Source: Euzebya tangerina (GTDB taxonomy: Bacteria; Actinomycetota; Nitriliruptoria; Euzebyales; Euzebyaceae). From it: a DNA stretch of 64,000 nt. The notes under the pieces were generated by a model. It was not told where the DNA came from. It saw only the letters and a program-made list of their open reading frames with translations, and did not search any database. The stretch spans positions 1,674,001 through 1,738,000 of the forward strand of contig NZ_PPDK01000001.1 in the NCBI RefSeq assembly GCF_003074135.1, read 5' to 3'. Position 1 is the first letter of the stretch. Every line of letters starts with the position of its first letter. Positions 1-64,000 of this stretch are shown piece by piece. A program made the position numbers and the translations under genes.

Positions 1-118
1 CGCCGTCGATGTCGAGGACGGCGACCCCGTAGCCCCGGTCGGCCAGACTGGTTGCAATTGCTGCTCCGATTCCACCGCCGGCTCCAGTCACCACCGCGAG
101 CGGCGTCCCGATCTCCAC
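1..118 (-). CDS. Short-chain dehydrogenase/reductase, N-terminal fragment cut by the window edge
   Basis: Only about 39 N-terminal residues are inside the window. The reverse-strand translation gives a beta strand followed by the Rossmann motif TGAGGGIGAAIA and then a second strand ending near VLDIDG, the classical SDR NAD(P)-binding start. A GTG at 118 has a GGAG about eight bases upstream; a GTG at 124 in the same frame is the alternative. The substrate cannot be judged because the active-site YxxxK lies outside the window. It is divergent from the DUF488 gene, with about 260 bases between them in which I see no other gene. Confidence 0.8.
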   Translation of the reverse strand, partial: MEIGTPLAVVTGAGGGIGAAIATSLADRGYGVAVLDIDG

Positions 119-384
119 AATCACAGCTCCAGTCCAGCCACCATGGTCGAACGGGTTATCCGAGGAGGGCGGCTACGTGGTTGTCCGGCATACAACCAGT
201 GGGCAGCACGTGGATCAACAGGCCCATGGGCGGTGCCTCCCCGGGGGAGGCAAACCGTGACACTGGTTGTCAGAGTTGGGCCTATACGGTCGCCGGAGAC
301 CACGGCCCAAGACCGGATATCCCTCATGCCCCACCCCACCCGCCACCCCGACGAGCAGCACGATCCGACCCGTCGCGGCTGCTC

Positions 385-891
385 ATGACCCCGCCGCGCG
401 TCACCACGATCGGGGTGTACGAGTTCGACGCCGACTCGTTCCTGATGAGACTCCACGCCGCCGATGTCCGGCTCCTGCTGGATGTCCGGCAGCGGCGGGG
501 TGTCCGGGGACCTCAGTACGCCTGGGCCAACTCGAAGCGGCTTCAGGACGCACTGGCAACGGCGGGGATCGCCTATCGGCACCACCGAGAGTTGGCCCCC
601 ACAACCGAGCTCCGACAACTGCAGTATGCCGAGGACGACCGGCTTGGCGTGGGGAAGCGCTCCAGGCGTGAGTTGGCGGCCGCCTACACGAAGCGGTACA
701 CGGCCGAGATCCTCGACCCGGTTGACCTGGACCCCCTCGTCGCGTCTCTTCCGGATGTGGGTATCACGGCGCTGCTCTGTGTGGAGCAGGATCCGAGGGC
801 CTGTCACCGCTCACTCATCGCAGGTCGGTTAGCCGAGGAGCACGGCATTGCTGTCACACACCTTCTGCCCGAAAGAGGACCGGCCGTGTGA
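385..891 (+). CDS. DUF488 family protein
   Basis: The 168-residue product has the DUF488 plan. It opens with a TIGVYEF strand, has a 'LLLDVRQRRGVRGPQYAW' stretch, and near the C-terminus has a Cys (about residue 132) followed eight residues later by CHR (residues 140-142), the typical C...CHR signature. The open frame extends upstream to 52, but the domain begins immediately after the ATG at 385, so that start was chosen. The biochemical role of DUF488 is not established. Its 3' end overlaps the convergent EthD-domain gene by 38 bases, so the two genes share terminal coding sequence in opposite directions. Confidence 0.82.
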   Translation: MTPPRVTTIGVYEFDADSFLMRLHAADVRLLLDVRQRRGVRGPQYAWANSKRLQDALATAGIAYRHHRELAPTTELRQLQYAEDDRLGVGKRSRRELAAAYTKRYTAEILDPVDLDPLVASLPDVGITALLCVEQDPRACHRSLIAGRLAEEHGIAVTHLLPERGPAV

Positions 892-1534
892 GGGTGCGCG
901 CGGCGCCAAAGGCTGCGCCTGCCGTGGTGAGATCGGCCTCGTGTGCCGGTCCCGCCAGATGCTCGCGGCCAACGTCCAACTCGGCGAACCACAACAGGTC
1001 GACGTGATGGCACGCCGCCGGTGTGCCCTCGCTGTGCCAGGACGGGTCGGCCACCAAACGGTCGTGGCGGAGGACGGTCTTGTCCTGGTGGATCCGCTCC
1101 GCCCAGCGGTCTGCAGCTTCGAGAAGGGCGCCGGGCGAGCTGGCCGGGTGCAGACGCCAGCCGACCAGCAACTTGACAGGCTCCTCGGTCAGGCCCCGGT
1201 CGAGCAGCATCTCCCGCTCGGCCAGGACCACGCTGAACCTCGACTTGTCGACGAACCGGTCCTCGTCCGTACGCACAGCGCTGAGGTACTCGGGGCTTGA
1301 GAAGCCAGCGTCGTGGTCCTCGATTGAGTCGAACTCCAGCTCCGCGCACGCGTCGAAGCCCGGGTAGGGGAGGACGGGGTGGCCGGCGACCAGGATCTGA
1401 TGGTTCTGGACGTAGCGGCGCAACCCCGGGATCCGGCTGGCGGCATCGGCGTGGGCGGTTCGCCAGTACTCCTGAAACGCCTCCGGTGACAAGTGCGGCA
1501 AGCGTGGCGCCATCGCCAGTCGGACCGTGACCAC
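854..1534 (-). CDS. EthD-domain protein (dimeric alpha/beta-barrel fold)
   Basis: A 226-residue protein. The segment 'LSPEAFQEYWRTAHAD' near residues 15-30, followed by a GLRRYVQNH strand, is the EthD pattern (a helix with a YW..Ha core and a paired strand). A second half starting near 'VKLLVGWRLHPASSP' looks like a second ferredoxin-like unit, so the gene may encode a tandem two-domain barrel. EthD-type proteins accompany catabolic oxygenases and cyclases; the reaction here is unknown. It starts with GTG three bases after the stop of the amidohydrolase gene, so it is the last gene of a three-gene operon with the amidohydrolase and SDR. Confidence 0.72.
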   Translation of the reverse strand: MVTVRLAMAPRLPHLSPEAFQEYWRTAHADAASRIPGLRRYVQNHQILVAGHPVLPYPGFDACAELEFDSIEDHDAGFSSPEYLSAVRTDEDRFVDKSRFSVVLAEREMLLDRGLTEEPVKLLVGWRLHPASSPGALLEAADRWAERIHQDKTVLRHDRLVADPSWHSEGTPAACHHVDLLWFAELDVGREHLAGPAHEADLTTAGAAFGAARTLTRPVLFRAEGV

Positions 1535-1537
1535 GGG

Positions 1538-2329
1538 CTATTCCAGGCTCAGGATGCGGGCCAGGTTGCCACCCAGGATCGCGTCGGTTTCGTCCTCTTC
1601 CAGCCCCAGTGCGCGGACGGCCTCGATCTCGGCCGCCGGGTCGGCCATGGGCCAGTCCGAGGCGAAGATCACCCGGTCCGGGCCGTGCCGCCGGACCAGG
1701 CCGGCCACCAGGTCCGGGTCCAGGGTGGCAAGCGACGGCGGCCATGAGGTGTCCAGGTACAGGCCGGGTGTCCCGACGACGACCTCCGCCGCCTCCTCGA
1801 TCACCCGGTAGCCGCCGAAGTGGCAGGCGATCAGGTCCAGCCCGGGGAGCTGCCGGGCCACCTCGACGATCATGGTCGGGGTGCACCTCGCGGCCTTCTC
1901 TGGGTCGCCGGCCGAGCCGACGTGCACGATGGCGGCGAACTCGCCGCGCAGCGCGTCCAGCACCCGCAGGAGTCCGGGGTCGTCCAGCGCGTAGTCCTGG
2001 AACAGCGGATGGACCTTCACACCCCGCAGGCCATGCCGCCGCAGGCTGGCCACCAGCTCATCCGGGTCCGAGCGGGCGTGCGCCGAGCCGAAGCCGATGA
2101 ATCGGTCGGGGTCCAGCGAGCCGGTGAACGTGTTGGCGGACTCGACCCGCTCGGCGGTGTTGGCCACGGCCAGGACCACGGACCGGTCGACCCCGGCGGC
2201 GTCCATGACCTCGACCAGCGATCCGGCGGTGCCGTCCCCGAACCGCGGCAGGTCGTCCAGCCCCGATCCGCCCAGCGCCCGGGCGGCCACGTGATCGGGC
2301 CAGACGTGGGTGTGGGCGTCGATGATCAC
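1538..2329 (-). CDS. Amidohydrolase-family (amidohydrolase_2 type) metal-dependent hydrolase or decarboxylase
   Basis: A 263-residue TIM-barrel amidohydrolase. The N-terminus reads MIIDAHTHVWP (the HxH metal motif), a Lys-containing strand occurs at GVKVHPLFQ, a His at LIACHFGG, and the terminal metal Asp at FASDWPMADP. This matches the ACMSD/2,3-dihydroxybenzoate-decarboxylase-like branch, which hydrolyses or decarboxylates small cyclic and aromatic acids. The GTG start overlaps the preceding SDR stop by four bases (GTGA), and the EthD gene follows after three bases, so the three genes are translationally coupled. Family assignment is good; the substrate is not known. Confidence 0.8.
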   Translation of the reverse strand: MIIDAHTHVWPDHVAARALGGSGLDDLPRFGDGTAGSLVEVMDAAGVDRSVVLAVANTAERVESANTFTGSLDPDRFIGFGSAHARSDPDELVASLRRHGLRGVKVHPLFQDYALDDPGLLRVLDALRGEFAAIVHVGSAGDPEKAARCTPTMIVEVARQLPGLDLIACHFGGYRVIEEAAEVVVGTPGLYLDTSWPPSLATLDPDLVAGLVRRHGPDRVIFASDWPMADPAAEIEAVRALGLEEDETDAILGGNLARILSLE

Positions 2330-3075
2330 AGCTTGTGCACCTCGCCACCGTCGATCGTGAAGGTCGCGCCGGTCACGAAGTTACTAAGCGGGGACGCCAG
2401 GTAGCACGCCAGCGGGCCGATCTCCTCCGCCCTTCCCATCCGGCCGGCCGGGATCTTGCGCAGCCGTCGCCGCAGGACCTCCTTGTCCCCGGTCACGGCC
2501 GCCTGGGCGTCGGTGTCGAAGGCTCCCGGTGCGATGGCGTTGACCTGGACGCCCCGGTCGGCCCACTCACCGGCCAGCGCCTCGGTGAACCGGATCACGG
2601 CGGCCTTGGTGGCCGAGTAGGCCGCCAAGACCGGCTTGCCCACGAGCCCCGACGTTGAGGCCACGGTGAGCACCTTCCCGCTGCCCTGGCTCAGCAGGAT
2701 CGGCGCGGCGGCTTTGGCCAGGATGACCGGCGCCATCAGGTTCACGGCGACGGCCTGGTCCCACGCCCCCAGCGGCATGTCCTCGAACCTGCCGGCTGGG
2801 AACACGCCAGCGTTGCTCACCAGGGCGTCGAGCCGGCCGAGGGCGTCGACCGCCCGCCCGGGCAACGCGGCCACGGCCTCACGGTCCGAGACGTCGGTGG
2901 GGACCGCGACCACGGCACCACCCGAGGACACCTCCAACTCCTCCAGCACCGCGGCGTCCCGCGATGCCGCCACCACTCGGACCCCTTCAGCGACGAGCGC
3001 CTCCACGATTGCTCGGCCCAGCCCGCGGCTGGCCCCGGTGACGATGGCCACCTTCCCCTCAAGCATCAAGTCCAC
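2326..3075 (-). CDS. SDR-family oxidoreductase
   Basis: A classical SDR of about 249 residues: TGASRGLGRAI (cofactor glycines), NAG at 'LVSNAGVF', a catalytic Ser strand, YSATKAA (YxxxK), and a C-terminal FTIDGGEVHKL tail. I chose the GTG at 3075 because a GGAG lies six bases before it; an in-frame ATG follows at 3066. The longer open frame to 3108 has no supporting features. It heads the SDR-amidohydrolase-EthD operon. Likely role: oxidation or reduction of a hydroxy/keto intermediate with NAD(P)(H). No copy of the 18-bp operator found elsewhere in the window is present upstream. Confidence 0.85.
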   Translation of the reverse strand: MDLMLEGKVAIVTGASRGLGRAIVEALVAEGVRVVAASRDAAVLEELEVSSGGAVVAVPTDVSDREAVAALPGRAVDALGRLDALVSNAGVFPAGRFEDMPLGAWDQAVAVNLMAPVILAKAAAPILLSQGSGKVLTVASTSGLVGKPVLAAYSATKAAVIRFTEALAGEWADRGVQVNAIAPGAFDTDAQAAVTGDKEVLRRRLRKIPAGRMGRAEEIGPLACYLASPLSNFVTGATFTIDGGEVHKL

Positions 3076-3135
3076 AGCTCGCTCCCGACCGCGTCGACCC
3101 TCGGGCACGGCTCGCTGCGCTGGATGCGGGCACGC

Positions 3136-3176
3136 ATGCGTGAGTACGCCCGGCCCCAGCGGGTCAACTCACGCAT
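3136..3176. terminator. Inverted repeat between two minus-strand genes (possible terminator)
   Basis: Two perfect 10-base arms (ATGCGTGAGT at 3136-3145 and ACTCACGCAT at 3167-3176) are separated by 21 bases. The repeat lies downstream of the acyl-CoA dehydrogenase (ending at 3224) and upstream of the SDR operon. It could terminate the dehydrogenase transcript or be an operator for the SDR operon. There is no T-run, so either reading is open. Confidence 0.4.
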
Positions 3177-3223
3177 TCGTCGACGCAACCGCACCGACTC
3201 GGGCCCCCAGGGCCGACCACCGC

Positions 3224-4414
3224 TCACGCAGGACCACCGCCCGAGGCCTCGCCGACCGAACCGCGACCCGACATCACCTCGTCCACTAACCCCTTCGCGA
3301 TCCCCAGGCGCAGGACCTCCGAGGCGCCCTCGTAGATCCGCATCGGCCTGGCTTGCCGGTACAGCCGCTCGATCTGGCTGTCCTTGACCAGCCCCCAGCG
3401 GCCCATCACCTGCACGCAGCGGTCGACCACGCGCCCGGCGGCCTCCGACGCCGCGAGCTTGGCCATGGAGGAGTGGGGGAGCGCTGCCGCCGGATCCTCC
3501 CGCGCGAGGTGCGCTGCCCGGTAGGTGATCAGCCGGGCCTGCTCCACATCCGCCCAGCTGTCGGCCAGGAGGCTCGCCACCGCCCCCAACCTGGCCAGGG
3601 GCCGGCCGAACTGCTCGCGAGTCGCGGCGTGGCGGGTCGCCTCCTCCAGCGCCCGCTGCGCAAGCCCGACGGCGGCCCCCGCGACCGACACCCGGAAGAC
3701 GGCCAGCGTGGCCAGGACGTGGGACAGCCCCTCGCCTGGCTGGCCGATCCGCGCGTCGGCCCCGAGCCTGACCCCGTCGAGGGTCACCTCGCCCAGGACG
3801 TGGGGTGCGATGATCTCCGGGGTCGGGCCGGTCGAGACCCCCGCCGCGTCCGCGGGGACCAGGATCAGCGACATGCCCTCGCCCCCGTCGCCGAGCGCCT
3901 CCCGCCCCAGCACGGTGTAGAAGCCGGCAACCCCGCCGTTGGAGATCCACGACTTCGGGCCGTCGACCACCAGGCTGTCCCCCTCGGCGGTGACCGTGGT
4001 CTCCATGCCCCGGAGGTCCGAGCCGGCCTCCGGCTCGGTCAGCGCCAGGCCCGCCAGCACCTCCGCTGTCGCGACCCGCGGCAGCCAGTGCGCTTGCTGC
4101 TCGTCGGTCCCCGCCCGGCTGATCGCGTAGCTGCCGATCCCCTGGAGTGCGAACAGCGAGTCCAGGTGCGAGGACGTCGCCATCAGCACCTCCCGCGCGA
4201 CGCAGACGGCTACCGGGTCGACCTCGGCGTGCCGGCCACCCCACTGGGCGGGGACCGTCAGCTCGCACAGCCGGCTGTCCCGGAGTGCGTCCAAGACCCC
4301 CATGTGCAGGGTGCTCATGCCGTCGGCCTCGACCGCCAACGGGGCCACCACCGCTGCCAAGTCGCGCGCTTCAGCCTGCGCATCCTGCGCCGCGCGATCC
4401 AACGTGAAGTCCAT
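3224..4414 (-). CDS. Acyl-CoA dehydrogenase
   Basis: A 396-residue FAD enzyme of the acyl-CoA dehydrogenase family, catalysing alpha,beta-desaturation of an acyl-CoA. Visible marks are LTEPEAGSD (flavin/substrate loop, about residue 126), WISNGG, the REQFGRPLA helix, and IYEGASEVLR, whose Glu near residue 362 is at the usual catalytic-base position. The frame stays open upstream to 4516, but that part would run through the shared promoter, so I use the ATG at 4414. It is divergently transcribed from the enoyl-CoA hydratase-like gene across an 18-bp palindromic operator. On the minus strand a TAGAGT box at the operator edge lies ten bases before the ATG. Confidence 0.92.
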   Translation of the reverse strand: MDFTLDRAAQDAQAEARDLAAVVAPLAVEADGMSTLHMGVLDALRDSRLCELTVPAQWGGRHAEVDPVAVCVAREVLMATSSHLDSLFALQGIGSYAISRAGTDEQQAHWLPRVATAEVLAGLALTEPEAGSDLRGMETTVTAEGDSLVVDGPKSWISNGGVAGFYTVLGREALGDGGEGMSLILVPADAAGVSTGPTPEIIAPHVLGEVTLDGVRLGADARIGQPGEGLSHVLATLAVFRVSVAGAAVGLAQRALEEATRHAATREQFGRPLARLGAVASLLADSWADVEQARLITYRAAHLAREDPAAALPHSSMAKLAASEAAGRVVDRCVQVMGRWGLVKDSQIERLYRQARPMRIYEGASEVLRLGIAKGLVDEVMSGRGSVGEASGGGPA

Positions 4415-4429
4415 GAGGCAGGTGACTCT

Positions 4430-4447
4430 ACCAACCGATTGTTTGGT
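4430..4447. promoter_or_regulatory. Operator site 1 of the shared 18-bp palindrome
   Basis: ACCAACCGATTGTTTGGT lies in the 49-base gap between the divergent acyl-CoA dehydrogenase and hydratase genes. The arms ACCAA/TTGGT are symmetric. On the minus strand TAGAGT begins at the operator edge and would serve as a -10 box; on the plus strand TAGGCT at 4452-4457 sits six bases before the ATG at 4464. A bound protein would block both promoters. Confidence 0.75.
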
Positions 4448-4463
4448 TAGGTAGGCTGCGGCA

Positions 4464-5240
4464 ATGGCCGACGTGGAGACCGAGACCCGAGGCGAGGTCG
4501 CGTGGATCCGCCTCAACCGCCCCGACCGGATGAACGCCTACGACCAGGCGATGGCCGAGGCGCTGATCGAGGCGGTCCGCACCGCCGCCGATGCCGGGGT
4601 GATCGTCATCACCGGCACCGGCCGTGCCTTCTGCGCCGGTGGGTACCTGGCGAATCTCTCCGACCCGGATCCGGCGGAGCTGCGGGGCATGTTCTACGGC
4701 TCGCTGCGGTTCCTGGAGGAGATCCGGCTGTCTCCCCGTCCGGTCATCGCCGCGGTGAACGGCGCTGCTGCCGGAGGAGGCAACGAGTTGGTCGTCGCCT
4801 GTGACCTGGCCGTGGCCGCAAGCTCAGCCACGTTCGGGCAGACCGGTCCCAAGATCGGGTCGGCGCCCGTGCTCGGTGGCACCAACCTGCTGGCCGCCCA
4901 GATCGGGGAGAAGCGGGCCAAGGAGGTCTCCTTCCTCTGCCGCCGCTACGCCGCCGCCGACGCACTCGAGTGGGGCTGGATCAACGATGTCGTTCCCGAC
5001 GCGGAGCTCGAGGCAGCCACCACCGCCCTGGCCGAGGAGCTGCTGACGATGAGCCCGCGGTACCTCGAGGTGGCCAAGATCTCCTCCAACGTGTGGTGGA
5101 ACCAGGTGCGAGACAACTACGTCTCGGGCCTCGGGATGTTGGTCCAGGCGATCGGCTCGGACGACATGATCGAGGGGGCCAGCGCCTTCATGGAGAAGCG
5201 TCCCGCGCGGTGGCCGGGCAGACAGGCGCCGCCGACGTGA
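4464..5240 (+). CDS. Enoyl-CoA hydratase/isomerase family, BadI/MenB-like
   Basis: A 258-residue crotonase-fold protein. The oxyanion-hole motifs are FCAGG and NGAAAGGGNEL. The segment 'IGEKRAKEVSFLCRRY' and the following 'ADALEWGWINDVVP' resemble the MenB/BadI branch, whose members close or hydrolytically open rings (BadI acts on 2-ketocyclohexanecarboxyl-CoA). The loop where MenB and BadI carry a catalytic Asp reads GSAPVLGG here, so that residue seems to be missing and the reaction may differ. A TAGGCT box lies six bases before the ATG, suggesting a leaderless transcript. The stop overlaps the next CoA ligase start by GTGA, so the genes are coupled. Confidence 0.8.
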   Translation: MADVETETRGEVAWIRLNRPDRMNAYDQAMAEALIEAVRTAADAGVIVITGTGRAFCAGGYLANLSDPDPAELRGMFYGSLRFLEEIRLSPRPVIAAVNGAAAGGGNELVVACDLAVAASSATFGQTGPKIGSAPVLGGTNLLAAQIGEKRAKEVSFLCRRYAAADALEWGWINDVVPDAELEAATTALAEELLTMSPRYLEVAKISSNVWWNQVRDNYVSGLGMLVQAIGSDDMIEGASAFMEKRPARWPGRQAPPT

Positions 5241-6922
5241 CCCCCGCGACCTACCCACCCTTCGAGCCGTCCACGGCCGAGCGCGAGCTGTGGACCCTGC
5301 CAGCCGTGCTCCACGAGCAGGCCCGGACCCACGCCGACGCCGAGGCCATCCGGGTGCCGGAGGAGGGCGTGTCCCTCACCTACGCCGAGGTCCTGGACAA
5401 GGCGACCCGGATCGCGCAGCGGTTGCTGGCCGTTGCCGAGCCCGGTGACCGGGTCCTCATCATGGCCCCCAACAGCCTGGCCTACCTGCTCACGTGGTTC
5501 GGCGCGGCGCTGGCCGGGATGGTCGAGGTCCCCCTCAACACCGCCTACGAGGGCTCTTTCCTCGAGCACCAGGTCGGGACGGCCGCACCCACCGTGGCGG
5601 TGGTGGACGCCCCCTTCGCCGACCGGTTCGTGGCCAGCCGGTCGGCCTGTCAGTCCATCACCACCTTCTTCGTCGTCGGGGAGCACCCTAACGCGGCGTG
5701 TTCGACGCTGGCCGATGCGGGCTGGGAGGCGCGACCCTGGGACTCGCTCACGACCGCCGGCGTGGAACCAGCGGCGCCAACGCTCCCCGACGTGGGACCG
5801 ACGGATCTGGCGGCGATCTTCTTCACCTCCGGCACCACGGGACCCTCCAAGGGCGTGATGATGCCCCACGCCCACATGTGGTTCTTCGCCGACGAGTGCG
5901 TCCACCTGACCCAGCTGACGGACCGCGACGTCTACCTCGCCTCCGGACCGTTGTTCCACGGCAACGCCCAGTTCCTGGCCTGCCTGCCCGCGCTGATCGC
6001 GGGGGCGACGTTCGTCCTCCAGCGGCGGTTCTCGGCCTCCGGCTGGACCGAGTGGATTCGCGACTCCGGCGCCACCGTCACCAACTTCGTCGGCGTGATG
6101 ATGGACTTCGTCTGGCAGCAGCCCCCAGCGCCGGACGACGCCGACAACCGCCTCCGGTGTGTCTTCGCCGCCCCGACGGCCACCTACGTCGACGCCTTCC
6201 GCGAGCGCTTCGGCGTCGAGGCCTTCGTCGAGGTCTTCGGCCTGACCGAGACGGCCATGCCGATCATGACCCCCTACGGCGCCGACCGGCCAGCCGGCGC
6301 TGCGGGGCTGCACGTCTCGCAGTGGTTCGACATCCGCCTGGTCGATCCCGAGACCGACCGTGAGGTCGCGGTCGGCGAGGTCGGGGAGTTGCTGGTGCGC
6401 TCGCGTGAGCCGTGGACCTCGTGCCTCGGCTACTACCGCGAGGCCGAGCGGACCGTCGAGGCGTTTCGCAATCTCTGGTTCCACACGGGAGACGGGCTCA
6501 GGCGGGACGCCGACGGCTGGTACTACTTCGTCGACCGGCTGAAGGATGCGCTGCGCCGCCGAGGTGAGAACATCTCGAGCTACGAGGTCGAGGCCCCGAT
6601 CCGCGAGCACCCGGGTGTCGCCGATGTCGCCGTCATCGCCGTCCCTGCCGACGTGGAGGCGGGGGAGGACGAGGTTATGGCCGTCGTAGTCGCGGAGGAC
6701 CCGTCCCTGGACGCCGCGGACCTCTGGGCGTGGTGTGACCGGCGGATCCCGGACTTCGCGGTGCCGCGGTACCTCCGGTTCGTCGACGCCCTTCCCCTCA
6801 CCCCATCGGAGAAGGTCCGTAAGGTGGTGCTGCGGGATGCCGGCGTGACCGGGGACACCGTCGATCGTGGGGCCAGGCACGAGACGGCCGGGGGCGTCGG
6901 CGAGGCCGTGGCCGGTGGCTGA
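5237..6922 (+). CDS. Acyl-CoA ligase (ANL superfamily)
   Basis: A 561-residue AMP-forming acid:CoA ligase. The phosphate-binding motif FTSGTTGPSKG is near residue 196, EVFGLTETAMP is the A5-type motif, LWFHTGDGL is the A7 motif with the AMP-binding Asp, and DRLKDALRRRGENIS is the hinge. The catalytic Lys is expected near 'TPSEKVRKVVL'. The GTG at 5237 overlaps the hydratase stop; the longer frame upstream is shadow sequence. It would activate a carboxylic acid to its CoA ester in the cytosol for the neighbouring dehydrogenase and hydratase. It is close in sequence to the three tandem ligases at 27.7-32.8 kb. Confidence 0.9.
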   Translation: MTPATYPPFEPSTAERELWTLPAVLHEQARTHADAEAIRVPEEGVSLTYAEVLDKATRIAQRLLAVAEPGDRVLIMAPNSLAYLLTWFGAALAGMVEVPLNTAYEGSFLEHQVGTAAPTVAVVDAPFADRFVASRSACQSITTFFVVGEHPNAACSTLADAGWEARPWDSLTTAGVEPAAPTLPDVGPTDLAAIFFTSGTTGPSKGVMMPHAHMWFFADECVHLTQLTDRDVYLASGPLFHGNAQFLACLPALIAGATFVLQRRFSASGWTEWIRDSGATVTNFVGVMMDFVWQQPPAPDDADNRLRCVFAAPTATYVDAFRERFGVEAFVEVFGLTETAMPIMTPYGADRPAGAAGLHVSQWFDIRLVDPETDREVAVGEVGELLVRSREPWTSCLGYYREAERTVEAFRNLWFHTGDGLRRDADGWYYFVDRLKDALRRRGENISSYEVEAPIREHPGVADVAVIAVPADVEAGEDEVMAVVVAEDPSLDAADLWAWCDRRIPDFAVPRYLRFVDALPLTPSEKVRKVVLRDAGVTGDTVDRGARHETAGGVGEAVAGG

Positions 6923-7817
6923 GCCCGCGGCCCAGACTGCCGTCCACCAGACCGAGAATGGGGCCGTGGTGTGCGTCGACTCGGCCTACGACGCCGACGA
7001 GCGCAACACCGGCACCGACGTGGTGATCAGCGGCAGCTACAGCGGCGTGCTGCCTGCCAGGTTCGTCGCCACCCATCGGCCGCGGGCGGCGATCGGGCTG
7101 GACTGCGCTGTTGGTCCTGGCGGTGCCGGGATCGCGGGCCTGTGGTTCTACGAGGCGCTCGGCATCCCCGCGGCGGCCGCGGACGTGATGACGGTGCTGC
7201 TGGGCAACGGCGTGGATGTCTGGGAGAGCGGCGTCATCAGCTACGTCAACGAGCTCGCCGGTCAGGCGGGGGTCGAGGCCGGCATGTTGGTGGCGGAGGC
7301 AGCCGAGCTGCTGCTCGCCCACCGCCCGGAGGAGAAGGCGCCGGACGAGGTGACCAACCGCACCGTCCGGCACTCGACCGCGGACGGTGACGTCGTCTGC
7401 ACGGACTCGATCGCCTTCGGGCTGCCGGAGGACCGGGACCGCAACGTCCTGTGCACCGCCGGCCACACCGGACGAAGCGCCGTCCCCTACCTGCGCCGGG
7501 TGCGGCCGAGAGCGTTCATCTGCTCCGACGGCGGAGGAGGCCGGGACGAATCGGGCATCGCCGGCCTAGTGATCGTCGAGGCCGACGGCCTCGCCGGAGC
7601 CACGGTCGACGCCCGGACGGCCGCCATGGGAAACGGCTTGAGCACCTACGACGACGGGGTCATCAGCGCGGCCAACACCAACGCCCGGGCCGTGGGCGTG
7701 CAGGTCGGGATGCCGGCGGCCGAGGCGGCTGAGCTGCTGCTCCAGGCGCCGCCGGTCGGTGGCCGGGAGCCGGGCGAGCCCGGCGAGCCGGAGTCCAACA
7801 TCGACGAGGAGGAGTGA
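6915..7817 (+). CDS. Uncharacterised protein with two internal repeats (first of a pair)
   Basis: I do not recognise a named family. The 300-residue protein consists of two related halves of about 130 residues. Each starts with a VVC(V/T)DS strand, has a T(G)..G(S/H)(Y/T)(S/G) turn, then a PRA strand, a Gly-rich G(I)AGL loop, a GN... helix, a GVIS..N motif and a final GV..GM...EAAELLL helix. The GTG at 6915 overlaps the upstream CoA ligase by eight bases, and a close homologue follows six bases after the stop. No signal peptide or membrane segment is visible. The pair probably forms a cytosolic heteromer acting on the same CoA pathway; that is inference from coupling only. The C-terminus is Glu/Gly-rich. 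Confidence 0.8.
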   Translation: MAEPAAQTAVHQTENGAVVCVDSAYDADERNTGTDVVISGSYSGVLPARFVATHRPRAAIGLDCAVGPGGAGIAGLWFYEALGIPAAAADVMTVLLGNGVDVWESGVISYVNELAGQAGVEAGMLVAEAAELLLAHRPEEKAPDEVTNRTVRHSTADGDVVCTDSIAFGLPEDRDRNVLCTAGHTGRSAVPYLRRVRPRAFICSDGGGGRDESGIAGLVIVEADGLAGATVDARTAAMGNGLSTYDDGVISAANTNARAVGVQVGMPAAEAAELLLQAPPVGGREPGEPGEPESNIDEEE

Positions 7818-7823
7818 CCACCC

Positions 7824-8708
7824 ATGGCTGATCTGCTCGACACCGAGGACCACCCGCAGGACGAGGTGGCCCGGCACGGCGAGTACCGCGTGATGGCCAT
7901 GGACTCGGCGCGGTATGTCGACGCGTCGAACACGGGCTCTGACGTGGTGGTCCCCGCGTCCTACCTCGGCGTGCTCCCGGCCCGCCTGATGGCGCCGCAC
8001 CGGCCGCGCGCCGTCATCGGTCACGACGGCCGGATCGGGAAGGACGGTGCCGGCATCCAGGGGCTCTACTACCTGGAGGCGCTGGGCATCCCTGCGGCGG
8101 CGGCCGATGGTGCGACGGCCGAGCTCGGCAACGGCCGGGACCTGTACGACGAGGGGGTGATCTCGCGGGTCAACATCCTGGCCGAGAACTGCGGGGTGAC
8201 GCCGGGCATGACGGTCGTGGAGGCTGCGCGCCTGCTGTGCGAGAACGACCCCGGCGCCACCGAGCCGGGCACGCGGATCCGGCGTGAGGTTGTCGAGACC
8301 GGACCGGACGGGCGCCAGGTGGTGGTGACCGACTCGATCATCTTCGCCCGGCCGGAGGACCGCGGGCGCAACGTGCTGGTGACGGCGGGGCACACCGGGA
8401 CCTCCGGGGCTTCGTTCCTGCTGGAGTTCCGGCCCTGGGGGTTCATCTGCTCCGATGGGGGAGGGGCGAAGAACGACTCCGGCATCGCAGGCCTTGACAT
8501 CGTGGCTGAGCACGGTCTGGCTGGTGCGTCGGTGGACGGGCAGACGGCGGCGCTCGGAGATGCCTTCTCCAGCTACCACGACGGGATCATCGCGGCGTGC
8601 AACGAGCCCGCCCGAGCCCGGGGCGTGGAGGTGGGAATGCCGGCGGCCCGCGCGGCGAGCTTGCTCCTGGCGCACCCGCCGGCAGGCGACGGCGGAGGCT
8701 CGGCGTGA
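7824..8708 (+). CDS. Uncharacterised protein with two internal repeats (second of a pair)
   Basis: A 294-residue paralogue of the preceding gene with the same two-half layout. The first half has MAMDSARYVDASNTGSDVV, a GIQGLYYLEALGIPAAAAD segment and GVISRVN. The second half has VVVTDS, AGHTGTSG, SDGGGAKNDSGIAGL and GIIAACN. The conserved DS, Gly-rich and (V/I)IS.N positions are kept in all four repeat copies of the two proteins, which suggests functional residues. The ATG at 7824 is six bases after the previous stop. Function unknown. Gene duplication plus internal duplication gives four copies of one domain in 1.8 kb. Confidence 0.8.
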   Translation: MADLLDTEDHPQDEVARHGEYRVMAMDSARYVDASNTGSDVVVPASYLGVLPARLMAPHRPRAVIGHDGRIGKDGAGIQGLYYLEALGIPAAAADGATAELGNGRDLYDEGVISRVNILAENCGVTPGMTVVEAARLLCENDPGATEPGTRIRREVVETGPDGRQVVVTDSIIFARPEDRGRNVLVTAGHTGTSGASFLLEFRPWGFICSDGGGAKNDSGIAGLDIVAEHGLAGASVDGQTAALGDAFSSYHDGIIAACNEPARARGVEVGMPAARAASLLLAHPPAGDGGGSA

Positions 8709-8760
8709 GGGGCGTCACACCACCGGTACCGCGAGTCGACCGGACGACCCGGACACCCAC

Positions 8761-9177
8761 GTGATCCTGGACGCGCAGCCCGAACGGCCGGCCCCGGTGG
8801 CCACCGACCTCGGTCGGCCGTTCTGGGAGGCCGCCAGGGAGCACCGGCTGGTCCGACCGGTGTGTGACCGGTGCGGAGAGGCGCACTTCCCTCCGCTGCC
8901 CGCGTGTCCGCACTGTCAGTCGCCGGCGTGGACCTGGACCTCGTCGGTCGGGACGGGGACCGTGCACAGCTGGACACGCCTCCACCGCGCCCCCGAACCG
9001 GGCTTCCCCGCGCCGTACGTCCTGGCCGACGTGGACCTGGACGACGGTTGGAGCATGCTGACCAACATCGTCGGGGCGGCGGAGGTGACGATCGGCATGG
9101 GCGTCCGGGTGGCCTGGCTGCCGGTGGCCGACGGCGCGGTCCTGCCCGTCTTCGTGCCTCTGGGAGGCGGGGCATGA
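8761..9177 (+). CDS. DUF35/OB-fold protein with zinc ribbon (acyl-CoA-associated)
   Basis: A 138-residue protein. The zinc ribbon is visible as CDRC ... CPHC between about residues 40 and 60, followed by the OB-fold ('GTGTVHSWTRLHRAP', 'PYVLADVDLDDG'). DUF35 proteins usually pair with thiolase-fold enzymes, as in the ChsH2-Ltp2 aldolase of steroid side-chain breakdown; a thiolase-like gene lies 1.7 kb downstream. The only in-frame start that does not run into the upstream gene is the GTG at 8761, which lacks a good ribosome-binding site. A repeated intergenic element follows the stop. Confidence 0.85.
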   Translation: MILDAQPERPAPVATDLGRPFWEAAREHRLVRPVCDRCGEAHFPPLPACPHCQSPAWTWTSSVGTGTVHSWTRLHRAPEPGFPAPYVLADVDLDDGWSMLTNIVGAAEVTIGMGVRVAWLPVADGAVLPVFVPLGGGA

Positions 9178-9193
9178 GCCGGTCGACGCGCCG

Positions 9194-9323
9194 GCGATTG
9201 GACACGATCGTGCAGATTCCCACGCATACGTGGGTTAGACCCCGATCGTGCGGGATAACCCGTGGGCGATTGGACACGATCGTGCAGATTTCCACACATA
9301 CGTGGGTTAGGCCCCGATCGTGC
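9194..9323. repeat. Two direct copies of a 58-bp palindrome-rich element
   Basis: Copies at 9194-9251 and 9266-9323 (72-bp period, 14 bases apart) differ at only about three positions. Each contains the 10-bp palindrome CACGATCGTG, an inner stem CCCACG/CGTGGG with a four-base loop (one pair lost in copy 2), and a second CGATCG near the end. They fill the gap between the DUF35 gene and the second CoA ligase. They could be paired operators, a transcript-processing or attenuation element, or a small repeat family. No third copy was seen in the window. Confidence 0.85.
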
Positions 9324-9358
9324 ACCACCACGGCGCAGCCGGTCGAGGGGACCGGCCG

Positions 9359-10891
9359 ATGAACATCGGGCTGGCCATCACGCGCAGCGCCCGGCGGTAC
9401 CGCGACCGCCTCGCGGTCTACGACGGTCCGCGCCAGCTCACCTGGACCGAACTCGACCGACGATCAAATCAGCTGGCCAACGCCCTGCTGGACCACCACG
9501 GCCTGGGCAACGGCGACCGGGTCGCCATCCTCCTCCCCAACCGGCTGGAGGTGTGCGAGGCCCTCGGCGGTGTCACCAAGGCCGGCCTGGTCTACGTCGG
9601 CCTCAACTTCCGGCTGGCCTGGCCCGAACTGCAGGCCATCCTCGACAACGCCGAGCCCCGACTGATCATCACCGACGCGGAACACCGGTCCCTCGCCCAG
9701 CAGGCGGCCGACCACCTCGACATCCCACTGGTCGACGTCGACGACCCGGGATACGACGACCTCCTCGTCCGCGGGGCGACCACCGCACCCCACACGCTGC
9801 ACACCGTCCGGCCCACCGATGATGCGCTGATCGTCTACACCTCCGGCACCACGGGCACCCCCAAGGGCGTCTGGTTCGACCATCAGCGGGTGATCCTCCA
9901 CGCCGTCGTCGCGGCCATCGAGTACGACATCACCGCCGACACCCGGTACCTGACGGCCATCCCGCACAACTCGAGCGTCCACATCACGCTCGTCCCGTGC
10001 GTCACGATGGGCGCCGCCATCGGGTTCACCGACAGCCGCTCGTTCGACCCCGCGCGCTGGGCCGCCGCCGTCGACACCGCCCGGGCGACGCACAGCTACC
10101 TGGTCCCGACCCAGCTCTACCGGCTGCTGGACGCCGACCCCGGCGGGCTGGACTCACTGGAGATGCTCGGCTACGGCGCCGCCCCGATGTCCCCCGACAA
10201 GGTGGCCGAACTGATCGACCGGTACGGCCCCATCTTCAGCCAGCTGTACGGCATGGCCGAGATCGCCTCGATCGGCACGATGCTCCGCCGCCAGGACCAC
10301 GTCGAGGCCCTCCGCCACGCCCCCGACCGGTTGGGCTCGGCCGGCCAGCCCTCCTACGCGATTGACGTGCGCGTCGTCGACCCCGACGGGCACGACGTCC
10401 GAGCGGGCCAGCGCGGCGAGGTGATCTTCGGCGCGGGCTACGTCATGAAGGGCTACTACCGCGACCCGGAGCGCACGGCGCAGACGCTGAAGGACGGCTG
10501 GGTGCACTCCGGCGATGTGGGTGTGGTGGACGACGACGGGTTCCTCCACATCGTCGACCGGATCAAGGACCTGATCATCCGCGGCGGCCACAACATCTCC
10601 CCGACGGAGATCGAGGCGGTGATCCACCGGCACCCCGACGTCCTCGAGGTCGGCGTCATCGGCGTCCCCGATGCGGAGTGGGGCGAGCGCATTCTGGCTG
10701 TCGTGGCCCCTCGTCCGGGCATGACCGTCGACCAGGCCACGCTCCTGGGGTGGATCGACCAGCAGGATCTGCCCTCGATCAAGCGACCCCAGGCCGTCGA
10801 GGTGGTGGAGGCGCTGCCCAAGAACGCCGTCGGCAAGGTCGCCAAGAACGAGCTGCGGGCCGCCCGCTGGCGTGGGGACCGGAGGGTGTGA
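9359..10891 (+). CDS. Acyl-CoA ligase (ANL superfamily)
   Basis: A 510-residue AMP-forming ligase: YTSGTTGTPKG near residue 160, 'QLYGMAEIA' (A5), GWVHSGDVGVVDDDG (A7), DRIKDLIIRGGHNISPTEIE (hinge/A8) and a C-terminal catalytic Lys in PKNAVGKVAK. It groups with medium/long-chain and aryl acid ligases. The ATG at 9359 follows a GAGGGG; the open frame extends to 9320 but that part is in the repeat-bearing leader. Its stop overlaps the thiolase-like start (GTGA). It may activate a different intermediate from the ligase at 5237, or the product of ring cleavage. Confidence 0.9.
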   Translation: MNIGLAITRSARRYRDRLAVYDGPRQLTWTELDRRSNQLANALLDHHGLGNGDRVAILLPNRLEVCEALGGVTKAGLVYVGLNFRLAWPELQAILDNAEPRLIITDAEHRSLAQQAADHLDIPLVDVDDPGYDDLLVRGATTAPHTLHTVRPTDDALIVYTSGTTGTPKGVWFDHQRVILHAVVAAIEYDITADTRYLTAIPHNSSVHITLVPCVTMGAAIGFTDSRSFDPARWAAAVDTARATHSYLVPTQLYRLLDADPGGLDSLEMLGYGAAPMSPDKVAELIDRYGPIFSQLYGMAEIASIGTMLRRQDHVEALRHAPDRLGSAGQPSYAIDVRVVDPDGHDVRAGQRGEVIFGAGYVMKGYYRDPERTAQTLKDGWVHSGDVGVVDDDGFLHIVDRIKDLIIRGGHNISPTEIEAVIHRHPDVLEVGVIGVPDAEWGERILAVVAPRPGMTVDQATLLGWIDQQDLPSIKRPQAVEVVEALPKNAVGKVAKNELRAARWRGDRRV

Positions 10892-12054
10892 GCGCCCCCG
10901 AGATCGTCATCGCCGGTGTCGGACTGACCCAGCAGACCCGGTTCGTGGACCGGCCCGTCGTGCCCCTCCTGCTGGAGGCCACGACGGCAGCGCTTGACGA
11001 CGCCGGCATGGCGATGGGCGACATCGACGGTGTGGCTGCTCGCTGGCCCGGCCCGGGCGGTACGACGTTCCACCCCGGCTCGGTCGACTGGACCGGTCAG
11101 CTCGGGATCCCCCTCCGCTGGGTCCAGGACACCTACCCGCAGGGCATCCCCGCCGTACTCGATGCCGCCGCCGCCATCGGCGCCGGGTACTGCACCACGG
11201 TTCTGATCGTCGGCGGCCAGTCCGGCGGACTCGGGCGAGCCGGTGGGCGGGTGGCGACGTACACCCGTCCGGACAACGAGTTCGTCACGCCCTGGGGAGC
11301 CTTCACGTCCGCCCACTTCGCGCTGATCGCGGGCCGCGCCGTCCAGCGCCGACCAGAACTGCGCCAGGCCATGGCCACCGTCGCAGCGACGATCCGCAAC
11401 CACGGCCACGACACGCCCGGCGCGGTGATGGAAGGGCGAGGGCCCTACACCGCGGAGGACATCCTGACCTCGCCGCTGGTCGCCGAGCCCTTCCGGCGGC
11501 TCGACCTCTGTCTGGCCAGCGAGGGAGCGGCCGCGCTGATCGTGACCATGGCCGAGCGAGCGGTCGACCACGCCCAGCACCGACCGGTCCACGTCGTCGG
11601 CGGCGGGATGGAGTGGCACCGCCAGCAGTACGTCGCCCCGCCCCGGTCCGACGAGGTCCGCACCGTGGGCCAGGCAGCCGCCCGCCGCGCCTTCGATCAG
11701 GCCGACGTGACCCCGGCCGACATCGACGTCGCGCTGCTGTACGACATCACCAGCTTCGAGGTGCTTCGGCAGCTGGAGATCCTCGGGTTCTGCAGGCCGG
11801 GCGAGGCGCCGGACTACGTGGCCGACGTCGGGATCGGGCGCGACGCACGGCTGCCCGTCAACCCCCACGGTGGCCTGCTGGCATTCGCGCACATCGGCTG
11901 GGGAGGTCCCCAGTTGCCGATCGTCGAAGCGGTCCTCCAGCTCCGCGGAACAGCGGGAGCCCGCCAGATCGAAAGCGCCCGGACGGCCGTGGTGACCGGA
12001 GCAGGCAGCGGGGCCCAGTACCACAACACCCTGGTTCTGCGGGCCGACCGCTGA
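10888..12054 (+). CDS. Thiolase-fold protein lacking the nucleophilic Cys (Ltp2-like candidate aldolase)
   Basis: A 388-residue thiolase-superfamily protein: IAGVGLTQQTR at the N-terminus, GYCTTVLIVGGQSGG in the first half, and LPVNPHGG near residue 325. Active thiolases carry a Cys in a C.SG motif about 85-95 residues in; here that region reads TYPQGIPAVLDAA, with no Cys. Sterol-degradation Ltp2, which lacks this Cys, works as a retro-aldolase with a DUF35 partner, so the DUF35 protein at 8761 is the obvious candidate partner. GTG start overlapping the ligase stop, with GGAGGG just upstream. Role inferred, not shown. Confidence 0.82.
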   Translation: MSAPEIVIAGVGLTQQTRFVDRPVVPLLLEATTAALDDAGMAMGDIDGVAARWPGPGGTTFHPGSVDWTGQLGIPLRWVQDTYPQGIPAVLDAAAAIGAGYCTTVLIVGGQSGGLGRAGGRVATYTRPDNEFVTPWGAFTSAHFALIAGRAVQRRPELRQAMATVAATIRNHGHDTPGAVMEGRGPYTAEDILTSPLVAEPFRRLDLCLASEGAAALIVTMAERAVDHAQHRPVHVVGGGMEWHRQQYVAPPRSDEVRTVGQAAARRAFDQADVTPADIDVALLYDITSFEVLRQLEILGFCRPGEAPDYVADVGIGRDARLPVNPHGGLLAFAHIGWGGPQLPIVEAVLQLRGTAGARQIESARTAVVTGAGSGAQYHNTLVLRADR

Positions 12055-12072
12055 CCCGGCTCGGCCGGGTCA
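12052..12072 (+). terminator. Stem-loop starting at the stop codon
   Basis: TGACCCGGC, loop TCG, GCCGGGTCA: a perfect nine-base stem that begins with the TGA stop of the thiolase-like gene. It probably ends the operon that starts at 4464. A T-run is absent, as is common in actinobacteria. Confidence 0.65.
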
Positions 12073-12091
12073 CGGATAGCATCGCGCTGCG

Positions 12092-12667
12092 ATGGGTTCT
12101 CTCGCTGCTGTCGCCGTGTTCTGTGGATCCAGGACCGGGACCCGTCCGGTCTACGAGGAGACCGCTCGTGCCTTCGCACGGGTCTGCGTGGATCGTGGGC
12201 TCGCGCTGGTGACCGGTGGCGGGTCGGTCGGGCTGATGGGCGCCGTGGCCGACGCCGCGCTCGATGCCGGCGGGAAGGTGATCGGCATCATGCCGCAGTC
12301 GCTGATCGACAGGGAGTTGGCACATCAGGGTCTCAGTGAGCTGCATGTCGTCGACACGATGCACGAACGCAAGGCGGCCATGGCGCATCGCTCCCAAGCG
12401 GCGGTGGCCCTGCCCGGTGGTGCCGGCACGCTGGATGAGTGGTTCGAGTCCTGGACGTGGGGGCAGCTCGGCATCGACCCCTCCCCAACCGGGTTGCTGA
12501 ACGTCCAGGGCTACTTCGACCACCTCCTGGCTCAAGCCGACCGCATGGCCGCCGACGGGTTCATGTCGCAGGCACATCGCGACATGCTGGTGGTCACGCG
12601 GGATCCGAGCGACCTCCTCGAGGCCCTGCTCGCCTACCAGCCACCAGCGCCGAAGTGGACGCGTTGA
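12092..12667 (+). CDS. LOG-family protein (nucleoside 5'-monophosphate phosphoribohydrolase type)
   Basis: A 191-residue Rossmann-like protein: VFCGSRTGTRP at the N-terminus, VTGGGSVGLMGAVADAAL, a MHERKA Arg/Lys motif, and PGGAGTLDE near residue 107, the PGGxGTxxE signature of LOG proteins, which cleave ribose-5-phosphate from cytokinin riboside monophosphate or AMP. The length is typical. A TAGCAT box nine bases before the ATG and the lack of a ribosome-binding site suggest a near-leaderless transcript. It follows the terminator of the catabolic operon and seems functionally independent. Confidence 0.88.
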   Translation: MGSLAAVAVFCGSRTGTRPVYEETARAFARVCVDRGLALVTGGGSVGLMGAVADAALDAGGKVIGIMPQSLIDRELAHQGLSELHVVDTMHERKAAMAHRSQAAVALPGGAGTLDEWFESWTWGQLGIDPSPTGLLNVQGYFDHLLAQADRMAADGFMSQAHRDMLVVTRDPSDLLEALLAYQPPAPKWTR

Positions 12668-12794
12668 GTCCCACCTCGAAGGCCTCAGCCTTCTCGCGCG
12701 CCTAGACCGTGCGCGATCGGATCCCTTCGCCCTACGATCGCCGTAGTATTCATCTCGACGAGGTCAGCGCGACGCGGCGGAGGTGGCAGCACAC

Positions 12795-13595
12795 ATGAAG
12801 CGATCACGGCTTCATGGCGTGACACGGGCTGCGCTGATGCTGCTCCTTCTGACGGCCTGCGCCGGCGGCGGGGAACAGGAAGCTGCGGTCTCAGAGGATC
12901 CAACCGCCGGGCTCCGATCCTTCCCGCCCACGACCACACCCCCGGACGCCGGCGCCCCGATCCCGACGCCGACACCACTGGGGCCGACGGTCGAGAACGA
13001 GCCCTACCCAGCAGGTGGTGCCTTCTTCGCCGCCATACCGACCAGCTACGACCGCGACCCGACGGACACCGACGACCAGACCGTCTTCGACACCCAGGGT
13101 GGCCAGTTCAGGATCACGACCGGGGACCGCACCCTCAACCTGGCTGACGGCCGCGCCTTCGATGTCCCGGCCGAGACGCCAATCCACGGCAGCCAGTGCC
13201 TCTCCCTCCTGACGCAGGCCGAGATGGACTTCCTGGTCGGCATGCCGGACGCCACCCCGGAACTGGCCGCCAACTACGGCGCCACGGACCCGTGTGGCGT
13301 CTACGGCATGGTCGAGGGCACGACGGTCAGGTGGCTCGAGTTCGAGCAGGTGCACAACGACAGCGATGCGGGGTTCGAGGAGCTGATCCCACTCGGGGGT
13401 GAGATCCGCGCTGTGAGCGAGGAGAGCTTCGTGTTGACCGACGGCCTGGTCGTGCCCCGAGCCGAGGGGTTCACATTCGACTGCTTCTTGGACGGCACGT
13501 TGGAGGAGGTGCTGGAGGAGGGCGCATTCATTGGCGTGAGCACCGCTCCGGGAGCCGATGGCGCCGTGTTCGGTGGCTGCTTCGGTGTCGACTAG
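12795..13595 (+). CDS. Predicted lipoprotein of unknown function
   Basis: A 266-residue secreted lipoprotein. A basic N-terminus (MKRSRLHGVTR) is followed by a hydrophobic run and the lipobox LLTAC, with Cys as the predicted first mature residue. A Pro/Thr-rich spacer and a roughly 190-residue extracellular domain follow. I do not recognise the domain; it has several Cys (for example SQCLSLL, DPCGVYG, FDCFLDG) that could form disulfides. The ATG at 12795 has GGAGG 11 bases upstream; a GTG at 12783 is possible. The upstream gap of about 125 bases holds a weak stem-loop (GAAGGC/GCCTTC at 12678-12693) and a TAGTAT box. Confidence 0.72.
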   Translation: MKRSRLHGVTRAALMLLLLTACAGGGEQEAAVSEDPTAGLRSFPPTTTPPDAGAPIPTPTPLGPTVENEPYPAGGAFFAAIPTSYDRDPTDTDDQTVFDTQGGQFRITTGDRTLNLADGRAFDVPAETPIHGSQCLSLLTQAEMDFLVGMPDATPELAANYGATDPCGVYGMVEGTTVRWLEFEQVHNDSDAGFEELIPLGGEIRAVSEESFVLTDGLVVPRAEGFTFDCFLDGTLEEVLEEGAFIGVSTAPGADGAVFGGCFGVD

Positions 13596-13646
13596 ATCGA
13601 AGCCGCCGGACGCCTCGGCCGGTCAGTATCTCGCAGATTCACCCTA

Positions 13647-13664
13647 GCCAAACAACCGTTTGGT
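13647..13664. promoter_or_regulatory. Operator site 2 of the shared 18-bp palindrome
   Basis: GCCAAACAACCGTTTGGT lies 55 bases before the first LIV permease gene. A TAAGTT hexamer starts on the last T of the operator, in the same register as candidate -10 boxes beside the other sites. The 11-base box TAGGCTGCGGC that follows (13669-13679) is identical to one beside site 1 (4452-4462). Confidence 0.75.
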
Positions 13665-13718
13665 AAGTTAGGCTGCGGCGACCCCTCCGAGCCGAGGGGC
13701 TGACACGAAAGGACCGAC

Positions 13719-14594
13719 GTGCTCTTCACCCAGTTGTTGCTGAACGGGGTGGCCATCGGCGCAGTCTACGCCCTGACAGCCCTCGGCTTCGTGCTGGTCT
13801 TCAAGGCCACGTCGGTCCTCAACTTCGCCCACGGCGCGTTCCTGATGGTGGCCTCGTACCTGACCGTCACGTTCCTCGGCGTCTACGAGTTGCCGTTCCT
13901 GGTCGGCCTGGTCATCATCGTCGTGCTGCTGGCAGGCCTCGGCGTCGTCCTCCACTACGGGCTCATGCGGTTCATGATCGGCCAGGCCTTCTTCAGCGTC
14001 GTCCTGGTCACCGTCGGCCTCGAGATCCTCATCCGAGCCGTCCTCCTGATCTTCTACGGCCCGCTGCCACGAGGCCGGGTCGACGACCTGCCGACCGGCG
14101 GTGTCGAGCTGTTCGGCGGCGTCAACGTCCCCTACGTCAACATGATCATGGTCGCCGCCGCCGCGATCGCCGTCGCAGTCTTCCTTCTGTTCTTCAAGCG
14201 GTCGCGGGTGGGCCTGCAGATGCGTGCGGTCGCAGAGAACCTCGAAGCTGCCGCTGCCATGGGCATCGACCCCAACAAGGTCTACGCCGCAGCGTGGGCC
14301 ATCGGCCTCTCACTGGCCGCCGTCGGCGGCGTCCTGTACGCCCACTTCACCCCTGCAATCGACCTCGAGTTGCAGGTCATCGGCCTCCGCGCATTCCCCG
14401 CCGCCATCCTCGGCGGCATCGACTCCATCGGCGGCGCCATCGTCGGCGGATTGCTGGTCGGCATCGTGGAGAGCGTCGGCGCCGGCTACCTGGGTGCCGA
14501 GTTCCGCGACGTCATCGCCTTCGGCATCATGTTCCTGGTCCTGCTGTGGCGGCCCTCAGGCCTGTTCGGCACGCGCGAACTGGTCCGGGTCTGA
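13719..14594 (+). CDS. LIV-type ABC transporter, inner-membrane permease (LivH family)
   Basis: A 291-residue membrane protein with about eight hydrophobic segments, the LivH signature 'VLNFAHGAFLM' near residue 36, and the cytoplasmic loop 'AAAMGIDPNKVYAAAW' that contacts the ATPases. GTG start with GAAAGGA upstream. It is the first gene of an ATG/GTG-overlapping operon with LivM, LivF, LivG, an acyl-CoA synthetase and an FMN oxidase. The operator and the catabolic neighbours suggest that the transported solute is a carboxylic acid rather than a branched-chain amino acid; that is inference. Confidence 0.92.
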   Translation: MLFTQLLLNGVAIGAVYALTALGFVLVFKATSVLNFAHGAFLMVASYLTVTFLGVYELPFLVGLVIIVVLLAGLGVVLHYGLMRFMIGQAFFSVVLVTVGLEILIRAVLLIFYGPLPRGRVDDLPTGGVELFGGVNVPYVNMIMVAAAAIAVAVFLLFFKRSRVGLQMRAVAENLEAAAAMGIDPNKVYAAAWAIGLSLAAVGGVLYAHFTPAIDLELQVIGLRAFPAAILGGIDSIGGAIVGGLLVGIVESVGAGYLGAEFRDVIAFGIMFLVLLWRPSGLFGTRELVRV

Positions 14595-14604
14595 GGCGGT
14601 CGCG

Positions 14605-15729
14605 ATGAGTGGCAAGTACACCACCGACTACCGGCAGGACATGCGCCTGCTCCGCACGACGTCCCAGCGAGCCATCGCGGGCGTCCTCGCCGTCCTCGCC
14701 CTCCTCCTCCCATTCGCGCTCGAGGCCGACATCAGCCCACCGCTCGACTTCCCCTGGGCGGCCTGGTTCGCCGCCATCAACCTCGCGTTGATCGCCAGCG
14801 TCGGCGCGGCCGCCTTCAACCTGTTGCTCGGCTACACCCACCAGATCAGTGTGGCCCACGCGGCATTCCTGATGCTCGGCACCGTCGTCGGCGCGACCAT
14901 GGGAACCCTCTGGGGTGTCAACTTCATCGTCGTCCTGCTGGCCTCACTGGTCGCCGGCGCACTGATCGGTGCCATCGTCGGCCTGCCCGCCCTGCGGTTC
15001 AGAGGCCTCTACCTGCTGATCGCCACCTTCGGTGTGCACTTCTTCTTCTTCCTCGGCTACAAGAAGTTCCAGACCACCTACTTCGGATTCAACGCGATCA
15101 CCTTCGACCCGCCGCAGCTCCCGGCGTGGCTGCACGCACTCCCGTTCATCACCCCCGACGACGACGGGATCTTTGCGATCAGCGGGAACTTCCGCTGGTA
15201 CTGGGTCCTGCTGCCGATCGCGATCCTGTCGATCCTGTTCATGAACAACGTGATCCGGACCCGCGAGGGCCGCTCGTTCATGGCGATCAAGGAGCACGAC
15301 GTCTCCGCCTCGCTCATCGGCATCAACGTGACCCGGGCGAAGTTGCTGGCCTTCTCCCTCTCCTCGGCCTTCGTGTCGCTGACCGGCGTGCTCGGCGCGT
15401 ACTACATCGGCGCGCGGGGTGAGGACTCCTTCCCCTTCCAGGTCGTGCTGTTCTACGCGATCATGATCATCGTCGGGGGGTTCTCGACGATGCAGGGCGC
15501 GGTGTTCGGAGCGTTCTTCTTCTACATGACGCCGGTGTTCTTCGACTGGGTCCGCTCGGACGTTCCAGGCATCTCCTCCATCACCCTGCTCCAGCGCTAC
15601 GCGAACGAGACCAACCTGGCCATCTTCGGAATCCTCATCATCGTCGTCCTGGTCGCCAGACCCACCGGCCTGTCCGGCATCTGGCAGCGGATCCGCCAGT
15701 ACTTCGCGACCTGGCCGTACAGCACATGA
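14605..15729 (+). CDS. LIV-type ABC transporter, inner-membrane permease (LivM family)
   Basis: A 374-residue permease with a cytoplasmic N-terminus, about nine membrane segments, the LivM motif 'QISVAHAAFLMLGTVVGA', and the coupling loop 'REGRSFMAIKEHDVSASL' typical of LivM. The ATG at 14605, ten bases after the LivH stop, was chosen; the frame stays open upstream only as a shadow of LivH. It forms the heterodimeric channel with the preceding gene. The stop overlaps the LivF start (ATGA). Confidence 0.92.
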   Translation: MSGKYTTDYRQDMRLLRTTSQRAIAGVLAVLALLLPFALEADISPPLDFPWAAWFAAINLALIASVGAAAFNLLLGYTHQISVAHAAFLMLGTVVGATMGTLWGVNFIVVLLASLVAGALIGAIVGLPALRFRGLYLLIATFGVHFFFFLGYKKFQTTYFGFNAITFDPPQLPAWLHALPFITPDDDGIFAISGNFRWYWVLLPIAILSILFMNNVIRTREGRSFMAIKEHDVSASLIGINVTRAKLLAFSLSSAFVSLTGVLGAYYIGARGEDSFPFQVVLFYAIMIIVGGFSTMQGAVFGAFFFYMTPVFFDWVRSDVPGISSITLLQRYANETNLAIFGILIIVVLVARPTGLSGIWQRIRQYFATWPYST

Positions 15730-16577
15730 GCACGACATCAGCCCGGGCGGGCGCCAGCACCACCAGCCCGAGTGCCGGGACCGACGGCCTCGCGATCAGA
15801 GGGCTCGAGGTGGTCTACAACAACGCCGTCGTCGCCCTTCGCGGGGTGTCGCTGTCGGTGCCGGAGGGTGGGTTCGTCTCCGTCCTGGGAGCCAACGGCG
15901 CCGGCAAGACCACGTTGGTACGCGCCATCACCAATCTGCTGTTCGTCCACGACGGTCGTGTCCGTGATGGGTCGGTGACCTACGGCGGGCAGTCCCTCCT
16001 GGACGCCGGTGCTCGCGCCGTCGTCCGGGCCGGCATCTGCCAGGTCCCCGAGGGCCGGATGCTCTTCCCGCGGCTCACGGTCGATGAGAACCTGCGTGTC
16101 GGGGCCAGCACCCGCAAGGTGACGGCGGCCGACGTCGCCGCCGAGCTCGAACACGTCTACGAGGTCTTCCCACAGATCGCCGACCGTCGCGACGAGAAGG
16201 CGGGGTTGATGTCGGGTGGGGAGCAGCAGATGGTCGCGGTCGGTCGGGCGCTCATGGCCAAGCCCCGGCTGATGATCTGCGACGAGTTGTCCCTCGGGCT
16301 GGCACCCCTGATCGTGAAGGACCTGTTCGAACTCGTCTCCCAACTCAACCGTGAGGAGGGCATGGGCGTCCTCGTGATCGAGCAGAACGCGCGCGTCGCC
16401 CTCCAGCACTCCAACTACGGCTACGTGATGGAGACCGGCAAGGTCGTGGTGGAGGGAACCTCCGCCTCACTCAGCGAGGACGACTACGTGCAGGAGTTCT
16501 ACCTGGGTGGAGCGGGGGAGGCGAAGGACGCCTACGAGGAGCTGGTCGCCCGCTACCGGAAGGGGAACGGCTCGTGA
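15726..16577 (+). CDS. LIV-type ABC transporter ATPase (LivF family)
   Basis: A 283-residue ATP-binding subunit: Walker A GANGAGKTT near residue 58, 'CQVPEGRMLFPRLTVDENL' (the LivF pattern), signature LMSGGEQQMV, Walker B LMICDELSLGL, and a switch region in VIEQN. The first 20 residues are a Ser/Thr/Ala-rich extension not normally present in LivF. It overlaps LivM by four bases and LivG by four, so the subunits are coupled. Confidence 0.93.
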   Translation: MSTTSARAGASTTSPSAGTDGLAIRGLEVVYNNAVVALRGVSLSVPEGGFVSVLGANGAGKTTLVRAITNLLFVHDGRVRDGSVTYGGQSLLDAGARAVVRAGICQVPEGRMLFPRLTVDENLRVGASTRKVTAADVAAELEHVYEVFPQIADRRDEKAGLMSGGEQQMVAVGRALMAKPRLMICDELSLGLAPLIVKDLFELVSQLNREEGMGVLVIEQNARVALQHSNYGYVMETGKVVVEGTSASLSEDDYVQEFYLGGAGEAKDAYEELVARYRKGNGS

Positions 16578-17365
16578 GCGGCCAGACCATCCTCAGCCTG
16601 CACGACGTCACCGTGCAGTTCGGCGGCCTCAAGGCCTGCGACTCCGTCACCGTGGATGTCCAGCGGGGCGAGCTCTTCGCACTGATCGGCCCCAACGGCG
16701 CGGGCAAGACCACGCTGGTCAATGCCATCACGGGCGTGTACAGCCCCAACGAAGGGTCCCGCGTCAGCTACACCGACCCCGATGGCACCACCCATGACCT
16801 GATCGGCCGCAAGCCCCACCAGATCGTCCGCACCGGCCTGGCCCGCACGTTCCAGAACCTCGGTCTGTTCCCCGGGCTGTCGGTGCTCGACAACCTGATG
16901 CTCGGCCGGTACATCCATCAGAAGGTGGGCGTGATGTCCGGTGGGCTGTTCACCCGCGGAGCGGTGAAGGAGGAGGTGGAGGCGCGCGAGGCCGTCGAAC
17001 GGGTCCTCGACCTGCTCGAGATCCCCGAGTACCGCTGGGACGCGGTCGGCGAGCTGCCCTACGGGCTGCAGAAGCGGATCGAGTTGGGGCGGGTGCTGGC
17101 GATGGAGCCGGATCTGCTCCTGCTGGACGAACCGATGGCCGGCATGACCACCGAGGAGAAGCAGGACGTCGTCCGGTTCATCTTCGAGATCAGACTGGCG
17201 CTGGGCGTCACGGTCCTGCTGATCGAGCACGACATGGCCGTCGTCATGTCCATCGCCGATCGGGTGATGGCGCTCAACTTCGGCCAGCAGATCGCGCTCG
17301 GCACCCCTGCCGAGGTCCAGCGCAACCACGACGTCATCGAGGCCTATCTCGGAGCTGAGGGCTGA
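16574..17365 (+). CDS. LIV-type ABC transporter ATPase (LivG family)
   Basis: A 263-residue ATP-binding subunit: VQFGGLKA, Walker A GPNGAGKTT, 'GLARTFQNLGLFPGLSVLDNL' (the LivG Q-loop pattern), Walker B LLLLDEPMAGM and the switch His in LLIEHDM. The canonical LSGGQ is altered to 'LPYGLQKRIELGRV', as is usual in LivG. GTG start overlapping LivF. The stop overlaps the next gene's ATG by one base (TGATG). Confidence 0.93.
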   Translation: MSGQTILSLHDVTVQFGGLKACDSVTVDVQRGELFALIGPNGAGKTTLVNAITGVYSPNEGSRVSYTDPDGTTHDLIGRKPHQIVRTGLARTFQNLGLFPGLSVLDNLMLGRYIHQKVGVMSGGLFTRGAVKEEVEAREAVERVLDLLEIPEYRWDAVGELPYGLQKRIELGRVLAMEPDLLLLDEPMAGMTTEEKQDVVRFIFEIRLALGVTVLLIEHDMAVVMSIADRVMALNFGQQIALGTPAEVQRNHDVIEAYLGAEG

Positions 17366-19185
17366 TGGCCGGGACCGCACCCTCCGTCCTGCACTTGCTA
17401 GCCGAGCGAGCGGCGAGCGCGCCGGATGCCGATGCCCTGCTGGTCAAGCGGTACGGCCGCTGGGAGCCGCTGTCGATCGCCACGGTGTTGCGCCGGGTTG
17501 CGGCGCTGGCACACGGCTTCGCCGAGGCTGGGGTGGGACCTGGCACGGTGGTCGCGCTCGTCATGCGGCCGCACGCCCAGCGGATCCTGACCGACCTGGC
17601 GCTGCAGGCCATCGGCGCTCCGGTGGTCGGGATACCGACGGGGATGCCCGAGGACCAGATCGCCCACCTGCTCCGCGACAGCCGTGCCACCTGGGTCGTC
17701 GTCCAGAACCAGCACCTGGCCGACATCGTCCTGCCGCTGGTCGAGTCGGGTCAGGCCGGCGACGTGGAGCGGATCGCCTACGTCGACGCGGCTGGCGTCC
17801 AGGACTACGGCAGCCCGTTGCTGACCCCCTTCGCGGGCATCGAGGCGGCCGGTACGAAGGCTGTGGCGGGCAACTCGGATGCCATCGCGGCGCTCCTGGC
17901 CGACGTCCGGCCTGACGCTGTTGCGGCCATCAACTACTCCTCGGGAACCACCGGACCGCCTCGCGGTGTGCTGTTGACCAATGCCAACCTGCGGGCGTCA
18001 ACGCAGTCCACGATCCAGGCCCTGGGGTTGGCGGAGACGGACCGCGTCCTGTCATTCCGGCCGCTCTCCGACCCTGTCGAGCGGGGGGCGACGATCTTCC
18101 CTGCCCTGACCAGCGGGGCGCTGCTCGCCCTGCCCGAGTCCCGGGCCAGCGCGCAGACTGCCATGTGGGAGATCGCGCCGACCTACATCCACCTCACGCC
18201 GCGGTACATCAAGTCGATCGCGACCGGCATCCGGGTGCGGATGCAAGGCTCACGAGGACTGAAGCGGCGGGTCAGTCGCTGGTGGGTCAAGCGCTTCCAG
18301 GAGGCCCTCGAGGCAGACCAGGACGTCAGCCCGACCGCACTCTCACGTCGCGTCATCGGCTTCCCGGTCCTCGAGAAGTTGGGCCTGGATGCGGCACGGC
18401 ACGTCGTGGTGTCCGGCAGTCGGATTCCAACCGAGGGGCTGGCGTTCTTCGCTGCTCTGGGGCTCACCGTCCGACCGGCGTACTCACTCACCGAGGTCGG
18501 CGGCTTCGCGCTGCTCCCCCAGGGCGCAACCGTCCGGCGCAACACCCTCGGCACGGCCGTACCCGGCCTGGAGACGCGCATCGACGGCCGGCAGCTGCTC
18601 ATCCGTGGTGAGGCCGTCGCGGCGCACGCCCTCGAGTCCGATGGTGGCCGGGCCGCGCTGCTCGATCAGGACGGCTGGCTTGCCACCGGTGACGTCGCCA
18701 TGGAGGTCGACGGTGAGATCGCCGTCCGCGGGCGGCTGGGCGACATGATCGGGGTGCACAGCGGCGAGGGCGTGAACCTGATGGAGATCGAGGCATCCCT
18801 CACGGCCTCGCCCTACATCCGTGAGGCCATCCTCACCCCCGATGGGGACGACCTGATCCTCACGCTCGAACCTGAGGGTCGAAGCCTGGGTCGCTGGGCC
18901 ACCCGCAACGGCGTGGAGTACACGACCGAGCGGTCACTCCTCGATGATGAGCGGATCATCAGCCTCTTGCACCGAGCGGCCGACACGGCGCTCGAATCCT
19001 TCGGGAGCCTGCCCATCACCCGGACGCACATCCTCACACTGCCCCTCGCCGTTGCCGACGGGACGTTGACCCTGAACGACAAGGTGCGGCGAAATCACGT
19101 CCGCGAGGCGCCGTTCAAGGCCGGCACTCGCGACTCCGTCGAGACGGACACGCCGCAGACACGCGAGTCGACCGGAGCCAAGTAG
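17365..19185 (+). CDS. Long-chain-type acyl-CoA synthetase (FAA1/COG1022-like AMP-binding protein)
   Basis: A 606-residue AMP-binding enzyme. YSSGTTGPPRG is near residue 190 and the A7 region reads GWLATGDVAMEVDGE. A basic segment 'RMQGSRGLKRRVSRWW' between them is typical of the long-chain branch. The C-terminal catalytic loop reads LTLNDKVRRNHV. Being in the same overlapping operon as an importer suggests it activates the solute as it enters (vectorial acylation). It differs from the other seven ligases in the window, which are short-linker CaiC-like or MACS-like forms. The last 20 residues are Thr/Glu-rich. Confidence 0.85.
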   Translation: MAGTAPSVLHLLAERAASAPDADALLVKRYGRWEPLSIATVLRRVAALAHGFAEAGVGPGTVVALVMRPHAQRILTDLALQAIGAPVVGIPTGMPEDQIAHLLRDSRATWVVVQNQHLADIVLPLVESGQAGDVERIAYVDAAGVQDYGSPLLTPFAGIEAAGTKAVAGNSDAIAALLADVRPDAVAAINYSSGTTGPPRGVLLTNANLRASTQSTIQALGLAETDRVLSFRPLSDPVERGATIFPALTSGALLALPESRASAQTAMWEIAPTYIHLTPRYIKSIATGIRVRMQGSRGLKRRVSRWWVKRFQEALEADQDVSPTALSRRVIGFPVLEKLGLDAARHVVVSGSRIPTEGLAFFAALGLTVRPAYSLTEVGGFALLPQGATVRRNTLGTAVPGLETRIDGRQLLIRGEAVAAHALESDGGRAALLDQDGWLATGDVAMEVDGEIAVRGRLGDMIGVHSGEGVNLMEIEASLTASPYIREAILTPDGDDLILTLEPEGRSLGRWATRNGVEYTTERSLLDDERIISLLHRAADTALESFGSLPITRTHILTLPLAVADGTLTLNDKVRRNHVREAPFKAGTRDSVETDTPQTRESTGAK

Positions 19186-19188
19186 CCC

Positions 19189-20391
19189 GTGGACACCCTC
19201 GGCCGTCTGGTCACCGTCGAGGACGTCCGGCGCCGGGCTCGTCTTCGGCTGCCGCGCATGGCCTTCGAGTTCGTCGACGGGGGTGCCGGCGACGAGGTCA
19301 CACTGCGGGCCAACCGGACCGCCTTCGAGCAGGTGTCGATTCAGCCGAAGGTGCTGACCGGCGTGTCCGACCGGGACCTCTCGGTCTCGGTTGTGGGACA
19401 GGAGCTGGCGCTGCCGCTGGTCTTCTCGCCAGCCGGGTTGCTCCGGGTCACTCACCCGGCCGGGGAAACGGCGGCCGCCGCAGCCGCCAGCGCAGCAGGA
19501 GTCCCGTTCACCTTGAGCACCGGGTCAAGCCGTTCCATCGAGGAGGTGGCGCAAGCAGGCGGGGATGGGTTGCGCTGGTTCCAGCTGTACTTGTGGAAGG
19601 ACCGGGCGGTCGTTGAGGGCTTGTTGGACCGGGCAGCTCGCGCCGGCTACTCCGCGCTCGTACTGACCGTCGACGTACCGGTCGTCGGGCAGCGCGACCG
19701 CGACATCCGCAACGGCATGACCCTGCCGCCCCGTCCGAACCTGCGGACCGCGCTCGACACCGCATGGCGGCCGTGGTGGTGGTGGCCGGTCCTCACGGGA
19801 GAGCCGATCACGTTCGCCAACTTCACCGATCTGGGCCTGGGAGAGTCGGTGACCGAGCTCGGCCGGTTCGTCAACACCGCCATGATCAACCCCGAGCAGT
19901 CGTGGGCGGATGTGGCATGGCTTCGCGAGCAGTGGACCGGCCCGATGCTGGTGAAAGGCATCCTGCGAGCCGAGGACGCGAGCCGCAGCGTGGACTGCGG
20001 TGCCGACGCCGTGGTGGTGTCGAACCACGGCGGCCGGCAGTTGGACGGCGCGCCGGCGGCCTTCGCCGTACTGGACGAGGTCGTCGGGGCCGTGGGTGGT
20101 CGGGCTGACGTGATCCTGGATGGCGGCGTGCGCCGCGGCGCCGACGTGGTCAAGGCGCTGGCGGCCGGAGCAGCGGCCGTCATGATCGGGCGGCCCTACG
20201 TCTATGGGCTGGCGGCGGGCGGTCAAGCGGGAGTCGCTCGTGTGCTCGAGATCTTGAGTGGCGAGATCGACCGGACCTTGGCGCTGACCGGCTGTCGCCG
20301 CGCCCGCGATCTGGATCGCAGCTTCCTGCTCGATGCTCGGTTGAACTCCCGGCAATCAGCCGTTGACGGTGCCCGATCGACCCCCCTATGA
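19189..20391 (+). CDS. FMN-dependent alpha-hydroxy-acid oxidase/dehydrogenase
   Basis: A 400-residue TIM-barrel flavoprotein of the glycolate oxidase/lactate dehydrogenase/mandelate dehydrogenase family. Marks are FEFVDGGAGDE, the FMN-binding barrel strands, and the catalytic SNHGGRQLDG, in which His is the base, followed by the phosphate site GGVRRGADVVKAL and GRPYVYGLAAGG. It oxidises an L-2-hydroxy acid to the 2-keto acid. GTG start three bases after the synthetase stop. The presence of an oxidase in a transporter operon suggests that the solute or a product carries an alpha-hydroxyl group. The gene end overlaps the -10 box of the next promoter. Confidence 0.9.
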   Translation: MDTLGRLVTVEDVRRRARLRLPRMAFEFVDGGAGDEVTLRANRTAFEQVSIQPKVLTGVSDRDLSVSVVGQELALPLVFSPAGLLRVTHPAGETAAAAAASAAGVPFTLSTGSSRSIEEVAQAGGDGLRWFQLYLWKDRAVVEGLLDRAARAGYSALVLTVDVPVVGQRDRDIRNGMTLPPRPNLRTALDTAWRPWWWWPVLTGEPITFANFTDLGLGESVTELGRFVNTAMINPEQSWADVAWLREQWTGPMLVKGILRAEDASRSVDCGADAVVVSNHGGRQLDGAPAAFAVLDEVVGAVGGRADVILDGGVRRGADVVKALAAGAAAVMIGRPYVYGLAAGGQAGVARVLEILSGEIDRTLALTGCRRARDLDRSFLLDARLNSRQSAVDGARSTPL

Positions 20392-20392
20392 T
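20363..20392 (+). promoter_or_regulatory. Strong sigma-70-type promoter for the binding-protein gene
   Basis: TTGACG (20363-20368), an 18-base spacer and TATGAT (20387-20392) match the bacterial consensus closely. It lies over the end of the oxidase gene, so the binding protein can be made from its own transcript at a higher level than the membrane subunits. The operator at 20407 is immediately downstream of the expected start point. Confidence 0.7.
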
Positions 20393-20406
20393 CCGGCTAG
20401 TAGCCA

Positions 20407-20424
20407 ACCAAACAACCGGTTGGT
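20407..20424. promoter_or_regulatory. Operator site 3 of the shared 18-bp palindrome
   Basis: ACCAAACAACCGGTTGGT lies between the TATGAT -10 box and the ATG at 20448. Its arms ACCAA/TTGGT are fully symmetric. This site is downstream of the transcription start, a roadblock arrangement that differs from the other sites. Confidence 0.75.
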
Positions 20425-20447
20425 CAAACGAGTCGAGGAGACGACCG

Positions 20448-21848
20448 ATGCTCAAGAGAAAGATGCATCTGCTGGCCCTGTTGGCAGTGTTTGCCCTGAT
20501 CGCCGGCGCCTGCAGTTCCGGCGACGATGGGGACGACGGGGGTTCCGACGACACAGAAGAGACCTCGGACGACGGCGGCGATGACGGCGGGGATGATGCT
20601 GCCGCGGACGACGGTGGCGATGACGGCGGTGACGACGGGGCCGACGACAGCGGTGACGAGGGCGGCAGTACGGCGGAGGTCCCCGACAACCCCGACGTGG
20701 GTGTGGAGTCCGACGTCATCCGCATCGGCTGGATGGGTGACGCCACCGGACCGACCGCCTCGGCGCAGGCCTTCAACCTGACGGGCGCGGAGGCAGCGGT
20801 CGCCTGGTACAACGAGAACGGCGGTGTTCTTGGCCGACAGCTCGAGCTGGTGGTGAAGGACGACCAGTTCTCCGCCGAGACGGCAACCACGAACTACGCC
20901 TCTCTCACCCAGGACGACGGCATCATCGCGATCGTCCAGATGGGCGGCTCGCAGATCTCCACTGCGCTGATGGCCAACGTCGAGGAGGACGGCGTCCCGG
21001 TTATCAGCCTGCCCCAGACCATCGACATCCAACTCGATGTTCCGAGCGCCTACAACAACATCGCGCACTACGGCGATGAAGCCCGCGTGGCTGTGGCCTA
21101 CGTCGGCGAGCAGCTCGGCAGCGTCGAGGACGCGGTCATGGCTGTTGTCCAGCTGGAGCTGCCTTCGGGTGATGAGTGGGATGTCTACATCCAGGACGCG
21201 TTGGAGCAAGGCGGCGGAACCTACGCCGGACGCGTGTTGCTGAACCCGGGCTCACCTGACTATGCGGGCGCGGTCACGCAGATCCAGGAGCTGATCAACA
21301 ACGACGGCGTCAACTACCTCGCCATCCACGGTGCGCCGTCCCACGGCCTCGGGTTCGTGACGGAGATGGTCGCCAACGGCATCGACACGCCGATCGTCGG
21401 CATCCACGGCATGGCAGGTGGTGCGATCTACCAGGAGGGTCCACCGGAGGCCGCCGACCTGATCCGCGGCGTGCACTCCTTCCTCCCGGCCACGAGTGAC
21501 TGCGAGACCTGTGAGGTCATCCGTGAGTTCGTCGCCGGAACGGAGTGGGAGGACGACATCATCGAGCTCAACTTCTCCGACGGCTGGCAGGACATCATGA
21601 TCACCGTCCAGGCCATGGAGCGGGCTGCTGAGGCAGATGGCGAGCTGACGTGGGAGACCATGAACACGGCGCTGAAGTCTGCCCCGTTCGACACCGGCGG
21701 CCTGACGTGTGAGGTCGACTGGACCACGAGTCAGCACAGTCCCTGTGCGGCACCGTTCGAGTGGACCGGTGACAGCCTCGTGGCGGTTGGCGGCTTCGAT
21801 GCCTACAGCGACGCCATCGTCGAGGAGTACGGCCTGCTGGAGAGCTGA
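20448..21848 (+). CDS. LIV-type ABC transporter substrate-binding lipoprotein
   Basis: A 466-residue lipoprotein: MLKRKM, a hydrophobic run, and the lipobox AGAC with the Cys anchor near residue 21. A spacer of about 55 residues made almost only of Asp, Gly, Glu, Ser and Ala follows, then a type I periplasmic-binding fold (IRIGWMGDATGPTA, GAEAAVAWYNENGGVLGR). The ATG at 20448 is preceded by GAGGAG. It delivers solute to the LivHMFG channel encoded just upstream. A strong terminator follows. Confidence 0.92.
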   Translation: MLKRKMHLLALLAVFALIAGACSSGDDGDDGGSDDTEETSDDGGDDGGDDAAADDGGDDGGDDGADDSGDEGGSTAEVPDNPDVGVESDVIRIGWMGDATGPTASAQAFNLTGAEAAVAWYNENGGVLGRQLELVVKDDQFSAETATTNYASLTQDDGIIAIVQMGGSQISTALMANVEEDGVPVISLPQTIDIQLDVPSAYNNIAHYGDEARVAVAYVGEQLGSVEDAVMAVVQLELPSGDEWDVYIQDALEQGGGTYAGRVLLNPGSPDYAGAVTQIQELINNDGVNYLAIHGAPSHGLGFVTEMVANGIDTPIVGIHGMAGGAIYQEGPPEAADLIRGVHSFLPATSDCETCEVIREFVAGTEWEDDIIELNFSDGWQDIMITVQAMERAAEADGELTWETMNTALKSAPFDTGGLTCEVDWTTSQHSPCAAPFEWTGDSLVAVGGFDAYSDAIVEEYGLLES

Positions 21849-21868
21849 GGGGTCTCCGCGAGCGACGG

Positions 21869-21899
21869 ATGGGCGGGACCGCACTGGTCCCGCCCATCA
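21869..21899. terminator. Bidirectional stem-loop terminator
   Basis: A perfect 13-base stem (GATGGGCGGGACC / GGTCCCGCCCATC) with a five-base loop lies in the gap between the convergent binding-protein gene and the minus-strand CoA ligase. It should end transcription from both sides. Confidence 0.85.
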
Positions 21900-21995
21900 T
21901 CACGTCCGCTGTTGCTTGGGGTGGTTGTCCTCGACCCAGCGGCGGACCGATCCCGGACAGCGGACTGCTCCTCGGGTGAGGTCGTGTGGATCGGT

Positions 21996-23642
21996 TCAGC
22001 CGCCCGACGTGATCTTCGGGGCCTCCCTGATGCCGCGGCTGGTGAGTTCGTCGGCGATTCGCTCGCGGAGCACGTACTTCTTGACCTTCGTCCCCGACAT
22101 GGGCCACTCGTCGACGAAGCGGACGTAGCGCGGAACACGGAAGGTCGCGATCTGACCCCGGCAGAACTCGACCAGCTCCTCCTCCGTCAGCGCTGCGCCC
22201 GGCGCCAGTTGCACGAATGCCGCCGGCACCTCCCCGTACCTGGTGTCTGGCGCAGCTACGACGTTGACCATGGCGACTGCCGGGTGACCGATGAGGAAGC
22301 CCTCGACCTCTGCGGCCGCGACGTTCTCACCGCCGACCTTCAGCATGTCCTTCAGCCGCGAGACGAAGGTGACCCGGCCTTCGGCGTCGACGGTCCCCAT
22401 GTCCCCGGTGTGGAAGAACCCGAGGTCGTCGAACACCTCGGCTGTTCTGTCCGGGTCGCGGAAGTAGCCGTCGAAGGCGTTTGGGCCGCGGTAGCAGATC
22501 TCGCCCAACTCGCCGGGTTCCACCGTCTGACCCGTGACCGGGTCGACGGCCCTCACCTCCATCCCCGGCATCGGGTGACCACCGGTGGTGATCCGCTGCT
22601 CCAGAGCATCGTCCGGCAGCGCGAGTGAGAGGAAGGCGCACGCCTCGGTCTGCCCGAAGCAGTTGACAACCGACGCGTCTGGATGCGCCGCCTGCACCTT
22701 TCGGAGCCGCTCGGGAACGCCGACGCACAGGACGATCCGAAGTGCCGTTGCCTCGGCGTCGAAGTCGTCGTGACCGATCACGGGCAGCCAGATCGTCTCG
22801 AACCCCGGCAGTGCGATGGTGCAGCGCTCGGCGACCAGCTGAGCGACCACCGCAGTTGGGTCGAAACGGCCGGAGTGGACGTAGGCGCACCCGCCGTACA
22901 GCGACCCGATCGCGAAGGCGATCCCACCGATGTGGAACAGCGGCAGGACGGTCCAGATCCGGTCCTCGTCCGTCAGGGCCATCCGCTGGACCGTCCCCTG
23001 GCCATAGCGGCAGAAGGCCTCATGGCTGATCAGCGCCCCCTTCGGCGCCGCGGTCGTACCGGAGGTGTAGACGACGAGCGCAGCATCTCGTATCCGCACG
23101 GCAGCGGCGCGTTGCCGAAGCGTCGCGTCGTCGATGGCGTCGCCGGCGGCCTCGAAGTCCGTCTGGGCCTGGAAGGCGCCGCTGGGCGTGTCGCCGAGCA
23201 CCACCAGTGTGGTGAGGTCGGGGTAGTCCTCCCCCTCGATCAGATCGCCCAGCAGGGTGAGGAAGTCGGTGGCTCCGGGGCCGGACTGCGTCGGGGCCGT
23301 GACGAGCACCCGGATGCCCGCGTGTCCGATGACGGTGCGCAACTCGAAGGCCTTGAAGCGGTTGTTGATCGGCACGGCCAACGCCCCGACCTTGGCGGCG
23401 CCGTAGATGATCGCCAGGGCCTCCGGGCAGTCGTGCAGCATGTAGCCGACCCGGTCTCCGTGCTCGACACCGGCGGCGATGAGCCCCTTCGCCATCCGGT
23501 CCGATGCTGCGGCCATGTCGCCGAAGGTCAGTCGTCGGTCCGGGAAGACGATGGACTCGCCGTCGGGGTCCTCGTGGGCGCGACGGTCGACGAGGTCACC
23601 GATCGTCGTGGCTTCGATCCAGGTTCGGGGTGTGGTGATCAT
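21996..23642 (-). CDS. Acyl-CoA ligase (ANL superfamily)
   Basis: A 548-residue AMP-forming ligase: YTSGTTAAPKGA near residue 191 (AA replaces the usual GP), NCFGQTEAC (A5), FFHTGDMGTVDAEG (A7), SRLKDMLKVGGENVAAAEVE (hinge/A8), and a C-terminal Lys in SGTKVKKYVL. ATG start at 23642. It is the last gene of the long minus-strand operon that begins at 32819, after the TPP enzyme (63-base gap), and it ends near the bidirectional terminator. It probably activates a carboxylic acid; which one cannot be read from sequence. Confidence 0.9.
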   Translation of the reverse strand: MITTPRTWIEATTIGDLVDRRAHEDPDGESIVFPDRRLTFGDMAAASDRMAKGLIAAGVEHGDRVGYMLHDCPEALAIIYGAAKVGALAVPINNRFKAFELRTVIGHAGIRVLVTAPTQSGPGATDFLTLLGDLIEGEDYPDLTTLVVLGDTPSGAFQAQTDFEAAGDAIDDATLRQRAAAVRIRDAALVVYTSGTTAAPKGALISHEAFCRYGQGTVQRMALTDEDRIWTVLPLFHIGGIAFAIGSLYGGCAYVHSGRFDPTAVVAQLVAERCTIALPGFETIWLPVIGHDDFDAEATALRIVLCVGVPERLRKVQAAHPDASVVNCFGQTEACAFLSLALPDDALEQRITTGGHPMPGMEVRAVDPVTGQTVEPGELGEICYRGPNAFDGYFRDPDRTAEVFDDLGFFHTGDMGTVDAEGRVTFVSRLKDMLKVGGENVAAAEVEGFLIGHPAVAMVNVVAAPDTRYGEVPAAFVQLAPGAALTEEELVEFCRGQIATFRVPRYVRFVDEWPMSGTKVKKYVLRERIADELTSRGIREAPKITSGG

Positions 23643-23705
23643 GCTCTGGCTCCGGAGATGGTTGAGGACGGTCGTGCGATGTGGACGCGTGCGGCAGGTC
23701 GGGCG

Positions 23706-25460
23706 TCAGCCCTCCAGGACTCGAGCGAAGGCCTCCTCCAGCCACTCGGCTCGAACGTTGCGGTTGACCGGTATGTGGGCGAGCAGCGGCCCGGTCAGGT
23801 CGGCGGCTCGTGCAGCCAGGTCGTCCAGCGCGTCGATCGAGTCGACGAGCACGGCTTGCGCACCCAAGCGGGCGGCAACGCCGGCCAGGTCGACGGACGC
23901 GAACAGCGACTGCTCGTCGGGGAGGTCGAGCATGCGCAGGAAGTGCATCTCGGCGCCGTAGGCCCGGTCGTCGAACACCAGGATCAGCATCGGTATGCGC
24001 GCTCGGACCGCGGTGTCGAGGTCTCCCAGGCTCATCATCAGCCCGCCGTCGCCGATGGCGAGGACCATCAGCCGGTCGGGGCTGCCCACGGCGGCCCCCA
24101 TGGCCGTGCCGAGCCCCAGGCCGACGGCGCCGAAGTCCAACGCGAAGGCGAAGGCGTCAGGACGTGGCACCGAGAGATACCCGGCGGGGAAGCCGCAGAA
24201 GTGACCGCCGTCGGTGACCACCGAGCGGCGTCGGGGCAGGAGGGCGTCCAGCCGAGCGCACACCGTTCGGGGGTCCAGGCCGTCGGGTCCGCTGGCGTCC
24301 TCGTGGGCCGTGGCCAGGTCGAAGGTGTCCAGCCGTCGTCGGATCTCGGGGGTGCGGTAGCCGGTGGTGGTGGCCGGCAGCCGGTCGAGGAGTGCGGCGG
24401 CGGTGGTGGCGGCGTCGCCGACCAGGCCGACTTCGGCGGGGGTGTAGGCCCCGATGGCCTCGGGGTCGATGTCGACGTGAATCAGCTGGGTTGGTGGCCG
24501 GAAGAGATGGCCGGCCTTGTTGGTGAAGGAGTTGACGCTGGCACCGAGGACCACGACGACGTCGGCGTCGGCGATCAGTTCGGCGCCGAGCGGCGTCGCG
24601 AGGCCGCCGCAGATGCCGACGGACCAGGGGTGATCATCGAACCAGCTCTTGCCAGGCAGGGACGTTGCGAGCAGGGCGCCGATCCGGTCGGCCAGGGCCA
24701 CCGCCTGTTGCTTGGCGCGGCTTCGGATGGCGCCGCGGCCAGCCAGGACGACCGGGCGCTGGGCGGAGCGGAGGAGTTCGACGGCAAGGTCGAGGGCTCG
24801 GGAGTCTGCGTGGCCCCCACCTGGGTCAGGTTCCCCGCGAGGAGGTGAGGTTCCCCGCGACGAGGTGAGGTTCCCCACCCGGGGCATAGGGGTGCCGGGG
24901 ACCTGATCGGGCTCAGGAGAGGTGGCGGTCCAGCCCCTGTCGCCCAGGACTTCGGCCACCGACGGTCCGGAGTACTGCTCGTCCTGCACGTCGGTCGGCA
25001 TCGAGATGGCGACCGGACCGGGTCGGGTCAGGGCCAACTCGATGGCGGCGGCAACATCGGCGGCGGCCGTGGTCGCGCCGAACGACTGCACCGGCACCCC
25101 GGCCGCGGCGAACAGGGCGTCCTGATCGCAGTCTTGCGGAAGGCCCGGTACGGCGTTCGGTGTGTTGCCGGCCAGCAACACGAGCGGCGTACGAGCCTTG
25201 CGAGCCGATATCAGGGCCGTCAAGGCGTTGGTCACCCCCGGCCCCTGTGTGACGGTGCAGATCCCCACACGCCCGCTCATCCGGGCGTACCCGTCGGCCA
25301 TGGCGATGGCGGCCGACTCGTGTCGGGTCCCGATCACACGGACCCCGAGCTGGCTGGTCAGGTGGGGGATGAGGCGCAGGTTCCCATCGCCCATGAGCCC
25401 GAAGACGTCGGTGACGTCGTGGGCGACCAACGTCTCCGCCACAGCCTCGAAAACCTTCAT
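23706..25460 (-). CDS. Thiamine diphosphate-dependent enzyme (acetolactate synthase/benzoylformate decarboxylase-like)
   Basis: A 584-residue three-domain TPP enzyme. The PYR domain has VFGLMGDGN and TRHESAAIAMADGYAR with the activating Glu, the central domain has VVLAGRGA, and the PP domain has AIGDGGLMMS. The metal-site partner usually read as NN is DD here (LVFDDRAYG). Between the PYR and central domains (about residues 193-210) three copies of the 20-bp repeat are translated as a Gly/Ser/Pro-rich insert. I take the ATG at 25460, because the longer N-terminus to 25514 would overlap repeat DNA. Likely carboligation or decarboxylation of a 2-keto acid, which fits the alpha-hydroxy-acid oxidase in the same regulon. 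Confidence 0.85.
   Translation of the reverse strand: MKVFEAVAETLVAHDVTDVFGLMGDGNLRLIPHLTSQLGVRVIGTRHESAAIAMADGYARMSGRVGICTVTQGPGVTNALTALISARKARTPLVLLAGNTPNAVPGLPQDCDQDALFAAAGVPVQSFGATTAAADVAAAIELALTRPGPVAISMPTDVQDEQYSGPSVAEVLGDRGWTATSPEPDQVPGTPMPRVGNLTSSRGTSPPRGEPDPGGGHADSRALDLAVELLRSAQRPVVLAGRGAIRSRAKQQAVALADRIGALLATSLPGKSWFDDHPWSVGICGGLATPLGAELIADADVVVVLGASVNSFTNKAGHLFRPPTQLIHVDIDPEAIGAYTPAEVGLVGDAATTAAALLDRLPATTTGYRTPEIRRRLDTFDLATAHEDASGPDGLDPRTVCARLDALLPRRRSVVTDGGHFCGFPAGYLSVPRPDAFAFALDFGAVGLGLGTAMGAAVGSPDRLMVLAIGDGGLMMSLGDLDTAVRARIPMLILVFDDRAYGAEMHFLRMLDLPDEQSLFASVDLAGVAARLGAQAVLVDSIDALDDLAARAADLTGPLLAHIPVNRNVRAEWLEEAFARVLEG
24829..24876. repeat. Three copies of the 20-bp GGTTCCCC repeat inside the TPP enzyme gene
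   Basis: GGTTCCCC cores begin at 24829, 24849 and 24869, exactly 20 bases apart, with GAGGTGA between them. This is the same unit as in the CoA ligase gene at 28.9-29.1 kb. The first copy is preceded by GTCA in both places. The insert is in frame and falls in a linker between domains. Confidence 0.9.
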
Positions 25461-25527
25461 GGGTGTGCCGACCCTCTCTGTCGCTCGAGGGCCCACCTCC
25501 ACCTCATGGCGCACCTCGCTCTCTGGT

Positions 25528-25575
25528 GGGGAACCTGACCTCGTGGTGGGGAACCTGACCTCGTGGCGGGGAACT
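25528..25575. repeat. Three copies of the 20-bp repeat in an intergenic gap, opposite orientation
   Basis: GGGGAACC cores at 25528 and 25548 and a diverged GGGGAACT at 25568, 20 bases apart, lie between the TPP gene start and the SnoaL-like gene end. The spacer is GACCTC(G) rather than CACCTC(G). This array is inverted relative to the two arrays inside genes. Confidence 0.85.
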
Positions 25576-25589
25576 TGGCCATCGACCCG

Positions 25590-26147
25590 TCACCGGGGTA
25601 GCCCTGGGGCCAGGGGAAGCTCCGCCGGCGCCGGATCCGTCCCGGGCCAGCGCTTCCGGTTCGACTCCGCCAGCCCGGTCTGCAGGTCCGCCAACGGCAT
25701 CGCGTAGAGCTGCTGGACCACCCGCTCGCGGAACCGCCACCTCGCCTCGCCGTCGCCCTCCGCGCTGAAGACATAGGTGTCGTTGTACCGGAGGGCGATC
25801 ATGACCGTCTCCTCACCGATGGCGAGCTCGGCGTGGGCCGCGACCACACCGGTCGCCGTCCCGTCGTCACCGAACTCGAGGACCTGCGAGTGCGGATAGT
25901 GATAGGTCGCGCCGAACATGTCGGTGCGGTGCCGGTAGTAGGCGACGACCGGCTCGCGACCCTCGATCCGACCCTCGACGGAGTCGAACACCGCGTCCTG
26001 GGTGTACATCGCCTCCACGGCATCCCAGTCCCGGTCGTCGACCGCCATGGCGTAGCGCGCGGCCAGCTCCTGCAACGCCGCTCGGTCCTCCAGGCGGCGG
26101 ACGCGTGCCTCGAGGTCGGGGGTCCCTTCAGCAACGGAGCCGCTCAC
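25590..26147 (-). CDS. SnoaL/NTF2-like fold protein
   Basis: A 185-residue protein with the cone-shaped SnoaL-like pattern: LEDRAALQELAARYAMAVD helix, DWDAVEAMYTQDAVFD, an IEGREPVVAYYRH strand-helix, and a mixed sheet with 'HAELAIGE'. Such proteins act as isomerases, cyclases, dehydratases or ring-hydroxylation-linked subunits. The GTG at 26147 overlaps the aldolase stop (GTGA); a GTG at 26156 is the alternative. Its tail is Pro/Gly-rich and extends past the normal domain. It is one of three SnoaL-like genes in the presumed regulon. Confidence 0.78.
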   Translation of the reverse strand: MSGSVAEGTPDLEARVRRLEDRAALQELAARYAMAVDDRDWDAVEAMYTQDAVFDSVEGRIEGREPVVAYYRHRTDMFGATYHYPHSQVLEFGDDGTATGVVAAHAELAIGEETVMIALRYNDTYVFSAEGDGEARWRFRERVVQQLYAMPLADLQTGLAESNRKRWPGTDPAPAELPLAPGLPR

Positions 26148-26830
26148 GCCGCCCACCCCTCGCCCGCAGCCGCCACGTGCCCCCGGCCCTTCCGTCGGAC
26201 CAGCCCCCAGGTATGGGTGAGGTAATCAGCCCGGGTCACGAGGTCCTTCACCCGCCCGACCATCTCCTCCTCCATCTCGGGCGCCCCGGTCGGGGTGATG
26301 CGGACGTCGAGCTCTGCGGCGTACTCCAGGGTCACCATCAGCGACACGGCCGGCCCCAGCCGCTCGTGGACGGTGATGGCGCCGTGGTATGGGATGAGCA
26401 CGGTGTGGTTGTCGCCCAGGGCCGGCCCGACGGACTCGAAGTCGTCATCCGGACACATGGCCGTCTCACCGGCGAAGAAGCTGGCCAGGTTGTGATAGGT
26501 CCTCGGCGGCCGGGCCATGGCGCAGAGCGCGGTGATCCACGGGCCGTGGGTGTGCACGATGGCGTTCACGTCGTCCCGCTCGGCGTAGATGCCCTGATGG
26601 AAGTCCGCGCCCAGGCTGATGGTCCGGTCGCCGTCGACCTGGTTGCCGTCGAAATCGATCTGGACGACGTCGTCAGGCGTCATCTCCTCGAACGTCTTGT
26701 CGAGCACATTCATCCAGAACGTGTCGGAGTCCGGGTCGCGCATCGAGACGTGACCACCGATCTCCGAACCCAGGCCGTAGGTCGCGAGGCCCCGACAGGC
26801 CAGCGCGATGTCGTGTTGTGGTGTGCTCAT
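26144..26830 (-). CDS. Class II aldolase/adducin-like protein
   Basis: A 228-residue protein of the L-fuculose-phosphate aldolase fold: GLGSEIGGHVSMRD at the N-terminus, the zinc pair HTHG near residue 94, and a C-terminal YHGAITV strand. Members are zinc-dependent aldolases, epimerases or decarboxylases; in catabolic clusters they often cleave or decarboxylate a keto/hydroxy acid. It overlaps the following SnoaL-like gene and sits 45 bases after the SDR gene. Substrate unknown. Confidence 0.82.
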   Translation of the reverse strand: MSTPQHDIALACRGLATYGLGSEIGGHVSMRDPDSDTFWMNVLDKTFEEMTPDDVVQIDFDGNQVDGDRTISLGADFHQGIYAERDDVNAIVHTHGPWITALCAMARPPRTYHNLASFFAGETAMCPDDDFESVGPALGDNHTVLIPYHGAITVHERLGPAVSLMVTLEYAAELDVRITPTGAPEMEEEMVGRVKDLVTRADYLTHTWGLVRRKGRGHVAAAGEGWAA

Positions 26831-26875
26831 GCCCGTCTCCTCACGTCTCTCCTCACGTCGACGCCTTCCAGCCGG

Positions 26876-27679
26876 CTAGTCGGCGCTCATGCCGCCGTCG
26901 ATCACGTGGACGGCCCCGGTGATCCAGGCCGACTCGTCGCTGGCGAGGAACAGCGCCAGGTTGGCGATGTCCTCCACGGTCCCGAGGCGCCCGATCGGGT
27001 ACTTCTTCGTGGCGTTGGCGAGCCCCTCCTCGATGGTGGAGAACTCACCACCCGAGCCGGCTCCCTTCTCGTAGACCGCGGTGACCAGCGGTGTCGGCGC
27101 GGTTCCGGGGGCGATCGCGTTGAACCGCACGCCGTGGGGACCCATCTCGACCGCCGACTGCTTGGTCATCCCGATCACGCCCGCCTTGGCCGCGGCGTAG
27201 GGGAAGATGCCGGGTACGCCGACGATTCCGCCGACGGAGGCCTGGTTGATCACCGAGCCCCCGCCACTCTCGATCATCTGGCCGACGATGGCTCGCTGGG
27301 AGTACCAGACGCCGGTGAGCATGACCGCGATCACCGTGTCCCACATCGCCGGATCGCAGTCGGCGACGGTCCCGGTCCCGGCGATGCCGGCGTTGGCGTA
27401 GAGGACGTCGACCGGTCCGAACGCCTCGGCGGCCCCGGCGGCCAGCGCATCGCACTGCTCCAGCGAGGTCACGTCCGCGGCGATCGCCACGGCCGTCCCG
27501 CCGGCCTCGCGGATACCTGCCGCCTCGGCCTCCAGCGCCTCACCCGGCAGGTCGGAGAGCACCACCTTGGCCCCCTCAGCGGCGAACAGCCGGGCGCTGG
27601 CAGCGCCGATCCCCGAGGCGGCACCGGTGATCACGGCCACCTTGCCCTCCAGGCGTCCAGGTCGTGCAGGGTCGGGCAT
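26876..27679 (-). CDS. SDR-family oxidoreductase
   Basis: A 267-residue classical SDR: TGAASGIGAASARL, NAG in LYANAGIAG, catalytic Ser in INQASVGG, YAAAKAG (YxxxK), a PG motif in AIAPGTAPTP, and a C-terminal VIDGGMSAD. Asp in LSDLPG after the second strand favours NAD(H). ATG at 27679. It is in the middle of the long minus-strand operon, likely oxidising a hydroxyacyl intermediate. Confidence 0.88.
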   Translation of the reverse strand: MPDPARPGRLEGKVAVITGAASGIGAASARLFAAEGAKVVLSDLPGEALEAEAAGIREAGGTAVAIAADVTSLEQCDALAAGAAEAFGPVDVLYANAGIAGTGTVADCDPAMWDTVIAVMLTGVWYSQRAIVGQMIESGGGSVINQASVGGIVGVPGIFPYAAAKAGVIGMTKQSAVEMGPHGVRFNAIAPGTAPTPLVTAVYEKGAGSGGEFSTIEEGLANATKKYPIGRLGTVEDIANLALFLASDESAWITGAVHVIDGGMSAD

Positions 27680-27729
27680 CAGGGTCGGCTCCTTCGTCGG
27701 TCAGCGGATCTCGGTGAACGGGTCTGCGG

Positions 27730-29568
27730 TCAGCGGGTGATGGTGAAGTCCGTGGTCTCGCGGTCCCAGGTGTCCGGGGTGATCCCGTCCTCCCGCAGCC
27801 GGTACTTCTGGATCCGTTGGGACGGGGTCTTCGGCAGCTCGGCCAGCAGTCGGACGTAGCGGGGGACGGCGAAGTGGGCCATGTGGTCGTTGCAGAACCG
27901 CACCAGGTCGAGGGGATCGAGGTCCGCGTCCGGGCGCGGGACGACGGCGACCATGACCTCCTCCTCCGAGAGCTCGGAGGGCACCCCGTACGCAGCGGAC
28001 TCGATGACGTCGTCGTGGGTGTTGATGACCCGCTCGACCTCGAAGGAGGAGATGTTCTCGCCGCGCCGTCGGATGGCGTCCTTCATGCGGTCGATGAACG
28101 TCACGTAGCCGTCGGCGTCCATGCGTGCGCGGTCGCCGGTGTGGAACCACAGGTTGCGGAAGGCGTGCAGCGTCTCCTCGGGCATCCCGTGGTACTCGCT
28201 GATCATCACATCCGGGTACTTGGGGCGGACCACGATCTCGCCGGCCACGTCGACATCGCAGACGTTGTCCTGCTCGTCGTGGATCTCGACCTCGAAGTGC
28301 GGCGAGGGTTTGCCGCAGGTCCCGATCCGGGTGTCGTCGAGGGTGTTCTGGAGGGAGATGGAGGTCTCCGTCATCCCGTACACCTCGATCAGGCGGAGGC
28401 CGAATCGCTGCTCGAAGTCCTCCCAGATCTCCACGGGTGCGGGGGCTCCGAAGGCCCGGGTGACCGGGTTGTCGGCGTCGTCTGGCTGCGGCGGCTGCTT
28501 CATCAGCATCGTGAGCAGTGCGCCCTGGTAGTTGAAGGCCGTGATGCCACGGTCCCGACAGGTCTGCATGAACCCGCTGGCGGAGAACCGGTTGTCCATG
28601 ATCAGGCTGGCGTCGGCCACCATGGCCGCGAGGACCGAGGTGTACTTGGCGTTGATGTGGAAGAGGGGGAAGACCGTGTAGAGCAGGTCGTCCCGTCCGT
28701 AGCGGCACAGCCACGCCGTATGCCGTGCGGCCATCAGGTTCATCCGGTGGGACAGCACGACCCCTTTGGAGGGGCCCGTGGTGCCGGAGGTGTAGAGGAT
28801 CACCGAGGGGTCGGAGGCCGAGAGGTCGGCCCGCCAGGCCGGACCGTCGGCGTACAGGTCCTCCAAGGCGTGGAGCGTCATTCGTGGCGGGAGACCGGTG
28901 TCGGTCAGGTTCCCCGCGGGAGAGGTGAGGTTCCCCGCTGGGAGGTGAGGTTCCCCGCCGGGAGGTGAGGTTCCCCGCTGCGAGGTGAGGTTCCCCGCTG
29001 GGAGGTGAGGTTCCCCGCCGGGAGGTGAGGTTCCCCGCTGCGAGGTGAGGTTCCCCGCTGGGAGGTGAGGTTCCCCGCCGGGAGGTGAGGTTCCCCGCTG
29101 CGAGGTGAGGTTCCCCGCCGCGTCGGTCGGGCTCCCCGCGTGGACGATCACATGGCGGAGGTCGGGGAGATCTTCTGCGATCTCGGCGACCCGGGGCAGG
29201 TACTGGGCGTCGCAGACCAGGGCGGTCGCCCCCGACTGGCTGATGATCCAGGTCAGCAGGTAGCCGCGGTTTGCGGTGTTGACGGGCACCTCGACCACGC
29301 CGGCCTTGCAGAGGCCGAACCACACGTCGATGTTCGCGACATCGTTGTCCATCATGAGGCAGACCCGGTCCCCGGCTTCCAGACCCAGCTGGCGTAGACC
29401 GGCGCTGATCCTGTCGGACCGCTCGTGCAACTCGGCGTAGGTCCGGGTCAGGCCCGCCACCTCTACCGCCACGCGGTCGCCGCTGCGCTCGGCCGACTGC
29501 TCGATCATGGCACCCAGCACCCACGGGGCGTCGGCGGGTGTGCCGTAGGGGTCGCTGGTGGCGCTCAT
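27730..29568 (-). CDS. Acyl-CoA ligase (CaiC-like) with a tandem-repeat insertion
   Basis: A 612-residue AMP-forming ligase, about 70 residues longer than its close paralogues because eleven copies of a 20-bp repeat are inserted in frame at about residues 148-220. Since 20 is not a multiple of three, the repeat is read in three frames in turn, giving a 20-residue period rich in Gly, Pro, Ser and Thr. Core motifs are intact: YTSGTTGPSKG near residue 258, EVYGMTETS, LWFHTGDRARMDADG and DRMKDAIRRRGENISSFEVE. ATG at 29568 is preceded by GAGGTGG. The insertion lies before the nucleotide-binding loop and probably forms a flexible surface loop. Confidence 0.9.
   Translation of the reverse strand: MSATSDPYGTPADAPWVLGAMIEQSAERSGDRVAVEVAGLTRTYAELHERSDRISAGLRQLGLEAGDRVCLMMDNDVANIDVWFGLCKAGVVEVPVNTANRGYLLTWIISQSGATALVCDAQYLPRVAEIAEDLPDLRHVIVHAGSPTDAAGNLTSQRGTSPPGGEPHLPAGNLTSQRGTSPPGGEPHLPAGNLTSQRGTSPPGGEPHLPAGNLTSPAGNLTDTGLPPRMTLHALEDLYADGPAWRADLSASDPSVILYTSGTTGPSKGVVLSHRMNLMAARHTAWLCRYGRDDLLYTVFPLFHINAKYTSVLAAMVADASLIMDNRFSASGFMQTCRDRGITAFNYQGALLTMLMKQPPQPDDADNPVTRAFGAPAPVEIWEDFEQRFGLRLIEVYGMTETSISLQNTLDDTRIGTCGKPSPHFEVEIHDEQDNVCDVDVAGEIVVRPKYPDVMISEYHGMPEETLHAFRNLWFHTGDRARMDADGYVTFIDRMKDAIRRRGENISSFEVERVINTHDDVIESAAYGVPSELSEEEVMVAVVPRPDADLDPLDLVRFCNDHMAHFAVPRYVRLLAELPKTPSQRIQKYRLREDGITPDTWDRETTDFTITR
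28908..29116. repeat. Eleven-copy 20-bp tandem repeat inside a CoA ligase gene
   Basis: GGTTCCCC cores occur at 28908 and then every 20 bases from 28929 to 29109 (the first gap is 21). Variable positions (CTGGG, CCGGG, CTGCG) themselves recur with a 60-bp period three times, so the array grew by duplication of a 60-bp, frame-preserving block. Confidence 0.95.
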
Positions 29569-29639
29569 CGGCCCACCTCGCATCGCCCGCGTCGGGCGTC
29601 TGCGTCCAGCGCCGGATGGCAGATCACCGACGCGCTCAT
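29565..29639 (-). other. Coupled 24-codon mini-ORF within a duplicated translation-start region
   Basis: The ATG at 29639 overlaps the stop of the upstream CoA ligase (ATGA), and the mini-ORF stop overlaps the ATG of the next CoA ligase (ATGA). The 20 bases around both ATGs are almost identical (CGAGGTGGsCCGATGAGCGC), so the mini-ORF seems to come from a local duplication of a start region. It may only keep ribosomes on the message. Confidence 0.45.
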
Positions 29640-31228
29640 CGGGCCACCTCGTAGCCGGCGGCCTCCCGGTCCCAGACGTCCGCCGGGAGCCCGGCCTCGC
29701 GGAGCTTGTACTTCTCGACCCGCTGCGACGGGGTGCGTGGGAACTCCGCCACGGCCACCACGTATCGGGGGACGGCGAAGTGGGGCAGGTCGGTCTGGCA
29801 GTGGTCCAGCAGGTCGACCGGGTCGATGGCCTCTCCGGGTTGGGCGATGACGTACACCGCCACCTCCTCGCCGCTGACCTCGTCCGGTACGCCGACCACC
29901 GCACAGGCCGCGACGGCGTCGTGCGCGGCAACGACCTTCTCGACCTCGAAGGAGGAGATGTTCTCCCCGCGCCTGCGGACCGCATCCTTCATCCGGTCGA
30001 CGAAGTGCAGCCCGCCGCCCGTGTCCAGCCAGGCTCGGTCGCCGGTGTGGAACCAGAGGTTGCGGATCGCCTCCAGCGTCTGAATGGGCATGTCGTGGTA
30101 GCGGTCGAAGATGGCCCCGGGCCGCCGGGGCCTGACACAGATCTCCCCGGTCGTCCCCGCGGCAACCGGGCGGTCATCAGCGTCGTGGATCTCGAGCTCC
30201 ACATACGGCGCGGCCCGGCCGCTGGTGCCGATGACCCGGTCGTCGACGGCGTTCATGGTCGCGATGCCGAGCTCGGTCGAGCCGTACACCTCGACCAGCT
30301 GCACACCGAACCGGGCCTCGAAGGGCCGCAGGAGCTCCGCAGGGGCGGGGGCCCCGTACGCACAGCGGACGGTGTGATCGCGGTCGCGGTCGGACGCGGG
30401 TTGCTTGAGCAGCATGGTCAGCAGGGCGCCCATGAAGTTGAACGCGGTCACACCCTCCTCCCGGCAGGTGTCCCAGAAGGTCGAGGCCGAGAAGCGGTCG
30501 TGGAGCACCAGTCGGGCGCCGCACACCATCGACGCCAGCACCGAGTTGAACTTGGCGTTCAGGTGGTACAGCGGGAAGGCGCTGTACAGCACATCGTCCG
30601 GCCCGTAGCCCATGATCTGGATCGTGGTGCGGGCCAGCGTGAAGTCGGCGGCGTGGCTGCGGACGACGCCCTTCGATGGCCCGGTCGTTCCGGAGGTGAA
30701 CATGATCGAGGACGGGTCGAACGGGTCCACCTCGACGGTGACCGGGGCGGAGGAGACACCCTCCAGCACGCTCTGCAGACCCGCATCGGCGTCGACCACC
30801 ACGATGTGCTGCAGATCGGGCACATCCCCGCGGACCTGCCGGACCCGCTCGGCCAGCCCGGCGTCCACGACCACCACCCTGGCACCGGAGCGGTGCAGCT
30901 GGTCCGCCAAGAGGGCGCCGCGGAGCGCCACGTTGAGTGGCACCTCGACGAACCCGCCGGCGCCGACCCCGACCCACACCTGCAGGAACGCGACGGAGTT
31001 GGTCATCACGAGGGCGACGCGATCACCGGGTACCAGCCCTCGATCCGCCAGGGCACGCACAACCTGGTTGCCTGCCGCGTGCAACTCGCCGTAGGTGACG
31101 GTACGGCCGGCCACGGAGACGGGCACGGCATCGGGTGTCTCGGCGGCCCGCGCGGCCACCACCTCTGCCAGGGTGACGCAGTCCCGCGTGATGTCCTGCG
31201 GGTCGGCGAGGGCGGTCCGGCTAGTCAC
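29636..31228 (-). CDS. Acyl-CoA ligase (CaiC-like)
   Basis: A 530-residue AMP-forming ligase: FTSGTTGPSKGV near residue 177, EVYGSTELG, LWFHTGDRAWLDTGGG, DRMKDAVRRRGENISSFEVE, and a C-terminal TPSQRVEKYKLRE with the likely catalytic Lys. The GTG start overlaps the upstream ligase stop by eight bases. Together with its two neighbours and the ligase at 5237 it forms a set of close paralogues, so the operon can probably activate a range of related acids. Confidence 0.92.
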   Translation of the reverse strand: MTSRTALADPQDITRDCVTLAEVVAARAAETPDAVPVSVAGRTVTYGELHAAGNQVVRALADRGLVPGDRVALVMTNSVAFLQVWVGVGAGGFVEVPLNVALRGALLADQLHRSGARVVVVDAGLAERVRQVRGDVPDLQHIVVVDADAGLQSVLEGVSSAPVTVEVDPFDPSSIMFTSGTTGPSKGVVRSHAADFTLARTTIQIMGYGPDDVLYSAFPLYHLNAKFNSVLASMVCGARLVLHDRFSASTFWDTCREEGVTAFNFMGALLTMLLKQPASDRDRDHTVRCAYGAPAPAELLRPFEARFGVQLVEVYGSTELGIATMNAVDDRVIGTSGRAAPYVELEIHDADDRPVAAGTTGEICVRPRRPGAIFDRYHDMPIQTLEAIRNLWFHTGDRAWLDTGGGLHFVDRMKDAVRRRGENISSFEVEKVVAAHDAVAACAVVGVPDEVSGEEVAVYVIAQPGEAIDPVDLLDHCQTDLPHFAVPRYVVAVAEFPRTPSQRVEKYKLREAGLPADVWDREAAGYEVAR

Positions 31229-32819
31229 GGCCCACCTCGATCCCGAGCGCCGTCCGGTCGACGGAGTCGGGTGTCACCCCGTCGGCACGCAACTTGAACT
31301 TCTGCACGCGCTGGGAGGGGGTCTTCGGCAGCTCGGCCATGATCCGCAGGTAGCGGGGGACGGCGAAGTACGGCATCTGCTCGACGCAGTGGGCGAACAG
31401 CTCAGCCGGCTCCACCGTCACGCCCTCCATCGCGACGACGGCCACCATCACCTCGTCCTCGGTCAGCTCGGAGGGGACCGCGTAGGCCGCTGCCTCCAGC
31501 ACACCCGGGTGATCCTGGACGGCACGCTCGACCTCGAAGGAGGAGATGTTCTCGCCACGTCGGCGCAGCGAGTCGGAGATCCGGTCGGTGAAGGTCAGGT
31601 ACCCCTCCTCATCCATCACGCCGCCGTCGCCGGTGTGGAACCAGAGGTTGCGGAAGGCCTCGAGGGTCGCCTCGGGCTGCCGCCAGTAGCCCTGGAACAT
31701 GCCGAACGGAACCGCCGGGCGGGCCACGATCTCACCGCGAACCCCCGGTGGGCACCGATGTCCCTCGGCATCGTGGACCTCGACCTCGACGTGCTCACAC
31801 GCGCGCCCCATCGTCCCCCGCTTCACCCGACCGGGTCGGGGCGCCGTGGCCGGCCCCAGCTCGGTGGAGCCGTACACCTCCAGCAGCTCGACCCCGAAGC
31901 GTTGCTGGAACGGCTCGATGAGGGTCGGCGGCGCCGCGGCGCCGAAGGCGACCCTCAAGTCGTTGTCGGCGTCGTCGTCCCGCTCCGGCTGCCGCCACAG
32001 CAGCTGGATGATCGCCCCCATGTACCCGAACCACGTCGCCCCCGTCTCGCGGACGTCGTCGAGGAAGCCCGAGGCCGTGAACCGCTCACGCAGCACGGCT
32101 GGGGTGCCGCCCCACAGCGACGCCGTCACGACGGCACTCCGAGCGGTCACGTGGAACAGCGGGAACATCGAGTAGGCAACGTCCCGCTCGGTCAACTCCA
32201 GGATGTCGATCCAGGCCCGAGCGTTCCACAGCGCACTGCGATTGTTGTGCATGACACCCTTAGCGGGCCCCGTCGTCCCGGAGGTGTACATGATGTAGAG
32301 GAGGTCGTCCTCGGCCCGCTCGGTGAACGGAACCGGGTCGGCCGCCAAGAGGTCGTCGAACGTCGTCGTCTGATGCGCCGACTCGCCGCCGCCACGCGGG
32401 GCCGGGTCCACCGAGCCCACCACGATCACCGACCGCAGGTCGGGAAGGTCCAGGCCGTCCAGCCGCTCCACCCAGCGGGCGTGGACCACCAGCGCCGTCG
32501 CCTGGGAGCTGGCCAGGATGTGCCGCAGGAACTCGCCCTTGAGCGCGGTGTTGATCGGCACGTCCACCGCCCCGCACCAGGCGATCCCGAACCACGCCGC
32601 CACGTAGGCAGGGGTGGGGTCGAGCATCGTGGCAACCCGCTGGCCGGGCTGGATCCCCAGCGTCGAGAGGGCACCCCCCACCCGGGCCGCCCGGTCACGG
32701 AGTTGCCCGTAGGACAGGTCGCCCGTGGCGGCGATGATCGCGATCTCGTCCCCGAACCGCTGGGCCCGATCCTCGATCAGACGACCGAAGACCCAGGGGC
32801 CGGAGTAGACACGGGACAC
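31221..32819 (-). CDS. Acyl-CoA ligase (CaiC-like), first gene of the long minus-strand operon
   Basis: A 532-residue AMP-forming ligase: YTSGTTGPAKGV near residue 177, EVYGSTELG, LWFHTGDGGVMDEEG, DRISDSLRRRGENISSFEVE, and TPSQRVQKFKLRA. The hinge carries RIS where paralogues have RMK/RLK. GTG start at 32819; a TAGATT box beginning at the operator edge lies six bases upstream, so the mRNA is probably leaderless. Eight genes follow in the same direction down to 21996. Confidence 0.92.
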   Translation of the reverse strand: MSRVYSGPWVFGRLIEDRAQRFGDEIAIIAATGDLSYGQLRDRAARVGGALSTLGIQPGQRVATMLDPTPAYVAAWFGIAWCGAVDVPINTALKGEFLRHILASSQATALVVHARWVERLDGLDLPDLRSVIVVGSVDPAPRGGGESAHQTTTFDDLLAADPVPFTERAEDDLLYIMYTSGTTGPAKGVMHNNRSALWNARAWIDILELTERDVAYSMFPLFHVTARSAVVTASLWGGTPAVLRERFTASGFLDDVRETGATWFGYMGAIIQLLWRQPERDDDADNDLRVAFGAAAPPTLIEPFQQRFGVELLEVYGSTELGPATAPRPGRVKRGTMGRACEHVEVEVHDAEGHRCPPGVRGEIVARPAVPFGMFQGYWRQPEATLEAFRNLWFHTGDGGVMDEEGYLTFTDRISDSLRRRGENISSFEVERAVQDHPGVLEAAAYAVPSELTEDEVMVAVVAMEGVTVEPAELFAHCVEQMPYFAVPRYLRIMAELPKTPSQRVQKFKLRADGVTPDSVDRTALGIEVGRD

Positions 32820-32830
32820 GTCGGGAATCT

Positions 32831-32848
32831 ACCAAACATTCGGTTGAA
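32831..32848. promoter_or_regulatory. Operator site 4 of the shared 18-bp palindrome
   Basis: ACCAAACATTCGGTTGAA lies between the long minus-strand operon (start at 32819) and the plus-strand reductase/P450 operon (start at 32916). The right arm is degenerate. The minus-strand -10 candidate TAGATT begins inside the site, so a bound protein would shut off the CoA ligase operon. Confidence 0.65.
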
Positions 32849-32915
32849 TCCAAGGGCAACTTGGCTCTAGTGTGCGAGGACGATGGCCGCTCCCCGATCG
32901 TGCTGAGGTCGTGTC

Positions 32916-33905
32916 ATGACACGCGTGCTCATCGCTGGTGCCGGGTCGCTCGGCACGGTCTACGGCGCCTTCCTCGCCTCTGCCGGATACGACGTCCAGC
33001 TGCTGGCGCGACCGCCGCACGCCCGGCAGATCGAGCGGACCGGCGGGGTCGAGGTCCGCACCGACGGCACTGCGATCCAGGCCGGACTGCAGGCAACGGA
33101 CAACCCATCTGCCGTGGCGCCGGCGGACATCGTGATCCTGCTCTGCAAGGCCCCCGACACCGACGACCTGCTGGACAGCGTGCAGTTCCTGGCCGACGAC
33201 GTCCGCCTGGCGCTGTCGTTGCAGAACGGGACCGTGGGAGCCACCGCCCTGCGGGCGTGGTGCAACCCGACCACGGTGGTCGGCGGCGTCAGCATGGTCG
33301 GCGCGACACTCATCGCGCCGGGCATCGTCGCGCACACCTACGACGGTCCGACCTACCTCGGGCCTCGAGGCGAGACCGGGGCTGACGCGCGCCACCTGCT
33401 CGGCGCCCTCGCCGCCGACCTTGACCGCGTCGGGCTGCGGGTGACGCAGACGGAGCGAATCGAGTCCGTGGAGTGGTCGAAGCTGATCCACGCGAGCCCG
33501 TCCATGGCGCTGACCGCACTGACCCGACTGGACTTCCACCACCTGTTCGTCCAGCCCGAGCTCGCCGACGTCTTCCTGGACATGATCCTCGAGGGCGTCG
33601 CCATCGCGACAGCATCCGACGTCTCGATCGACGACTGGCCGCAGATCCTGCCGATCCGGACCCTGGCAGACCTGCCGCGTGAGGAGGCCCTGGACCGGAT
33701 CCGCGGCTTCGGCGACCGGCTGGTGGAGGCCGGCCAGACCGACGTGCGGATCTCGATGCTGCAGAGCGTCGAGCGTGGACGTACGACCGAGGTGGAGGCC
33801 ATCCACGGGCACTTGGTCCGCGCGGCGGAGACGGCCGGGGTCACGGCCCCCGTCACCCAGGCCGTGTACCGGATCCTGGCCGGTCTGGATCGGACGTTCG
33901 CATGA
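32916..33905 (+). CDS. Ketopantoate reductase (ApbA/PanE) family protein
   Basis: A 329-residue NAD(P)-dependent reductase: GAGSLGTVYGAFLASAG Rossmann start, LLCKAPDT and SLQNGTV (the conserved N-G pair), and 'WSKLIHASPSMAL', where the active-site Lys of PanE occurs. Expected to reduce a 2-keto acid to a 2-hydroxy acid. The ATG is inside a perfect 14-base palindrome (32910-32923). It opens a four-gene operon in which every junction overlaps by ATGA. True pantothenate function is doubtful because a second homologue ends the same operon. Confidence 0.85.
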   Translation: MTRVLIAGAGSLGTVYGAFLASAGYDVQLLARPPHARQIERTGGVEVRTDGTAIQAGLQATDNPSAVAPADIVILLCKAPDTDDLLDSVQFLADDVRLALSLQNGTVGATALRAWCNPTTVVGGVSMVGATLIAPGIVAHTYDGPTYLGPRGETGADARHLLGALAADLDRVGLRVTQTERIESVEWSKLIHASPSMALTALTRLDFHHLFVQPELADVFLDMILEGVAIATASDVSIDDWPQILPIRTLADLPREEALDRIRGFGDRLVEAGQTDVRISMLQSVERGRTTEVEAIHGHLVRAAETAGVTAPVTQAVYRILAGLDRTFA

Positions 33906-34309
33906 CGACGGCCATGTCTACGAGCGCTGCCGAGGACGTCATCGTCGCCTACTTCGAGGCCATCAACGGCGAGGACTGGGCCGCGTTGCAGCAGGTCTAT
34001 GCCACCGACGCGGTGGTGTCGCCGCCTGGCGGCGAGCCCATTCGTGGGCGACCGGCCATCGTTGCGTGGTACCAGGCCGTCTTTCGCCGCTTCCCGGACC
34101 ACACCGACACGCCCGTCCGCACGATCGTCGCGGCCGATGGCGGCGCGGCGGCCGTCGAGATCGAGTTCACCGGACGCACCACCGCCGGCAGGCAATTCGC
34201 CGTCACCGCGGTCGACATCTTCGACATCGCAGATGGCCGCATCACCGCGATGCGGAGCTGGCTCGACACTGCGGCGTTCGCCGCTGCAACCCAGGACGTG
34301 ACGCCATGA
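33902..34309 (+). CDS. SnoaL-like (NTF2-fold) protein
   Basis: A 135-residue SnoaL-type protein: EDVIVAYFEAINGEDW helix, YATDAVVSPPGG, IRGRPAIVAWYQAVFRRF, and a final 'DIFDIADGRITAMRSWLD' strand pair, all typical. It overlaps both neighbours by four bases, so it is co-translated with a reductase and a P450. Such proteins can act as small cyclases, isomerases or dehydratases. Confidence 0.85.
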   Translation: MTTAMSTSAAEDVIVAYFEAINGEDWAALQQVYATDAVVSPPGGEPIRGRPAIVAWYQAVFRRFPDHTDTPVRTIVAADGGAAAVEIEFTGRTTAGRQFAVTAVDIFDIADGRITAMRSWLDTAAFAAATQDVTP

Positions 34310-35553
34310 CTGACACCACGCAGGAACTCATCAGCTCCGACCTTCTCGACGCCTTCGAGGGGTTCGTCCGAGGTGATCCCTCGATCGACCGTCACCCCGT
34401 GTTCGAACGCTGCCGGACGGAGGCCCCGATCTTCTACAGCCCCGCCCTGGACGCCTGGGTCGTCACCCGGCACGCCGACGTGCGTGAGGTCCTCGCCGAC
34501 GAGGAGCGCTTCGCCACGCTCCGCGAGGGTCCGGGGTCCCCCGTCTACGGCAACTCGGTCCTGCAGTGGCGCGGGCGCGAGCACCAGAAGAAGGGCGGGA
34601 TCGTCGCCAAGCGGCTCCGCAGCGCCCGTGCGGTGGAGGAGTTCGACGGGTTCGTGGCCCAGACCTGCGACCGGCTGGCGGCTGATCTGATCGAGCGGGA
34701 TGGCCCGGTCGACCTGAAGTCCGAGTACGCCATGTGGATCCCCCTGCTGGTCATCGGAGAGCTGCTGGACATCGACGGCGCCGAGCAGTTCCGCGACTGG
34801 TACCACCACATCTCCGCGGGCGGCGTCTCCTCGATCGGACACCCGGAGAAGCGCGAGCGAGCCTTCCAGGCCCTCCACCAGCTGTGGGACTTCCTCGACC
34901 CGATCGTGGAGCAGCGGCGCCGCAAACCCGGGGATGACCTGCTCTCCGACCTCTGCACCGCCACCTACGACGGCGAGCCGCTGCCGGTGGAGCAGATCCG
35001 CGCCCTGACGGGATTCCTGCTGACGGCTGGGGTCGAGACCGCCGAGCGGGCCCTGTCGAGCCTCTTCGTCCACCTCTTCACCACGCCCCACGACCTGGCC
35101 GCGTTGCGGGACGACCCCAGCAAGATCACGAGCGCCCTGGCCGAGTCGCTGCGGATCTTCCCACCCGTCCACGGCACCACCCGCAAAGCACTCGTCGACG
35201 TGGTCATCCACGACGTCGAGATCCTGGCTGGCAGCCGGTTCGTGCCGCTGATCGTCTCGGCCAACCGGGACGCCGGCCTCTTCGACGACCCGCACACGTT
35301 CCGTCTCGATCGCTTCAGCGACAATCCCGAGCGGCAGTTCACGGGCGCCGGGACGATCCTGCCATTCGGGGCGGGGCGGCATCACTGCACCGGCTCGCAG
35401 TTGGCGCGGATCGAGATGCTGCACGCGGTCCGCGCGCTGCTGGAGGTCGCGAGTGACGCCACGTTCGTCGACGGGGAGCCTCCGGGACCGGACGGGTTCC
35501 TGCTGGTGTCCCCGGACCGGGTGGACGTGACCCTGACCCCGGCGGCGCGATGA
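34306..35553 (+). CDS. Cytochrome P450
   Basis: A 415-residue soluble P450. The I-helix reads GFLLTAGVETAERA (the A-G-x-E-T oxygen-binding motif), ESLR is the ExxR, and the heme loop FGAGRHHCTGSQLAR has the ligand Cys at about residue 361. No membrane anchor. The ATG at 34306 overlaps the SnoaL stop. It needs a ferredoxin and reductase that are not in this operon. Likely hydroxylates the growth substrate or an intermediate that the flanking reductases then process. Confidence 0.93.
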   Translation: MTDTTQELISSDLLDAFEGFVRGDPSIDRHPVFERCRTEAPIFYSPALDAWVVTRHADVREVLADEERFATLREGPGSPVYGNSVLQWRGREHQKKGGIVAKRLRSARAVEEFDGFVAQTCDRLAADLIERDGPVDLKSEYAMWIPLLVIGELLDIDGAEQFRDWYHHISAGGVSSIGHPEKRERAFQALHQLWDFLDPIVEQRRRKPGDDLLSDLCTATYDGEPLPVEQIRALTGFLLTAGVETAERALSSLFVHLFTTPHDLAALRDDPSKITSALAESLRIFPPVHGTTRKALVDVVIHDVEILAGSRFVPLIVSANRDAGLFDDPHTFRLDRFSDNPERQFTGAGTILPFGAGRHHCTGSQLARIEMLHAVRALLEVASDATFVDGEPPGPDGFLLVSPDRVDVTLTPAAR

Positions 35554-36515
35554 GTCCGACGACGCGCTGGGCTGTCGTCGGCGCCGGCTCCGTCGGCAGC
35601 GTCGTCGGCGGCCATCTCGCGCTGGCCGGCAACGACGTGACGCTCGTGGACGTCAACCAGGTCCACGTGGACGCGATCAACCAGCACGGCCTGCGGTTGG
35701 GCCGTCCAGGCCTGGAGGACGTTGTCGTGCCGGTCCCCGCGACCACCAACCCGAGGGGCGAGCTCGGCGAGATCGACGTGGCCATCTTCCTCTGCAAGAG
35801 CTGGGCGACCGGTGACGCCGCGCGCTCGGTGGAGCACGCGCTGGCCGCCGACGGGTGGGCGGTCACGATCCAGAACGGCCTGGGCAACGACCGTCGTCTG
35901 GGGGAGGTGTTCGGCCCGGAGCGGGCAGTCCCGGGCACCACGACGGTGGGCGCGGTGACCCACGGCCCTGGCGAGGTGTCGGCGTCAGCCGGGACGGCAG
36001 CCGGCGAGTCACTGACCGAACTCGGTGCCCCAGCCGGGGCCGACCAGGTGCCCGAGGGTGTCCGGGACGTCGCCCGGCTGATGACCGAGGCTGGCTTACC
36101 CACGACCGCCTCGGTCTCGGCAGACGTGGTGATCTGGACCAAGCTGGCCATGGCCGCGACGATGGCTCCGCTGACCGGCATCCTGCGTCGCACCGTGGAG
36201 GACGTCTTCACCGATCGGTGGGCCCGTGGGCTGTGGGAGGACATCTTCGCCGAGGTGGTCGCGGTCGCCCGGGCCAGCGGCGTCGACCTGGACGTCGAGG
36301 CCGTGCACGCGCACGCCTCGGTGACCTACGGCTCGGTCGGCCACCACATCACCTCCATGGCTGCCGATGTCGTCGCCGGCCGCCGGACCGAGATCGGGGC
36401 GATCGCCCACGAGGTGGTGGCCGAGGCGGAGCGGCTCGGGGTGGAAACTCCTGTCCTCAGCACGGTCGGACGCCTTGTCAGCGCCTTGGAGTCCTCCTAC
36501 GACCGCGCGCTCTGA
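35550..36515 (+). CDS. Ketopantoate reductase (ApbA/PanE) family protein, second copy
   Basis: A 321-residue homologue of the first gene of the operon: GAGSVGSVVGGHLALAG, FLCKSWAT, IQNGLGND, and 'WTKLAMAATMAPLTG' with the conserved Lys. The C-terminal helical domain contains 'SVGHHITSMAADVVAGRRTEI', matching the substrate-domain pattern of PanE. ATGA overlap with the P450. Two divergent copies in one operon suggest two reduction steps or a heteromer. Confidence 0.87.
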   Translation: MSPTTRWAVVGAGSVGSVVGGHLALAGNDVTLVDVNQVHVDAINQHGLRLGRPGLEDVVVPVPATTNPRGELGEIDVAIFLCKSWATGDAARSVEHALAADGWAVTIQNGLGNDRRLGEVFGPERAVPGTTTVGAVTHGPGEVSASAGTAAGESLTELGAPAGADQVPEGVRDVARLMTEAGLPTTASVSADVVIWTKLAMAATMAPLTGILRRTVEDVFTDRWARGLWEDIFAEVVAVARASGVDLDVEAVHAHASVTYGSVGHHITSMAADVVAGRRTEIGAIAHEVVAEAERLGVETPVLSTVGRLVSALESSYDRAL

Positions 36516-36544
36516 CCAGAACGCCCCGTCGGATTCGGCACCAG

Positions 36545-36940
36545 CTACGACCGAGGCACGATCGGCCGTACATCCCGTTGCGTAACGGCATAGATGAACG
36601 GCCTGGGCACCTCTGCCGTGACCTCTTCGATCCGCTCCCAATGACGCATCAGGATCTGCGCCATCTGCCACTTCGACTTGTTGCCGCTCGTGGTCAAGCA
36701 GAAAGCCGCCACGCCATGGTCGAGAAGAGCTCGGCGCTCACCCGGCCGACTTCGGATCTTCTTGTCACGCATGATCACGATCCAACCCTCCCGGCCCGCG
36801 ATCGGCAGCCATTCGTCATCCGGAGTGGACGGGCTGATGGCCGGCGGGCACTCAGGGTGCCCGGGATGGATCACATCCGGTCGCAACCTGGCGAAGGCGA
36901 TGGCCGGCCCGAGAATGCTGGCGTCGAAGTAGTAGGCCAT
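36545..36940 (-). CDS. PIN-like toxin, VapC45 type
   Basis: A 131-residue PIN-like protein: YYFDASILG with the first acidic residue, a DVIHPG turn, 'DDEWLPIAGREGWIVIMRDKK', and 'RPGERRALLDHGVAAFCLT'. This layout matches the VapC45 branch (Rv2019-like) rather than classical VapC. Expected to be an RNA-cutting toxin. The ATG lies 23 bases after the stop of the antitoxin candidate. Base composition is less GC-rich than the neighbours, which fits horizontal gain. Confidence 0.78.
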   Translation of the reverse strand: MAYYFDASILGPAIAFARLRPDVIHPGHPECPPAISPSTPDDEWLPIAGREGWIVIMRDKKIRSRPGERRALLDHGVAAFCLTTSGNKSKWQMAQILMRHWERIEEVTAEVPRPFIYAVTQRDVRPIVPRS

Positions 36941-36963
36941 CCCACCCAGCCGCCGCGAGAGGG

Positions 36964-37644
36964 CTACCTCTCGACCAGCGCCTCCCCACGAGCTGACTCG
37001 AAGCGGATCGCATCCTCGACGTCAGCCAGGTCGAGATCGTAGAGCCCACCGATGTCAGCCATGGACTCGCCGGTCTGGAAGAGCTCCCAGAGGATCTCGG
37101 TCCGGATGCCCCCTGCCGTGGGGATTCCGAACGACTGCAGTGGGTCGACGATGACGCGGTGGTTCTCCGGATCCGGTCGTAGGCGTCGGGCAATGTCTCG
37201 CTCCCAGACAACTGCGTTCGCGAAGCGGTCGACGACGGCCGGAATCAGCAGCTGACCGGTAGACGCCAGTTCGACGGCTCCATCGTCGTCGGCCAGCAGC
37301 GTTCCATCCGTGGTGAGTGGCTGGAAGTGCGCGAGCGGATACCGAACCTCTGGATGACGGGACCGGAGGCCGGCGAGCGCCAGCCGCATGTGCTGGATGG
37401 AGACCTGCCGATCGTCGCGCAGAAAGGACAGGTAGGCGGCACTGACGAACTCTCCCCACCTGACGCCCACATCCTCTCGCTCCTCTCGGAGAACCGGCGG
37501 ATAGGTCTGAGCACCGCGATCGAATCCATGAATCCAGTTCCGGAGTGTCTGGGGAGGGAGACGCAGCAGTCGCGCGGCCTCGGACACCGCGTACAACTCG
37601 CGGTCCAGGATCTGGAGTAGCTCCGGATGCACGTCAGCAGACAC
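36964..37644 (-). CDS. Antitoxin, VapB45 type (HTH plus DUF433-like)
   Basis: About 226 residues. An N-terminal MerR-like helix-turn-helix (ELYAVSEAARLLRLPPQTLRNW) and a C-terminal DUF433-like helical unit (ILWELFQTGESMADIGG, then DLADVEDAIRFE) flank a middle region of about 110 residues. This is the Rv2018-type antitoxin plan. The start is uncertain: GTG at 37644 or 37632; the longer frame to 37731 runs into the upstream gene. It precedes the toxin gene, as usual for regulation of a toxin-antitoxin pair. Confidence 0.75.
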   Translation of the reverse strand: MSADVHPELLQILDRELYAVSEAARLLRLPPQTLRNWIHGFDRGAQTYPPVLREEREDVGVRWGEFVSAAYLSFLRDDRQVSIQHMRLALAGLRSRHPEVRYPLAHFQPLTTDGTLLADDDGAVELASTGQLLIPAVVDRFANAVVWERDIARRLRPDPENHRVIVDPLQSFGIPTAGGIRTEILWELFQTGESMADIGGLYDLDLADVEDAIRFESARGEALVER

Positions 37645-37708
37645 GACACCAGTGAACCACGATGGGGTGACTTCGCATCGGACGACAGATGCCGCCTGTG
37701 GACAGCGG

Positions 37709-38815
37709 TCAGCCGTAGAGCATGTGCTCAACGTGGGCCATGCCGGTGCCCTCGCCCGCGGGGCCGCGCATCGTCATGGTGCTGACGAACTCGGTACCGC
37801 CGAGTCGGCGTTCGGCCGGAACATGCGCCGGCCCCAAAGAAGCCGTCGGATCGTCCGCGCGGAACCGATCCGACTCGGCGACATCCAGGCCGCGGTAGAC
37901 CCCCGGCTGGCCACCGTCGGACCAGCCGCGGGTGTACCCGAAGCCCTGTGGATGGGCGGGGGCGCAGGCCACGTCGAAGGCCAACTCCAGCTCCTCGCCG
38001 GCGTCGTCGGTCAGCCGGACCGTGCCGCCCGACAGCCGCTTGGTTCCCTCGTGATAGCGCAGCTCGTGCTCCAGTCCGACAACCGGCCGCCCCGCGGCAC
38101 CGTAGACCCCGCCGTGCACCCGCCCCTCGAGGTCCAGCGTCCGCCCGGCAGCCGTCTCGTGGGTGTGCACGAACCCGGCGAGGTCGCCGATCTCGAAGGG
38201 GATCCACAGCCGGAAGGCCCGCGGGTCACGCTCCACGTCGGGGATGGGATGCCCACCGATCGGGACGTAGGGCCCCATCGTCGACCGAATCCCCCAGGAG
38301 TGGTCCCGGCAGCCGTGCCACGAATCAACCGACGTCCGATCCCCGTCCAGCTCCATCCAGCCCGTGGCGCGGACGGCCAGGGTGTAGCGACACACGTCGT
38401 TGTGCAGTCGCCCGTAGCGGTACTGCGCCTCGCCGGTCTCGAGGAACGGCGGCATCGAGTGGGTGGTCTCGACGTCGAATGTCAACCCGGTCGGGTTCTC
38501 GGCCAACCGCAGCCGTTGCCGTCGCATCGGCTCGATCACCTCCACCTGCAGTGGACCCACGGCAAGGGTCCCGTGATCCGGCAGCAGCGCCCGGGAGAGA
38601 CGCACGTTGCGCTGCTCGCCGGCGGTCACCAACCCGGCGTAGCCATCCATCACGTTGGTGTTGGGGTGCAGCCGGAGCCCGCAGAAGATGTGCTGGCCCG
38701 GCCGGTAGAAGGCGAAGTAATAGCCGTCCTGGTAGTGGCTGTCGGAGGTGGCTGGGACGTGGAGCGGCCCGAAGCCCTGGTGGAACGGGAAGTCGTCGTA
38801 GGCGTTCAGCTGCAC
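37709..38815 (-). CDS. Uncharacterised 'DHSWG' protein (DUF7064/AttH-like, lipocalin-fold candidate)
   Basis: A 368-residue protein without signal peptide or membrane segment. The central motif GCRDHSWGIRSTMG near residue 175 is shared with the protein at 40437 and is typical of a beta-rich family related to AttH/CrtC-like lipocalin enzymes. The biochemical activity is unknown to me; hydration, dehydration or ester chemistry on hydrophobic substrates is a guess. It starts three bases after the stop of the CoA ligase and so shares its operator-controlled promoter. Confidence 0.72.
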   Translation of the reverse strand: MQLNAYDDFPFHQGFGPLHVPATSDSHYQDGYYFAFYRPGQHIFCGLRLHPNTNVMDGYAGLVTAGEQRNVRLSRALLPDHGTLAVGPLQVEVIEPMRRQRLRLAENPTGLTFDVETTHSMPPFLETGEAQYRYGRLHNDVCRYTLAVRATGWMELDGDRTSVDSWHGCRDHSWGIRSTMGPYVPIGGHPIPDVERDPRAFRLWIPFEIGDLAGFVHTHETAAGRTLDLEGRVHGGVYGAAGRPVVGLEHELRYHEGTKRLSGGTVRLTDDAGEELELAFDVACAPAHPQGFGYTRGWSDGGQPGVYRGLDVAESDRFRADDPTASLGPAHVPAERRLGGTEFVSTMTMRGPAGEGTGMAHVEHMLYG

Positions 38816-38818
38816 CGC

Positions 38819-40375
38819 TCAGACCGTCCGGTCCTGGTCATCCCAGTGCGGCTTGCGAAGCTCCCGCTTGAGGATCTTGCCGGTCGGCGCCTTCGGCAGT
38901 TCGGCCACGAACTCCACGCTCTTCGGCTTCTGGTAGGACGCGAGGTGCTCCCGCGCGGTGTCGATGATCTCCTGCTCGGTCGTCCTCGCGCCGGGCTTGC
39001 ACACCACGACGGCGTGGACGTTCTCGCCCCACTCGTCGTCCGGTACCCCGATCACGGCGACTTCGAGCACCGCGTCGTGATGGGCGATGGCCTCCTCCAC
39101 CTGCGCCGAGTAGATGTTCTCCCCACCCGAGATGATCATGTCCTTGGCCCGGTCCACGATGTAGACGAACGACTCCTCGTCCCACGTGGCCAGGTCGCCC
39201 GTCCACATCCACCCGTCCCGCAGCGTGTCCTCCGTCAGGTCCGGCCGACGCCAGTAGCCCAGCATGTTGGCCTCCGACCGCACGACGATCTCGCCGGCCG
39301 TCCGGGCGTCGCGCGGCACCGGGTTGCCGTGCACATCCACGACCTGCAACCGCGTCACGAACCCCTCCCGGCCACACGACCGCAGGCGGTGCACGTTTCT
39401 CCCTGCGGCGGCGTCGCGGTGGACCTCGGGGGAGAGGAACGTCATCGTGGTCCCCTCGGTCTGGCCGTATCCCTGCAGGAGGTCGCTCGGGAAGGCCTCC
39501 AAGGCGTTGCGGACCACCGTCGAGGGCATCGGCCCGCCTCCGTACATGATGCTGCGCAGGTTGGAGAGGTCGTAGGTGTCGAAGCCGTCGACCGCCATCA
39601 TCCAGTTGAGCATCGTGGTGATGCCGAGGAAGGCGGAGACCTGCTCCTGTTGGATGACCTCCAGGGCCAGCTGGGGCTCGAAGTTGATCAGCACCACCGG
39701 CCGCCCGTGGGCCAGGTAGTTCATCGCGAGCACCACCGGGATGTGGTACATCTGCCCGGTCAGCATGTACACGTCGGTCGGTACGATCCGCTCGGCCACG
39801 GTCTGGTTCACCATCGCCATGTAGGCACTGCGGTGGGAGTGCAGGGCCCCCTTCGACTGACCGGTCGTGCCGCCCGTGTACAGGATGAACAGCGGGTCGT
39901 CGTCCCCGACCTGGGCCGACCAGGGCGGCTCGTCGTCCGAGGCCCGCTCGAGGAGCGCCTCGTAGCTTCCGTCGCCGCCCGGACCGAACTGCAGCCAGTG
40001 CTCGACCCGTACCTGGTCGTGCAGGTCGGCGCCCTGCGTCACCAACTCACCGGCCACGATCACAACACGTGGCTCGCCGTCACCGACGATCCGGGCCAGC
40101 TCCGCGGTCCCGAGTCGCCAGTTGAGCGGTTGCGTGACCAGCCCGGCCCGGCCAGCGGCGAAGTACAGCGTCTGGTACTCGATCGAGTTCTTGGCCAGGA
40201 TGGCGACGCGGTCACCGGCGTCCAGACCGAGTTCGTCGCGCAGGCCGTTGGCCAGCCGCCGAACCTGCTCATCGAGGTCGCGGAAGGTGATCCGCCGCTC
40301 GTTCGGGACATCGATGATGGCCTCTGCGTGGGGATCGAGGGCGGCCCACTTCGCCGGGATCATGCCGATGTTCAT
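38819..40375 (-). CDS. Acyl-CoA ligase (ANL superfamily)
   Basis: A 518-residue AMP-forming ligase: YTGGTTGQSKGA near residue 165 (G in place of the second S), GYGQTEGTT, GWMWTGDLATWDEE, DRAKDMIISGGENIYSAQVE, and the C-terminal catalytic loop KAPTGKILKREL. The ATG at 40375 is 14 bases from operator site 5; on the minus strand TAGAAC lies eight bases upstream. The frame open to 40690 is antisense to the gene at 40437. Likely activates the substrate for the DHSWG/thiolase branch. Confidence 0.92.
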   Translation of the reverse strand: MNIGMIPAKWAALDPHAEAIIDVPNERRITFRDLDEQVRRLANGLRDELGLDAGDRVAILAKNSIEYQTLYFAAGRAGLVTQPLNWRLGTAELARIVGDGEPRVVIVAGELVTQGADLHDQVRVEHWLQFGPGGDGSYEALLERASDDEPPWSAQVGDDDPLFILYTGGTTGQSKGALHSHRSAYMAMVNQTVAERIVPTDVYMLTGQMYHIPVVLAMNYLAHGRPVVLINFEPQLALEVIQQEQVSAFLGITTMLNWMMAVDGFDTYDLSNLRSIMYGGGPMPSTVVRNALEAFPSDLLQGYGQTEGTTMTFLSPEVHRDAAAGRNVHRLRSCGREGFVTRLQVVDVHGNPVPRDARTAGEIVVRSEANMLGYWRRPDLTEDTLRDGWMWTGDLATWDEESFVYIVDRAKDMIISGGENIYSAQVEEAIAHHDAVLEVAVIGVPDDEWGENVHAVVVCKPGARTTEQEIIDTAREHLASYQKPKSVEFVAELPKAPTGKILKRELRKPHWDDQDRTV

Positions 40376-40388
40376 TGACCCCGGTTCT

Positions 40389-40406
40389 ACCAAACAATCG
40401 TTTGGC
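40389..40406. promoter_or_regulatory. Operator site 5 of the shared 18-bp palindrome
   Basis: ACCAAACAATCGTTTGGC lies between the divergent CoA ligase (start at 40375) and DHSWG gene (start at 40437). The minus -10 candidate TAGAAC overlaps its edge, and a plus -10 candidate TAGAAC at 40425-40430 is six bases before the ATG. Confidence 0.75.
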
Positions 40407-40436
40407 AGGCTACGTCGGGTTCGGTAGAACAGACAC

Positions 40437-41429
40437 ATGATCAGCGTCGGTGAGGACCTCCCACATCCCGTGCCGCCCCAGGCCTTCATGATGTGGAAGG
40501 AGAACTGGGTCTTCCCCGGTGTCGACCCCGAGCGCCGCATCGCGGTGCTGTTCCACGTCTCGCTGCGCCCGACCCAGGGCGAAGGCATCTTCACCGCCAA
40601 GTTCACCGTCGATGGCTGGGAACACCGCTGGGTCGGCCGCGAGCCGATCCCGCAGCAGTTGGCAGGGTTCGTCCCGGTGCAGGGCGGCAAGCTGCGCTTC
40701 GACGTGGAGGCCCCGATGGAGCAGTTCCGGCTGCGCTACACCTCCGACGAACTCGACGCCGACATCACCTTCACGGCCCGCTTCGCCCCGTGGGACTTCG
40801 ACGAGGGCGTGAAGGCCCCCGGACCCTCGCGCATGGGAGAGCTGGGCCGCACCGTCTTCCCGTTCCACCACTACGAGCAGAGCCTGACCATGAGCGGGAC
40901 CATCACCGCACACGACGGGCCACACGCCGGCACCACCTTCGAGGTGGCCGGCTTCGGGAATCGCGACCACTCGTGGGGCTTCCGCGACGACCACAGCTTC
41001 ATCGAACATCACTGGCTGAACGCCAACTTCCCGGACAACTACGTCCAGGGCACCGTGATGCACGAGACGTCCTACCCACACCCCAAGTTCGGCGGCTGGG
41101 TGTCGGTGGAGGGATCGAACACCGGCGTCGTCCACGTGGACCGGTCCGGCGCCTACTGGCTGGAGCCCAACACACCGTTCCCGGACCTCGTGAAGGACGT
41201 GACCTACCGCTTGAGGCTGGCCGACGGGGCCACCCGGACCATCACCGCGCACCTGGCCGAGCCGTACGCCCGACTCTTCCTGAACTTCCGCTCGAAGGAC
41301 CGGGCCAAGGCGTATCAGGACCAGCAGATCATGTGCGACTTCACCGATGACGACACCGGCGCCTCGGGGGTCGGGGTGCTCGAGATCGGCAAGCGCCTGG
41401 TCGGCCCCGGCGTGGCCGACCTGATCTGA
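40437..41429 (+). CDS. Uncharacterised 'DHSWG' protein (DUF7064/7065-like)
   Basis: A 330-residue beta-rich protein. The motif GFGNRDHSWGFRDDHSFIEH near residue 180 parallels GCRDHSWGIRS in the minus-strand neighbour, so two family members face each other across one operator. The N-terminal part (MMWKENWVFPGVDPERRIAV, then FHVSLRPTQGEG) is typical of this group. A leaderless start is likely (TAGAAC six bases before the ATG). No signal peptide. Function unknown. Confidence 0.75.
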   Translation: MISVGEDLPHPVPPQAFMMWKENWVFPGVDPERRIAVLFHVSLRPTQGEGIFTAKFTVDGWEHRWVGREPIPQQLAGFVPVQGGKLRFDVEAPMEQFRLRYTSDELDADITFTARFAPWDFDEGVKAPGPSRMGELGRTVFPFHHYEQSLTMSGTITAHDGPHAGTTFEVAGFGNRDHSWGFRDDHSFIEHHWLNANFPDNYVQGTVMHETSYPHPKFGGWVSVEGSNTGVVHVDRSGAYWLEPNTPFPDLVKDVTYRLRLADGATRTITAHLAEPYARLFLNFRSKDRAKAYQDQQIMCDFTDDDTGASGVGVLEIGKRLVGPGVADLI

Positions 41430-41476
41430 GAGCCAGTGGGTCCGGTGACGGCGGCAGCAACCTCAGGTGGCCGACG

Positions 41477-43120
41477 GTGACGCCGTCGGAACGCGCGGCC
41501 CTGACGGCCTGGATTCAGGACAAGCTGAAGGCCACGGTCCTGTCGGTGCACGACCTGACTCGGCATGCAGAGGGCTTCTCCTGGGAGACCTACACGTTCA
41601 CCGCCGAGTGGCGCAGCGACCAGCAGGCCACGCGACACGGCTTCGCGCTGCGGCGCGAGCCGGCGGAGGGGTTGCTGCCCCCGTACGACGCGCGGCGAGA
41701 CCACCAACTGCATCGGGCCGTCCTCGACCGCTCCAGCGTCCCCGTACCGGGCCTGCACTGGCTGGAGACCGATCGGCGGGTGCTGGGTCGCCCCTTCTAC
41801 GTGATGGACCAGGTATCGGGAATCGTGCCCGTGCCGTGGAAGCCCAACGATCCGCGCGTCTTTCCCGACGAGGAGGCCCGGGCTCGGCTGGGGCGACACT
41901 TCGTCGACGTGCTGGCCGACATCCACGCCATCGATCTGGGATCGACCGAGCGACGGCCACGGTCGCCGCGTGCTGGCATCTCCCTACCGTCCGGGGCGCC
42001 CGGCCACACGGGAGCGGATGTCGTCCCGCCAGCCATCACCGAGATCCTCTCCGACAGCGGGGCGGACACCGACGACCTGGCTCGCGGAGAGGTGGCCCGA
42101 TGGGCTGACGTCGTGGAGCGCTCCGCCATGGTTCGCGAGCCACTCCTCGACGCCGCCGTCTTGTGGCTGGAGGGGAACGTCGCCACGTCCGGCCGTCGTG
42201 CCCTGGTGCACGGCGACTACCGGATCGGCAACGTCATGGTCGGCGACGACGGGCTGATCAACGCAGTGTTCGATTGGGAACTGGCGCACATCGGCGATCC
42301 GGTGTTCGACCTTGCCTGGGCATCGCTGAAGCTCTACGGGGGCCGGTCGGGCCTGATGAGCCGGCTGCTGCCGATCGCCGAAGGGCTAAGGCGGTACACC
42401 GACCGCACCGGCCTCGAGGTTGACCCGGCCGTCTTCCGCTTCTGGACCGTGTTCTGCCATCTCCGCGCGCTCGCCCCCTACCTGCAGGCCACGCAGGCCT
42501 TCCAGAGCGGCCGCACCCACGACACGCGCCTGGCGAACATGGGCCATCAGTCTGGGCACCTCATGAAGTTCCTGGCGGAGGAGTTGGGTCTGCGAGCAAC
42601 GCCGTCGGCCCGATCGGGCACACCGGACACCAGCGATCCCGACGGCGAGGACGCAGAAGGAGACGCCACGATGATGCAGAACACACCCGAACGACTCCTG
42701 CGCGGAGCCGCCGAGGCCGTCCGGGACGTCCTTGCGCAGGTCACAGACCCCGATCCCTTCGTGCGCTCGCAACTGCGGGCCACGGCCGAACTGCTGGACA
42801 ACCTGGCCCCCCGCATCGAGTGGAGCGCTGCTGACCTGACCACGCTGATCGCCCGGGTTCGGACCGTGCTGGAGGAGGCCTCCGCAGCCAGCCAGGGTCG
42901 GGTGCCTCGTGCCGCCGCCGTGCTCGCCACCCCGGTCGACGACACCTCTGTGGCCACCTTGATCGCGCAGCGCGACGCCCATCTGGAGGCGCTGCGCGAC
43001 GTCCAGGCGTGGCTGGCCGACACCCCCGCACACCCGGACCTGCAGATCGCCGTCGAGCAGCTGCTGGCCTGGCAGATCGAGACCGACCTCGCCGCTCTGC
43101 GTGCCGGCAGCGCCGCCTGA
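41477..43120 (+). CDS. Aminoglycoside-phosphotransferase-like kinase fused to a DUF6285-like domain
   Basis: A 547-residue protein. Residues 1-360 are an APH/choline-kinase-like fold with the catalytic HGDYRIGNVM and the metal site DWELAHIGDP. Such proteins in acyl-CoA clusters may phosphorylate a hydroxyacyl-CoA for dehydration. Residues 395-547 form a helical DUF6285-like domain starting at MMQNTPERLLRG. A GGAG eight bases before the internal ATG at 42671 suggests that this domain can also be made alone. GTG start at 41477, 47 bases after the previous gene. Confidence 0.8.
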   Translation: MTPSERAALTAWIQDKLKATVLSVHDLTRHAEGFSWETYTFTAEWRSDQQATRHGFALRREPAEGLLPPYDARRDHQLHRAVLDRSSVPVPGLHWLETDRRVLGRPFYVMDQVSGIVPVPWKPNDPRVFPDEEARARLGRHFVDVLADIHAIDLGSTERRPRSPRAGISLPSGAPGHTGADVVPPAITEILSDSGADTDDLARGEVARWADVVERSAMVREPLLDAAVLWLEGNVATSGRRALVHGDYRIGNVMVGDDGLINAVFDWELAHIGDPVFDLAWASLKLYGGRSGLMSRLLPIAEGLRRYTDRTGLEVDPAVFRFWTVFCHLRALAPYLQATQAFQSGRTHDTRLANMGHQSGHLMKFLAEELGLRATPSARSGTPDTSDPDGEDAEGDATMMQNTPERLLRGAAEAVRDVLAQVTDPDPFVRSQLRATAELLDNLAPRIEWSAADLTTLIARVRTVLEEASAASQGRVPRAAAVLATPVDDTSVATLIAQRDAHLEALRDVQAWLADTPAHPDLQIAVEQLLAWQIETDLAALRAGSAA

Positions 43121-43177
43121 CCACGCCTGCGGAGGCGCCCGACGCCCGGATACCAACAGCCCGACCAAGGAGCCCCC

Positions 43178-43597
43178 ATGGATGCCACCGACCGACTCGC
43201 CGTGATCGACACCCTCAACCGCTACGGCCACGCCTACGACCAGGGCGACTTCGAGATGCTGGCCCGGTGCTTCACCGAGAACGCCGTCTTCACGATCGAT
43301 GGCGGAATCGGCGACATGCCCACCCAGATGCGCGGGCGCGACGAGATCGTCGCCTCGATGCGGGCTCGCCGCGCGGCCACCGAGGCGGCGCAGCGTCGCC
43401 ACCTGATCACCAACATCATGATGGACCCCGACGGGCCGGACCGGGTCACCGCGGCTTGCTACCTGCTGCTCGGCTCGACGGAGGAGGGGACGCTGCGCCT
43501 GCCGACCACCGCCCGGTACACCGATGTCCTGGAGCGGGACGGCGACCACTGGGCCATCGCCCAGCGGACGCTCCGGCTGGACGGGAGCGTTGGGTGA
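43178..43597 (+). CDS. SnoaL-like (NTF2-fold) protein
   Basis: A 139-residue SnoaL_4-type protein: ATDRLAVIDTLNRYGHAYDQGD, FEMLARCFTENAVFTID, MRGRDEIVASM, and a C-terminal RYTDVLERDGDHWAIAQR strand pair. A His/Asp pair in GHAYDQ is near the usual catalytic position. ATG with AAGGAG upstream. It overlaps the VOC gene by four bases (GTGA). Third SnoaL-like gene of the presumed regulon. Confidence 0.85.
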   Translation: MDATDRLAVIDTLNRYGHAYDQGDFEMLARCFTENAVFTIDGGIGDMPTQMRGRDEIVASMRARRAATEAAQRRHLITNIMMDPDGPDRVTAACYLLLGSTEEGTLRLPTTARYTDVLERDGDHWAIAQRTLRLDGSVG

Positions 43598-44091
43598 GCG
43601 CCGACTCATCTGCAACAGGGGGCCACATCGAGGCCTACCACGTCGCCTTCGTCGTCACGGACCTGGACGCGGCGATGGCGGAGTTCAGCGACCTGCTGGG
43701 CCTGCAGTGGGCCAGCGTGCAAGTCCGGGACCTGGCGGTTCGGACACCTGAGTCGCGGCAGGACGTGGCGCTGCGCTTCGTCTACTCGAGCCCGGTCAGT
43801 GGCCCCTGTCTGATCGAGTTGATCGAGGGGCAGGCAGACACCGTGTTCTCGGTGCCGGACGGTCACGGCTGGGCGTTCCACCACCTGGGCCTGTGGGCGC
43901 CGGACCTGGCTGAGCAGTCGACGCGGCTGGCGACGGCCGGGGCGCCGCTCGTCGCGACGCTGGGAGCCGGCCCCGAGGCCGCTGGTTTCGCCTGCCACCA
44001 GTTGCAGCACGGCCCGCAGATCGAGTTGCTCGACGCCGCGCGCCGCCCGGGGCTGATGGGCTGGCTGGCCGGCGCGCCCTCGATCGACTGA
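43594..44091 (+). CDS. VOC-family (glyoxalase/dioxygenase fold) protein
   Basis: A 165-residue vicinal-oxygen-chelate protein with two beta-alpha-beta-beta-beta modules: HVAFVVTDLDAAMAEFSDLLG and FHHLGLWAPDLAEQS. The metal-site candidates are the His of YHVAF and the His of HHLGL, plus Glu in CLIELIEG and in QIELLD. This is close to the methylmalonyl-CoA epimerase layout, so a CoA-thioester epimerase is possible. GTG start overlapping the SnoaL stop. Confidence 0.82.
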   Translation: MSADSSATGGHIEAYHVAFVVTDLDAAMAEFSDLLGLQWASVQVRDLAVRTPESRQDVALRFVYSSPVSGPCLIELIEGQADTVFSVPDGHGWAFHHLGLWAPDLAEQSTRLATAGAPLVATLGAGPEAAGFACHQLQHGPQIELLDAARRPGLMGWLAGAPSID

Positions 44092-44113
44092 GCGCTCCCT
44101 CGGAGACGCTGGC

Positions 44114-45295
44114 CTATGGCGCTGACAGCACCATGACGGCCGAGATGGCGCCTGGCCCGCCGAGGGTGTGCGCCAACCCACGAGTGGCGCCGGGGACCTG
44201 CCGGTCGCCGGCACGGCCCATCACCTGGTCGGCGATCTCGGCCACCATCCGGACGCCCGTGGCGCCGACCGGGTGTCCGCAGGAGAGCAGGCCACCCGAC
44301 AGATTGACGGGGATGTCACCACCGGCGCTGGTTGCTCCGGATCGCAGAAGATCCACGCCGCCGCCGCGCTCCACCAGGCCGAGGTCCTCGGTGTTGACGA
44401 TCTCGGTGATCGTGAAGCAGTCGTGGCACTCGACCACATCGAGCTCGTCACGCGGGCTGGTGATCCCGGCCTGCTCGTAGGCGATGGCGGCCGCCCGCCG
44501 GGTCGCCTCGAAGCCCAGGAAGTCGTTGTGGCTGCGCGTGTGCATCGCGAAGTAGCCATCCAGGGTGAACAGGCCGACACCGTCGATGAGGGCGTACTGG
44601 CGTGCGTGCTGCTCGGCCCAGTCCCGGCTGGTCACGATGACCGCTGCCGCACCGTCGGTCGTCGGAGTGCAGTCCAGCAGTCCGAGGGGATCGGCCACGC
44701 GTGGAGCGCTGGTCACCTCCTCCACGGTGACCTCGGTCCGGTAGTGGGCCTTCGGGTTGCGCGTGGCGTGTCGGTGGTTCTTCACGGCGACCTGCGCCAG
44801 CGCCGCCGGATCCTCGCCGTGGACGTGCAGGTAGCGGTTGGCGATGAGGGCGAACTGCCCCGGCGCCGTGCGGCCCTTGGACAACGTCGGATGGGTCTGG
44901 TTGGAGGTCTTGGCCACCAGCGACTCGCGGGGCGTGACGTCCCGCATCTTCTCGGCGCCGACCGCCAGGACGACCTCGGCCTCACCGGCCGCCACGGCCA
45001 TGGCGGCGTGCCGCACGGCCTCCATCCCACTGGTGCAGAAGTTGGACACCCGCGATGCCGGTAGGGGATGCCGGAGTGCCTCGGCGACGGCGGCGGCGCT
45101 GTCGCCGACCAGGCCAGCGAGCAGCGGCTCGGCGGTGCCCAACCAGGCCGCGTCCAGGTCCTCGGGTTGCAGTCCGGCGTCGGCCAGGGCGGCAAACGAT
45201 GCATCGGCGACCAGATCCAGGTAGCCCGTCTCCGTCAGCACCCCGAACGGCGTGACCCCGAGGCCGACGATGGCGACGTCTCCGGCGATCGGCAC
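44114..45295 (-). CDS. Acetyl-CoA acetyltransferase/SCP2-type thiolase
   Basis: A 393-residue thiolase with an intact active site: nucleophile Cys87 in NFCTSGMEA, CHDCFTITEI in the middle, and SCGHPVGATG near the C-terminus. It therefore differs from the Cys-less homologue at 10888. Likely performs the thiolytic cleavage of a beta-ketoacyl-CoA. The GTG start overlaps the stop of the KAS-like/DUF35 fusion gene by one base, and both are behind operator site 6. Convergent with the VOC gene. Confidence 0.9.
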   Translation of the reverse strand: MPIAGDVAIVGLGVTPFGVLTETGYLDLVADASFAALADAGLQPEDLDAAWLGTAEPLLAGLVGDSAAAVAEALRHPLPASRVSNFCTSGMEAVRHAAMAVAAGEAEVVLAVGAEKMRDVTPRESLVAKTSNQTHPTLSKGRTAPGQFALIANRYLHVHGEDPAALAQVAVKNHRHATRNPKAHYRTEVTVEEVTSAPRVADPLGLLDCTPTTDGAAAVIVTSRDWAEQHARQYALIDGVGLFTLDGYFAMHTRSHNDFLGFEATRRAAAIAYEQAGITSPRDELDVVECHDCFTITEIVNTEDLGLVERGGGVDLLRSGATSAGGDIPVNLSGGLLSCGHPVGATGVRMVAEIADQVMGRAGDRQVPGATRGLAHTLGGPGAISAVMVLSAP

Positions 45296-46533
45296 TACCC
45301 AGACGCCTCCACAGTGGCGGGCGCGACCTTCCAGTACCGCTGGGCCAGCCCGTCCACGGTGTAGAGGGTGCGAGGCACCAGGTGCACCGGATCGTCGATC
45401 TCCAGTGGTGGCGCTTCGGGCACAGCCTGACCGTAGAAGCGGCCGCCGTCGTCCAGCTCCACCACCACCATCTGGACTGGACCGCCGTAGGGGTAGACCC
45501 GGTCGGTGGTCATGGTCAGGACGCGGCCCGTTCGGCTCAGCAGTACCTGGTCCAGTTCCCGGCCGGCGCTGCCCGGGACGGCTGGGAAGATCGTCTCACC
45601 CGTCCGGCGGTCCCGTTGGGCCTCCAACCGCAGGTCCTGTCCGCGCTCGCGCCAGGCGCGAGGGCCGGAGGTGAAGGGCTCGAACCCCGCCGTCCCGGCC
45701 GCCCTGGGTGGCGGACGGTCGATGCCAGCGTCGAGGACCGCCTGGATGCGCTTGCCAACCACACCGGTCGTCCGACCGACCGTCAGGTCGACGGTGTGCT
45801 GGACGCCGCCGGCCCGGCTGACCAGTCGCACGACGTCGTCGGGGTTGGCGTCAGCAGCGGCCAGGAGGCCGGCAGTCAGCGGCGCGGCGCATCCGAGCAC
45901 GCCGGCGCCGTCCAGTCGCGGGCTGCGGGGCCCGGCGCTGATGACGGTCTCGGGCTGGTCGGGCCGCGGGGGGCTCGCACCGGCACCCGCCAACGCCCGG
46001 TCGCCATCCCGGATGCCCCGCTCGTCCCAGGGTCGCCACTGATCACGGACCAGCTCAGCCGAGGAGGCGACCCAGCGCAGCCTCCCCGCCGTACCCGTGT
46101 GATCGAGGACCAGGCAGATCGCCCCTGCGCCGAGGGGTCGTTCCCGGGCATCCCGCCGATCCTCGGCGGCGACGACCACGACCGGACCGCCCACGGTCGC
46201 CAGGACCCCAGCGGCGTGGGGGAGGACTCCCAAGCCGGCGGCGACGGTGCCCCCGTGTTCGGCCACGTGCAGGGCCGGGCCGGCGAGACCGGTGAGCTCG
46301 GCGATCTCCTGGGCCACGCCGCCCTCCGCCAACGGGGAGGAGGTCGTGGCGAGCAGGAGCGCGGTCGGCTGGGCGGACGCTCGCTCCAGCACGTCCAGGA
46401 CCGCCATCGCACCGAGCGTGACGACGTCCTCGTCGTACGCGGCGGCTGCGGTCCGGCCACCACGCCCGGACGGACGACACGTCGGAAGCGCCAGACCCGC
46501 GTCGACCAGCGCCATGCCGTCCGCGCCTGTCAT
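45295..46533 (-). CDS. KAS III/HMG-CoA synthase-like protein fused to a DUF35 OB-fold domain
   Basis: A 412-residue fusion. Residues 1 to about 270 have the thiolase-superfamily layout (GAMAVLDVLERA helix, ALLLATTSSP strand, GVLATVGGPVVVVAAED), but the position of the active-site Cys reads LHVAEHGGTVAA with no Cys. Residues from about 285 to 400 form a DUF35 OB-fold (VLLSRTGRVLTMTTDR, MVVVELDDGGRFYGQ) without the CxxC zinc ribbon. Its thiolase partner is the next gene. It may act as a scaffold or CoA-binding subunit. ATG at 46533 with GAGGAG upstream. Confidence 0.78.
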   Translation of the reverse strand: MTGADGMALVDAGLALPTCRPSGRGGRTAAAAYDEDVVTLGAMAVLDVLERASAQPTALLLATTSSPLAEGGVAQEIAELTGLAGPALHVAEHGGTVAAGLGVLPHAAGVLATVGGPVVVVAAEDRRDARERPLGAGAICLVLDHTGTAGRLRWVASSAELVRDQWRPWDERGIRDGDRALAGAGASPPRPDQPETVISAGPRSPRLDGAGVLGCAAPLTAGLLAAADANPDDVVRLVSRAGGVQHTVDLTVGRTTGVVGKRIQAVLDAGIDRPPPRAAGTAGFEPFTSGPRAWRERGQDLRLEAQRDRRTGETIFPAVPGSAGRELDQVLLSRTGRVLTMTTDRVYPYGGPVQMVVVELDDGGRFYGQAVPEAPPLEIDDPVHLVPRTLYTVDGLAQRYWKVAPATVEASG

Positions 46534-46571
46534 ACCCGACTCCTCGTGTCGCTCGGCACCAATCCTGCCAA

Positions 46572-46589
46572 TTCAAACAAACGGTTGGC
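46572..46589. promoter_or_regulatory. Operator site 6 of the shared 18-bp palindrome
   Basis: TTCAAACAAACGGTTGGC lies 38 bases upstream of the KAS-like/DUF35 gene (minus strand). The right half is well conserved; the left half lacks one C. The gene at 46601-47155 ends next to it, so the site can serve only the minus-strand thiolase operon. Confidence 0.6.
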
Positions 46590-46600
46590 AAGCACGGCGG

Positions 46601-47155
46601 TCAGCGGTGGTAGTGGTACCCCTGCTGCGTTCGCCGAACTCGTGTGACCAGACCGGCGGCGTGGCAGCAGTAGGCCAGGCGCTGAGCATCGGCTCGGCTC
46701 ATCCGACCCACCCGGGCCACGTCGAGGGTGGTGAACTCGGCCGGCAGCTCAGCCGGGAGCAGGTCGAGCAGATCGCGGGTCCCGGCGAAGTGGTGCGTCC
46801 CGATCACCCGGTCCAATCGGGTGTCGATCGTGCGGTACCCACCCCGCCCGCGTCGAGCCCGTGGATCGCGAGCGCGGACCTTCGTCACGTCCACCAGCAC
46901 CGCATCAACCGTCAGATTCGGGTGGTCCAGCAGCGTCGGGATGCTGACCAGTTCCTCCAGCAGGCTCAGGATCGACCCCGAGCGCGGCGAGCGGCGCGTG
47001 CGGCCGTCGGGGAACTGCAGCCGGGTGGTGACCGCGATGGGGTGGACGATCAGCATCGGATGCTCACCCAGCAGGTGGTCGAGCTTGGTTCCCATTGCCG
47101 CGAAGGAGCCGGTCTGGACCTCGATGAGTTGCCGGACATCGCCGAGATCTCGCAC
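46601..47155 (-). CDS. Uncharacterised protein, start unclear (family with a GTLNEGSLH-type N-terminus)
   Basis: From the GTG at 47155 the product has 184 residues: VRQLIEVQTGSFAAMGTKLDH, a HPIAVTTRL strand, SILSLLEELVSIPTLLDHPN, and a C-terminal winged-helix-like part (FTTLDVARVGRMSRADAQRL). The same frame stays open upstream to 47314 and encodes HIGTLNEGSLHAALKEVY and FGAFVIDLVRD, which look like a genuine N-terminus of this family, yet that part contains no ATG, GTG or TTG. Either a rare start codon is used or the 5' end is damaged. Function unknown; a nuclease-like role is possible but unproven. Confidence 0.6.
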   Translation of the reverse strand: MRDLGDVRQLIEVQTGSFAAMGTKLDHLLGEHPMLIVHPIAVTTRLQFPDGRTRRSPRSGSILSLLEELVSIPTLLDHPNLTVDAVLVDVTKVRARDPRARRGRGGYRTIDTRLDRVIGTHHFAGTRDLLDLLPAELPAEFTTLDVARVGRMSRADAQRLAYCCHAAGLVTRVRRTQQGYHYHR

Positions 47156-47495
47156 CAGGTCGATGACGAAGGCGCCGAACGGAGCCTCCTCGACATCGCC
47201 CGGCTGGCGGTAGACCTCCTTCAGGGCCGCGTGCAGCGATCCCTCGTTGAGGGTTCCGATGTGCGGGCTGCCACCTGGGGCGGGGTCGACCGTCGAGCGT
47301 GCGATGTCACGACGCTACGTCGGGAACGGTTCGCGTCGACGCAGCCTTGGCAGGGCCAAGCCCGGTTGGTAAATTGTCCGTACATATCTTCGGACTGAGT
47401 CTGGTCGAGCGCGCCCGGGCTCTGCTCCCTCGAGGCGCACGCTCGCCACCGCGGCCTGTACCCAACGAGCTGAATCACCGGACAGGAGACCAGCC
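47156..47495. other. 340-base gap: 5' extension of the minus gene and a promoter region
   Basis: The left half (47156-47314) is an open minus-strand frame that continues the gene at 46601. The right half holds an AT-richer stretch (47366-47392) with a TACATAT box and a GTCCG/CGGAC inverted repeat ten bases apart, probably the promoter and operator of the MBL/rhodanese gene. The start codon at 47496 is preceded by GACAGGAGA. Confidence 0.45.
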
Positions 47496-48845
47496 ATGAA
47501 GATCGAGTCCTTCCGCACTCCCGGTCTGGGTGACCAGACCTACCTGATGATCCACGAGGGATCGGCCGTTCTCGTCGACCCGCAGCGTGACATCGACCGG
47601 TTCCTGGCCGTTGCCGAGGCCGCGGACGTCCAGGTCCGCTTCATCCTGGAGACCCACCTGCACAACGACTACATCTCCGGTGGCGTCGACGCCGCTCGCC
47701 GAACCGGGGCGGAGCTGGTCCTCCCGGCCGCTGCTGCGCCGGCCTACGACCACACCGCCGCCTACCACCTGGAGGATCTGGAGGGTCCCGGCTTCGGCAT
47801 CCGGCCGATCCACACGCCGGGTCACACACCGGAGCACACCAGCTACGTCGTCCTCATCGATGATGCGCCGGTGGCGGTGTTCAGCGGCGGAAGCCTGCTG
47901 GTCGGGTCCGCCGGCCGACCCGACCTGCTCGGCATGGCCCGCGCTCGCTCGCTCGGCAAGCTCCAGCACCGCTCGGTCAACCGGCTGGCCGAACTGCCGG
48001 ACGCGGTGGAGCTGCTACCCACGCACGGTGCCGGCTCGTTCTGCACCATCAGTGGCGCCGGCCAGTACACCTCGACGATCGGCGAGGAGAAGGTCAGCAA
48101 CCCGGTGCTGCAGACGGAGAGCCCCGAGGCGTTGGCCGATCTGCTGCTCGCCCAGCCGATGCCCGTCCCGGCCTTCTACCGGTACATGGGTCCGTCCAAC
48201 ACCTTCGGCGTCCCCGAGCGGCGAACCGATGGCGTCCCCGCGATGACGGTCGCGGCCCTGCAGACCCTCCCCGCTGACACCGCCGTCGTGGACATCCGAC
48301 CACGGGCTGAGCAGGCTGCCGGCTACCTCGAGGGATCCCTGACGGTGGAGCTGACCGACGACTTCGGCTCGTGGACCGCCTGGCTCACCGAACACCTCGC
48401 CGGTCACGACGCCCCCCTCGTCCTGGTCGCGCGGTCTGGGGACGAGGAGTCAGTCCGCGAGGCAGCCACGCAGCTGGCGCAGGTCGGCATGGACGACCTC
48501 CGCGGGGTCATCACCGACCTGACCGACGCCGCCCTGGCCACCTTCAGCCTGGTCGACGTCGACCAGGCCCGGGCACTGCTCGACGACGGCGCCCAGGTCC
48601 TCGACGTCCGCCAGCCCAATGAGCACGCCGACACGCCCCTCGGCGGAGCTGTGGAGCGCTTCCTGCCCGACTTGGCCGAGCACGGGACCCCAGCGGCCAT
48701 CGACACCTCTGCCCCGGTCCTCATCGTGTGCGGCTCTGGCCGTCGAGCCTCCATCGCCGCGTCCCTGGTGGCGCGAGACGGCCACCGCCCCATCGTCCTC
48801 TCGGGTGCTGGTGCACCCGACCTCGAACCCGCCACCACGTCCTAG
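47496..48845 (+). CDS. MBL-fold hydrolase with two rhodanese domains (persulfide dioxygenase-like)
   Basis: A 449-residue sulfur-metabolism protein. The metallo-beta-lactamase part has ETHLHNDYISGG near residue 53 (the usual second metal His pair is partly replaced, as is normal in this subgroup), HTPGHTPEH and LPTHGAGS. The first rhodanese domain (about residues 250-345) has lost the Cys (LVARSGDEE); the second keeps it (VCGSGRRAS near residue 410). Probable role: oxidation or transfer of sulfane sulfur in the cytosol. Good ribosome-binding site upstream of the ATG. Confidence 0.87.
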   Translation: MKIESFRTPGLGDQTYLMIHEGSAVLVDPQRDIDRFLAVAEAADVQVRFILETHLHNDYISGGVDAARRTGAELVLPAAAAPAYDHTAAYHLEDLEGPGFGIRPIHTPGHTPEHTSYVVLIDDAPVAVFSGGSLLVGSAGRPDLLGMARARSLGKLQHRSVNRLAELPDAVELLPTHGAGSFCTISGAGQYTSTIGEEKVSNPVLQTESPEALADLLLAQPMPVPAFYRYMGPSNTFGVPERRTDGVPAMTVAALQTLPADTAVVDIRPRAEQAAGYLEGSLTVELTDDFGSWTAWLTEHLAGHDAPLVLVARSGDEESVREAATQLAQVGMDDLRGVITDLTDAALATFSLVDVDQARALLDDGAQVLDVRQPNEHADTPLGGAVERFLPDLAEHGTPAAIDTSAPVLIVCGSGRRASIAASLVARDGHRPIVLSGAGAPDLEPATTS

Positions 48846-48893
48846 GAGCCCTGCCCGAGGAGCCCTGTCCGAGATGTCCCGGCAGCGCGGGCC

Positions 48894-49682
48894 TCAGTCG
48901 GAGGGTGTGACGACCTGACCGGCCAGTCCCGTCTGGTCCGGCCAAGCCGTGACCAAGGCCAGGCGTGAGGTCCGGAGCAGCGTCAGGCGCCACTCGATCG
49001 TCCGACCTGCGTGGCTGGTGAGGCGGTTGATGCGCATCACGGCCTCGTCAGCCTCCAGGCAGAGCACCTCGCGCGTGGCGGCGTCGGGCATGACGGCGCT
49101 CAGGCTCTCGAACCCGCCAGTCGGACGGACACCCGTGCGAGCCGCCAACTCGTCGTACAGCGACGTGTGCTCGAAGTCCGCGTCGAGCAGCGGACGGCCG
49201 ATGTCAGGAGTGATCCAGGCGGTGTCCAGGGCCAACGGGTCGTCGTCCATCAGGCGGAGCCGTTCGAGGTGGACCAGAGGTGTCCCCGGCTCCAGGCCGA
49301 ACCGTTCGGCGGCACGGGCGTCGGCTCGGAGGTCCAGCGCCAGAACGCGGCTGCGTTGCTCGTACCCGGCCTCCTCGACGGTCTGGAAGAGGTTGTAGAG
49401 GGCTCCCATGGGCTGGGCGATGCCTGACGGCGCGGTGACGACGCTGCCGCGGCCGCGCTCCCGCTCGATGACACCACGAGCCTTCAGGTGCCGGACGGCT
49501 TCGCGCACCGTGTGCCGGGAGGTGCCGTACCGCTCGACCAGCTCACGATCGGTCGGGAACCGCGTGGTGAACTCGCCGGCGTCGAGCCGTGCTTCGAGAT
49601 CGGTGAGGACCTGTTGCCACAGGGGGATGTCGGCGCTGGCGTCCAGCGACACCCGGTCGTCCGTGGTCACGCGGTCGCTCAT
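48894..49682 (-). CDS. GntR-family transcriptional regulator (HutC/UTRA type)
   Basis: A 262-residue repressor. The N-terminal winged helix (PLWQQVLTDLEARLDAGEF, PTDRELVERYGTSRHTVREA) is followed by a UTRA ligand domain with LERLRLMDDDPLALDTAW and VMRINRLTSHAGRTIEWR, which binds small ligands. ATG at 49682 with GGAGAGG just upstream; a TTG at 49706 is possible. It is convergent with the MBL gene and has no obvious operon partner. Target genes unknown. Confidence 0.88.
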   Translation of the reverse strand: MSDRVTTDDRVSLDASADIPLWQQVLTDLEARLDAGEFTTRFPTDRELVERYGTSRHTVREAVRHLKARGVIERERGRGSVVTAPSGIAQPMGALYNLFQTVEEAGYEQRSRVLALDLRADARAAERFGLEPGTPLVHLERLRLMDDDPLALDTAWITPDIGRPLLDADFEHTSLYDELAARTGVRPTGGFESLSAVMPDAATREVLCLEADEAVMRINRLTSHAGRTIEWRLTLLRTSRLALVTAWPDQTGLAGQVVTPSD

Positions 49683-49784
49683 CCTCTCCACTCGTGGTCC
49701 CGCCAAGTATGTCGCACGGGCGCGCGCGGTCGGCTGCGATCCCCCGTACCCGGCAGGGCTGCGCCAGCAGGTGGCGACGCTGGC

Positions 49785-50894
49785 TCAGACAGCGACCGGC
49801 TCGGCCACCACGACGCGGTTGCGACCCTGGGATTTCGCCTCGTAGAGGCCCTCGTCGGTCCGCTTGAGCCAGCCCTCAGGCGTGTCGCGGTCGACCACAC
49901 CGGCGATGCCGACGCTGATCGTCACGGGGAACCGGGCATCGGCGGTCTCGGCCTCGATGCGGGACCGCAGGCGCTCACCGACCACCGTGCCGCCCTCGGG
50001 ACCGGTGGCGGGCATCAGGATCACGAACTCCTCCCCGCCGATGCGGAAGGCGGAGTCGGTGTCACGCACGCCCTCTCGCAGGACGGCCGCGACGTCTTGG
50101 ATGACGGCGTCGCCGACGTCGTGGCCGGCGCTGTCGTTGATCCGCTTGAAGTGGTCGATGTCCAAGGCCAGGAGCGTCATCTGATCGTCGCGGCGGTCAC
50201 GTCGCTCGATGGCCTCCGTCAGTGTGCTGGTCAGCAGCGACCGGTTCAGCAGCCCGGTCATGGGGTCCGTGACCGCCTGGTTCCGCAGCTCCTCCTCCTG
50301 CGTCATCAGCAACTTGACGAACGTCCCGGTGAAGAGGACGACCAGCATCAGGGTCGCCGCGAACCGCAGGGCGATGCTGGGGTCCAGGGTGGCCGTCGCG
50401 GTCGGGACAACAACACCGATCAGGGCCAGGTTGGCCAGCGCCGCCTGACGACAGGGAAGCATGAAGAAGAACGAGACCGCGGCCGGGAAGCACCACAAGA
50501 TCCCGATCACGCCCTGGATGATCACCGACTGGTGGAGGAAGAAGATCAGGGCTGGCACGAGAATGACCAGCGTTGCGCCATGGTGGTACCGGTCGTGGCG
50601 GGTGATGGTCCAGGCGTTGAACGCCAGATGCGCGACGATGAGACCTGACCCGAGGCCGAGCAGGAGTCGGCCCTCGAGGAAGTTGTTGACGGTGAACGGC
50701 GTCAGGACCAGCAGGGCAACGAACGCCAGACCCTTGGCACTTCGCAGCAGCACCTGTGATTGCGCCTGCGGAGCCAACACCCGTGTGGCCGTCCCCGACC
50801 GACGTCGATCAGTCGCGACGCCAGCGCGGCGGCGGTCGTTATCTCCCTGTCGGCGCTCTCGGCGCAGCCCGACCAGGTGATGGAGCGGCATCAT
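49785..50894 (-). CDS. Membrane-bound diguanylate cyclase (GGDEF protein)
   Basis: A 369-residue protein. About six membrane segments occupy roughly residues 50-200, and a GGDEF domain follows (DPMTGLLNRSLL, LALDIDHFKRINDSAGHDVGD, and GGEEF near residue 285). GGEEF is a catalytically competent form. RDTD five residues before it is the RxxD inhibitory site for c-di-GMP feedback. The ATG at 50894 (MMPLHHLVG) was chosen; the longer frame covers the promoter of the divergent MFS gene. No EAL domain. Confidence 0.88.
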   Translation of the reverse strand: MMPLHHLVGLRRERRQGDNDRRRAGVATDRRRSGTATRVLAPQAQSQVLLRSAKGLAFVALLVLTPFTVNNFLEGRLLLGLGSGLIVAHLAFNAWTITRHDRYHHGATLVILVPALIFFLHQSVIIQGVIGILWCFPAAVSFFFMLPCRQAALANLALIGVVVPTATATLDPSIALRFAATLMLVVLFTGTFVKLLMTQEEELRNQAVTDPMTGLLNRSLLTSTLTEAIERRDRRDDQMTLLALDIDHFKRINDSAGHDVGDAVIQDVAAVLREGVRDTDSAFRIGGEEFVILMPATGPEGGTVVGERLRSRIEAETADARFPVTISVGIAGVVDRDTPEGWLKRTDEGLYEAKSQGRNRVVVAEPVAV

Positions 50895-51004
50895 CGCAGT
50901 GATGATCGGCACGCGAGGCTGCCGCCTGAAGGGTCGAGCCCGACCAACCGGCCAGGATCGGGCCACGTCGTCGAGCGGCCCCGGGGCAGCGCTACTGTTC
51001 GTCC

Positions 51005-52369
51005 GTGCCGTCACCCCACGCCGTCGAAGCGGATCTGCCATCCGAGCGCCGCGTCGCCACCCTGCTCGGCACCCTCGTCGCACTGACGGTCGTCGGATCC
51101 AGTGCGGTCGCGGTTGCGATCCCGGTTGTCCGGGAGGAACTGGATCTGACGGTCAGCGACTCGGCGTGGATCTTCGCCGTGTTCCAGTTGACGTTCGCGG
51201 TGGCGACGGCCACGTTCGGCAGGGTGGCCGACCTGGTCGGGCTGCGCCGTCCCCTCGTCATCGGCATCACGATGATGACGATCGGCTCGATCATGGTCGG
51301 TGCCGCGCCAGGGTTCGGGGTGCTGCTGGCCGGGCGGGTGATCCAGGGCATCGGCGCCGGGGCCGTCCCCGTGCTCGCCAACGGCATCGTCGGAACTCGG
51401 TTCACCGGTGAGGCGCGAACGGCGATCTACGCCTCGATCACAGCCGTCGTCTCGGCGGTCAGCGGCTCCGGGCCTGTCATCGGTGGCGGGATGGAGGCCC
51501 TGCTGGGCTGGCGCTGGGTCTTCGCCGTTCCCGCGCTCGGCATCCTCCTGATCCCCTCGATCCTCCCTCTGGCCCCCAGCGACCGCGGACAGGGGAGCTT
51601 CGACGGGATCGGGGCCGCCACGTCGGCGCTGGGGATCACCGGGTTCCTCCTGCTGCTCCAAGCCCCCTCGGCTGGTGGGGTGGTGGGTGCCGTCGGTGCC
51701 CTGCTGCTGCTGACGATGGGGCCGGCGGCCGCGTGGTGGATCCGTCGTGAGCCCGAGGGGTTCATCCCACAGTCCGTCGTCGGGAACGCGGTCATCGCAC
51801 GGTGTGCCGGCGTCGCCGCCCTCTGCCTGGCGGGGTACTTCGGTGCCCTCTTCGCAACACCGGTCATGATCGCCGATGCCTTCGGGTGGCAACCCCTGCA
51901 GATCGGCTTGGCGCTCCTGCCCGCGGCGGCGTTGGGGGCCATCGGCTCGCGGGTGGCGGGAGCGCTGACCGGCCGGTTCGGCCACTTCCGGGTCGCGGGG
52001 ACGGCGGCAGCGATCTCCACCTCCACCATCCTGATCGCCTCGGCCGGCAACCACGTCCTCCCGCTCATCGTGTTGGGCCTTGCCGGCGGGTCGATCGGGT
52101 TCAGCGGTGCGCAGGTGGCCATGACGGATCGGGTGACCACGGCCGCGCCGGAGGGGACCCTCGGCGTCACGCTCGGCGTCTACAACATGCTCCAGTTCGC
52201 CGGGGGTGCGGCAGGATCGGCCCTCATCGGGGGCTTGAGTGATCTGGTGTCCCTGGAGGTGGCGCTCGCCTGCAGTGCCGTGCTGCCTGCGACCGGTGCG
52301 TGGCTGGCCGTCTCGGGCCATCGGGCTGGCGTCGCCACCCAGCGCGCTCTGGCGGAGGCCGGTTCGTAA
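51005..52369 (+). CDS. MFS transporter, DHA2-type (14 membrane segments)
   Basis: A 454-residue efflux-type transporter. Motif A-like GRVADLVGLRRPLV follows the second segment, and motif C-like GSGPVIGGGMEALLGWRWVF is near residue 155. Probably exports a drug or metabolite using the proton gradient. Start GTG at 51005; a TACTGT box six bases upstream suggests a leaderless mRNA. Divergent from the GGDEF gene. Confidence 0.88.
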   Translation: MPSPHAVEADLPSERRVATLLGTLVALTVVGSSAVAVAIPVVREELDLTVSDSAWIFAVFQLTFAVATATFGRVADLVGLRRPLVIGITMMTIGSIMVGAAPGFGVLLAGRVIQGIGAGAVPVLANGIVGTRFTGEARTAIYASITAVVSAVSGSGPVIGGGMEALLGWRWVFAVPALGILLIPSILPLAPSDRGQGSFDGIGAATSALGITGFLLLLQAPSAGGVVGAVGALLLLTMGPAAAWWIRREPEGFIPQSVVGNAVIARCAGVAALCLAGYFGALFATPVMIADAFGWQPLQIGLALLPAAALGAIGSRVAGALTGRFGHFRVAGTAAAISTSTILIASAGNHVLPLIVLGLAGGSIGFSGAQVAMTDRVTTAAPEGTLGVTLGVYNMLQFAGGAAGSALIGGLSDLVSLEVALACSAVLPATGAWLAVSGHRAGVATQRALAEAGS

Positions 52370-52453
52370 GGCGCCCTCCCACCGTCGTCGCCCAGTAAGG
52401 CGGTCATCCAGGTCACCTCCAGCAGCGTCGCAGGTCGCTGGTACCGTCGGCTG

Positions 52454-53686
52454 ATGGCAACCAGGACGACACTGGCGCCACAGGTCTGGAACGTCGTACT
52501 GGCTCGATTGGTGTCGAGTGCGGGGGCGGAGGCAGCGTTCTTCATCGGCCTGTGGGGCAAGGCCGCGTTCGTCTTCGACGGAACGCCCACCGAGCTCGCC
52601 GTCATGAGTGCCGTGATCGGCACCGGTGCGATCGTCGGCAGCCTCGTCGGCGGGGCGTTGGTCGACCGGTTCGACGCGCGGCGGATGGTCATCGTCACCG
52701 AGTTCGTCGTGGTCCCCTCCTCGCTCGCCCTGATCCTGGCCGACGACATGACATCGCTCATCGCGATCGGATTCGTGTCGTGGATGGCCGGGTCCGCGCT
52801 CGAGACCGCCATCACCTCGTTGCCGCCGGTCATGGTGGGCCCGGACCAGCTCGAGCAAGCGAACGCTCGGCTTGAGGGCGCGAACTGGCTGGCGCTCGTG
52901 ATCGGGCCCGGTGTCGGCGCGCTCCTGGCTGGCGCCTTCTCGATCAACAGCGTCTTCATCCTCGACGCGCTCACGTCCCTTGCGGCCATCGCGATGGTGC
53001 TCCGCGTCCACCTGGACCCCCGACTCGCCGCGAGCGAGTCGTCCAGCGGATCGGGTCTGTCCGAGATCACCGAGGGCCTCCGGTACGCGTGGCGCACGCC
53101 GCCGGTGCGGCTGACGCTGTACCTGCAGTCCTTGGTCGGCGTGGCGTTCGGCGTGTTCATCGCCCCGGAGCCGCTCTTCTTCCGGGACGTGCTCGGCACC
53201 GGCGTGGAGGCGATCGGGTACGTCAACGTCGTGTTCGGCGTCGGCCTGTTCGCGGGCTCCGTGATCCTGGAGCGGAGCCACGGACGCTGGACCAGCTTCC
53301 GCGGCAACATCCTGCTGTCCTCGGCCGCCGGAGTCGGCGCGATGGTCTACACCGGCACCGCGTCGCTGGTGTGGGTTGTGGTGGGCGCCGTGCTGTGGTC
53401 GGTGCCGCTGGGGATGTCACTGCCCATGAGCCGGACCCTGGCCCAGCGAGGGAGCGCCCCGGCCTACGTCGGCCGGGTGATGGGTGCCTTCGGCATGGTG
53501 GCGGCTGGCGCCGGCATCGTCCCGGTGATCTTCGCGCCGGCGCTGGCCGCCGCCCTTGGGGTCCAGTTGGTACTGGTGCTCTCCGGCGCGGCGGCGGCTG
53601 TCTTCAGTCCGTTGGCCTGGCGTGCTGCTCGCCGGCTGGACGAGGACGGGGTGGGCGCGCCGCTCTCCCCACTCCCGGTCCAGTAG
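52454..53686 (+). CDS. MFS transporter (12 membrane segments)
   Basis: A 410-residue major-facilitator protein, of the MFS_3 type. GGALVDRFDARRMVIV near residue 72 is the motif A loop, then GSALETAITSLPPVMVGP with the D/E..A helix, and a second half starting after the cytoplasmic loop at about residue 195. A TACCGT box lies six bases before the ATG. It follows the DHA2-type transporter by 84 bases but is probably transcribed on its own. Confidence 0.87.
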   Translation: MATRTTLAPQVWNVVLARLVSSAGAEAAFFIGLWGKAAFVFDGTPTELAVMSAVIGTGAIVGSLVGGALVDRFDARRMVIVTEFVVVPSSLALILADDMTSLIAIGFVSWMAGSALETAITSLPPVMVGPDQLEQANARLEGANWLALVIGPGVGALLAGAFSINSVFILDALTSLAAIAMVLRVHLDPRLAASESSSGSGLSEITEGLRYAWRTPPVRLTLYLQSLVGVAFGVFIAPEPLFFRDVLGTGVEAIGYVNVVFGVGLFAGSVILERSHGRWTSFRGNILLSSAAGVGAMVYTGTASLVWVVVGAVLWSVPLGMSLPMSRTLAQRGSAPAYVGRVMGAFGMVAAGAGIVPVIFAPALAAALGVQLVLVLSGAAAAVFSPLAWRAARRLDEDGVGAPLSPLPVQ

Positions 53687-53689
53687 GGC

Positions 53690-53742
53690 CGGTCGACGTC
53701 TGGGTCCGCCGGCATGGCGGCCCGGTCGACGTTGGGTCCGCC
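53690..53742. repeat. Short direct repeat between convergent genes
   Basis: A unit of about 20 bases (CGGTCGACGT, then TGGGTCCGCC) occurs at 53690-53710 and 53723-53742. The two copies differ by one extra C. It lies between the MFS and MGMT genes and may be a relic of slippage. No hairpin terminator is evident in this gap. Confidence 0.6.
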
Positions 53743-53771
53743 AGGGTTCGCGACGAGGTCGGACGACGTCG

Positions 53772-54344
53772 TCAGAAGAGCGTGCGCTGGGCCACGACCG
53801 CTGCCTCTTCGAGCTCCAGCAGACGGCGCTTCAGCGCCGTGCCACCGTCCGCGCTGAACCCCACCAGCCTCCCATCCGCTCCCACGACCCGGTGGCAGGG
53901 GACCAGCAGCGGAACGGGATTGCGGCCCATCGCCGTGCCGACGGACTGGGCGGCGCCCGGCTGCCCGATCATCTCGGCGATCTCGCCGTAGGTGCGGGTC
54001 TGGCCTGGAGGGATGGCACGGGTCGCGCCGTACACCGCCTGCGCCGAGTCGGCCAGGCCGGAGAGGTCGAGGGGCACCTCCTGGAAGTCGGTCAGCCGCC
54101 CGTTGAGGTGCTCGGTCGCCCGGTCGATGACCTGGTCCACCCAGGCGGGCGTCTGCTCCGGCGTGACCTCCTCCATCTGGTTCTCGTGATCGGCGTGGAC
54201 CCCGCGCCGGCCCGTCGTCAGCCGGCGGCGAGCTCGTTCGGCGTCGATGCTGGGGACGACGAACCGGGTGATCCGCTCGCCCTGCCAGGCGATGCCGCAC
54301 CAGCCGAGTGGTGTGTCGAAGAGCCGATAGGAGGAGGTGGCCAC
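53772..54344 (-). CDS. Methylated-DNA--protein-cysteine methyltransferase
   Basis: A 190-residue suicide DNA-repair protein that removes alkyl groups from O6-alkylguanine. The DNA-binding helix (GQTRTYGEIAEMIGQPGAAQ) is followed by PCHRV with the acceptor Cys near residue 150, and then GFSADGGTALKRRLLELE, the usual C-terminal motif. GTG start; a TAGCCT box lies eight bases upstream. It follows the TetR gene on the same strand with a 33-base gap and may be its own unit. Confidence 0.93.
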   Translation of the reverse strand: MATSSYRLFDTPLGWCGIAWQGERITRFVVPSIDAERARRRLTTGRRGVHADHENQMEEVTPEQTPAWVDQVIDRATEHLNGRLTDFQEVPLDLSGLADSAQAVYGATRAIPPGQTRTYGEIAEMIGQPGAAQSVGTAMGRNPVPLLVPCHRVVGADGRLVGFSADGGTALKRRLLELEEAAVVAQRTLF

Positions 54345-54377
54345 TGTGGAACAGGCTACTGCCGGCCAGTCGGAGGC

Positions 54378-54989
54378 TTAGCGGTCTTCGGTCACCGCAC
54401 TCTCCCCAGCCGCACCTGACGTCGCCGCACCCCCGGTCACGGCGCGCCAACAGGAGACTGCGACGGTTTGGAGCTCGGCGTCGGTCAGTGACGTCTCGCT
54501 GGCAGCCAGCCGGACGGCGGGGGCCAACCCGAGGTCGTAGAGGACCGTGTCGGGCAGCTCGACGAAGACGTCACGCAGTCCGGAGGTGGCCAACTCCATC
54601 ACGAGCGGGTCCCCCTGGTCGGCGTGGACCCGCTCATCCGACTGCTGCCGGTACGGGGAGCTGTCGACCTGCACCAGGAAGCGAGCGACCGGCGGATGCT
54701 CAGCCAGGTGCCGGTACGCCCCCAACCACAACGCGGTGAAGCGCTCGCGCAGCCCGTCGGTGCCGGCCGCGGCTGCCACGGCTGCCTCACCCAGGTCTCG
54801 CTTGGCTTCCGCGTACGCGGCGAGCAGCAGCTCGTCCTTGCCGGTGTAGTAGGTGTACGCCGTCCCCGTGGCAACGCCCGCCGTCTTCGCGATGGCGTTC
54901 ATGGAGGCGCCGTGGAATCCCCGGTCGGCCACCAGTGAGCGGACGGCCGACCGGATGGCTGCCGCACGGTCCGATGGACCGACCGCCAT
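54378..54989 (-). CDS. TetR-family regulator
   Basis: A 203-residue regulator. The N-terminal HTH (LVADRGFHGASMNAIAKTAGVATGTAYTYYTGKDELL) is typical TetR, followed by an all-helical ligand domain. The ATG at 54989 overlaps the SDR stop by one base (TGATG), so the two are one operon. A separate TetR-type palindrome upstream of the SDR (55959-55976) suggests autoregulation. It is unlikely to control the six operators elsewhere because that palindrome has a different sequence. Confidence 0.88.
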   Translation of the reverse strand: MAVGPSDRAAAIRSAVRSLVADRGFHGASMNAIAKTAGVATGTAYTYYTGKDELLLAAYAEAKRDLGEAAVAAAAGTDGLRERFTALWLGAYRHLAEHPPVARFLVQVDSSPYRQQSDERVHADQGDPLVMELATSGLRDVFVELPDTVLYDLGLAPAVRLAASETSLTDAELQTVAVSCWRAVTGGAATSGAAGESAVTEDR

Positions 54990-55930
54990 CAGCGGTCCGC
55001 GTCGAGGGCCGCGGCGACGTCGAGTGCGACGCCGGTCTCGCGCTCTGACACCTCCCACAGCGTCCGGATGGCGGCCCCGGACCCAGGACGGACCAGGGGC
55101 TTCCGGACAGGCGGCCCCGTCGTGACCCAGAGCGGTCCGTAGAAGCCGCCGCCGGGGACGTCGGGATCCGTGGCCGCACGCAGTTGCGAGAGGGCTCCGG
55201 TCTCGGCGTCCATCCCCGTCGCCTGGACCATGCGGTGGAAGACGTGACCCAACCGGTTGCCCGGGTTCTCGGCGACCGTGGTCGACTGCAGGTCGGAGTT
55301 GGTCAGGCCCGGGTGAGCGGCCAAGCTCGAGGTTTGCGCGCCGTGCCGCTCGAACTCGACCTGCAACCCCTCTGCGAAGTGTCGGTTGGCCAGCTTCGCC
55401 TGACCGTAGGCCCTCCAAGGCCCGTATGCGCCATCCCGCAGGTGCGGATTGTCCGGGTCGATCGGCTTCCCGGTGTGCTGTGCGGTGGAGGACACCGTGA
55501 CCACCCGGCTTCCCGGAGTCGCGACCAGCGCCGCCAGGAGGCCGGCCGTCAGCGTCCAGTGGCCCAGGTGGTTGACCCCGAACTGCATCTCGTAGCCATC
55601 GGAGGTCTGGCGTTCGGGCATCGCCATCAGCCCGGCGTTGTTGATCAGCAGATCGATCGTCGGGTGTGCCGCGAGGATGGTGGTGGCCGCCTGCTTGACC
55701 GAGGCTTGGGACCCGAGGTCCAACTCCACGATCTCGGTTGAGGCCTCTGGTGTCGTGGCGAGGATCTCGTCCTGTGCCGCCCGTGCCTTGTCCTGGTTTC
55801 GGGCAGCCATCACGATGTGGGCGCCCTTGGCGGCCAGGGCCTTCGCGGTGGCCAGTCCGAGACCGCCGTTGGCTCCGGTGATCACAGCGGTTCGTCCGGT
55901 CTGGTCGGGGATGTCCGAGGTGGTCCACAT
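54989..55930 (-). CDS. SDR oxidoreductase (retinol dehydrogenase/protochlorophyllide-reductase-like)
   Basis: A 313-residue extended SDR: TGANGGLGLATAKALAAKGA, NNAGLMAMPE, FGVNHLGHW, VSSTAQHTG, YGQAKLAN (YxxxK), and the HPG motif in LAAHPGLTNSD that is typical of the retinol-dehydrogenase-like group. Length fits. The ATG at 55930 is 29 bases downstream of the TetR-type operator. It is likely to be de-repressed by the substrate or by a toxic aldehyde or ketone. Confidence 0.87.
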   Translation of the reverse strand: MWTTSDIPDQTGRTAVITGANGGLGLATAKALAAKGAHIVMAARNQDKARAAQDEILATTPEASTEIVELDLGSQASVKQAATTILAAHPTIDLLINNAGLMAMPERQTSDGYEMQFGVNHLGHWTLTAGLLAALVATPGSRVVTVSSTAQHTGKPIDPDNPHLRDGAYGPWRAYGQAKLANRHFAEGLQVEFERHGAQTSSLAAHPGLTNSDLQSTTVAENPGNRLGHVFHRMVQATGMDAETGALSQLRAATDPDVPGGGFYGPLWVTTGPPVRKPLVRPGSGAAIRTLWEVSERETGVALDVAAALDADR

Positions 55931-55958
55931 GTCGCGCTCGTCCTGGTCTCTCGGGTAC

Positions 55959-55976
55959 TGAATGATCGTTCATTCA
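55959..55976. promoter_or_regulatory. TetR-type operator of the SDR/TetR operon
   Basis: TGAATGATCGTTCATTCA is a palindrome with seven-base arms (TGAATGA/TCATTCA). It lies upstream of the SDR start and most likely binds the TetR protein encoded in the same operon. Confidence 0.75.
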
Positions 55977-56043
55977 TCATACGCAGCCGTGCGCCTGTGG
56001 ACAACTCGGCCGGCTGCGGCGGGGTGTCCCGTACGGTCATCGG

Positions 56044-56853
56044 ATGGCTGTACTGCGAGGTGAGACCGGGCGGGACGCTGGCCGCCCGGGAAATCGCGGG
56101 CGCTCGAGGGGGGCCCGCGCAGGTCGCTCCCTGGCCGCGGTCATGGTGGGTCTGATGGTGACGGGTGGTGCGACGTCAGGGGCGCTGCCGGAGCTGGCCA
56201 GGGCCCTACCCGGAATCGTGCCGGAGGCTGCCTTGATCGAGGTGTGGGGCGCTGCCTCAGCGGGCGATGCTGGGCAGACCATCGACGCGGTCGCGGCGGC
56301 GGCGGGGGAGTTGGCGGAGGGCGGGATGGACGTGATCCGTGGCCTCGCCGCCGGAGCCCCGGATGGTGCCTCCTCCGGTGATGGTGTGGCGGAGCCGAAT
56401 CCCGAACCGGGGTGCACCGTTACCCCGGTGGAACCCATCGACCTGCCGGCGCACGAGGATGTCGGCGGCCACACCATCCAGCGGCACGTCAACCAGTCAG
56501 ACGAGGCGTTGGCCGCCCGGGCTGCCGATGAGTCTCTGCCCGTGGCATCCACCTTCCCGGACCTGGAGGTGGCGGAGCGAGCCGTGGGTTCAGCCCTGCT
56601 GTGCCTCGACCGCGAGCTCCGAACGTGGTTCTTCGATGCCTCCGAGCGTCGGCTGGTGTGCACGGTTGCGTTCGCGCTGCCAGTCGGGCGTGTGCTCTAC
56701 CGAGGTGCTTCGCTGGCCGGCCCCTCGGACACCATCCGACTGGTGCTCGATCCGCCGTCGCGGGTACAGGTGCCGCTGCCCGCAGAGCTGCCCTTCCGCA
56801 TCACGACTGCCTTCCCGATCGACGGCGACCACACGACTGGTTGTCACACGTAG
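56044..56853 (+). CDS. Protein with a C-terminal bacterial RNase A-like (CdiA-CT type) toxin domain
   Basis: A 269-residue protein. An Arg/Gly-rich N-terminus and a hydrophobic segment (SLAAVMVGLMVTGGATSGAL) suggest export or membrane anchoring. An Ala/Gly-rich linker follows. Residues 140-262 match the RNase A-like toxin pattern of CDI proteins: GGHTIQRHVNQSDEALAAR (His in HTI..HV), VASTFPDLEVAERAV, and a final FRITTAFPI strand. It is predicted to cut RNA. No large toxin N-terminal region (hemagglutinin, WXG, RHS) is present. A TACGGT box six bases before the ATG suggests a leaderless transcript. Confidence 0.72.
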   Translation: MAVLRGETGRDAGRPGNRGRSRGARAGRSLAAVMVGLMVTGGATSGALPELARALPGIVPEAALIEVWGAASAGDAGQTIDAVAAAAGELAEGGMDVIRGLAAGAPDGASSGDGVAEPNPEPGCTVTPVEPIDLPAHEDVGGHTIQRHVNQSDEALAARAADESLPVASTFPDLEVAERAVGSALLCLDRELRTWFFDASERRLVCTVAFALPVGRVLYRGASLAGPSDTIRLVLDPPSRVQVPLPAELPFRITTAFPIDGDHTTGCHT

Positions 56854-56925
56854 GTCCCGGGTCGAGCGTGCGCATGTCCCCGCTCGGCGGACCGTCGGAG
56901 TCCACACGGTTGGTCTCGTGTTCTC

Positions 56926-57477
56926 ATGCGCACCTGGCCAGGCTCTACGGTCGCGGGTGTGGAGACGTTGGTGGCGGTCGATCTGGGTCTGCGGACGGGG
57001 ATCTGCGTGTGGCGGCGCGGCGGGCCTGGCTCGGCGTTCGTCGTGTCCTACCGGTCGACCCACGTCGGGTCGCGCAGGGCGCTGAAGTCGTTGGCTCGCG
57101 GCGTCATCGCGCAACACCCGATGGTGGTCGCCGTGGTGGTCGAGGGTGACCGGCAGATGGGGGAGATGTGGCATCGCACAGCCAACCGACAGGGGGCCCG
57201 GGCCCTTGACGTGAGTCCCGAGCGCTGGCGATCCGTCCTGTTCCAGCCTCGCGAGCGGCAGCCTGCCGCCACCGCCAAGGCGATTGCGGTGCAGCGCGCC
57301 GACGAGGTCATCCGCTGGTCCCGAACGATTGCGGGACGGGACGCCGCAGCCAACCCCACCGGACCACTCCGTCATGACACCGCGGACGCGGTGATGATCG
57401 GCTTGTGGGCATGTCTCGAGCTCGGGTGGCTGGAGCCTCGCGAGGTGCCCTTCCCCCTGCCCCGGACTGGCGGCTGA
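56926..57477 (+). CDS. RuvC/RNase H-fold resolvase-like protein
   Basis: Up to 183 residues. VAVDLGLRTGICVW has the first catalytic Asp of the RNase H fold, VAVVVEGDRQ the conserved Glu, and RHDTADAVMIGLW the terminal HD..DA motif, as in RuvC-like nucleases. The core begins right after a GTG at 56959, which may be the true start; the ATG at 56926 gives a short extension. It follows the RNase A-like gene by 72 bases. It is not an obvious immunity protein. A Holliday-junction or phage-type resolvase role is possible. Confidence 0.7.
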   Translation: MRTWPGSTVAGVETLVAVDLGLRTGICVWRRGGPGSAFVVSYRSTHVGSRRALKSLARGVIAQHPMVVAVVVEGDRQMGEMWHRTANRQGARALDVSPERWRSVLFQPRERQPAATAKAIAVQRADEVIRWSRTIAGRDAAANPTGPLRHDTADAVMIGLWACLELGWLEPREVPFPLPRTGG

Positions 57478-57493
57478 CAACAGCCGTTGCCCC

Positions 57494-57979
57494 CTACGAC
57501 ACGCGGTGGAGCTCCGCCTCGAGGTGCAGCTGCAGCGGATGGCCGCCGGTCGCCATGAAGAACCGGTAGCTGAGCACGTCGCCCGCAAGGGTGAACTCAC
57601 GTCGGACCGCCGCCACCTCCACCGCCGTCGGCGTCCCGGAGACGGAGAGCATCGTCAGCTCAAGAGACCCGTCTGCCCACCGGCCGGCGTGCACCTCGCT
57701 GATCCCGGTCGGCTGCGTCACGACCAACTCGACCTGACTGTCGGGCCCCACGGCCCGGAGGTACCCCATCTCGGCATGCAGCGGGCGACCGAGCTCGCCC
57801 CCGACGCTGAGGCGCGTCTTCTGGGTGTAGGCCAGGAACGGCTTGCCGACGTGTCCGAACTCCACCCGCTCCCAGTAGTCGAACGCATCGATCGTCGGGT
57901 AGTCGCCGTGCCCGTGGCCCTCCCACGCCCCCAGCAGCGGGGCCGAGGTGGCCAGGTCGGGATGCAGGTCGGGCGCCAT
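57494..57979 (-). CDS. Nitrobindin-like heme-binding beta-barrel protein
   Basis: A 161-residue THAP4/nitrobindin-type ten-stranded barrel: LLGAWEGHGHGDYPTID at the N-terminus is the GxWxGxGxxxYP(T/S)I signature, and HLEAELHRVS at the C-terminus contains the proximal heme His. These proteins bind ferric heme and react with NO or peroxynitrite in the cytosol. ATG at 57979. Convergent with the RuvC-like gene and divergent from the ArsR operon. Confidence 0.9.
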   Translation of the reverse strand: MAPDLHPDLATSAPLLGAWEGHGHGDYPTIDAFDYWERVEFGHVGKPFLAYTQKTRLSVGGELGRPLHAEMGYLRAVGPDSQVELVVTQPTGISEVHAGRWADGSLELTMLSVSGTPTAVEVAAVRREFTLAGDVLSYRFFMATGGHPLQLHLEAELHRVS

Positions 57980-58006
57980 GGCCCCACACCCTAGATCATC
58001 GACTCA

Positions 58007-58069
58007 TCAACCAGGCGGTTGACAAACGTCTGACCGCCGGAGTAGGTTGTTGTCAACCGAACAGTTGAC
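58007..58069 (+). promoter_or_regulatory. Promoter with two ArsR-type palindromes
   Basis: Two inverted repeats, TCAACC-AGGC-GGTTGA (58007-58022) and GTCAAC-CGAACA-GTTGAC (58052-58069), flank a -35 TTGACA (58019-58024) and a -10 candidate TAGGTT (58043-58048) 18 bases apart. The first overlaps the -35 box; the second covers the expected start point. The ArsR protein encoded next is the likely ligand. Confidence 0.65.
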
Positions 58070-58087
58070 GATGAAGGGAGCCATCAC

Positions 58088-58438
58088 GTGGCCGAAGCTG
58101 CGCTGGACCTGGCATTCGCCGCCCTGGCCGACCCCACTCGGCGCAAGATCGTGGAAATACTCGCCGACGGCGATGAAACGATCGGTGAGCTGGCCGAGCC
58201 CTTCGACATGTCGGTCCAGGCGATCTCCAAGCACGTGAAGGTCCTCGAGCGCTCGGGACTGGTCACGCGCGGCGCAACGCGGACCAGCCCGGCCCACCTC
58301 GACGCGGAGGTGTTCACCCTGATGACCAAGTGGATCGATCGGTATCAGCGCAGAGTCGAGGCCAGGTATCAGCGACTGGATGCCGTCCTCGCCGACCTCG
58401 ATGACCGCTCCATCGCAGATGAGAGGGACCAATCGTGA
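58088..58438 (+). CDS. ArsR-family regulator
   Basis: A 116-residue winged-helix protein: FAALADPTRRKIVEILADG, TIGELAEPFDMSVQAISKHVKVLERSGLV (helix-turn-helix), and a C-terminal dimer helix. It lacks metal-binding Cys in the helix 3 region, so it may sense an organic or redox signal. GTG start with GAAGGGAG upstream. Such ArsR genes are commonly followed by an AHSA1-type and a VOC gene; here a short remnant ORF and a VOC gene follow. Confidence 0.9.
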   Translation: MAEAALDLAFAALADPTRRKIVEILADGDETIGELAEPFDMSVQAISKHVKVLERSGLVTRGATRTSPAHLDAEVFTLMTKWIDRYQRRVEARYQRLDAVLADLDDRSIADERDQS

Positions 58439-58497
58439 GCACGACCAACTCCACTGCCATAGGCGACCCGGGTGAGCCCGTCGGGGTCTCGTCGTGA
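58435..58497 (+). pseudogene. 20-codon ORF, possible remnant of a deleted gene
   Basis: A GTG at 58435 overlaps the ArsR stop (GTGA) and the ORF's TGA overlaps the GTG of the VOC gene (GTGA). The product (STTNSTAIGDPGEPVG core) looks like the first residues of an AHSA1/SRPBCC-type protein. An internal deletion that fused the two ends would leave exactly this. It could also be a pure coupling ORF. Confidence 0.35.
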
Positions 58498-58907
58498 ACT
58501 GGACGTTGGAGGTCATCCAGATCCCGGTCAGCGACGTCGACTCGGCGATCGCGTTCTACCGGGACCAGGTCGGCTTCATCCTGGACTTCGCAATGGGGGA
58601 GGGGGAGGGTCGCCTCGCACAGCTGACGCCGCCCGGTTCCGGCTGCTCGATCCAGGTCAGCCGACAGCAGTCCGGCTCTGCCCCCGGGACCGTCCACGGC
58701 ATGCAACTCGTCGTGAGCGACCTCCGCGCGGCCCGCCGAGAGCTCATAGGCAGAGGGGTCGACGCCTCGCCGATCATGTTCTTCGGCATGGATGGTGTCC
58801 AGCGGACGGCCACGGACGATGACGACCTCAACAACAGCGGGTTCGTCAGCTTCACCGACCCTGACGGAGCCCGGTGGGCTGTTCAGCAGATCACGGATCG
58901 ACCGTGA
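58494..58907 (+). CDS. VOC-family protein (glyoxalase-like)
   Basis: A 137-residue protein of the vicinal-oxygen-chelate fold: IPVSDVDSAIAFYRDQVGFILDF and a second module with HGMQLVVSDLRAARREL and GFVSFTDPDGARWAVQQ. The expected metal-site His of the first strand is absent (IQIPVS), so it may act as a binding or resistance protein. GTG start coupled to the mini-ORF. Probably in the ArsR regulon. Confidence 0.85.
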   Translation: MNWTLEVIQIPVSDVDSAIAFYRDQVGFILDFAMGEGEGRLAQLTPPGSGCSIQVSRQQSGSAPGTVHGMQLVVSDLRAARRELIGRGVDASPIMFFGMDGVQRTATDDDDLNNSGFVSFTDPDGARWAVQQITDRP

Positions 58908-58963
58908 CTCCTCGACCGCGTCGGCTGCGGCATCCCATGTCCTGATCGCAAGCTGACCACGCT

Positions 58964-58994
58964 TTCGATCGGCACCCATTCGACAGCAATCGAA
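58964..58994. promoter_or_regulatory. Inverted repeat upstream of the DeoR gene (candidate operator)
   Basis: TTCGAT (58964-58969) and ATCGAA (58989-58994) form a spaced inverted repeat in the 109-base gap before the DeoR gene. A TACGGT box at 59004-59009 lies seven bases before the ATG. Autoregulation is plausible but rests only on position. Confidence 0.35.
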
Positions 58995-59016
58995 GGCCTT
59001 CGCTACGGTGCGGGGC

Positions 59017-59823
59017 ATGAGCAGCAGCCCACCGCCGACCACACCACTCCCTGCACGGCTGCGTCGCGAGCGGGTCCTCGCCTACGTGGACCAGCGCGAG
59101 TTCGCTCGGGTCACCGAGATGGCGGAGCAGTTCGAGGTCTCGACGGTCACCCTCCGCACGGACCTCGAGCACCTCTCTCGACGCGGCCTGCTGCGGCGGG
59201 TCCGTGGAGGAGCGGTGTCCCGCTCGGCCGGCCGGCCGGAGCCGGCCTTCGAGGAGGCACAGACAGCCAACGTCGCCCAGAAGAAGGCCATCGGTCGTCA
59301 CACCGCAGGCATGATCGGGTCGGGCGAGACCGTCATCCTCGACGTCGGAACCACCACGACGGCGGTGGCTCACGCGATGGCCGATCGTGACGATCTGCGC
59401 GACGTGATGGTCTTCACCAACAGCCTGACGATCGCGATGGCACTCGAGTCGAGCGCCCCCCGAATCACCGTCGTCGTGACTGGTGGCACCCTCCGACCTC
59501 GCCAGCACTCCCTCGTGGACCCCTTGGCCGCCCTGGTGCTGGACCAGATCACGGCGAAGTGGGCGATCATCGGCTGCAATGGGATCGACATCGACGGCGG
59601 CGTCACGAACGCCAACCTCCCGGAGACCGACGTGAAGCGCCGGATGATCGGAGCGGCCACCCGTCGTGTCGTGTGTGCCGACTCGAGCAAGCTGGGTGGG
59701 GTTGCACTGGCGCGGATCTGCGGCGTGGGGGACATCGACGTGCTGGTCACCGATGGCCGGGCCGACCAGGCCGTCGTCACCGAACTCGAGGGCTCAGGCG
59801 TCGATGTCCACGTGGCCAACTAG
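59017..59823 (+). CDS. DeoR/GlpR-family transcriptional regulator
   Basis: A 268-residue sugar-type regulator. The N-terminal winged helix (RLRRERVLAYVDQ, TEMAEQFEVSTVTLRTDLEHL, GLLRRVRGGAV) is followed by a DeoR C-terminal sensor with ILDVGTTTTAVAHAM, VFTNSLTIAM and a GCNGIDIDGGVTNANLPE loop that binds phosphorylated sugars. The ATG at 59017 was preferred to the GTG at 59008. It is directly upstream of a sugar ABC importer and very likely regulates it. Confidence 0.92.
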   Translation: MSSSPPPTTPLPARLRRERVLAYVDQREFARVTEMAEQFEVSTVTLRTDLEHLSRRGLLRRVRGGAVSRSAGRPEPAFEEAQTANVAQKKAIGRHTAGMIGSGETVILDVGTTTTAVAHAMADRDDLRDVMVFTNSLTIAMALESSAPRITVVVTGGTLRPRQHSLVDPLAALVLDQITAKWAIIGCNGIDIDGGVTNANLPETDVKRRMIGAATRRVVCADSSKLGGVALARICGVGDIDVLVTDGRADQAVVTELEGSGVDVHVAN

Positions 59824-59852
59824 CGCGACCGTAGGGAAAGAGCGCGTGCCGT

Positions 59853-59881
59853 TTGACAAGCGTTGGAAAGTGCCTTAGACA
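59853..59881 (+). promoter_or_regulatory. Candidate promoter of the sugar ABC operon
   Basis: TTGACA at 59853-59858 and a weak -10 (TAGACA) at 59876-59881, 17 bases apart, lie in the 111-base gap between the DeoR gene and the binding-protein gene. The ATG at 59935 is preceded by GGAGGA. Confidence 0.5.
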
Positions 59882-59934
59882 TTCGCCTTCTACCGGACGC
59901 GGCACCGGGCTGCGCCCGCCCACGGAGGAACGAC

Positions 59935-61377
59935 ATGAGCCGATTGAAACTGCTGGCGATCATCGCCCTGCTCGCCCTTATCGCGGCGGCCTGCAGCACC
60001 GACGAAGCCGACGACTCCGGAGACGACGGGTCCGGTGACGACGCCACCGAAGAAGCTGCGGCCGAGGACGACACGGCGGACGAGGACGCCGACGCAGCTG
60101 ACGATGACGGCGGCGAGGAGGTCGAGGAGGGGGACGACTCCGGTGACGAGGCATCAGGTGATGGTGTGGCGCTGCGCTGGCGGACCCGGCCCGACAACCA
60201 GGCTGAGATCGACGTCTACTCGGGCGTCAGCGAGGACATCGACTCGGCCTGGGACGCGGCCACGCTCGAGTACGAACCAGGGGGCAGCGAGGGGTCGAAC
60301 TACCAGGACGTGCTGCGGACGGAGCTGGCCTCCGGCACCGCGCCCGATGTGTTCTGGATCCCCGGCACGGACGTCGCTGACTTCGCCCAGCGAGGACTGA
60401 TCCTCAACCTCCGGGACCTGGCCAGCGGCAGTGACGCCTACGCCGGCGACGACGCCTACTACGAAGGCCCGATGGAGTTCCTGACGTATGACCCGGAGAC
60501 CGCCGAGTCCAGCGAAGCGCTCTGGGGCCTGCCGCGAGACGTCTCCACCTTCGCCCTGTACCTCAACCTCGATCTCATCGACGAGGCCGGCGTGGACGAC
60601 CCCCGTGAGCTGGCCGAGGCCGGCGAGTGGAACTGGGACACCTTCCGCGCGACCGCGGAGGCCATCAACGACCTGGGACCCGAGATCCAGGGCTTCGGGA
60701 TGAACAACTGGTGGGCCAACCCCGGCTACTTCATCAACGCCGCTGGAGGGTCGTTCTTCACCGATGACCGGACCGCATGTGCCGTCGACTCCGAGGAGTC
60801 CATCCAGGGCCTCGAGTTCATGCAGCGCCTGTACGGTGACGAGCTCACGGTCCCCTACGGCGAGGACGCCGAGCCCCCGTACCTGGCCGGCAACGTCGGC
60901 ATGTTCATGAACGGTCGATGGGCGACCCCCGGCACCCGTGCCAGCGCCTCCTTCGACTGGGACGTCGTCAAGCTGCCCGACGGTCCCGGCGGCCCGAGCA
61001 ACTGGTTGTTCTGGGGCGCCTACGTCGTCAACGCCGAGACCGAGCACCCCGAGGAGGCCTTCGAGCTGGTGACCCGACTCACCAGCCCCGAGGTGCAGAC
61101 GCAGGTTGCCGAGTTGGGTGCCAACATCCCCTCGCGGACCGACGACGAGGAGACCATCGACCAGTTCCTGACCTACACACCCCCGGAGAACAACCAGGCG
61201 TTCATCAACGGGTTGAGCGAAGACCCGACCGCCGAGGGCCCGTTGTGGGAGGGCAACTGGCCGGCCTTCGACACGGCACTCGCGCCTGAGATCGAGGCCG
61301 TGATCGCCGGCGACCGCTCGCTGGACGACTTCAGCGCCAACATCTGCGACACCCTGGACGCGACCTTCGAGTCGTGA
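59935..61377 (+). CDS. Sugar ABC transporter substrate-binding lipoprotein
   Basis: A 480-residue family 1 (MalE-like) binding protein. MSRLKLLAIIALLALIAAAC gives a lipobox with Cys near residue 20. About 60 residues of Asp/Glu/Gly/Ala spacer follow, then the binding fold (GTAPDVFWIPGTDVADFAQ, LWGLPRDVSTFALYLNLDLI, MFMNGRWATPG). The ATG at 59935 follows GGAGGA. It delivers an oligosaccharide or sugar to the two permeases downstream. No ATPase gene is in the window. Confidence 0.93.
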   Translation: MSRLKLLAIIALLALIAAACSTDEADDSGDDGSGDDATEEAAAEDDTADEDADAADDDGGEEVEEGDDSGDEASGDGVALRWRTRPDNQAEIDVYSGVSEDIDSAWDAATLEYEPGGSEGSNYQDVLRTELASGTAPDVFWIPGTDVADFAQRGLILNLRDLASGSDAYAGDDAYYEGPMEFLTYDPETAESSEALWGLPRDVSTFALYLNLDLIDEAGVDDPRELAEAGEWNWDTFRATAEAINDLGPEIQGFGMNNWWANPGYFINAAGGSFFTDDRTACAVDSEESIQGLEFMQRLYGDELTVPYGEDAEPPYLAGNVGMFMNGRWATPGTRASASFDWDVVKLPDGPGGPSNWLFWGAYVVNAETEHPEEAFELVTRLTSPEVQTQVAELGANIPSRTDDEETIDQFLTYTPPENNQAFINGLSEDPTAEGPLWEGNWPAFDTALAPEIEAVIAGDRSLDDFSANICDTLDATFES

Positions 61378-61384
61378 TCTCTCC

Positions 61385-61425
61385 GGCCGTCACCCCGCCC
61401 ACATGCATGTGGCGGGGTGACGGCC
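61385..61425 (+). terminator. Long perfect stem-loop between binding-protein and permease genes
   Basis: GGCCGTCACCCCGCC at 61385-61399 pairs perfectly with GGCGGGGTGACGGCC at 61411-61425; the loop contains the self-complementary ACATGCATGT. It begins eight bases after the stop codon and has no T-run. In such operons it would lower read-through or protect the upstream message, so that the binding protein is made in excess. Confidence 0.8.
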
Positions 61426-61468
61426 GCCTCTCGTTCACCCGGCGACTCGGTAGATCGGGGCACGGCGC

Positions 61469-63130
61469 ATGAGTAGCACACTCCACACTCCTGGGTCAGA
61501 CCTGGACACCAACTCGGGAGCCTCGCAGCAGGGTCCCACCGGAACCAGCAGTTGGGTGGCCGTGCTGCTGGGGTGGCGCGTGCTGCACGCGGTCGCCGCC
61601 AGCGCTGGCGCGGTCTGGCTGTTCGGCTCGGACACACCGGAGGGCCGTCTGGCCGACGCCCTGGCCGTCGTCGCCATCGTCATCGCGGTGGCCGACGTGG
61701 CCGCCGCCGTCGCGATCCGTGCGCGTCGCCACCTGGGACGCTCGATCTCGCTGGTTCTGGACTACCTCACCTTCCTTGGTGCGGCCCTCGTCCTGCTGCA
61801 GATCACCGACACGTTCGTCGGCCTGGACGCCCTGGCCAGCAACTTCCCGGTCGGCGCCCCGATCGTGGTGGCGTCGATCGTCGTGCTCATCCTGACCGGC
61901 TCGGCCAGCCCCCGGACGCGCCGAGTCGGCCGGTGGGTGTCAATCGTCCTGGCCGGAGTCGCACTGGTCGTCGTGGGCCTGCTGCCCGGGCTGGCGACCT
62001 TCGCCTCGCGGGTCGCCCAACCCGTGCCCGGCCTGCTGCTCGTCCTCGCCATCGTGGTCGGGTTCATCACCTGGCGGACCTACCAACCAGACGTCGGCCG
62101 ACTGCTCGGCGCCAACCGACAGAACGTCCGCACACTCGAGGGCCTGCTGTTCGCCTCCCCGAACGTGCTCGGCTTCCTGGCCTTCTTCGCGGGGCCGTTG
62201 CTGTTCTCCCTCTACGTCAGCTTGAACGAGTGGGACGCCTTCTCCGCTCCGGCCTTCATCGGTCTGGACAACTACGTCCGCATCCTCTCGCTCGACTTCG
62301 CGCTGGCCGACGGGGGGTCCATCCAGTACGCCGACGGATATCGCGAGGCCTTCCGGTTCGGCAGCGTCGGCATCGGCGCGCGTGACCCGCTGTTCTGGAC
62401 CTCGATCCGCAACATCGTCGTCTTCGCGGTCCTGGCCATCCCGGCAGCCGTGATCCCGGCCCTCGCCCTGGCCCAGCTCCTCAACGTGCGGGCGCCCGGG
62501 ATGAAGATCTTCAGAGCCGTCTTCTTCGTCCCCTCGATCGCCGGTGTCGTCGCGGTCGCGTTGATCTGGAAGCAGTTGTTCAACGCCACCGTCGGGTGGC
62601 TCAACTACCTCCTCGGGGAAGCCGCAAACCTCGTCAGCGTCCTCCCCGGCATCGAACTCGTGGCGCCGGAGCCACGGTGGTTGTCCGACGCCAGCGTGTC
62701 TCTGTTGTCGCTGGTCATCGTCTTCGCCTGGCAGTACATCGGCTTCAACACCGTGCTGTTCCTGGCCGGTCTGCAGGGATTGGACGGCACCGTCTACGAG
62801 GCAGCGACCCTCGACGGCGCCAACGCCTGGCAGAAGTTCCGCTACCTCACCTTGCCGGCACTCAGGCCCACCACGTTCTTCGTCGTCGCCTCCACCGGCA
62901 TCCTGGCCCTGCAGCTCTTCGGTGAGGCCATCGTGTTGTTCCCGCCGATCGGCGCTGGTCCGCAGAACTCGACGCTGACGCCGGTCGTCTACCTCTACGA
63001 CCAGGGCTTCCGGCAGTTCTCCCAGGGCTACGCCTCGGCGGTCGCGTGGGTGCTGTTCGCGCTGATCTTCGCGTTCACGTTCGTGCAGTTCCGACGCCAG
63101 CGCGACGAGGCCACGGAGGGGGGCGTCTGA
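61469..63130 (+). CDS. Sugar ABC transporter permease (MalF-like) with a long N-terminal membrane extension
   Basis: A 553-residue permease. The transport core starts near residue 225 (GLLFASPNVLGFLAFF) and has the coupling EAA loop EAATLDGANAWQKFRYLTLP near residue 450. Before it lie about 220 residues with five or six extra hydrophobic segments, unusual for this family, where permeases are about 300 residues. A Pro/Gly/Ser stretch forms the first 28 residues. ATG at 61469, 43 bases after the stem-loop. Confidence 0.88.
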   Translation: MSSTLHTPGSDLDTNSGASQQGPTGTSSWVAVLLGWRVLHAVAASAGAVWLFGSDTPEGRLADALAVVAIVIAVADVAAAVAIRARRHLGRSISLVLDYLTFLGAALVLLQITDTFVGLDALASNFPVGAPIVVASIVVLILTGSASPRTRRVGRWVSIVLAGVALVVVGLLPGLATFASRVAQPVPGLLLVLAIVVGFITWRTYQPDVGRLLGANRQNVRTLEGLLFASPNVLGFLAFFAGPLLFSLYVSLNEWDAFSAPAFIGLDNYVRILSLDFALADGGSIQYADGYREAFRFGSVGIGARDPLFWTSIRNIVVFAVLAIPAAVIPALALAQLLNVRAPGMKIFRAVFFVPSIAGVVAVALIWKQLFNATVGWLNYLLGEAANLVSVLPGIELVAPEPRWLSDASVSLLSLVIVFAWQYIGFNTVLFLAGLQGLDGTVYEAATLDGANAWQKFRYLTLPALRPTTFFVVASTGILALQLFGEAIVLFPPIGAGPQNSTLTPVVYLYDQGFRQFSQGYASAVAWVLFALIFAFTFVQFRRQRDEATEGGV

Positions 63131-64000
63131 TGGCGGTTCAGAGTGGCAGCACCCGGCGCCGCATCCTGGGCCGCTTCGGGCTCTACGGCCTCCTGATCGT
63201 CATCGCGCTGATCATGCTGTTCCCGTTCCTGGTCGTGCTGGGGTCCTCCCTCAAGGCACGCGATGACATCTTCCGCTTCCCCCCGCGGCTGCTGCCCTAC
63301 GAGCAGACGACGGTCGAGATCGAGGAGGAGCCAGCGCCGCTCTACGTCATCGACGGCGAGGAGCGAGCCCTGGTCGGAGAGATCGATGTCGGCATCTACG
63401 CCCCACCCGCCGACTTGGACGACACCGTTCGACGGAACAGCCGTGACGTCGACCCGACCGGTGGCTTCACCAACCCCGAGAGCGTCGTGGTCGACGGTGA
63501 GGAACTCGATCTCTTCGACGTCGAGGTGGACGGCCAGATCGTGGAGATGGTCGAGGTGGGCAGCACCGTCGAGGGGGTCTTCGCCCTGACCGACGACCCG
63601 GACGACACGGTGACGGCGGTCACGCGAACCGCTGAGGCGGTGGAGACGGTCGGGTTCCAGCCGCAGAACTTCAGTGAGGTCCTGAATCGTCAGAACCTGG
63701 GGCGCTCGCTGTCCAACACCGTGTTGGTCACGCTGCTCGTCGTCGGCGGCACGATCCTGACCTCGATCCTCGGCGGGTACGCCTTCGCGCGGATCAGCTT
63801 CCCCGGCCGGGACGCGCTGTTCCTGATCTACATCGGCTCGATCATGGTGCCGTTCGTGATCCTCATCGTGCCGCTGTACCAGGTCATGGTCACGCTGGGC
63901 TGGGTCGACTCGTTGGCATCGCTGGTGTTCCCCTTCCTCTTCAACGCCTACGGGACGTTCCTCATCCGGCAGTTCTTCGTCTCGATCCCGGTGGAGCTCG
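63130..64000 (+). CDS. Sugar ABC transporter permease (MalG-like), cut by the window end
   Basis: The 290 residues visible contain the first membrane helix (LYGLLIVIALIMLFPFLVV), a SSLKA..DIF element, and then about 110 residues of acidic, Val-rich sequence (residues 60-175) before the second helix LGRSLSNTVLVTLLVVGG. Usual MalG-type permeases have a much shorter loop there. The EAA loop lies beyond the window. The ATG overlaps the previous stop by one base (TGATG). Confidence 0.87.
   Translation, partial: MAVQSGSTRRRILGRFGLYGLLIVIALIMLFPFLVVLGSSLKARDDIFRFPPRLLPYEQTTVEIEEEPAPLYVIDGEERALVGEIDVGIYAPPADLDDTVRRNSRDVDPTGGFTNPESVVVDGEELDLFDVEVDGQIVEMVEVGSTVEGVFALTDDPDDTVTAVTRTAEAVETVGFQPQNFSEVLNRQNLGRSLSNTVLVTLLVVGGTILTSILGGYAFARISFPGRDALFLIYIGSIMVPFVILIVPLYQVMVTLGWVDSLASLVFPFLFNAYGTFLIRQFFVSIPVEL

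Follow-up and report, generated by a model that had tools for sequence, protein, structure and literature searches.

Why does the coding sequence of a TPP-dependent enzyme in Euzebya tangerina hold a short tandem repeat, and why does an acyl-CoA ligase gene in the same 64,000-nucleotide stretch of DNA (the window throughout) hold the same one? A first-pass annotation had described three in-frame copies, 60 bp in all, between the first two domains of the TPP enzyme, and had taken them for a small mobile or gene-converting repeat and not for simple slippage. The features concerned are the following.

23706..25460, minus strand: TPP-dependent enzyme gene (TPP_enzyme_N, _M, _C, by Pfam and structure alignment), host of the first array.
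24824..24876, plus strand: first array, in the TPP-enzyme gene, three GGTTCCCC cores at a 20-bp step.
25524..25580, minus strand: second array, in opposite orientation, in the gap that separates the TPP gene from the SnoaL-like gene upstream of it.
25590..26156, minus strand: SnoaL-like gene, its stop 9 bp from the second array.
27730..29568, minus strand: acyl-CoA ligase gene (AMP-binding), host of the third array.
28903..29118, plus strand: third array, eleven cores, inside the acyl-CoA ligase gene.

In the TPP-enzyme gene, the GGTTCCCC cores start at 24829, 24849 and 24869 on the plus strand and span 24829-24876; their units are led by GGTCA, GGTGA and GGTGA, and the minus strand codes for a RVGNLTSSRGTSPPRGEPDPG-type linker. 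The three cores are in frame as first described, but the repeat covers 53 bp, less than three full units (Tandem Repeats Finder: 24824-24876, period 20, 2.7 copies, 93% matches). The minus-strand open reading frame (23706-25514 from a GTG, to 25460 from an ATG) stays open across the array, which encodes residues 195-214 of the 584-residue protein. Pfam places TPP_enzyme_N at residues 1-113 and TPP_enzyme_M at 224-357, confirming that the insert lies in the linker between these domains, and the alignment to the best-aligned solved structure has a gap from 159 to 226. The orthologues of three congeners (G001, G002 and G003) are 65-71% identical by pieces and have no insert in the protein alignment. 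Counted by eye on that alignment, the linker is about 32-37 residues longer here than in the three congeners; the array accounts for about 20 of these residues, leaving 12-17 that it does not explain. Most likely, the array is a tolerated passenger that lengthens the linker.

The window holds three arrays of one 20-bp unit, one in the TPP gene, one in the neighbouring gap and one in the acyl-CoA ligase gene. It contains 17 matches to GGTTCCCC where 3.7 were expected, a number reached in none of 100 shuffles. The second array, which the first annotation did not mention, consists of two exact cores and one changed core (AAGTTCCCC). The third is a 60-bp block of three units, present three times with the reading frame preserved, and aligned homologues of the ligase (47-50%) are without this insert of about 72 residues. 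Two unrelated proteins do, as proposed, carry the same DNA repeat, and the common lead-in holds as well: GGTCA is identical in the TPP gene (24824-24828) and the ligase gene (28903-28907). These five bases are the last of the unit and precede the first core in most arrays. The refuting case named at the outset, orthologues with the same linker sequence at the protein level, did not arise: neither the three congener TPP orthologues nor the ligase homologues have it. The linkers between cores differ among the three arrays of the window. Rfam gave no match in the window.

The genome-wide search at 20-base spacing that the annotation had suggested uncovered a dispersed family. Its unit is a 20-bp consensus, GGTTCCCC-RCSRC-GAGGTSA, which may also be written GGTTCCCCRCSRCGAGGTSA, or (GGTTCCCCACCACGAGGTCA)n in tandem form. 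Over the whole genome (4,780,058 bases, 12 contigs), adjacent pairs of cores at a 20-bp step were found 120 times (64 on one strand, 56 on the other), and core triples 81 times; a reversed-pattern control over the same 4.78-Mb genome gave no pair. We placed at least 45 arrays of two or more units, with lengths from 2 to 12 units; since 100 of the 155 GGTSAGGTTCCCC places were listed, the 45 may lack some short arrays on contigs C2-C12. Single GGTTCCCC sites showed no excess in 400 kb away from arrays (13 versus 18.6 expected).

Within the unit, variation is concentrated at positions 9, 11, 12, 13, 18 and 19. Changes from the array majority affected 6 of 992 core sites, a figure flattered by the finding of arrays through exact cores, and 96 of 992 linker sites. 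When the core was masked and units were found through their GAGGTCA flanks, 35 of 40 kept GGTTCCCC and five had one change. With array limits set by non-core positions only, differences affected 63 of 1136 core sites and 96 of 1136 linker sites; most of the 63 come from boundary units with plain flanking DNA in the place of the core, and about 18 are true changes by hand count. Overall, the core is conserved perhaps five times better than the linker. Linkers vary more between arrays than within them, and the core is kept in every unit while linkers drift, which a purely neutral passenger fails to account for. Conservation of this kind calls for a core that is recognised, and suggests recognition by a putative protein, either for spread or for a host function. 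CRISPR arrays have unique spacers of about 30 bp between their repeats; only about 5 variable bases separate the kept parts here. We also rejected a structured RNA: folding beats shuffles moderately and on one strand only (z of -3.0 and -1.5), and no paired changes were apparent by eye.

We next considered where the arrays sit. According to gene calls from a crude codon model of our own, 44 arrays divide into 15 in convergent gaps, 14 in co-directional gaps, 2 in divergent gaps, 11 inside genes and 2 at contig ends; the single-core places L065, L068 and L070 and the array at C3:83797 (fetched later and unclassified) stand outside the 44. The background, 464 kb with 425 gene pairs, comprises 71 convergent, 287 co-directional and 67 divergent pairs. 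Convergent gaps are clearly enriched (15 of 31 placed intergenic arrays versus 71 of 425 gene pairs, p = 4e-5), and divergent gaps are depleted (p = 0.007, with gaps of at least 30 bp as the reference). In 13 of 14 co-directional gaps, the array is closer to the stop than to the next start (median 17 versus 68 bp). Once the array is subtracted, the median length of the 15 convergent gaps is 28 bp, compared with 29 bp for convergent gaps at large, which is the outcome expected of simple insertion into ordinary gaps. The placed arrays show mild clustering (8 pairs within 8 kb versus 3.2 expected, p = 0.016), and yet neighbours are not significantly more alike than distant arrays: over 7 bp, arrays within 12 kb of each other differ by 1.55 bases on average and distant ones by 1.84 (p = 0.24). 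Local seeding was rejected on this ground. The same comparison, with the differing linkers of the window arrays, argues against the conversion between loci that had first been suggested.

About one quarter of the arrays (11 of 44) lie in genes, mostly in interdomain linkers. The array separates the catalytic from the anticodon domain in a valyl-tRNA synthetase (41 residues between aligned blocks versus 14 in 1gax), the finger from the HhH domain in a DNA polymerase III alpha-type protein, and the two domains of an epimerase-SnoaL fusion; it precedes the nuclease domain of a UvrD-type helicase, and an AMP-binding enzyme is also among the hosts. Outside linkers, it divides or borders a domain in L071 (3HCDH) and L070 (queuosine synthesis), and stands near the N-terminus in L064 and L067. 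Copies confined to a single frame read GGEPD in six genes (including L074, whose placing is uncertain) and GNLT in three; they never use the third frame, in which a TGA arises from the GGTCA variant. In the window, the 20-bp copies pass through all three frames and carry the GGTGA variant, which gives no TGA there. On the coding strand, 9 of 11 in-gene arrays read GGGGAACC (p = 0.07). Because in-gene arrays are read in different frames and strands, they have no protein motif in common: the repeat acts as a DNA element and not as a protein motif, and it shows clearly how proteins can acquire linker sequence from such an element. These arrays were recognised by their open frame, which shows how copies survive and not, by itself, that selection acted.

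Who else carries the repeat? Not one adjacent pair was found in 60 other genomes from genus to class, the three congeners included. A looser pattern, GTTCC four times at a 20-bp step, occurred in 2 of 396 genomes of the phylum, one of them this genome. In a collection of 84,980 species, from which the organism's own genome may be left out, the core triple matched only three stretches, in unrelated organisms; one is a stray match on a Xylanibacter rodentium contig (L033:1972-2019), where a 20-bp array has a unit of roughly GGGGAACCTTGAACGATAAC. The array was found in no viral contig, plasmid record or phage record. Searched by exact unit strings, the literature gave no paper on a repeat among the matches listed, which came from the shortest string only; searched by topic, it gave no description of this 20-bp family among the matches listed. 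Candidate dispersed families in congener G003 were rejected, as the 13-mers that recur over 380 kb appear to reflect coding bias. Congener gaps at the same loci (L219 and L151 in G003, L158 in G001) hold unrelated local tandem duplications of about 16-21 bp, as judged by eye.

Comparison with the congeners also revealed empty sites. The gap at L039 has a clean empty site in G003, and the co-directional gap at L063/L218, 197 bp long with its array here, measures 73-115 bp and is array-free in all three congeners. Arrays are thus clean insertions without gene loss in 2 of the 5 comparable gaps, these being the intergenic arrays for which orthologues of the neighbours were found. The other three hold a CMD-like gene in the congeners (638 bp between the neighbours in G001), 2.1-3.5 kb (all three) and 4.1 kb (G001), so that gene content differs at 3 of 5 array gaps versus 1 of 17 array-free gaps (p = 0.024). 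We infer that these genes were lost here and not gained in the congeners. The CMD-like gene, so named by us from its sequence, directly precedes the TPP gene in the congeners; it is absent here (window 25460-25590), the second array stands in that place, and the gene was not found elsewhere in the window. A dispersed family, its absence from relatives and the empty congener sites together make the repeat a lineage-specific dispersed tandem repeat, seen in one species of its group, and not a product of local slippage.

A second family came to light through another of the three stray triple matches (L031). This Microbacterium draft genome (G418) has 114 adjacent GAGRTGGTG pairs at a 20-bp step, and the reversed control gave none. 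Across 20 stretches of this genome, 9 of the 19 arrays that could be placed were convergent versus 5 of 57 other gene pairs, and four more arrays lay at contig edges. All 21 centres are the facing palindrome CGAGRTGGT-N-ACCAYCTCG, none reversed; at L198:2848-3149, facing blocks surround CGAGRTGGT-N4-ACCAYCTCG. No viral contig holds the G418 array, and there was one weak plasmid match. The two families share the 20-bp step, dispersed arrays and a preference for convergent gaps, but differ in the kept part, which is CGAGRTGGTG in G418, and in its facing blocks round a palindrome. As the query imposed the 20-bp step and one GGTTCCCC array, we do not claim common descent and regard the Microbacterium family as a parallel.

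How does the Euzebya family compare with known repeats? REP, BIME and REPIN sequences are small dispersed palindromic repeats that favour the 3' side of genes and are moved by a RAYT transposase. The present family is likewise small, dispersed and found preferentially on the 3' side, but its unit is a direct repeat and not a palindrome. Nor does it show the terminal inverted repeats and target-site duplications of MITEs or Rickettsia palindromic elements. The lengths of 2 to 12 units and the 60-bp block of the CoA ligase suggest, from this one strain, a dispersed minisatellite or VNTR in the general sense.

The closest known kind is the STAR elements of Staphylococcus. These, like our family, are GC-rich direct repeats at dispersed places, with a conserved motif and spacers particular to each locus (PMC3532100); their loci differ between species and their copy number varies in place, and the locus-specific spacers and species-specific loci (no pair in 60 relatives) recur here. 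The STAR motif has a 14-bp consensus, T(G/A/T)TGTTG(G/T)GGCCC(C/A); the motifs stand at least 40 bp apart, with recurring sequence between them, and are described as intergenic (PMC3532100). Unlike this, the unit here is GGTTCCCCRCSRCGAGGTSA, the step is 20 bp with about 5 variable bases, 11 of 44 arrays lie in genes, in frame, and convergent gaps are preferred. The authors leave the spread of STAR elements unexplained and argue against recombination between loci (PMC3532100). Rickettsia palindromic elements also enter unrelated genes in frame as dispersed DNA elements and lengthen the protein, but are palindromic and about 150 bp long, not direct 20-bp repeats in arrays (PMC10969869); and the TAACTGA intergenic direct repeats of Beggiatoaceae are likewise many short direct-repeat sets scattered patchily over a genome, but their heptamers lie just upstream of start codons, whereas the present arrays lie behind stop codons (PMC4679880).

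All together, we consider it probable, with real room for doubt, that the arrays form a lineage-specific, dispersed, STAR-like family of short tandem arrays that acts at the DNA level and spreads by copying, growth in place and selection. A few units would be copied into a new place, with no need of target duplication or fixed ends, and the copying would most likely take place during repair of broken DNA. Slippage or unequal exchange would then add or remove whole units where the array stands, and purifying selection would remove copies from promoters and domains and leave those behind stop codons and in linkers. The core would be recognised by a protein, for spreading or for a host function. 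Array ends fall at many unit positions, although in nearly all arrays GGTCA or a variant of it precedes the first core and RC(C) follows the last; target duplication was not seen (flanks share 3.20 bases versus 3.28 in shuffled pairs), and no donor-recipient pair of arrays could be identified. Insertion during repair is favoured by these varying ends, the unduplicated flanks, the unlikeness of neighbours and growth in place; it is our best guess for the copying step, and a tentative one. Of the mobility first proposed, dispersal is borne out; with variable ends and no target duplication, the arrays give no sign of a transposition-like event.

The value of this family is that it makes the question of how small bacterial repeats spread without a known transposase testable with a handful of strains: among close relatives only one species has it, there are empty sites, the filter on surviving copies can be read (stop-free frames, linkers and stop codons), and a link to gene loss is apparent.

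Alternatively, the arrays could be functional sites. Every GGYNAGGTTCCCC unit, spaced about two helical turns from the next, would be bound by a host protein, and the arrays would act at gene ends, for instance as transcription road-blocks, convergent-gene insulators or nucleoid sites, the in-gene copies being tolerated strays. The kept core and strict 20-bp step beside varying linkers, the preference for convergent gaps and stop codons, and the near lack of single sites, as if arrays were needed, all agree with such a role. However, roughly one array in four is intragenic, the motif pairs are missing from all three congeners, the positions are equally explained by avoidance of harm, and no function is common to the co-directional and the in-gene arrays; we therefore find this reading unlikely, if worth keeping in mind.

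Movement of the units by a transposase acting in trans, REP/RAYT-like or MITE-like, would accommodate the dispersed copies in both orientations, the empty sites and the facing copies within 70 bp of each other, which occur at four places only. The unit is nevertheless a non-palindromic direct repeat, with variable ends and no visible target duplication, and we judge such movement improbable. Equally hard to favour is the idea of an undescribed actinobacterial class of dispersed 20-bp arrays, formed as scars of gene loss, with units kept by a dedicated protein and the Microbacterium family as an independent case. Units would be added at broken DNA ends, and arrays left at gene-loss junctions, gene ends and protein linkers. 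This would be analogous to the interstitial telomere repeats of eukaryotes, which form by unit addition at broken DNA ends.

Could the repeats be made by a template-copying, telomerase-like reverse transcriptase and then be joined into breaks? The single PF00078 reverse transcriptase of the genome (L165:5469-6791, G000:C2:257469-258791), retron-like by PADLOC models, has two arrays at 2.2 and 3.9 kb and, in its upstream region, a GGTTCCCC close to a GGTGA (L165:5279, minus strand); G002 and G003 lack such an enzyme. By our own estimate, however, an array falls within 3 kb of any given gene by chance in about 5% of cases (45 arrays, 4.78 Mb); the upstream motif belongs to a different hairpin, a single template would give one linker and not many, and G001 has reverse transcriptases yet no arrays. 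Rfam gave no match near the gene. We regard its proximity to two arrays as a lead only, and the reading itself as very improbable. Finally, independent local slippage or a common protein repeat in separate genes is hardly credible, since growth in place, visible in the tripled 60-bp block of the CoA ligase, cannot put one 20-bp unit at 45 loci, and a protein repeat would not be read in different frames and strands; the early dismissal of simple slippage holds for this dispersal, but inside an array slippage or unequal exchange is real, as the same block attests.

Some further repeats and array ends were noted. Contigs C2 and C4 both start inside arrays (G000:C2:1-73 and G000:C4:3-90) that share a rare linker (ACGGGTCGGTCA) in matching orientation, and are probably adjacent contigs that the assembler separated at a single long array. 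Another short tandem array, with an 18-bp unit, TGGCCACCCCAGAACGGA, in 3.9 copies, lies at L130:9694-9773 (G000:C1:409694-409773). The window also has an imperfect tandem repeat at 9205-9324 (period 38, about 3.3 copies) and, at 20568-20666, an Asp/Gly-rich low-complexity stretch with 12- and 39-bp periods, near the N-terminus of the protein encoded by ORF 20388-21848, which looks like a secreted binding protein.

Follow-up and report, generated by a model that had tools for sequence, protein, structure and literature searches.

The tandem array inside a CoA ligase gene of the window (the window being the whole 64,000-nucleotide stretch of DNA that was analysed) is best read as one member of a family of short tandem repeats that are dispersed through the genome, specific to the lineage and united by the core GGTCAGGTTCCCC, and whose form is shaped by selection on the reading frame. 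We put the probability of this reading at roughly three in four (about 0.77). The family itself, its absence from congeners, four empty orthologous sites, a repeat spacing that depends on genomic context and the avoidance of stop codons are all directly seen in the DNA. The ligase locus comprises the following features:

28903..29116, plus strand: ligase array, 11 cores, GGTCAGGTTCCCC / GGTGAGGTTCCCC
29124..29136, plus strand: degenerate twelfth copy, GGTCGGGCTCCCC, 21 bp past the last good copy
27730..29568, minus strand: AMP-binding CoA ligase of 612 aa, the array host, with ANL motifs preserved to either side of it
29636..31228, minus strand: paralogous CoA ligase, 50% identical and without an array, the empty-loop comparator in the same genome
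31221..32819, minus strand: second paralogous CoA ligase, 46% identical and without an array

The core consensus is GGT(C/G)AGGTTCCCC, and at up to one mismatch the window holds 16 matches to the core against 0.17 expected from shuffles, which excludes chance as the source of the ligase array. Core-to-core distances within this array are 21 bp once and then 20 bp nine times. Copies 2-11 constitute an exact 60-bp higher-order repeat: from 28924, the sequence matches itself at a lag of 60 in 133/133 bases, and at a lag of 20 in 162/173. An earlier note on this DNA had placed eleven copies of a 20-bp repeat, with a 60-bp higher-order period, inside the ligase gene at 28908-29116; the array is confirmed at 28903-29116, as are its copy number and its period, and the growth by 60-bp blocks that was proposed there is supported. 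The claim of an in-frame insertion is supported as well, the distance from first to last core being 201 bp, a multiple of three. The array is antisense to its host gene and codes for residues 151-223.

While the ligase array had been seen, two further window arrays of the same unit had been missed, as had the genome-wide family:

24824..24876, plus strand: second window array, three copies at 20-bp spacing, in frame in a TPP-enzyme gene
23706..25460, minus strand: gene carrying the second array, for a thiamine-pyrophosphate (acetolactate-synthase-like) enzyme
25528..25580, minus strand: third window array, three copies at 20-bp spacing, intergenic

The second array sits between the N-terminal and central domains of the TPP enzyme, and the third lies 9 bp past the 3' end of the gene at 25590-26156. 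An imperfect 38-bp tandem repeat of 3.3 copies at window positions 9205-9324 is not related to the core family.

The genome comprises 4.78 Mb in 12 contigs, in which arrays were located by pattern and ~0.9 Mb was read. Cores paired at 20 bp occur 84 times in forward and 72 times in reverse orientation at up to two mismatches, and 79 + 67 times over both strands at up to one mismatch, with a control of 0 in either case; further arrays are spaced at 21, 18 or 24 bp. In the fetched sequence, at least 51 arrays with the shared core were counted on both strands, a minimum in that contigs C1, C2 and C3 were read in part only, around pattern hits. One related unit thus recurs at many loci, as in a dispersed tandem repeat, in arrays that hold 2-12 copies and are fixed neither in orientation nor in position. 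Contigs C2 and C4 both terminate within an array of the core family; these are therefore breakpoints of the assembly, and the true length of some arrays is probably greater than that seen. Diverged 21-bp arrays at L103:11661-11745, L259:6472-6526 and L104:5251-5295 (e.g. GGTCGGGCTCTCC) look like older members of the family, and at L078:5430-5530, GCCAACCTTCCCCACGNCGC is repeated every 20 bp on the minus strand, facing an array of the main family on the plus strand, and is perhaps a sister unit.

The spacing of the cores follows the coding status of the DNA in which they lie. Outside genes, 123/129 core-to-core distances are 20 bp; inside genes, distances of 18, 20, 21, 24, 39 or 42 bp are found. 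Arrays in which all spacings are multiples of three (18/21/24 bp) are genic in 11 of 12 instances, as against 5 of 39 arrays with 20-bp spacing (one of these five, L091, lying in a weakly supported gene), the other 34 being outside genes. The association between spacing class and genic position is strong (Fisher p = 9.7e-7), also without L247 (1.2e-5). L247 is placed among the genic arrays on account of a GTG start upstream, at 2393, from which the frame stays open across the array, and L242 is likewise taken as genic, its gene call extending one base into the array. Genes were called with a simple codon model made for this analysis. Upon scanning ten host proteins, Pfam domains are found to flank the array, or to be interrupted by it, clearly in eight and probably in a ninth (L244), and in ArgJ the array forms an N-terminal extension; the genic calls therefore have support beyond the codon model.

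With L242 and L247 included, 16 arrays are genic, and these lie at linkers, loops or termini of the encoded proteins. They are antisense to the gene in 14/16, and the coding strand over them reads GGEPDL or GNLTD, that is, hydrophilic and disorder-prone peptide. Three 20-bp steps make up 60 bp in the dnaE2 array; where the distance from first to last core is 40 bp (TPP enzyme) or 20 bp (valS), the frame is kept via the array edges. Hosts of 21-bp arrays include argJ, a hutI-like gene, an epimerase gene and the gene for a 3-hydroxyacyl-CoA dehydrogenase. A second low-complexity stretch (GRSGIGRSGVPSGIGFSGIGFSGIG) is inserted in the PHP domain of the dnaE2-like protein at L086:10444-14844.

A related observation concerns the fourth base of the core. 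In one of the three frames, the usual GGTC would give TGA on the coding strand. The six copies that fall in this stop-prone frame all read GGTG (6/6) and none has TCA (0/6), against 95/163 copies with TCA outside genes (p = 0.006), a comparison in which the six copies are not independent, since three belong to the homogenised ligase array.

No core-family array was found at up to one mismatch in three congeneric genomes, and at the same threshold 57 further relatives yielded just one isolated, chance-like pair; 393 further genomes of the phylum, searched at zero mismatches, likewise gave just one isolated pair. Orthologous loci in the three congeners were located with a concatenated protein query, and at the four loci checked (valS, dnaE2, ilvN-ilvC and ddl-lrp) the congener sites carry no array. 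Samples of congeners G003 (260 kb) and G001 (140 kb) contained no comparable repeat family. On these genome comparisons, the family is most likely lineage-specific and recently spread in one species. Literature searches on this repeat or organism found nothing, and searches with the core string returned few papers, unrelated to bacterial repeats of such kind.

When arrays are compared with one another, the core positions are nearly invariant and the linker is variable, a measure that is biased because the arrays were found by their core. The linkers, mostly 7-8 bp, recur between loci; one 8-bp linker, ACCGGGTC, is found unchanged in three arrays within genes, located on contigs C1, C2 and C4, a finding that fits copying from locus to locus. 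Neighbouring array pairs less than 2 kb apart number 4 against 1.0 expected (p = 0.018), and these close pairs hint at local spread.

The near-invariant core could reflect selection on the core itself, for example as a putative binding site, rather than neutrality. Should the arrays be sites for a sequence-specific DNA-binding protein, with a nucleoid, segregation, replication or regulatory role and with the genic copies merely frame-constrained, one would understand why the core is kept while the linker varies, why the spacing of 20/21 bp fits two helical turns, and why arrays lie throughout the genome on both strands. We nonetheless consider this unlikely. The conservation of the core is in part a search bias, the spacing outside genes is strictly 20 bp rather than spread over 20-22 bp, and the genic spacings of 18 and 24 bp lose helical phase; a copy number ranging from 2 to 12, the free orientation and position, and the failure to find any array in congeners all weigh on the same side.

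Intergenic arrays often lie just behind stop codons. The nearest gene 3' end is at most 33 bp away in 26/31, and among the 32 arrays with neighbours on both sides, 13 occupy convergent gaps (expected share 0.16) and one a divergent gap. The core unit is not palindromic, single arrays are direct tandem repeats, and inverted core pairs, which give perfect hairpins, occur at three places only. Compared with shuffled sequence, the sense strand folds more weakly (mean z +0.9) and the antisense strand slightly more strongly (mean z -1.1). A palindrome or terminator origin was rejected on the basis of the three inverted pairs and the weak folding of single arrays. It is, by the same evidence, highly improbable that the arrays act mainly through RNA, terminating transcription or serving as 3'-end elements, with the genic copies as strays: their excess in convergent gaps and close to gene 3' ends (within ~30 bp), their scarcity in divergent gaps and the perfect hairpin formed with an inverted copy at three places are what such a role would predict, but hairpin forms are rare, and it is the sense strand that folds less well than its shuffles. 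Arrays opposed on the two strands, less than 100 bp apart, are found at L096:5634-5806 and L086:6277-6535, where long hairpins are possible.

The host ligase has the hallmarks of an ANL adenylating enzyme, with Pfam domains AMP-binding (2.2e-65) and AMP-binding_C (1.5e-14) both intact around the array and a conserved P-loop motif, SGTTGPSKG, starting 37 residues past it; that every ligase motif is kept despite the array, as first noticed, thus holds. It belongs to a row of three CoA-ligase paralogues at 27730-32819. The closest ligases that the congeners yielded show only ~50% identity, and the array-bearing enzyme has no close orthologue there. Both the window paralogues and the congener homologues have a short loop at the array position. 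The earlier note had considered whether the equivalent loop is free of repeats throughout the family: it is so in the paralogues and congeners, but not in another CoA ligase of this genome, at L246:3769-5412, which carries a two-copy 21-bp array in the equivalent loop.

An AlphaFold model of the ligase, built from ten sequences (mean pLDDT 79, pTM 0.80), places residues 148-220 at pLDDT ~30, between strands 139-143 and 231-234, and the fold around them stays confident. Because such low values are confined within an otherwise confident fold, the array is, in this model, an added disordered loop, lying beyond the conserved ligase motifs. A disordered loop of ~73 residues between two strands before the P-loop would have been made by duplication of 60-bp blocks, and it is probably close to neutral for catalysis.

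Gain or loss of one 20-bp unit shifts the ligase frame, and on/off switching of the enzyme by array copy number is therefore mechanically possible. That the array actually is phase-variable or tunes the ligase is the reading we would give up most readily, for although the unit length is not divisible by three and copies 2-11 are homogeneous and look freshly expanded, housekeeping genes (valS, argJ) and tens of intergenic sites carry this repeat too, and most genic arrays have multiple-of-three units, unable to switch frame. With valS, dnaE2, argJ, a queuosine-synthesis gene, a 3-hydroxyacyl-CoA dehydrogenase and a helicase all carrying the repeat, in addition to the intergenic sites, the idea of an array peculiar to the ligase loses its support, and a genome-wide process explains the ligase array better.

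For a lineage-specific family under frame selection, new arrays would be seeded by the copying of short stretches of existing arrays, which might then grow or shrink through slippage or unequal recombination. Arrays would persist where harm is small, just behind stop codons and in protein loops, linkers and termini, and frame-breaking arrays would be purged by purifying selection. A bolder and distinctly tentative proposal is that of a self-copying short repeat, moving for example by templated insertion, that colonises the genome with a unit of 20 bp where there is no frame and of multiples of three where there is one; if true, this would be a very small mobile repeat colonising one bacterial genome. 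No flanking sequence common to distant loci was found apart from the repeats, and no associated enzyme was identified. A larger mobile element with shared flanks was rejected, as matches occur only between neighbouring arrays or between the repeats themselves.

Borg repeats of archaea are arranged head-to-tail in genes and between them, the genic units being divisible by three and the intergenic ones mostly not (PMC9879509, PLoS Biol 2023). Their products are commonly intrinsically disordered, the repeats are recently formed, units of 18, 20 and 21 nt are described, and each repeat region is said to have an independent origin, with many different units among them (PMC9879509). The arrays described here follow the same genic-unit rule as a strong tendency (11/12 and 5/39 genic), with five genic exceptions. 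Unlike the independent units of Borgs, however, the arrays compared here all have one core, and they lie in a bacterial chromosome rather than in archaeal elements; the same word can therefore be compared between coding and noncoding contexts. Such a comparison of one repeated word, with empty orthologous sites in close relatives, allows frame selection, the choice of tolerated loops and the origin of disordered segments to be measured directly. A further question is how so short a repeat reaches tens of sites in one species.

Mycobacterial MIRU/VNTR loci are tandem arrays of a shared unit at ~40 loci, mostly intergenic and near stop codons, with longer units of ~50-100 bp, and to our knowledge no context-dependent unit length is known for MIRU. 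The present family resembles them in its many dispersed loci of one related unit and differs in that the unit is short and its length depends on context. Rickettsia palindromic elements (RPE), which are longer, look selfish and sit within protein-coding genes, where they keep the frame and occupy tolerated places. Here, too, in-frame insertion is seen at tolerated protein sites, in 16 genic arrays, but the unit is short, direct and tandem rather than palindromic. Neisserial dRS3 elements are 20-bp dispersed repeats in arrays, each an inverted repeat, and intergenic; the 20-bp dispersed arrays are alike, whereas the core described here forms no palindrome and is also found within genes. Nor do the arrays resemble REP/BIME, given a non-palindromic unit with inverted pairs at 3 places only, or CRISPR arrays, whose unique spacers of ~20 bp or more contrast with the linkers seen here, mostly of 7-8 bp and shared by different loci.

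A phage or plasmid origin was also rejected, the matches on viral contigs sharing only a 9-bp word within one gene family and not this array. Several of the viral contigs L128-L141 (e.g. L129:7240-7330) share GGGGAACCT..AGGTTCCCC..AGGTTCCCC within the 3' portion of a long gene that looks like a primase/helicase. The C-terminal tail of this gene reads, depending on the frame, GEP, GNL and GSP, and the word is possibly a repeated DNA word within a coding tail.
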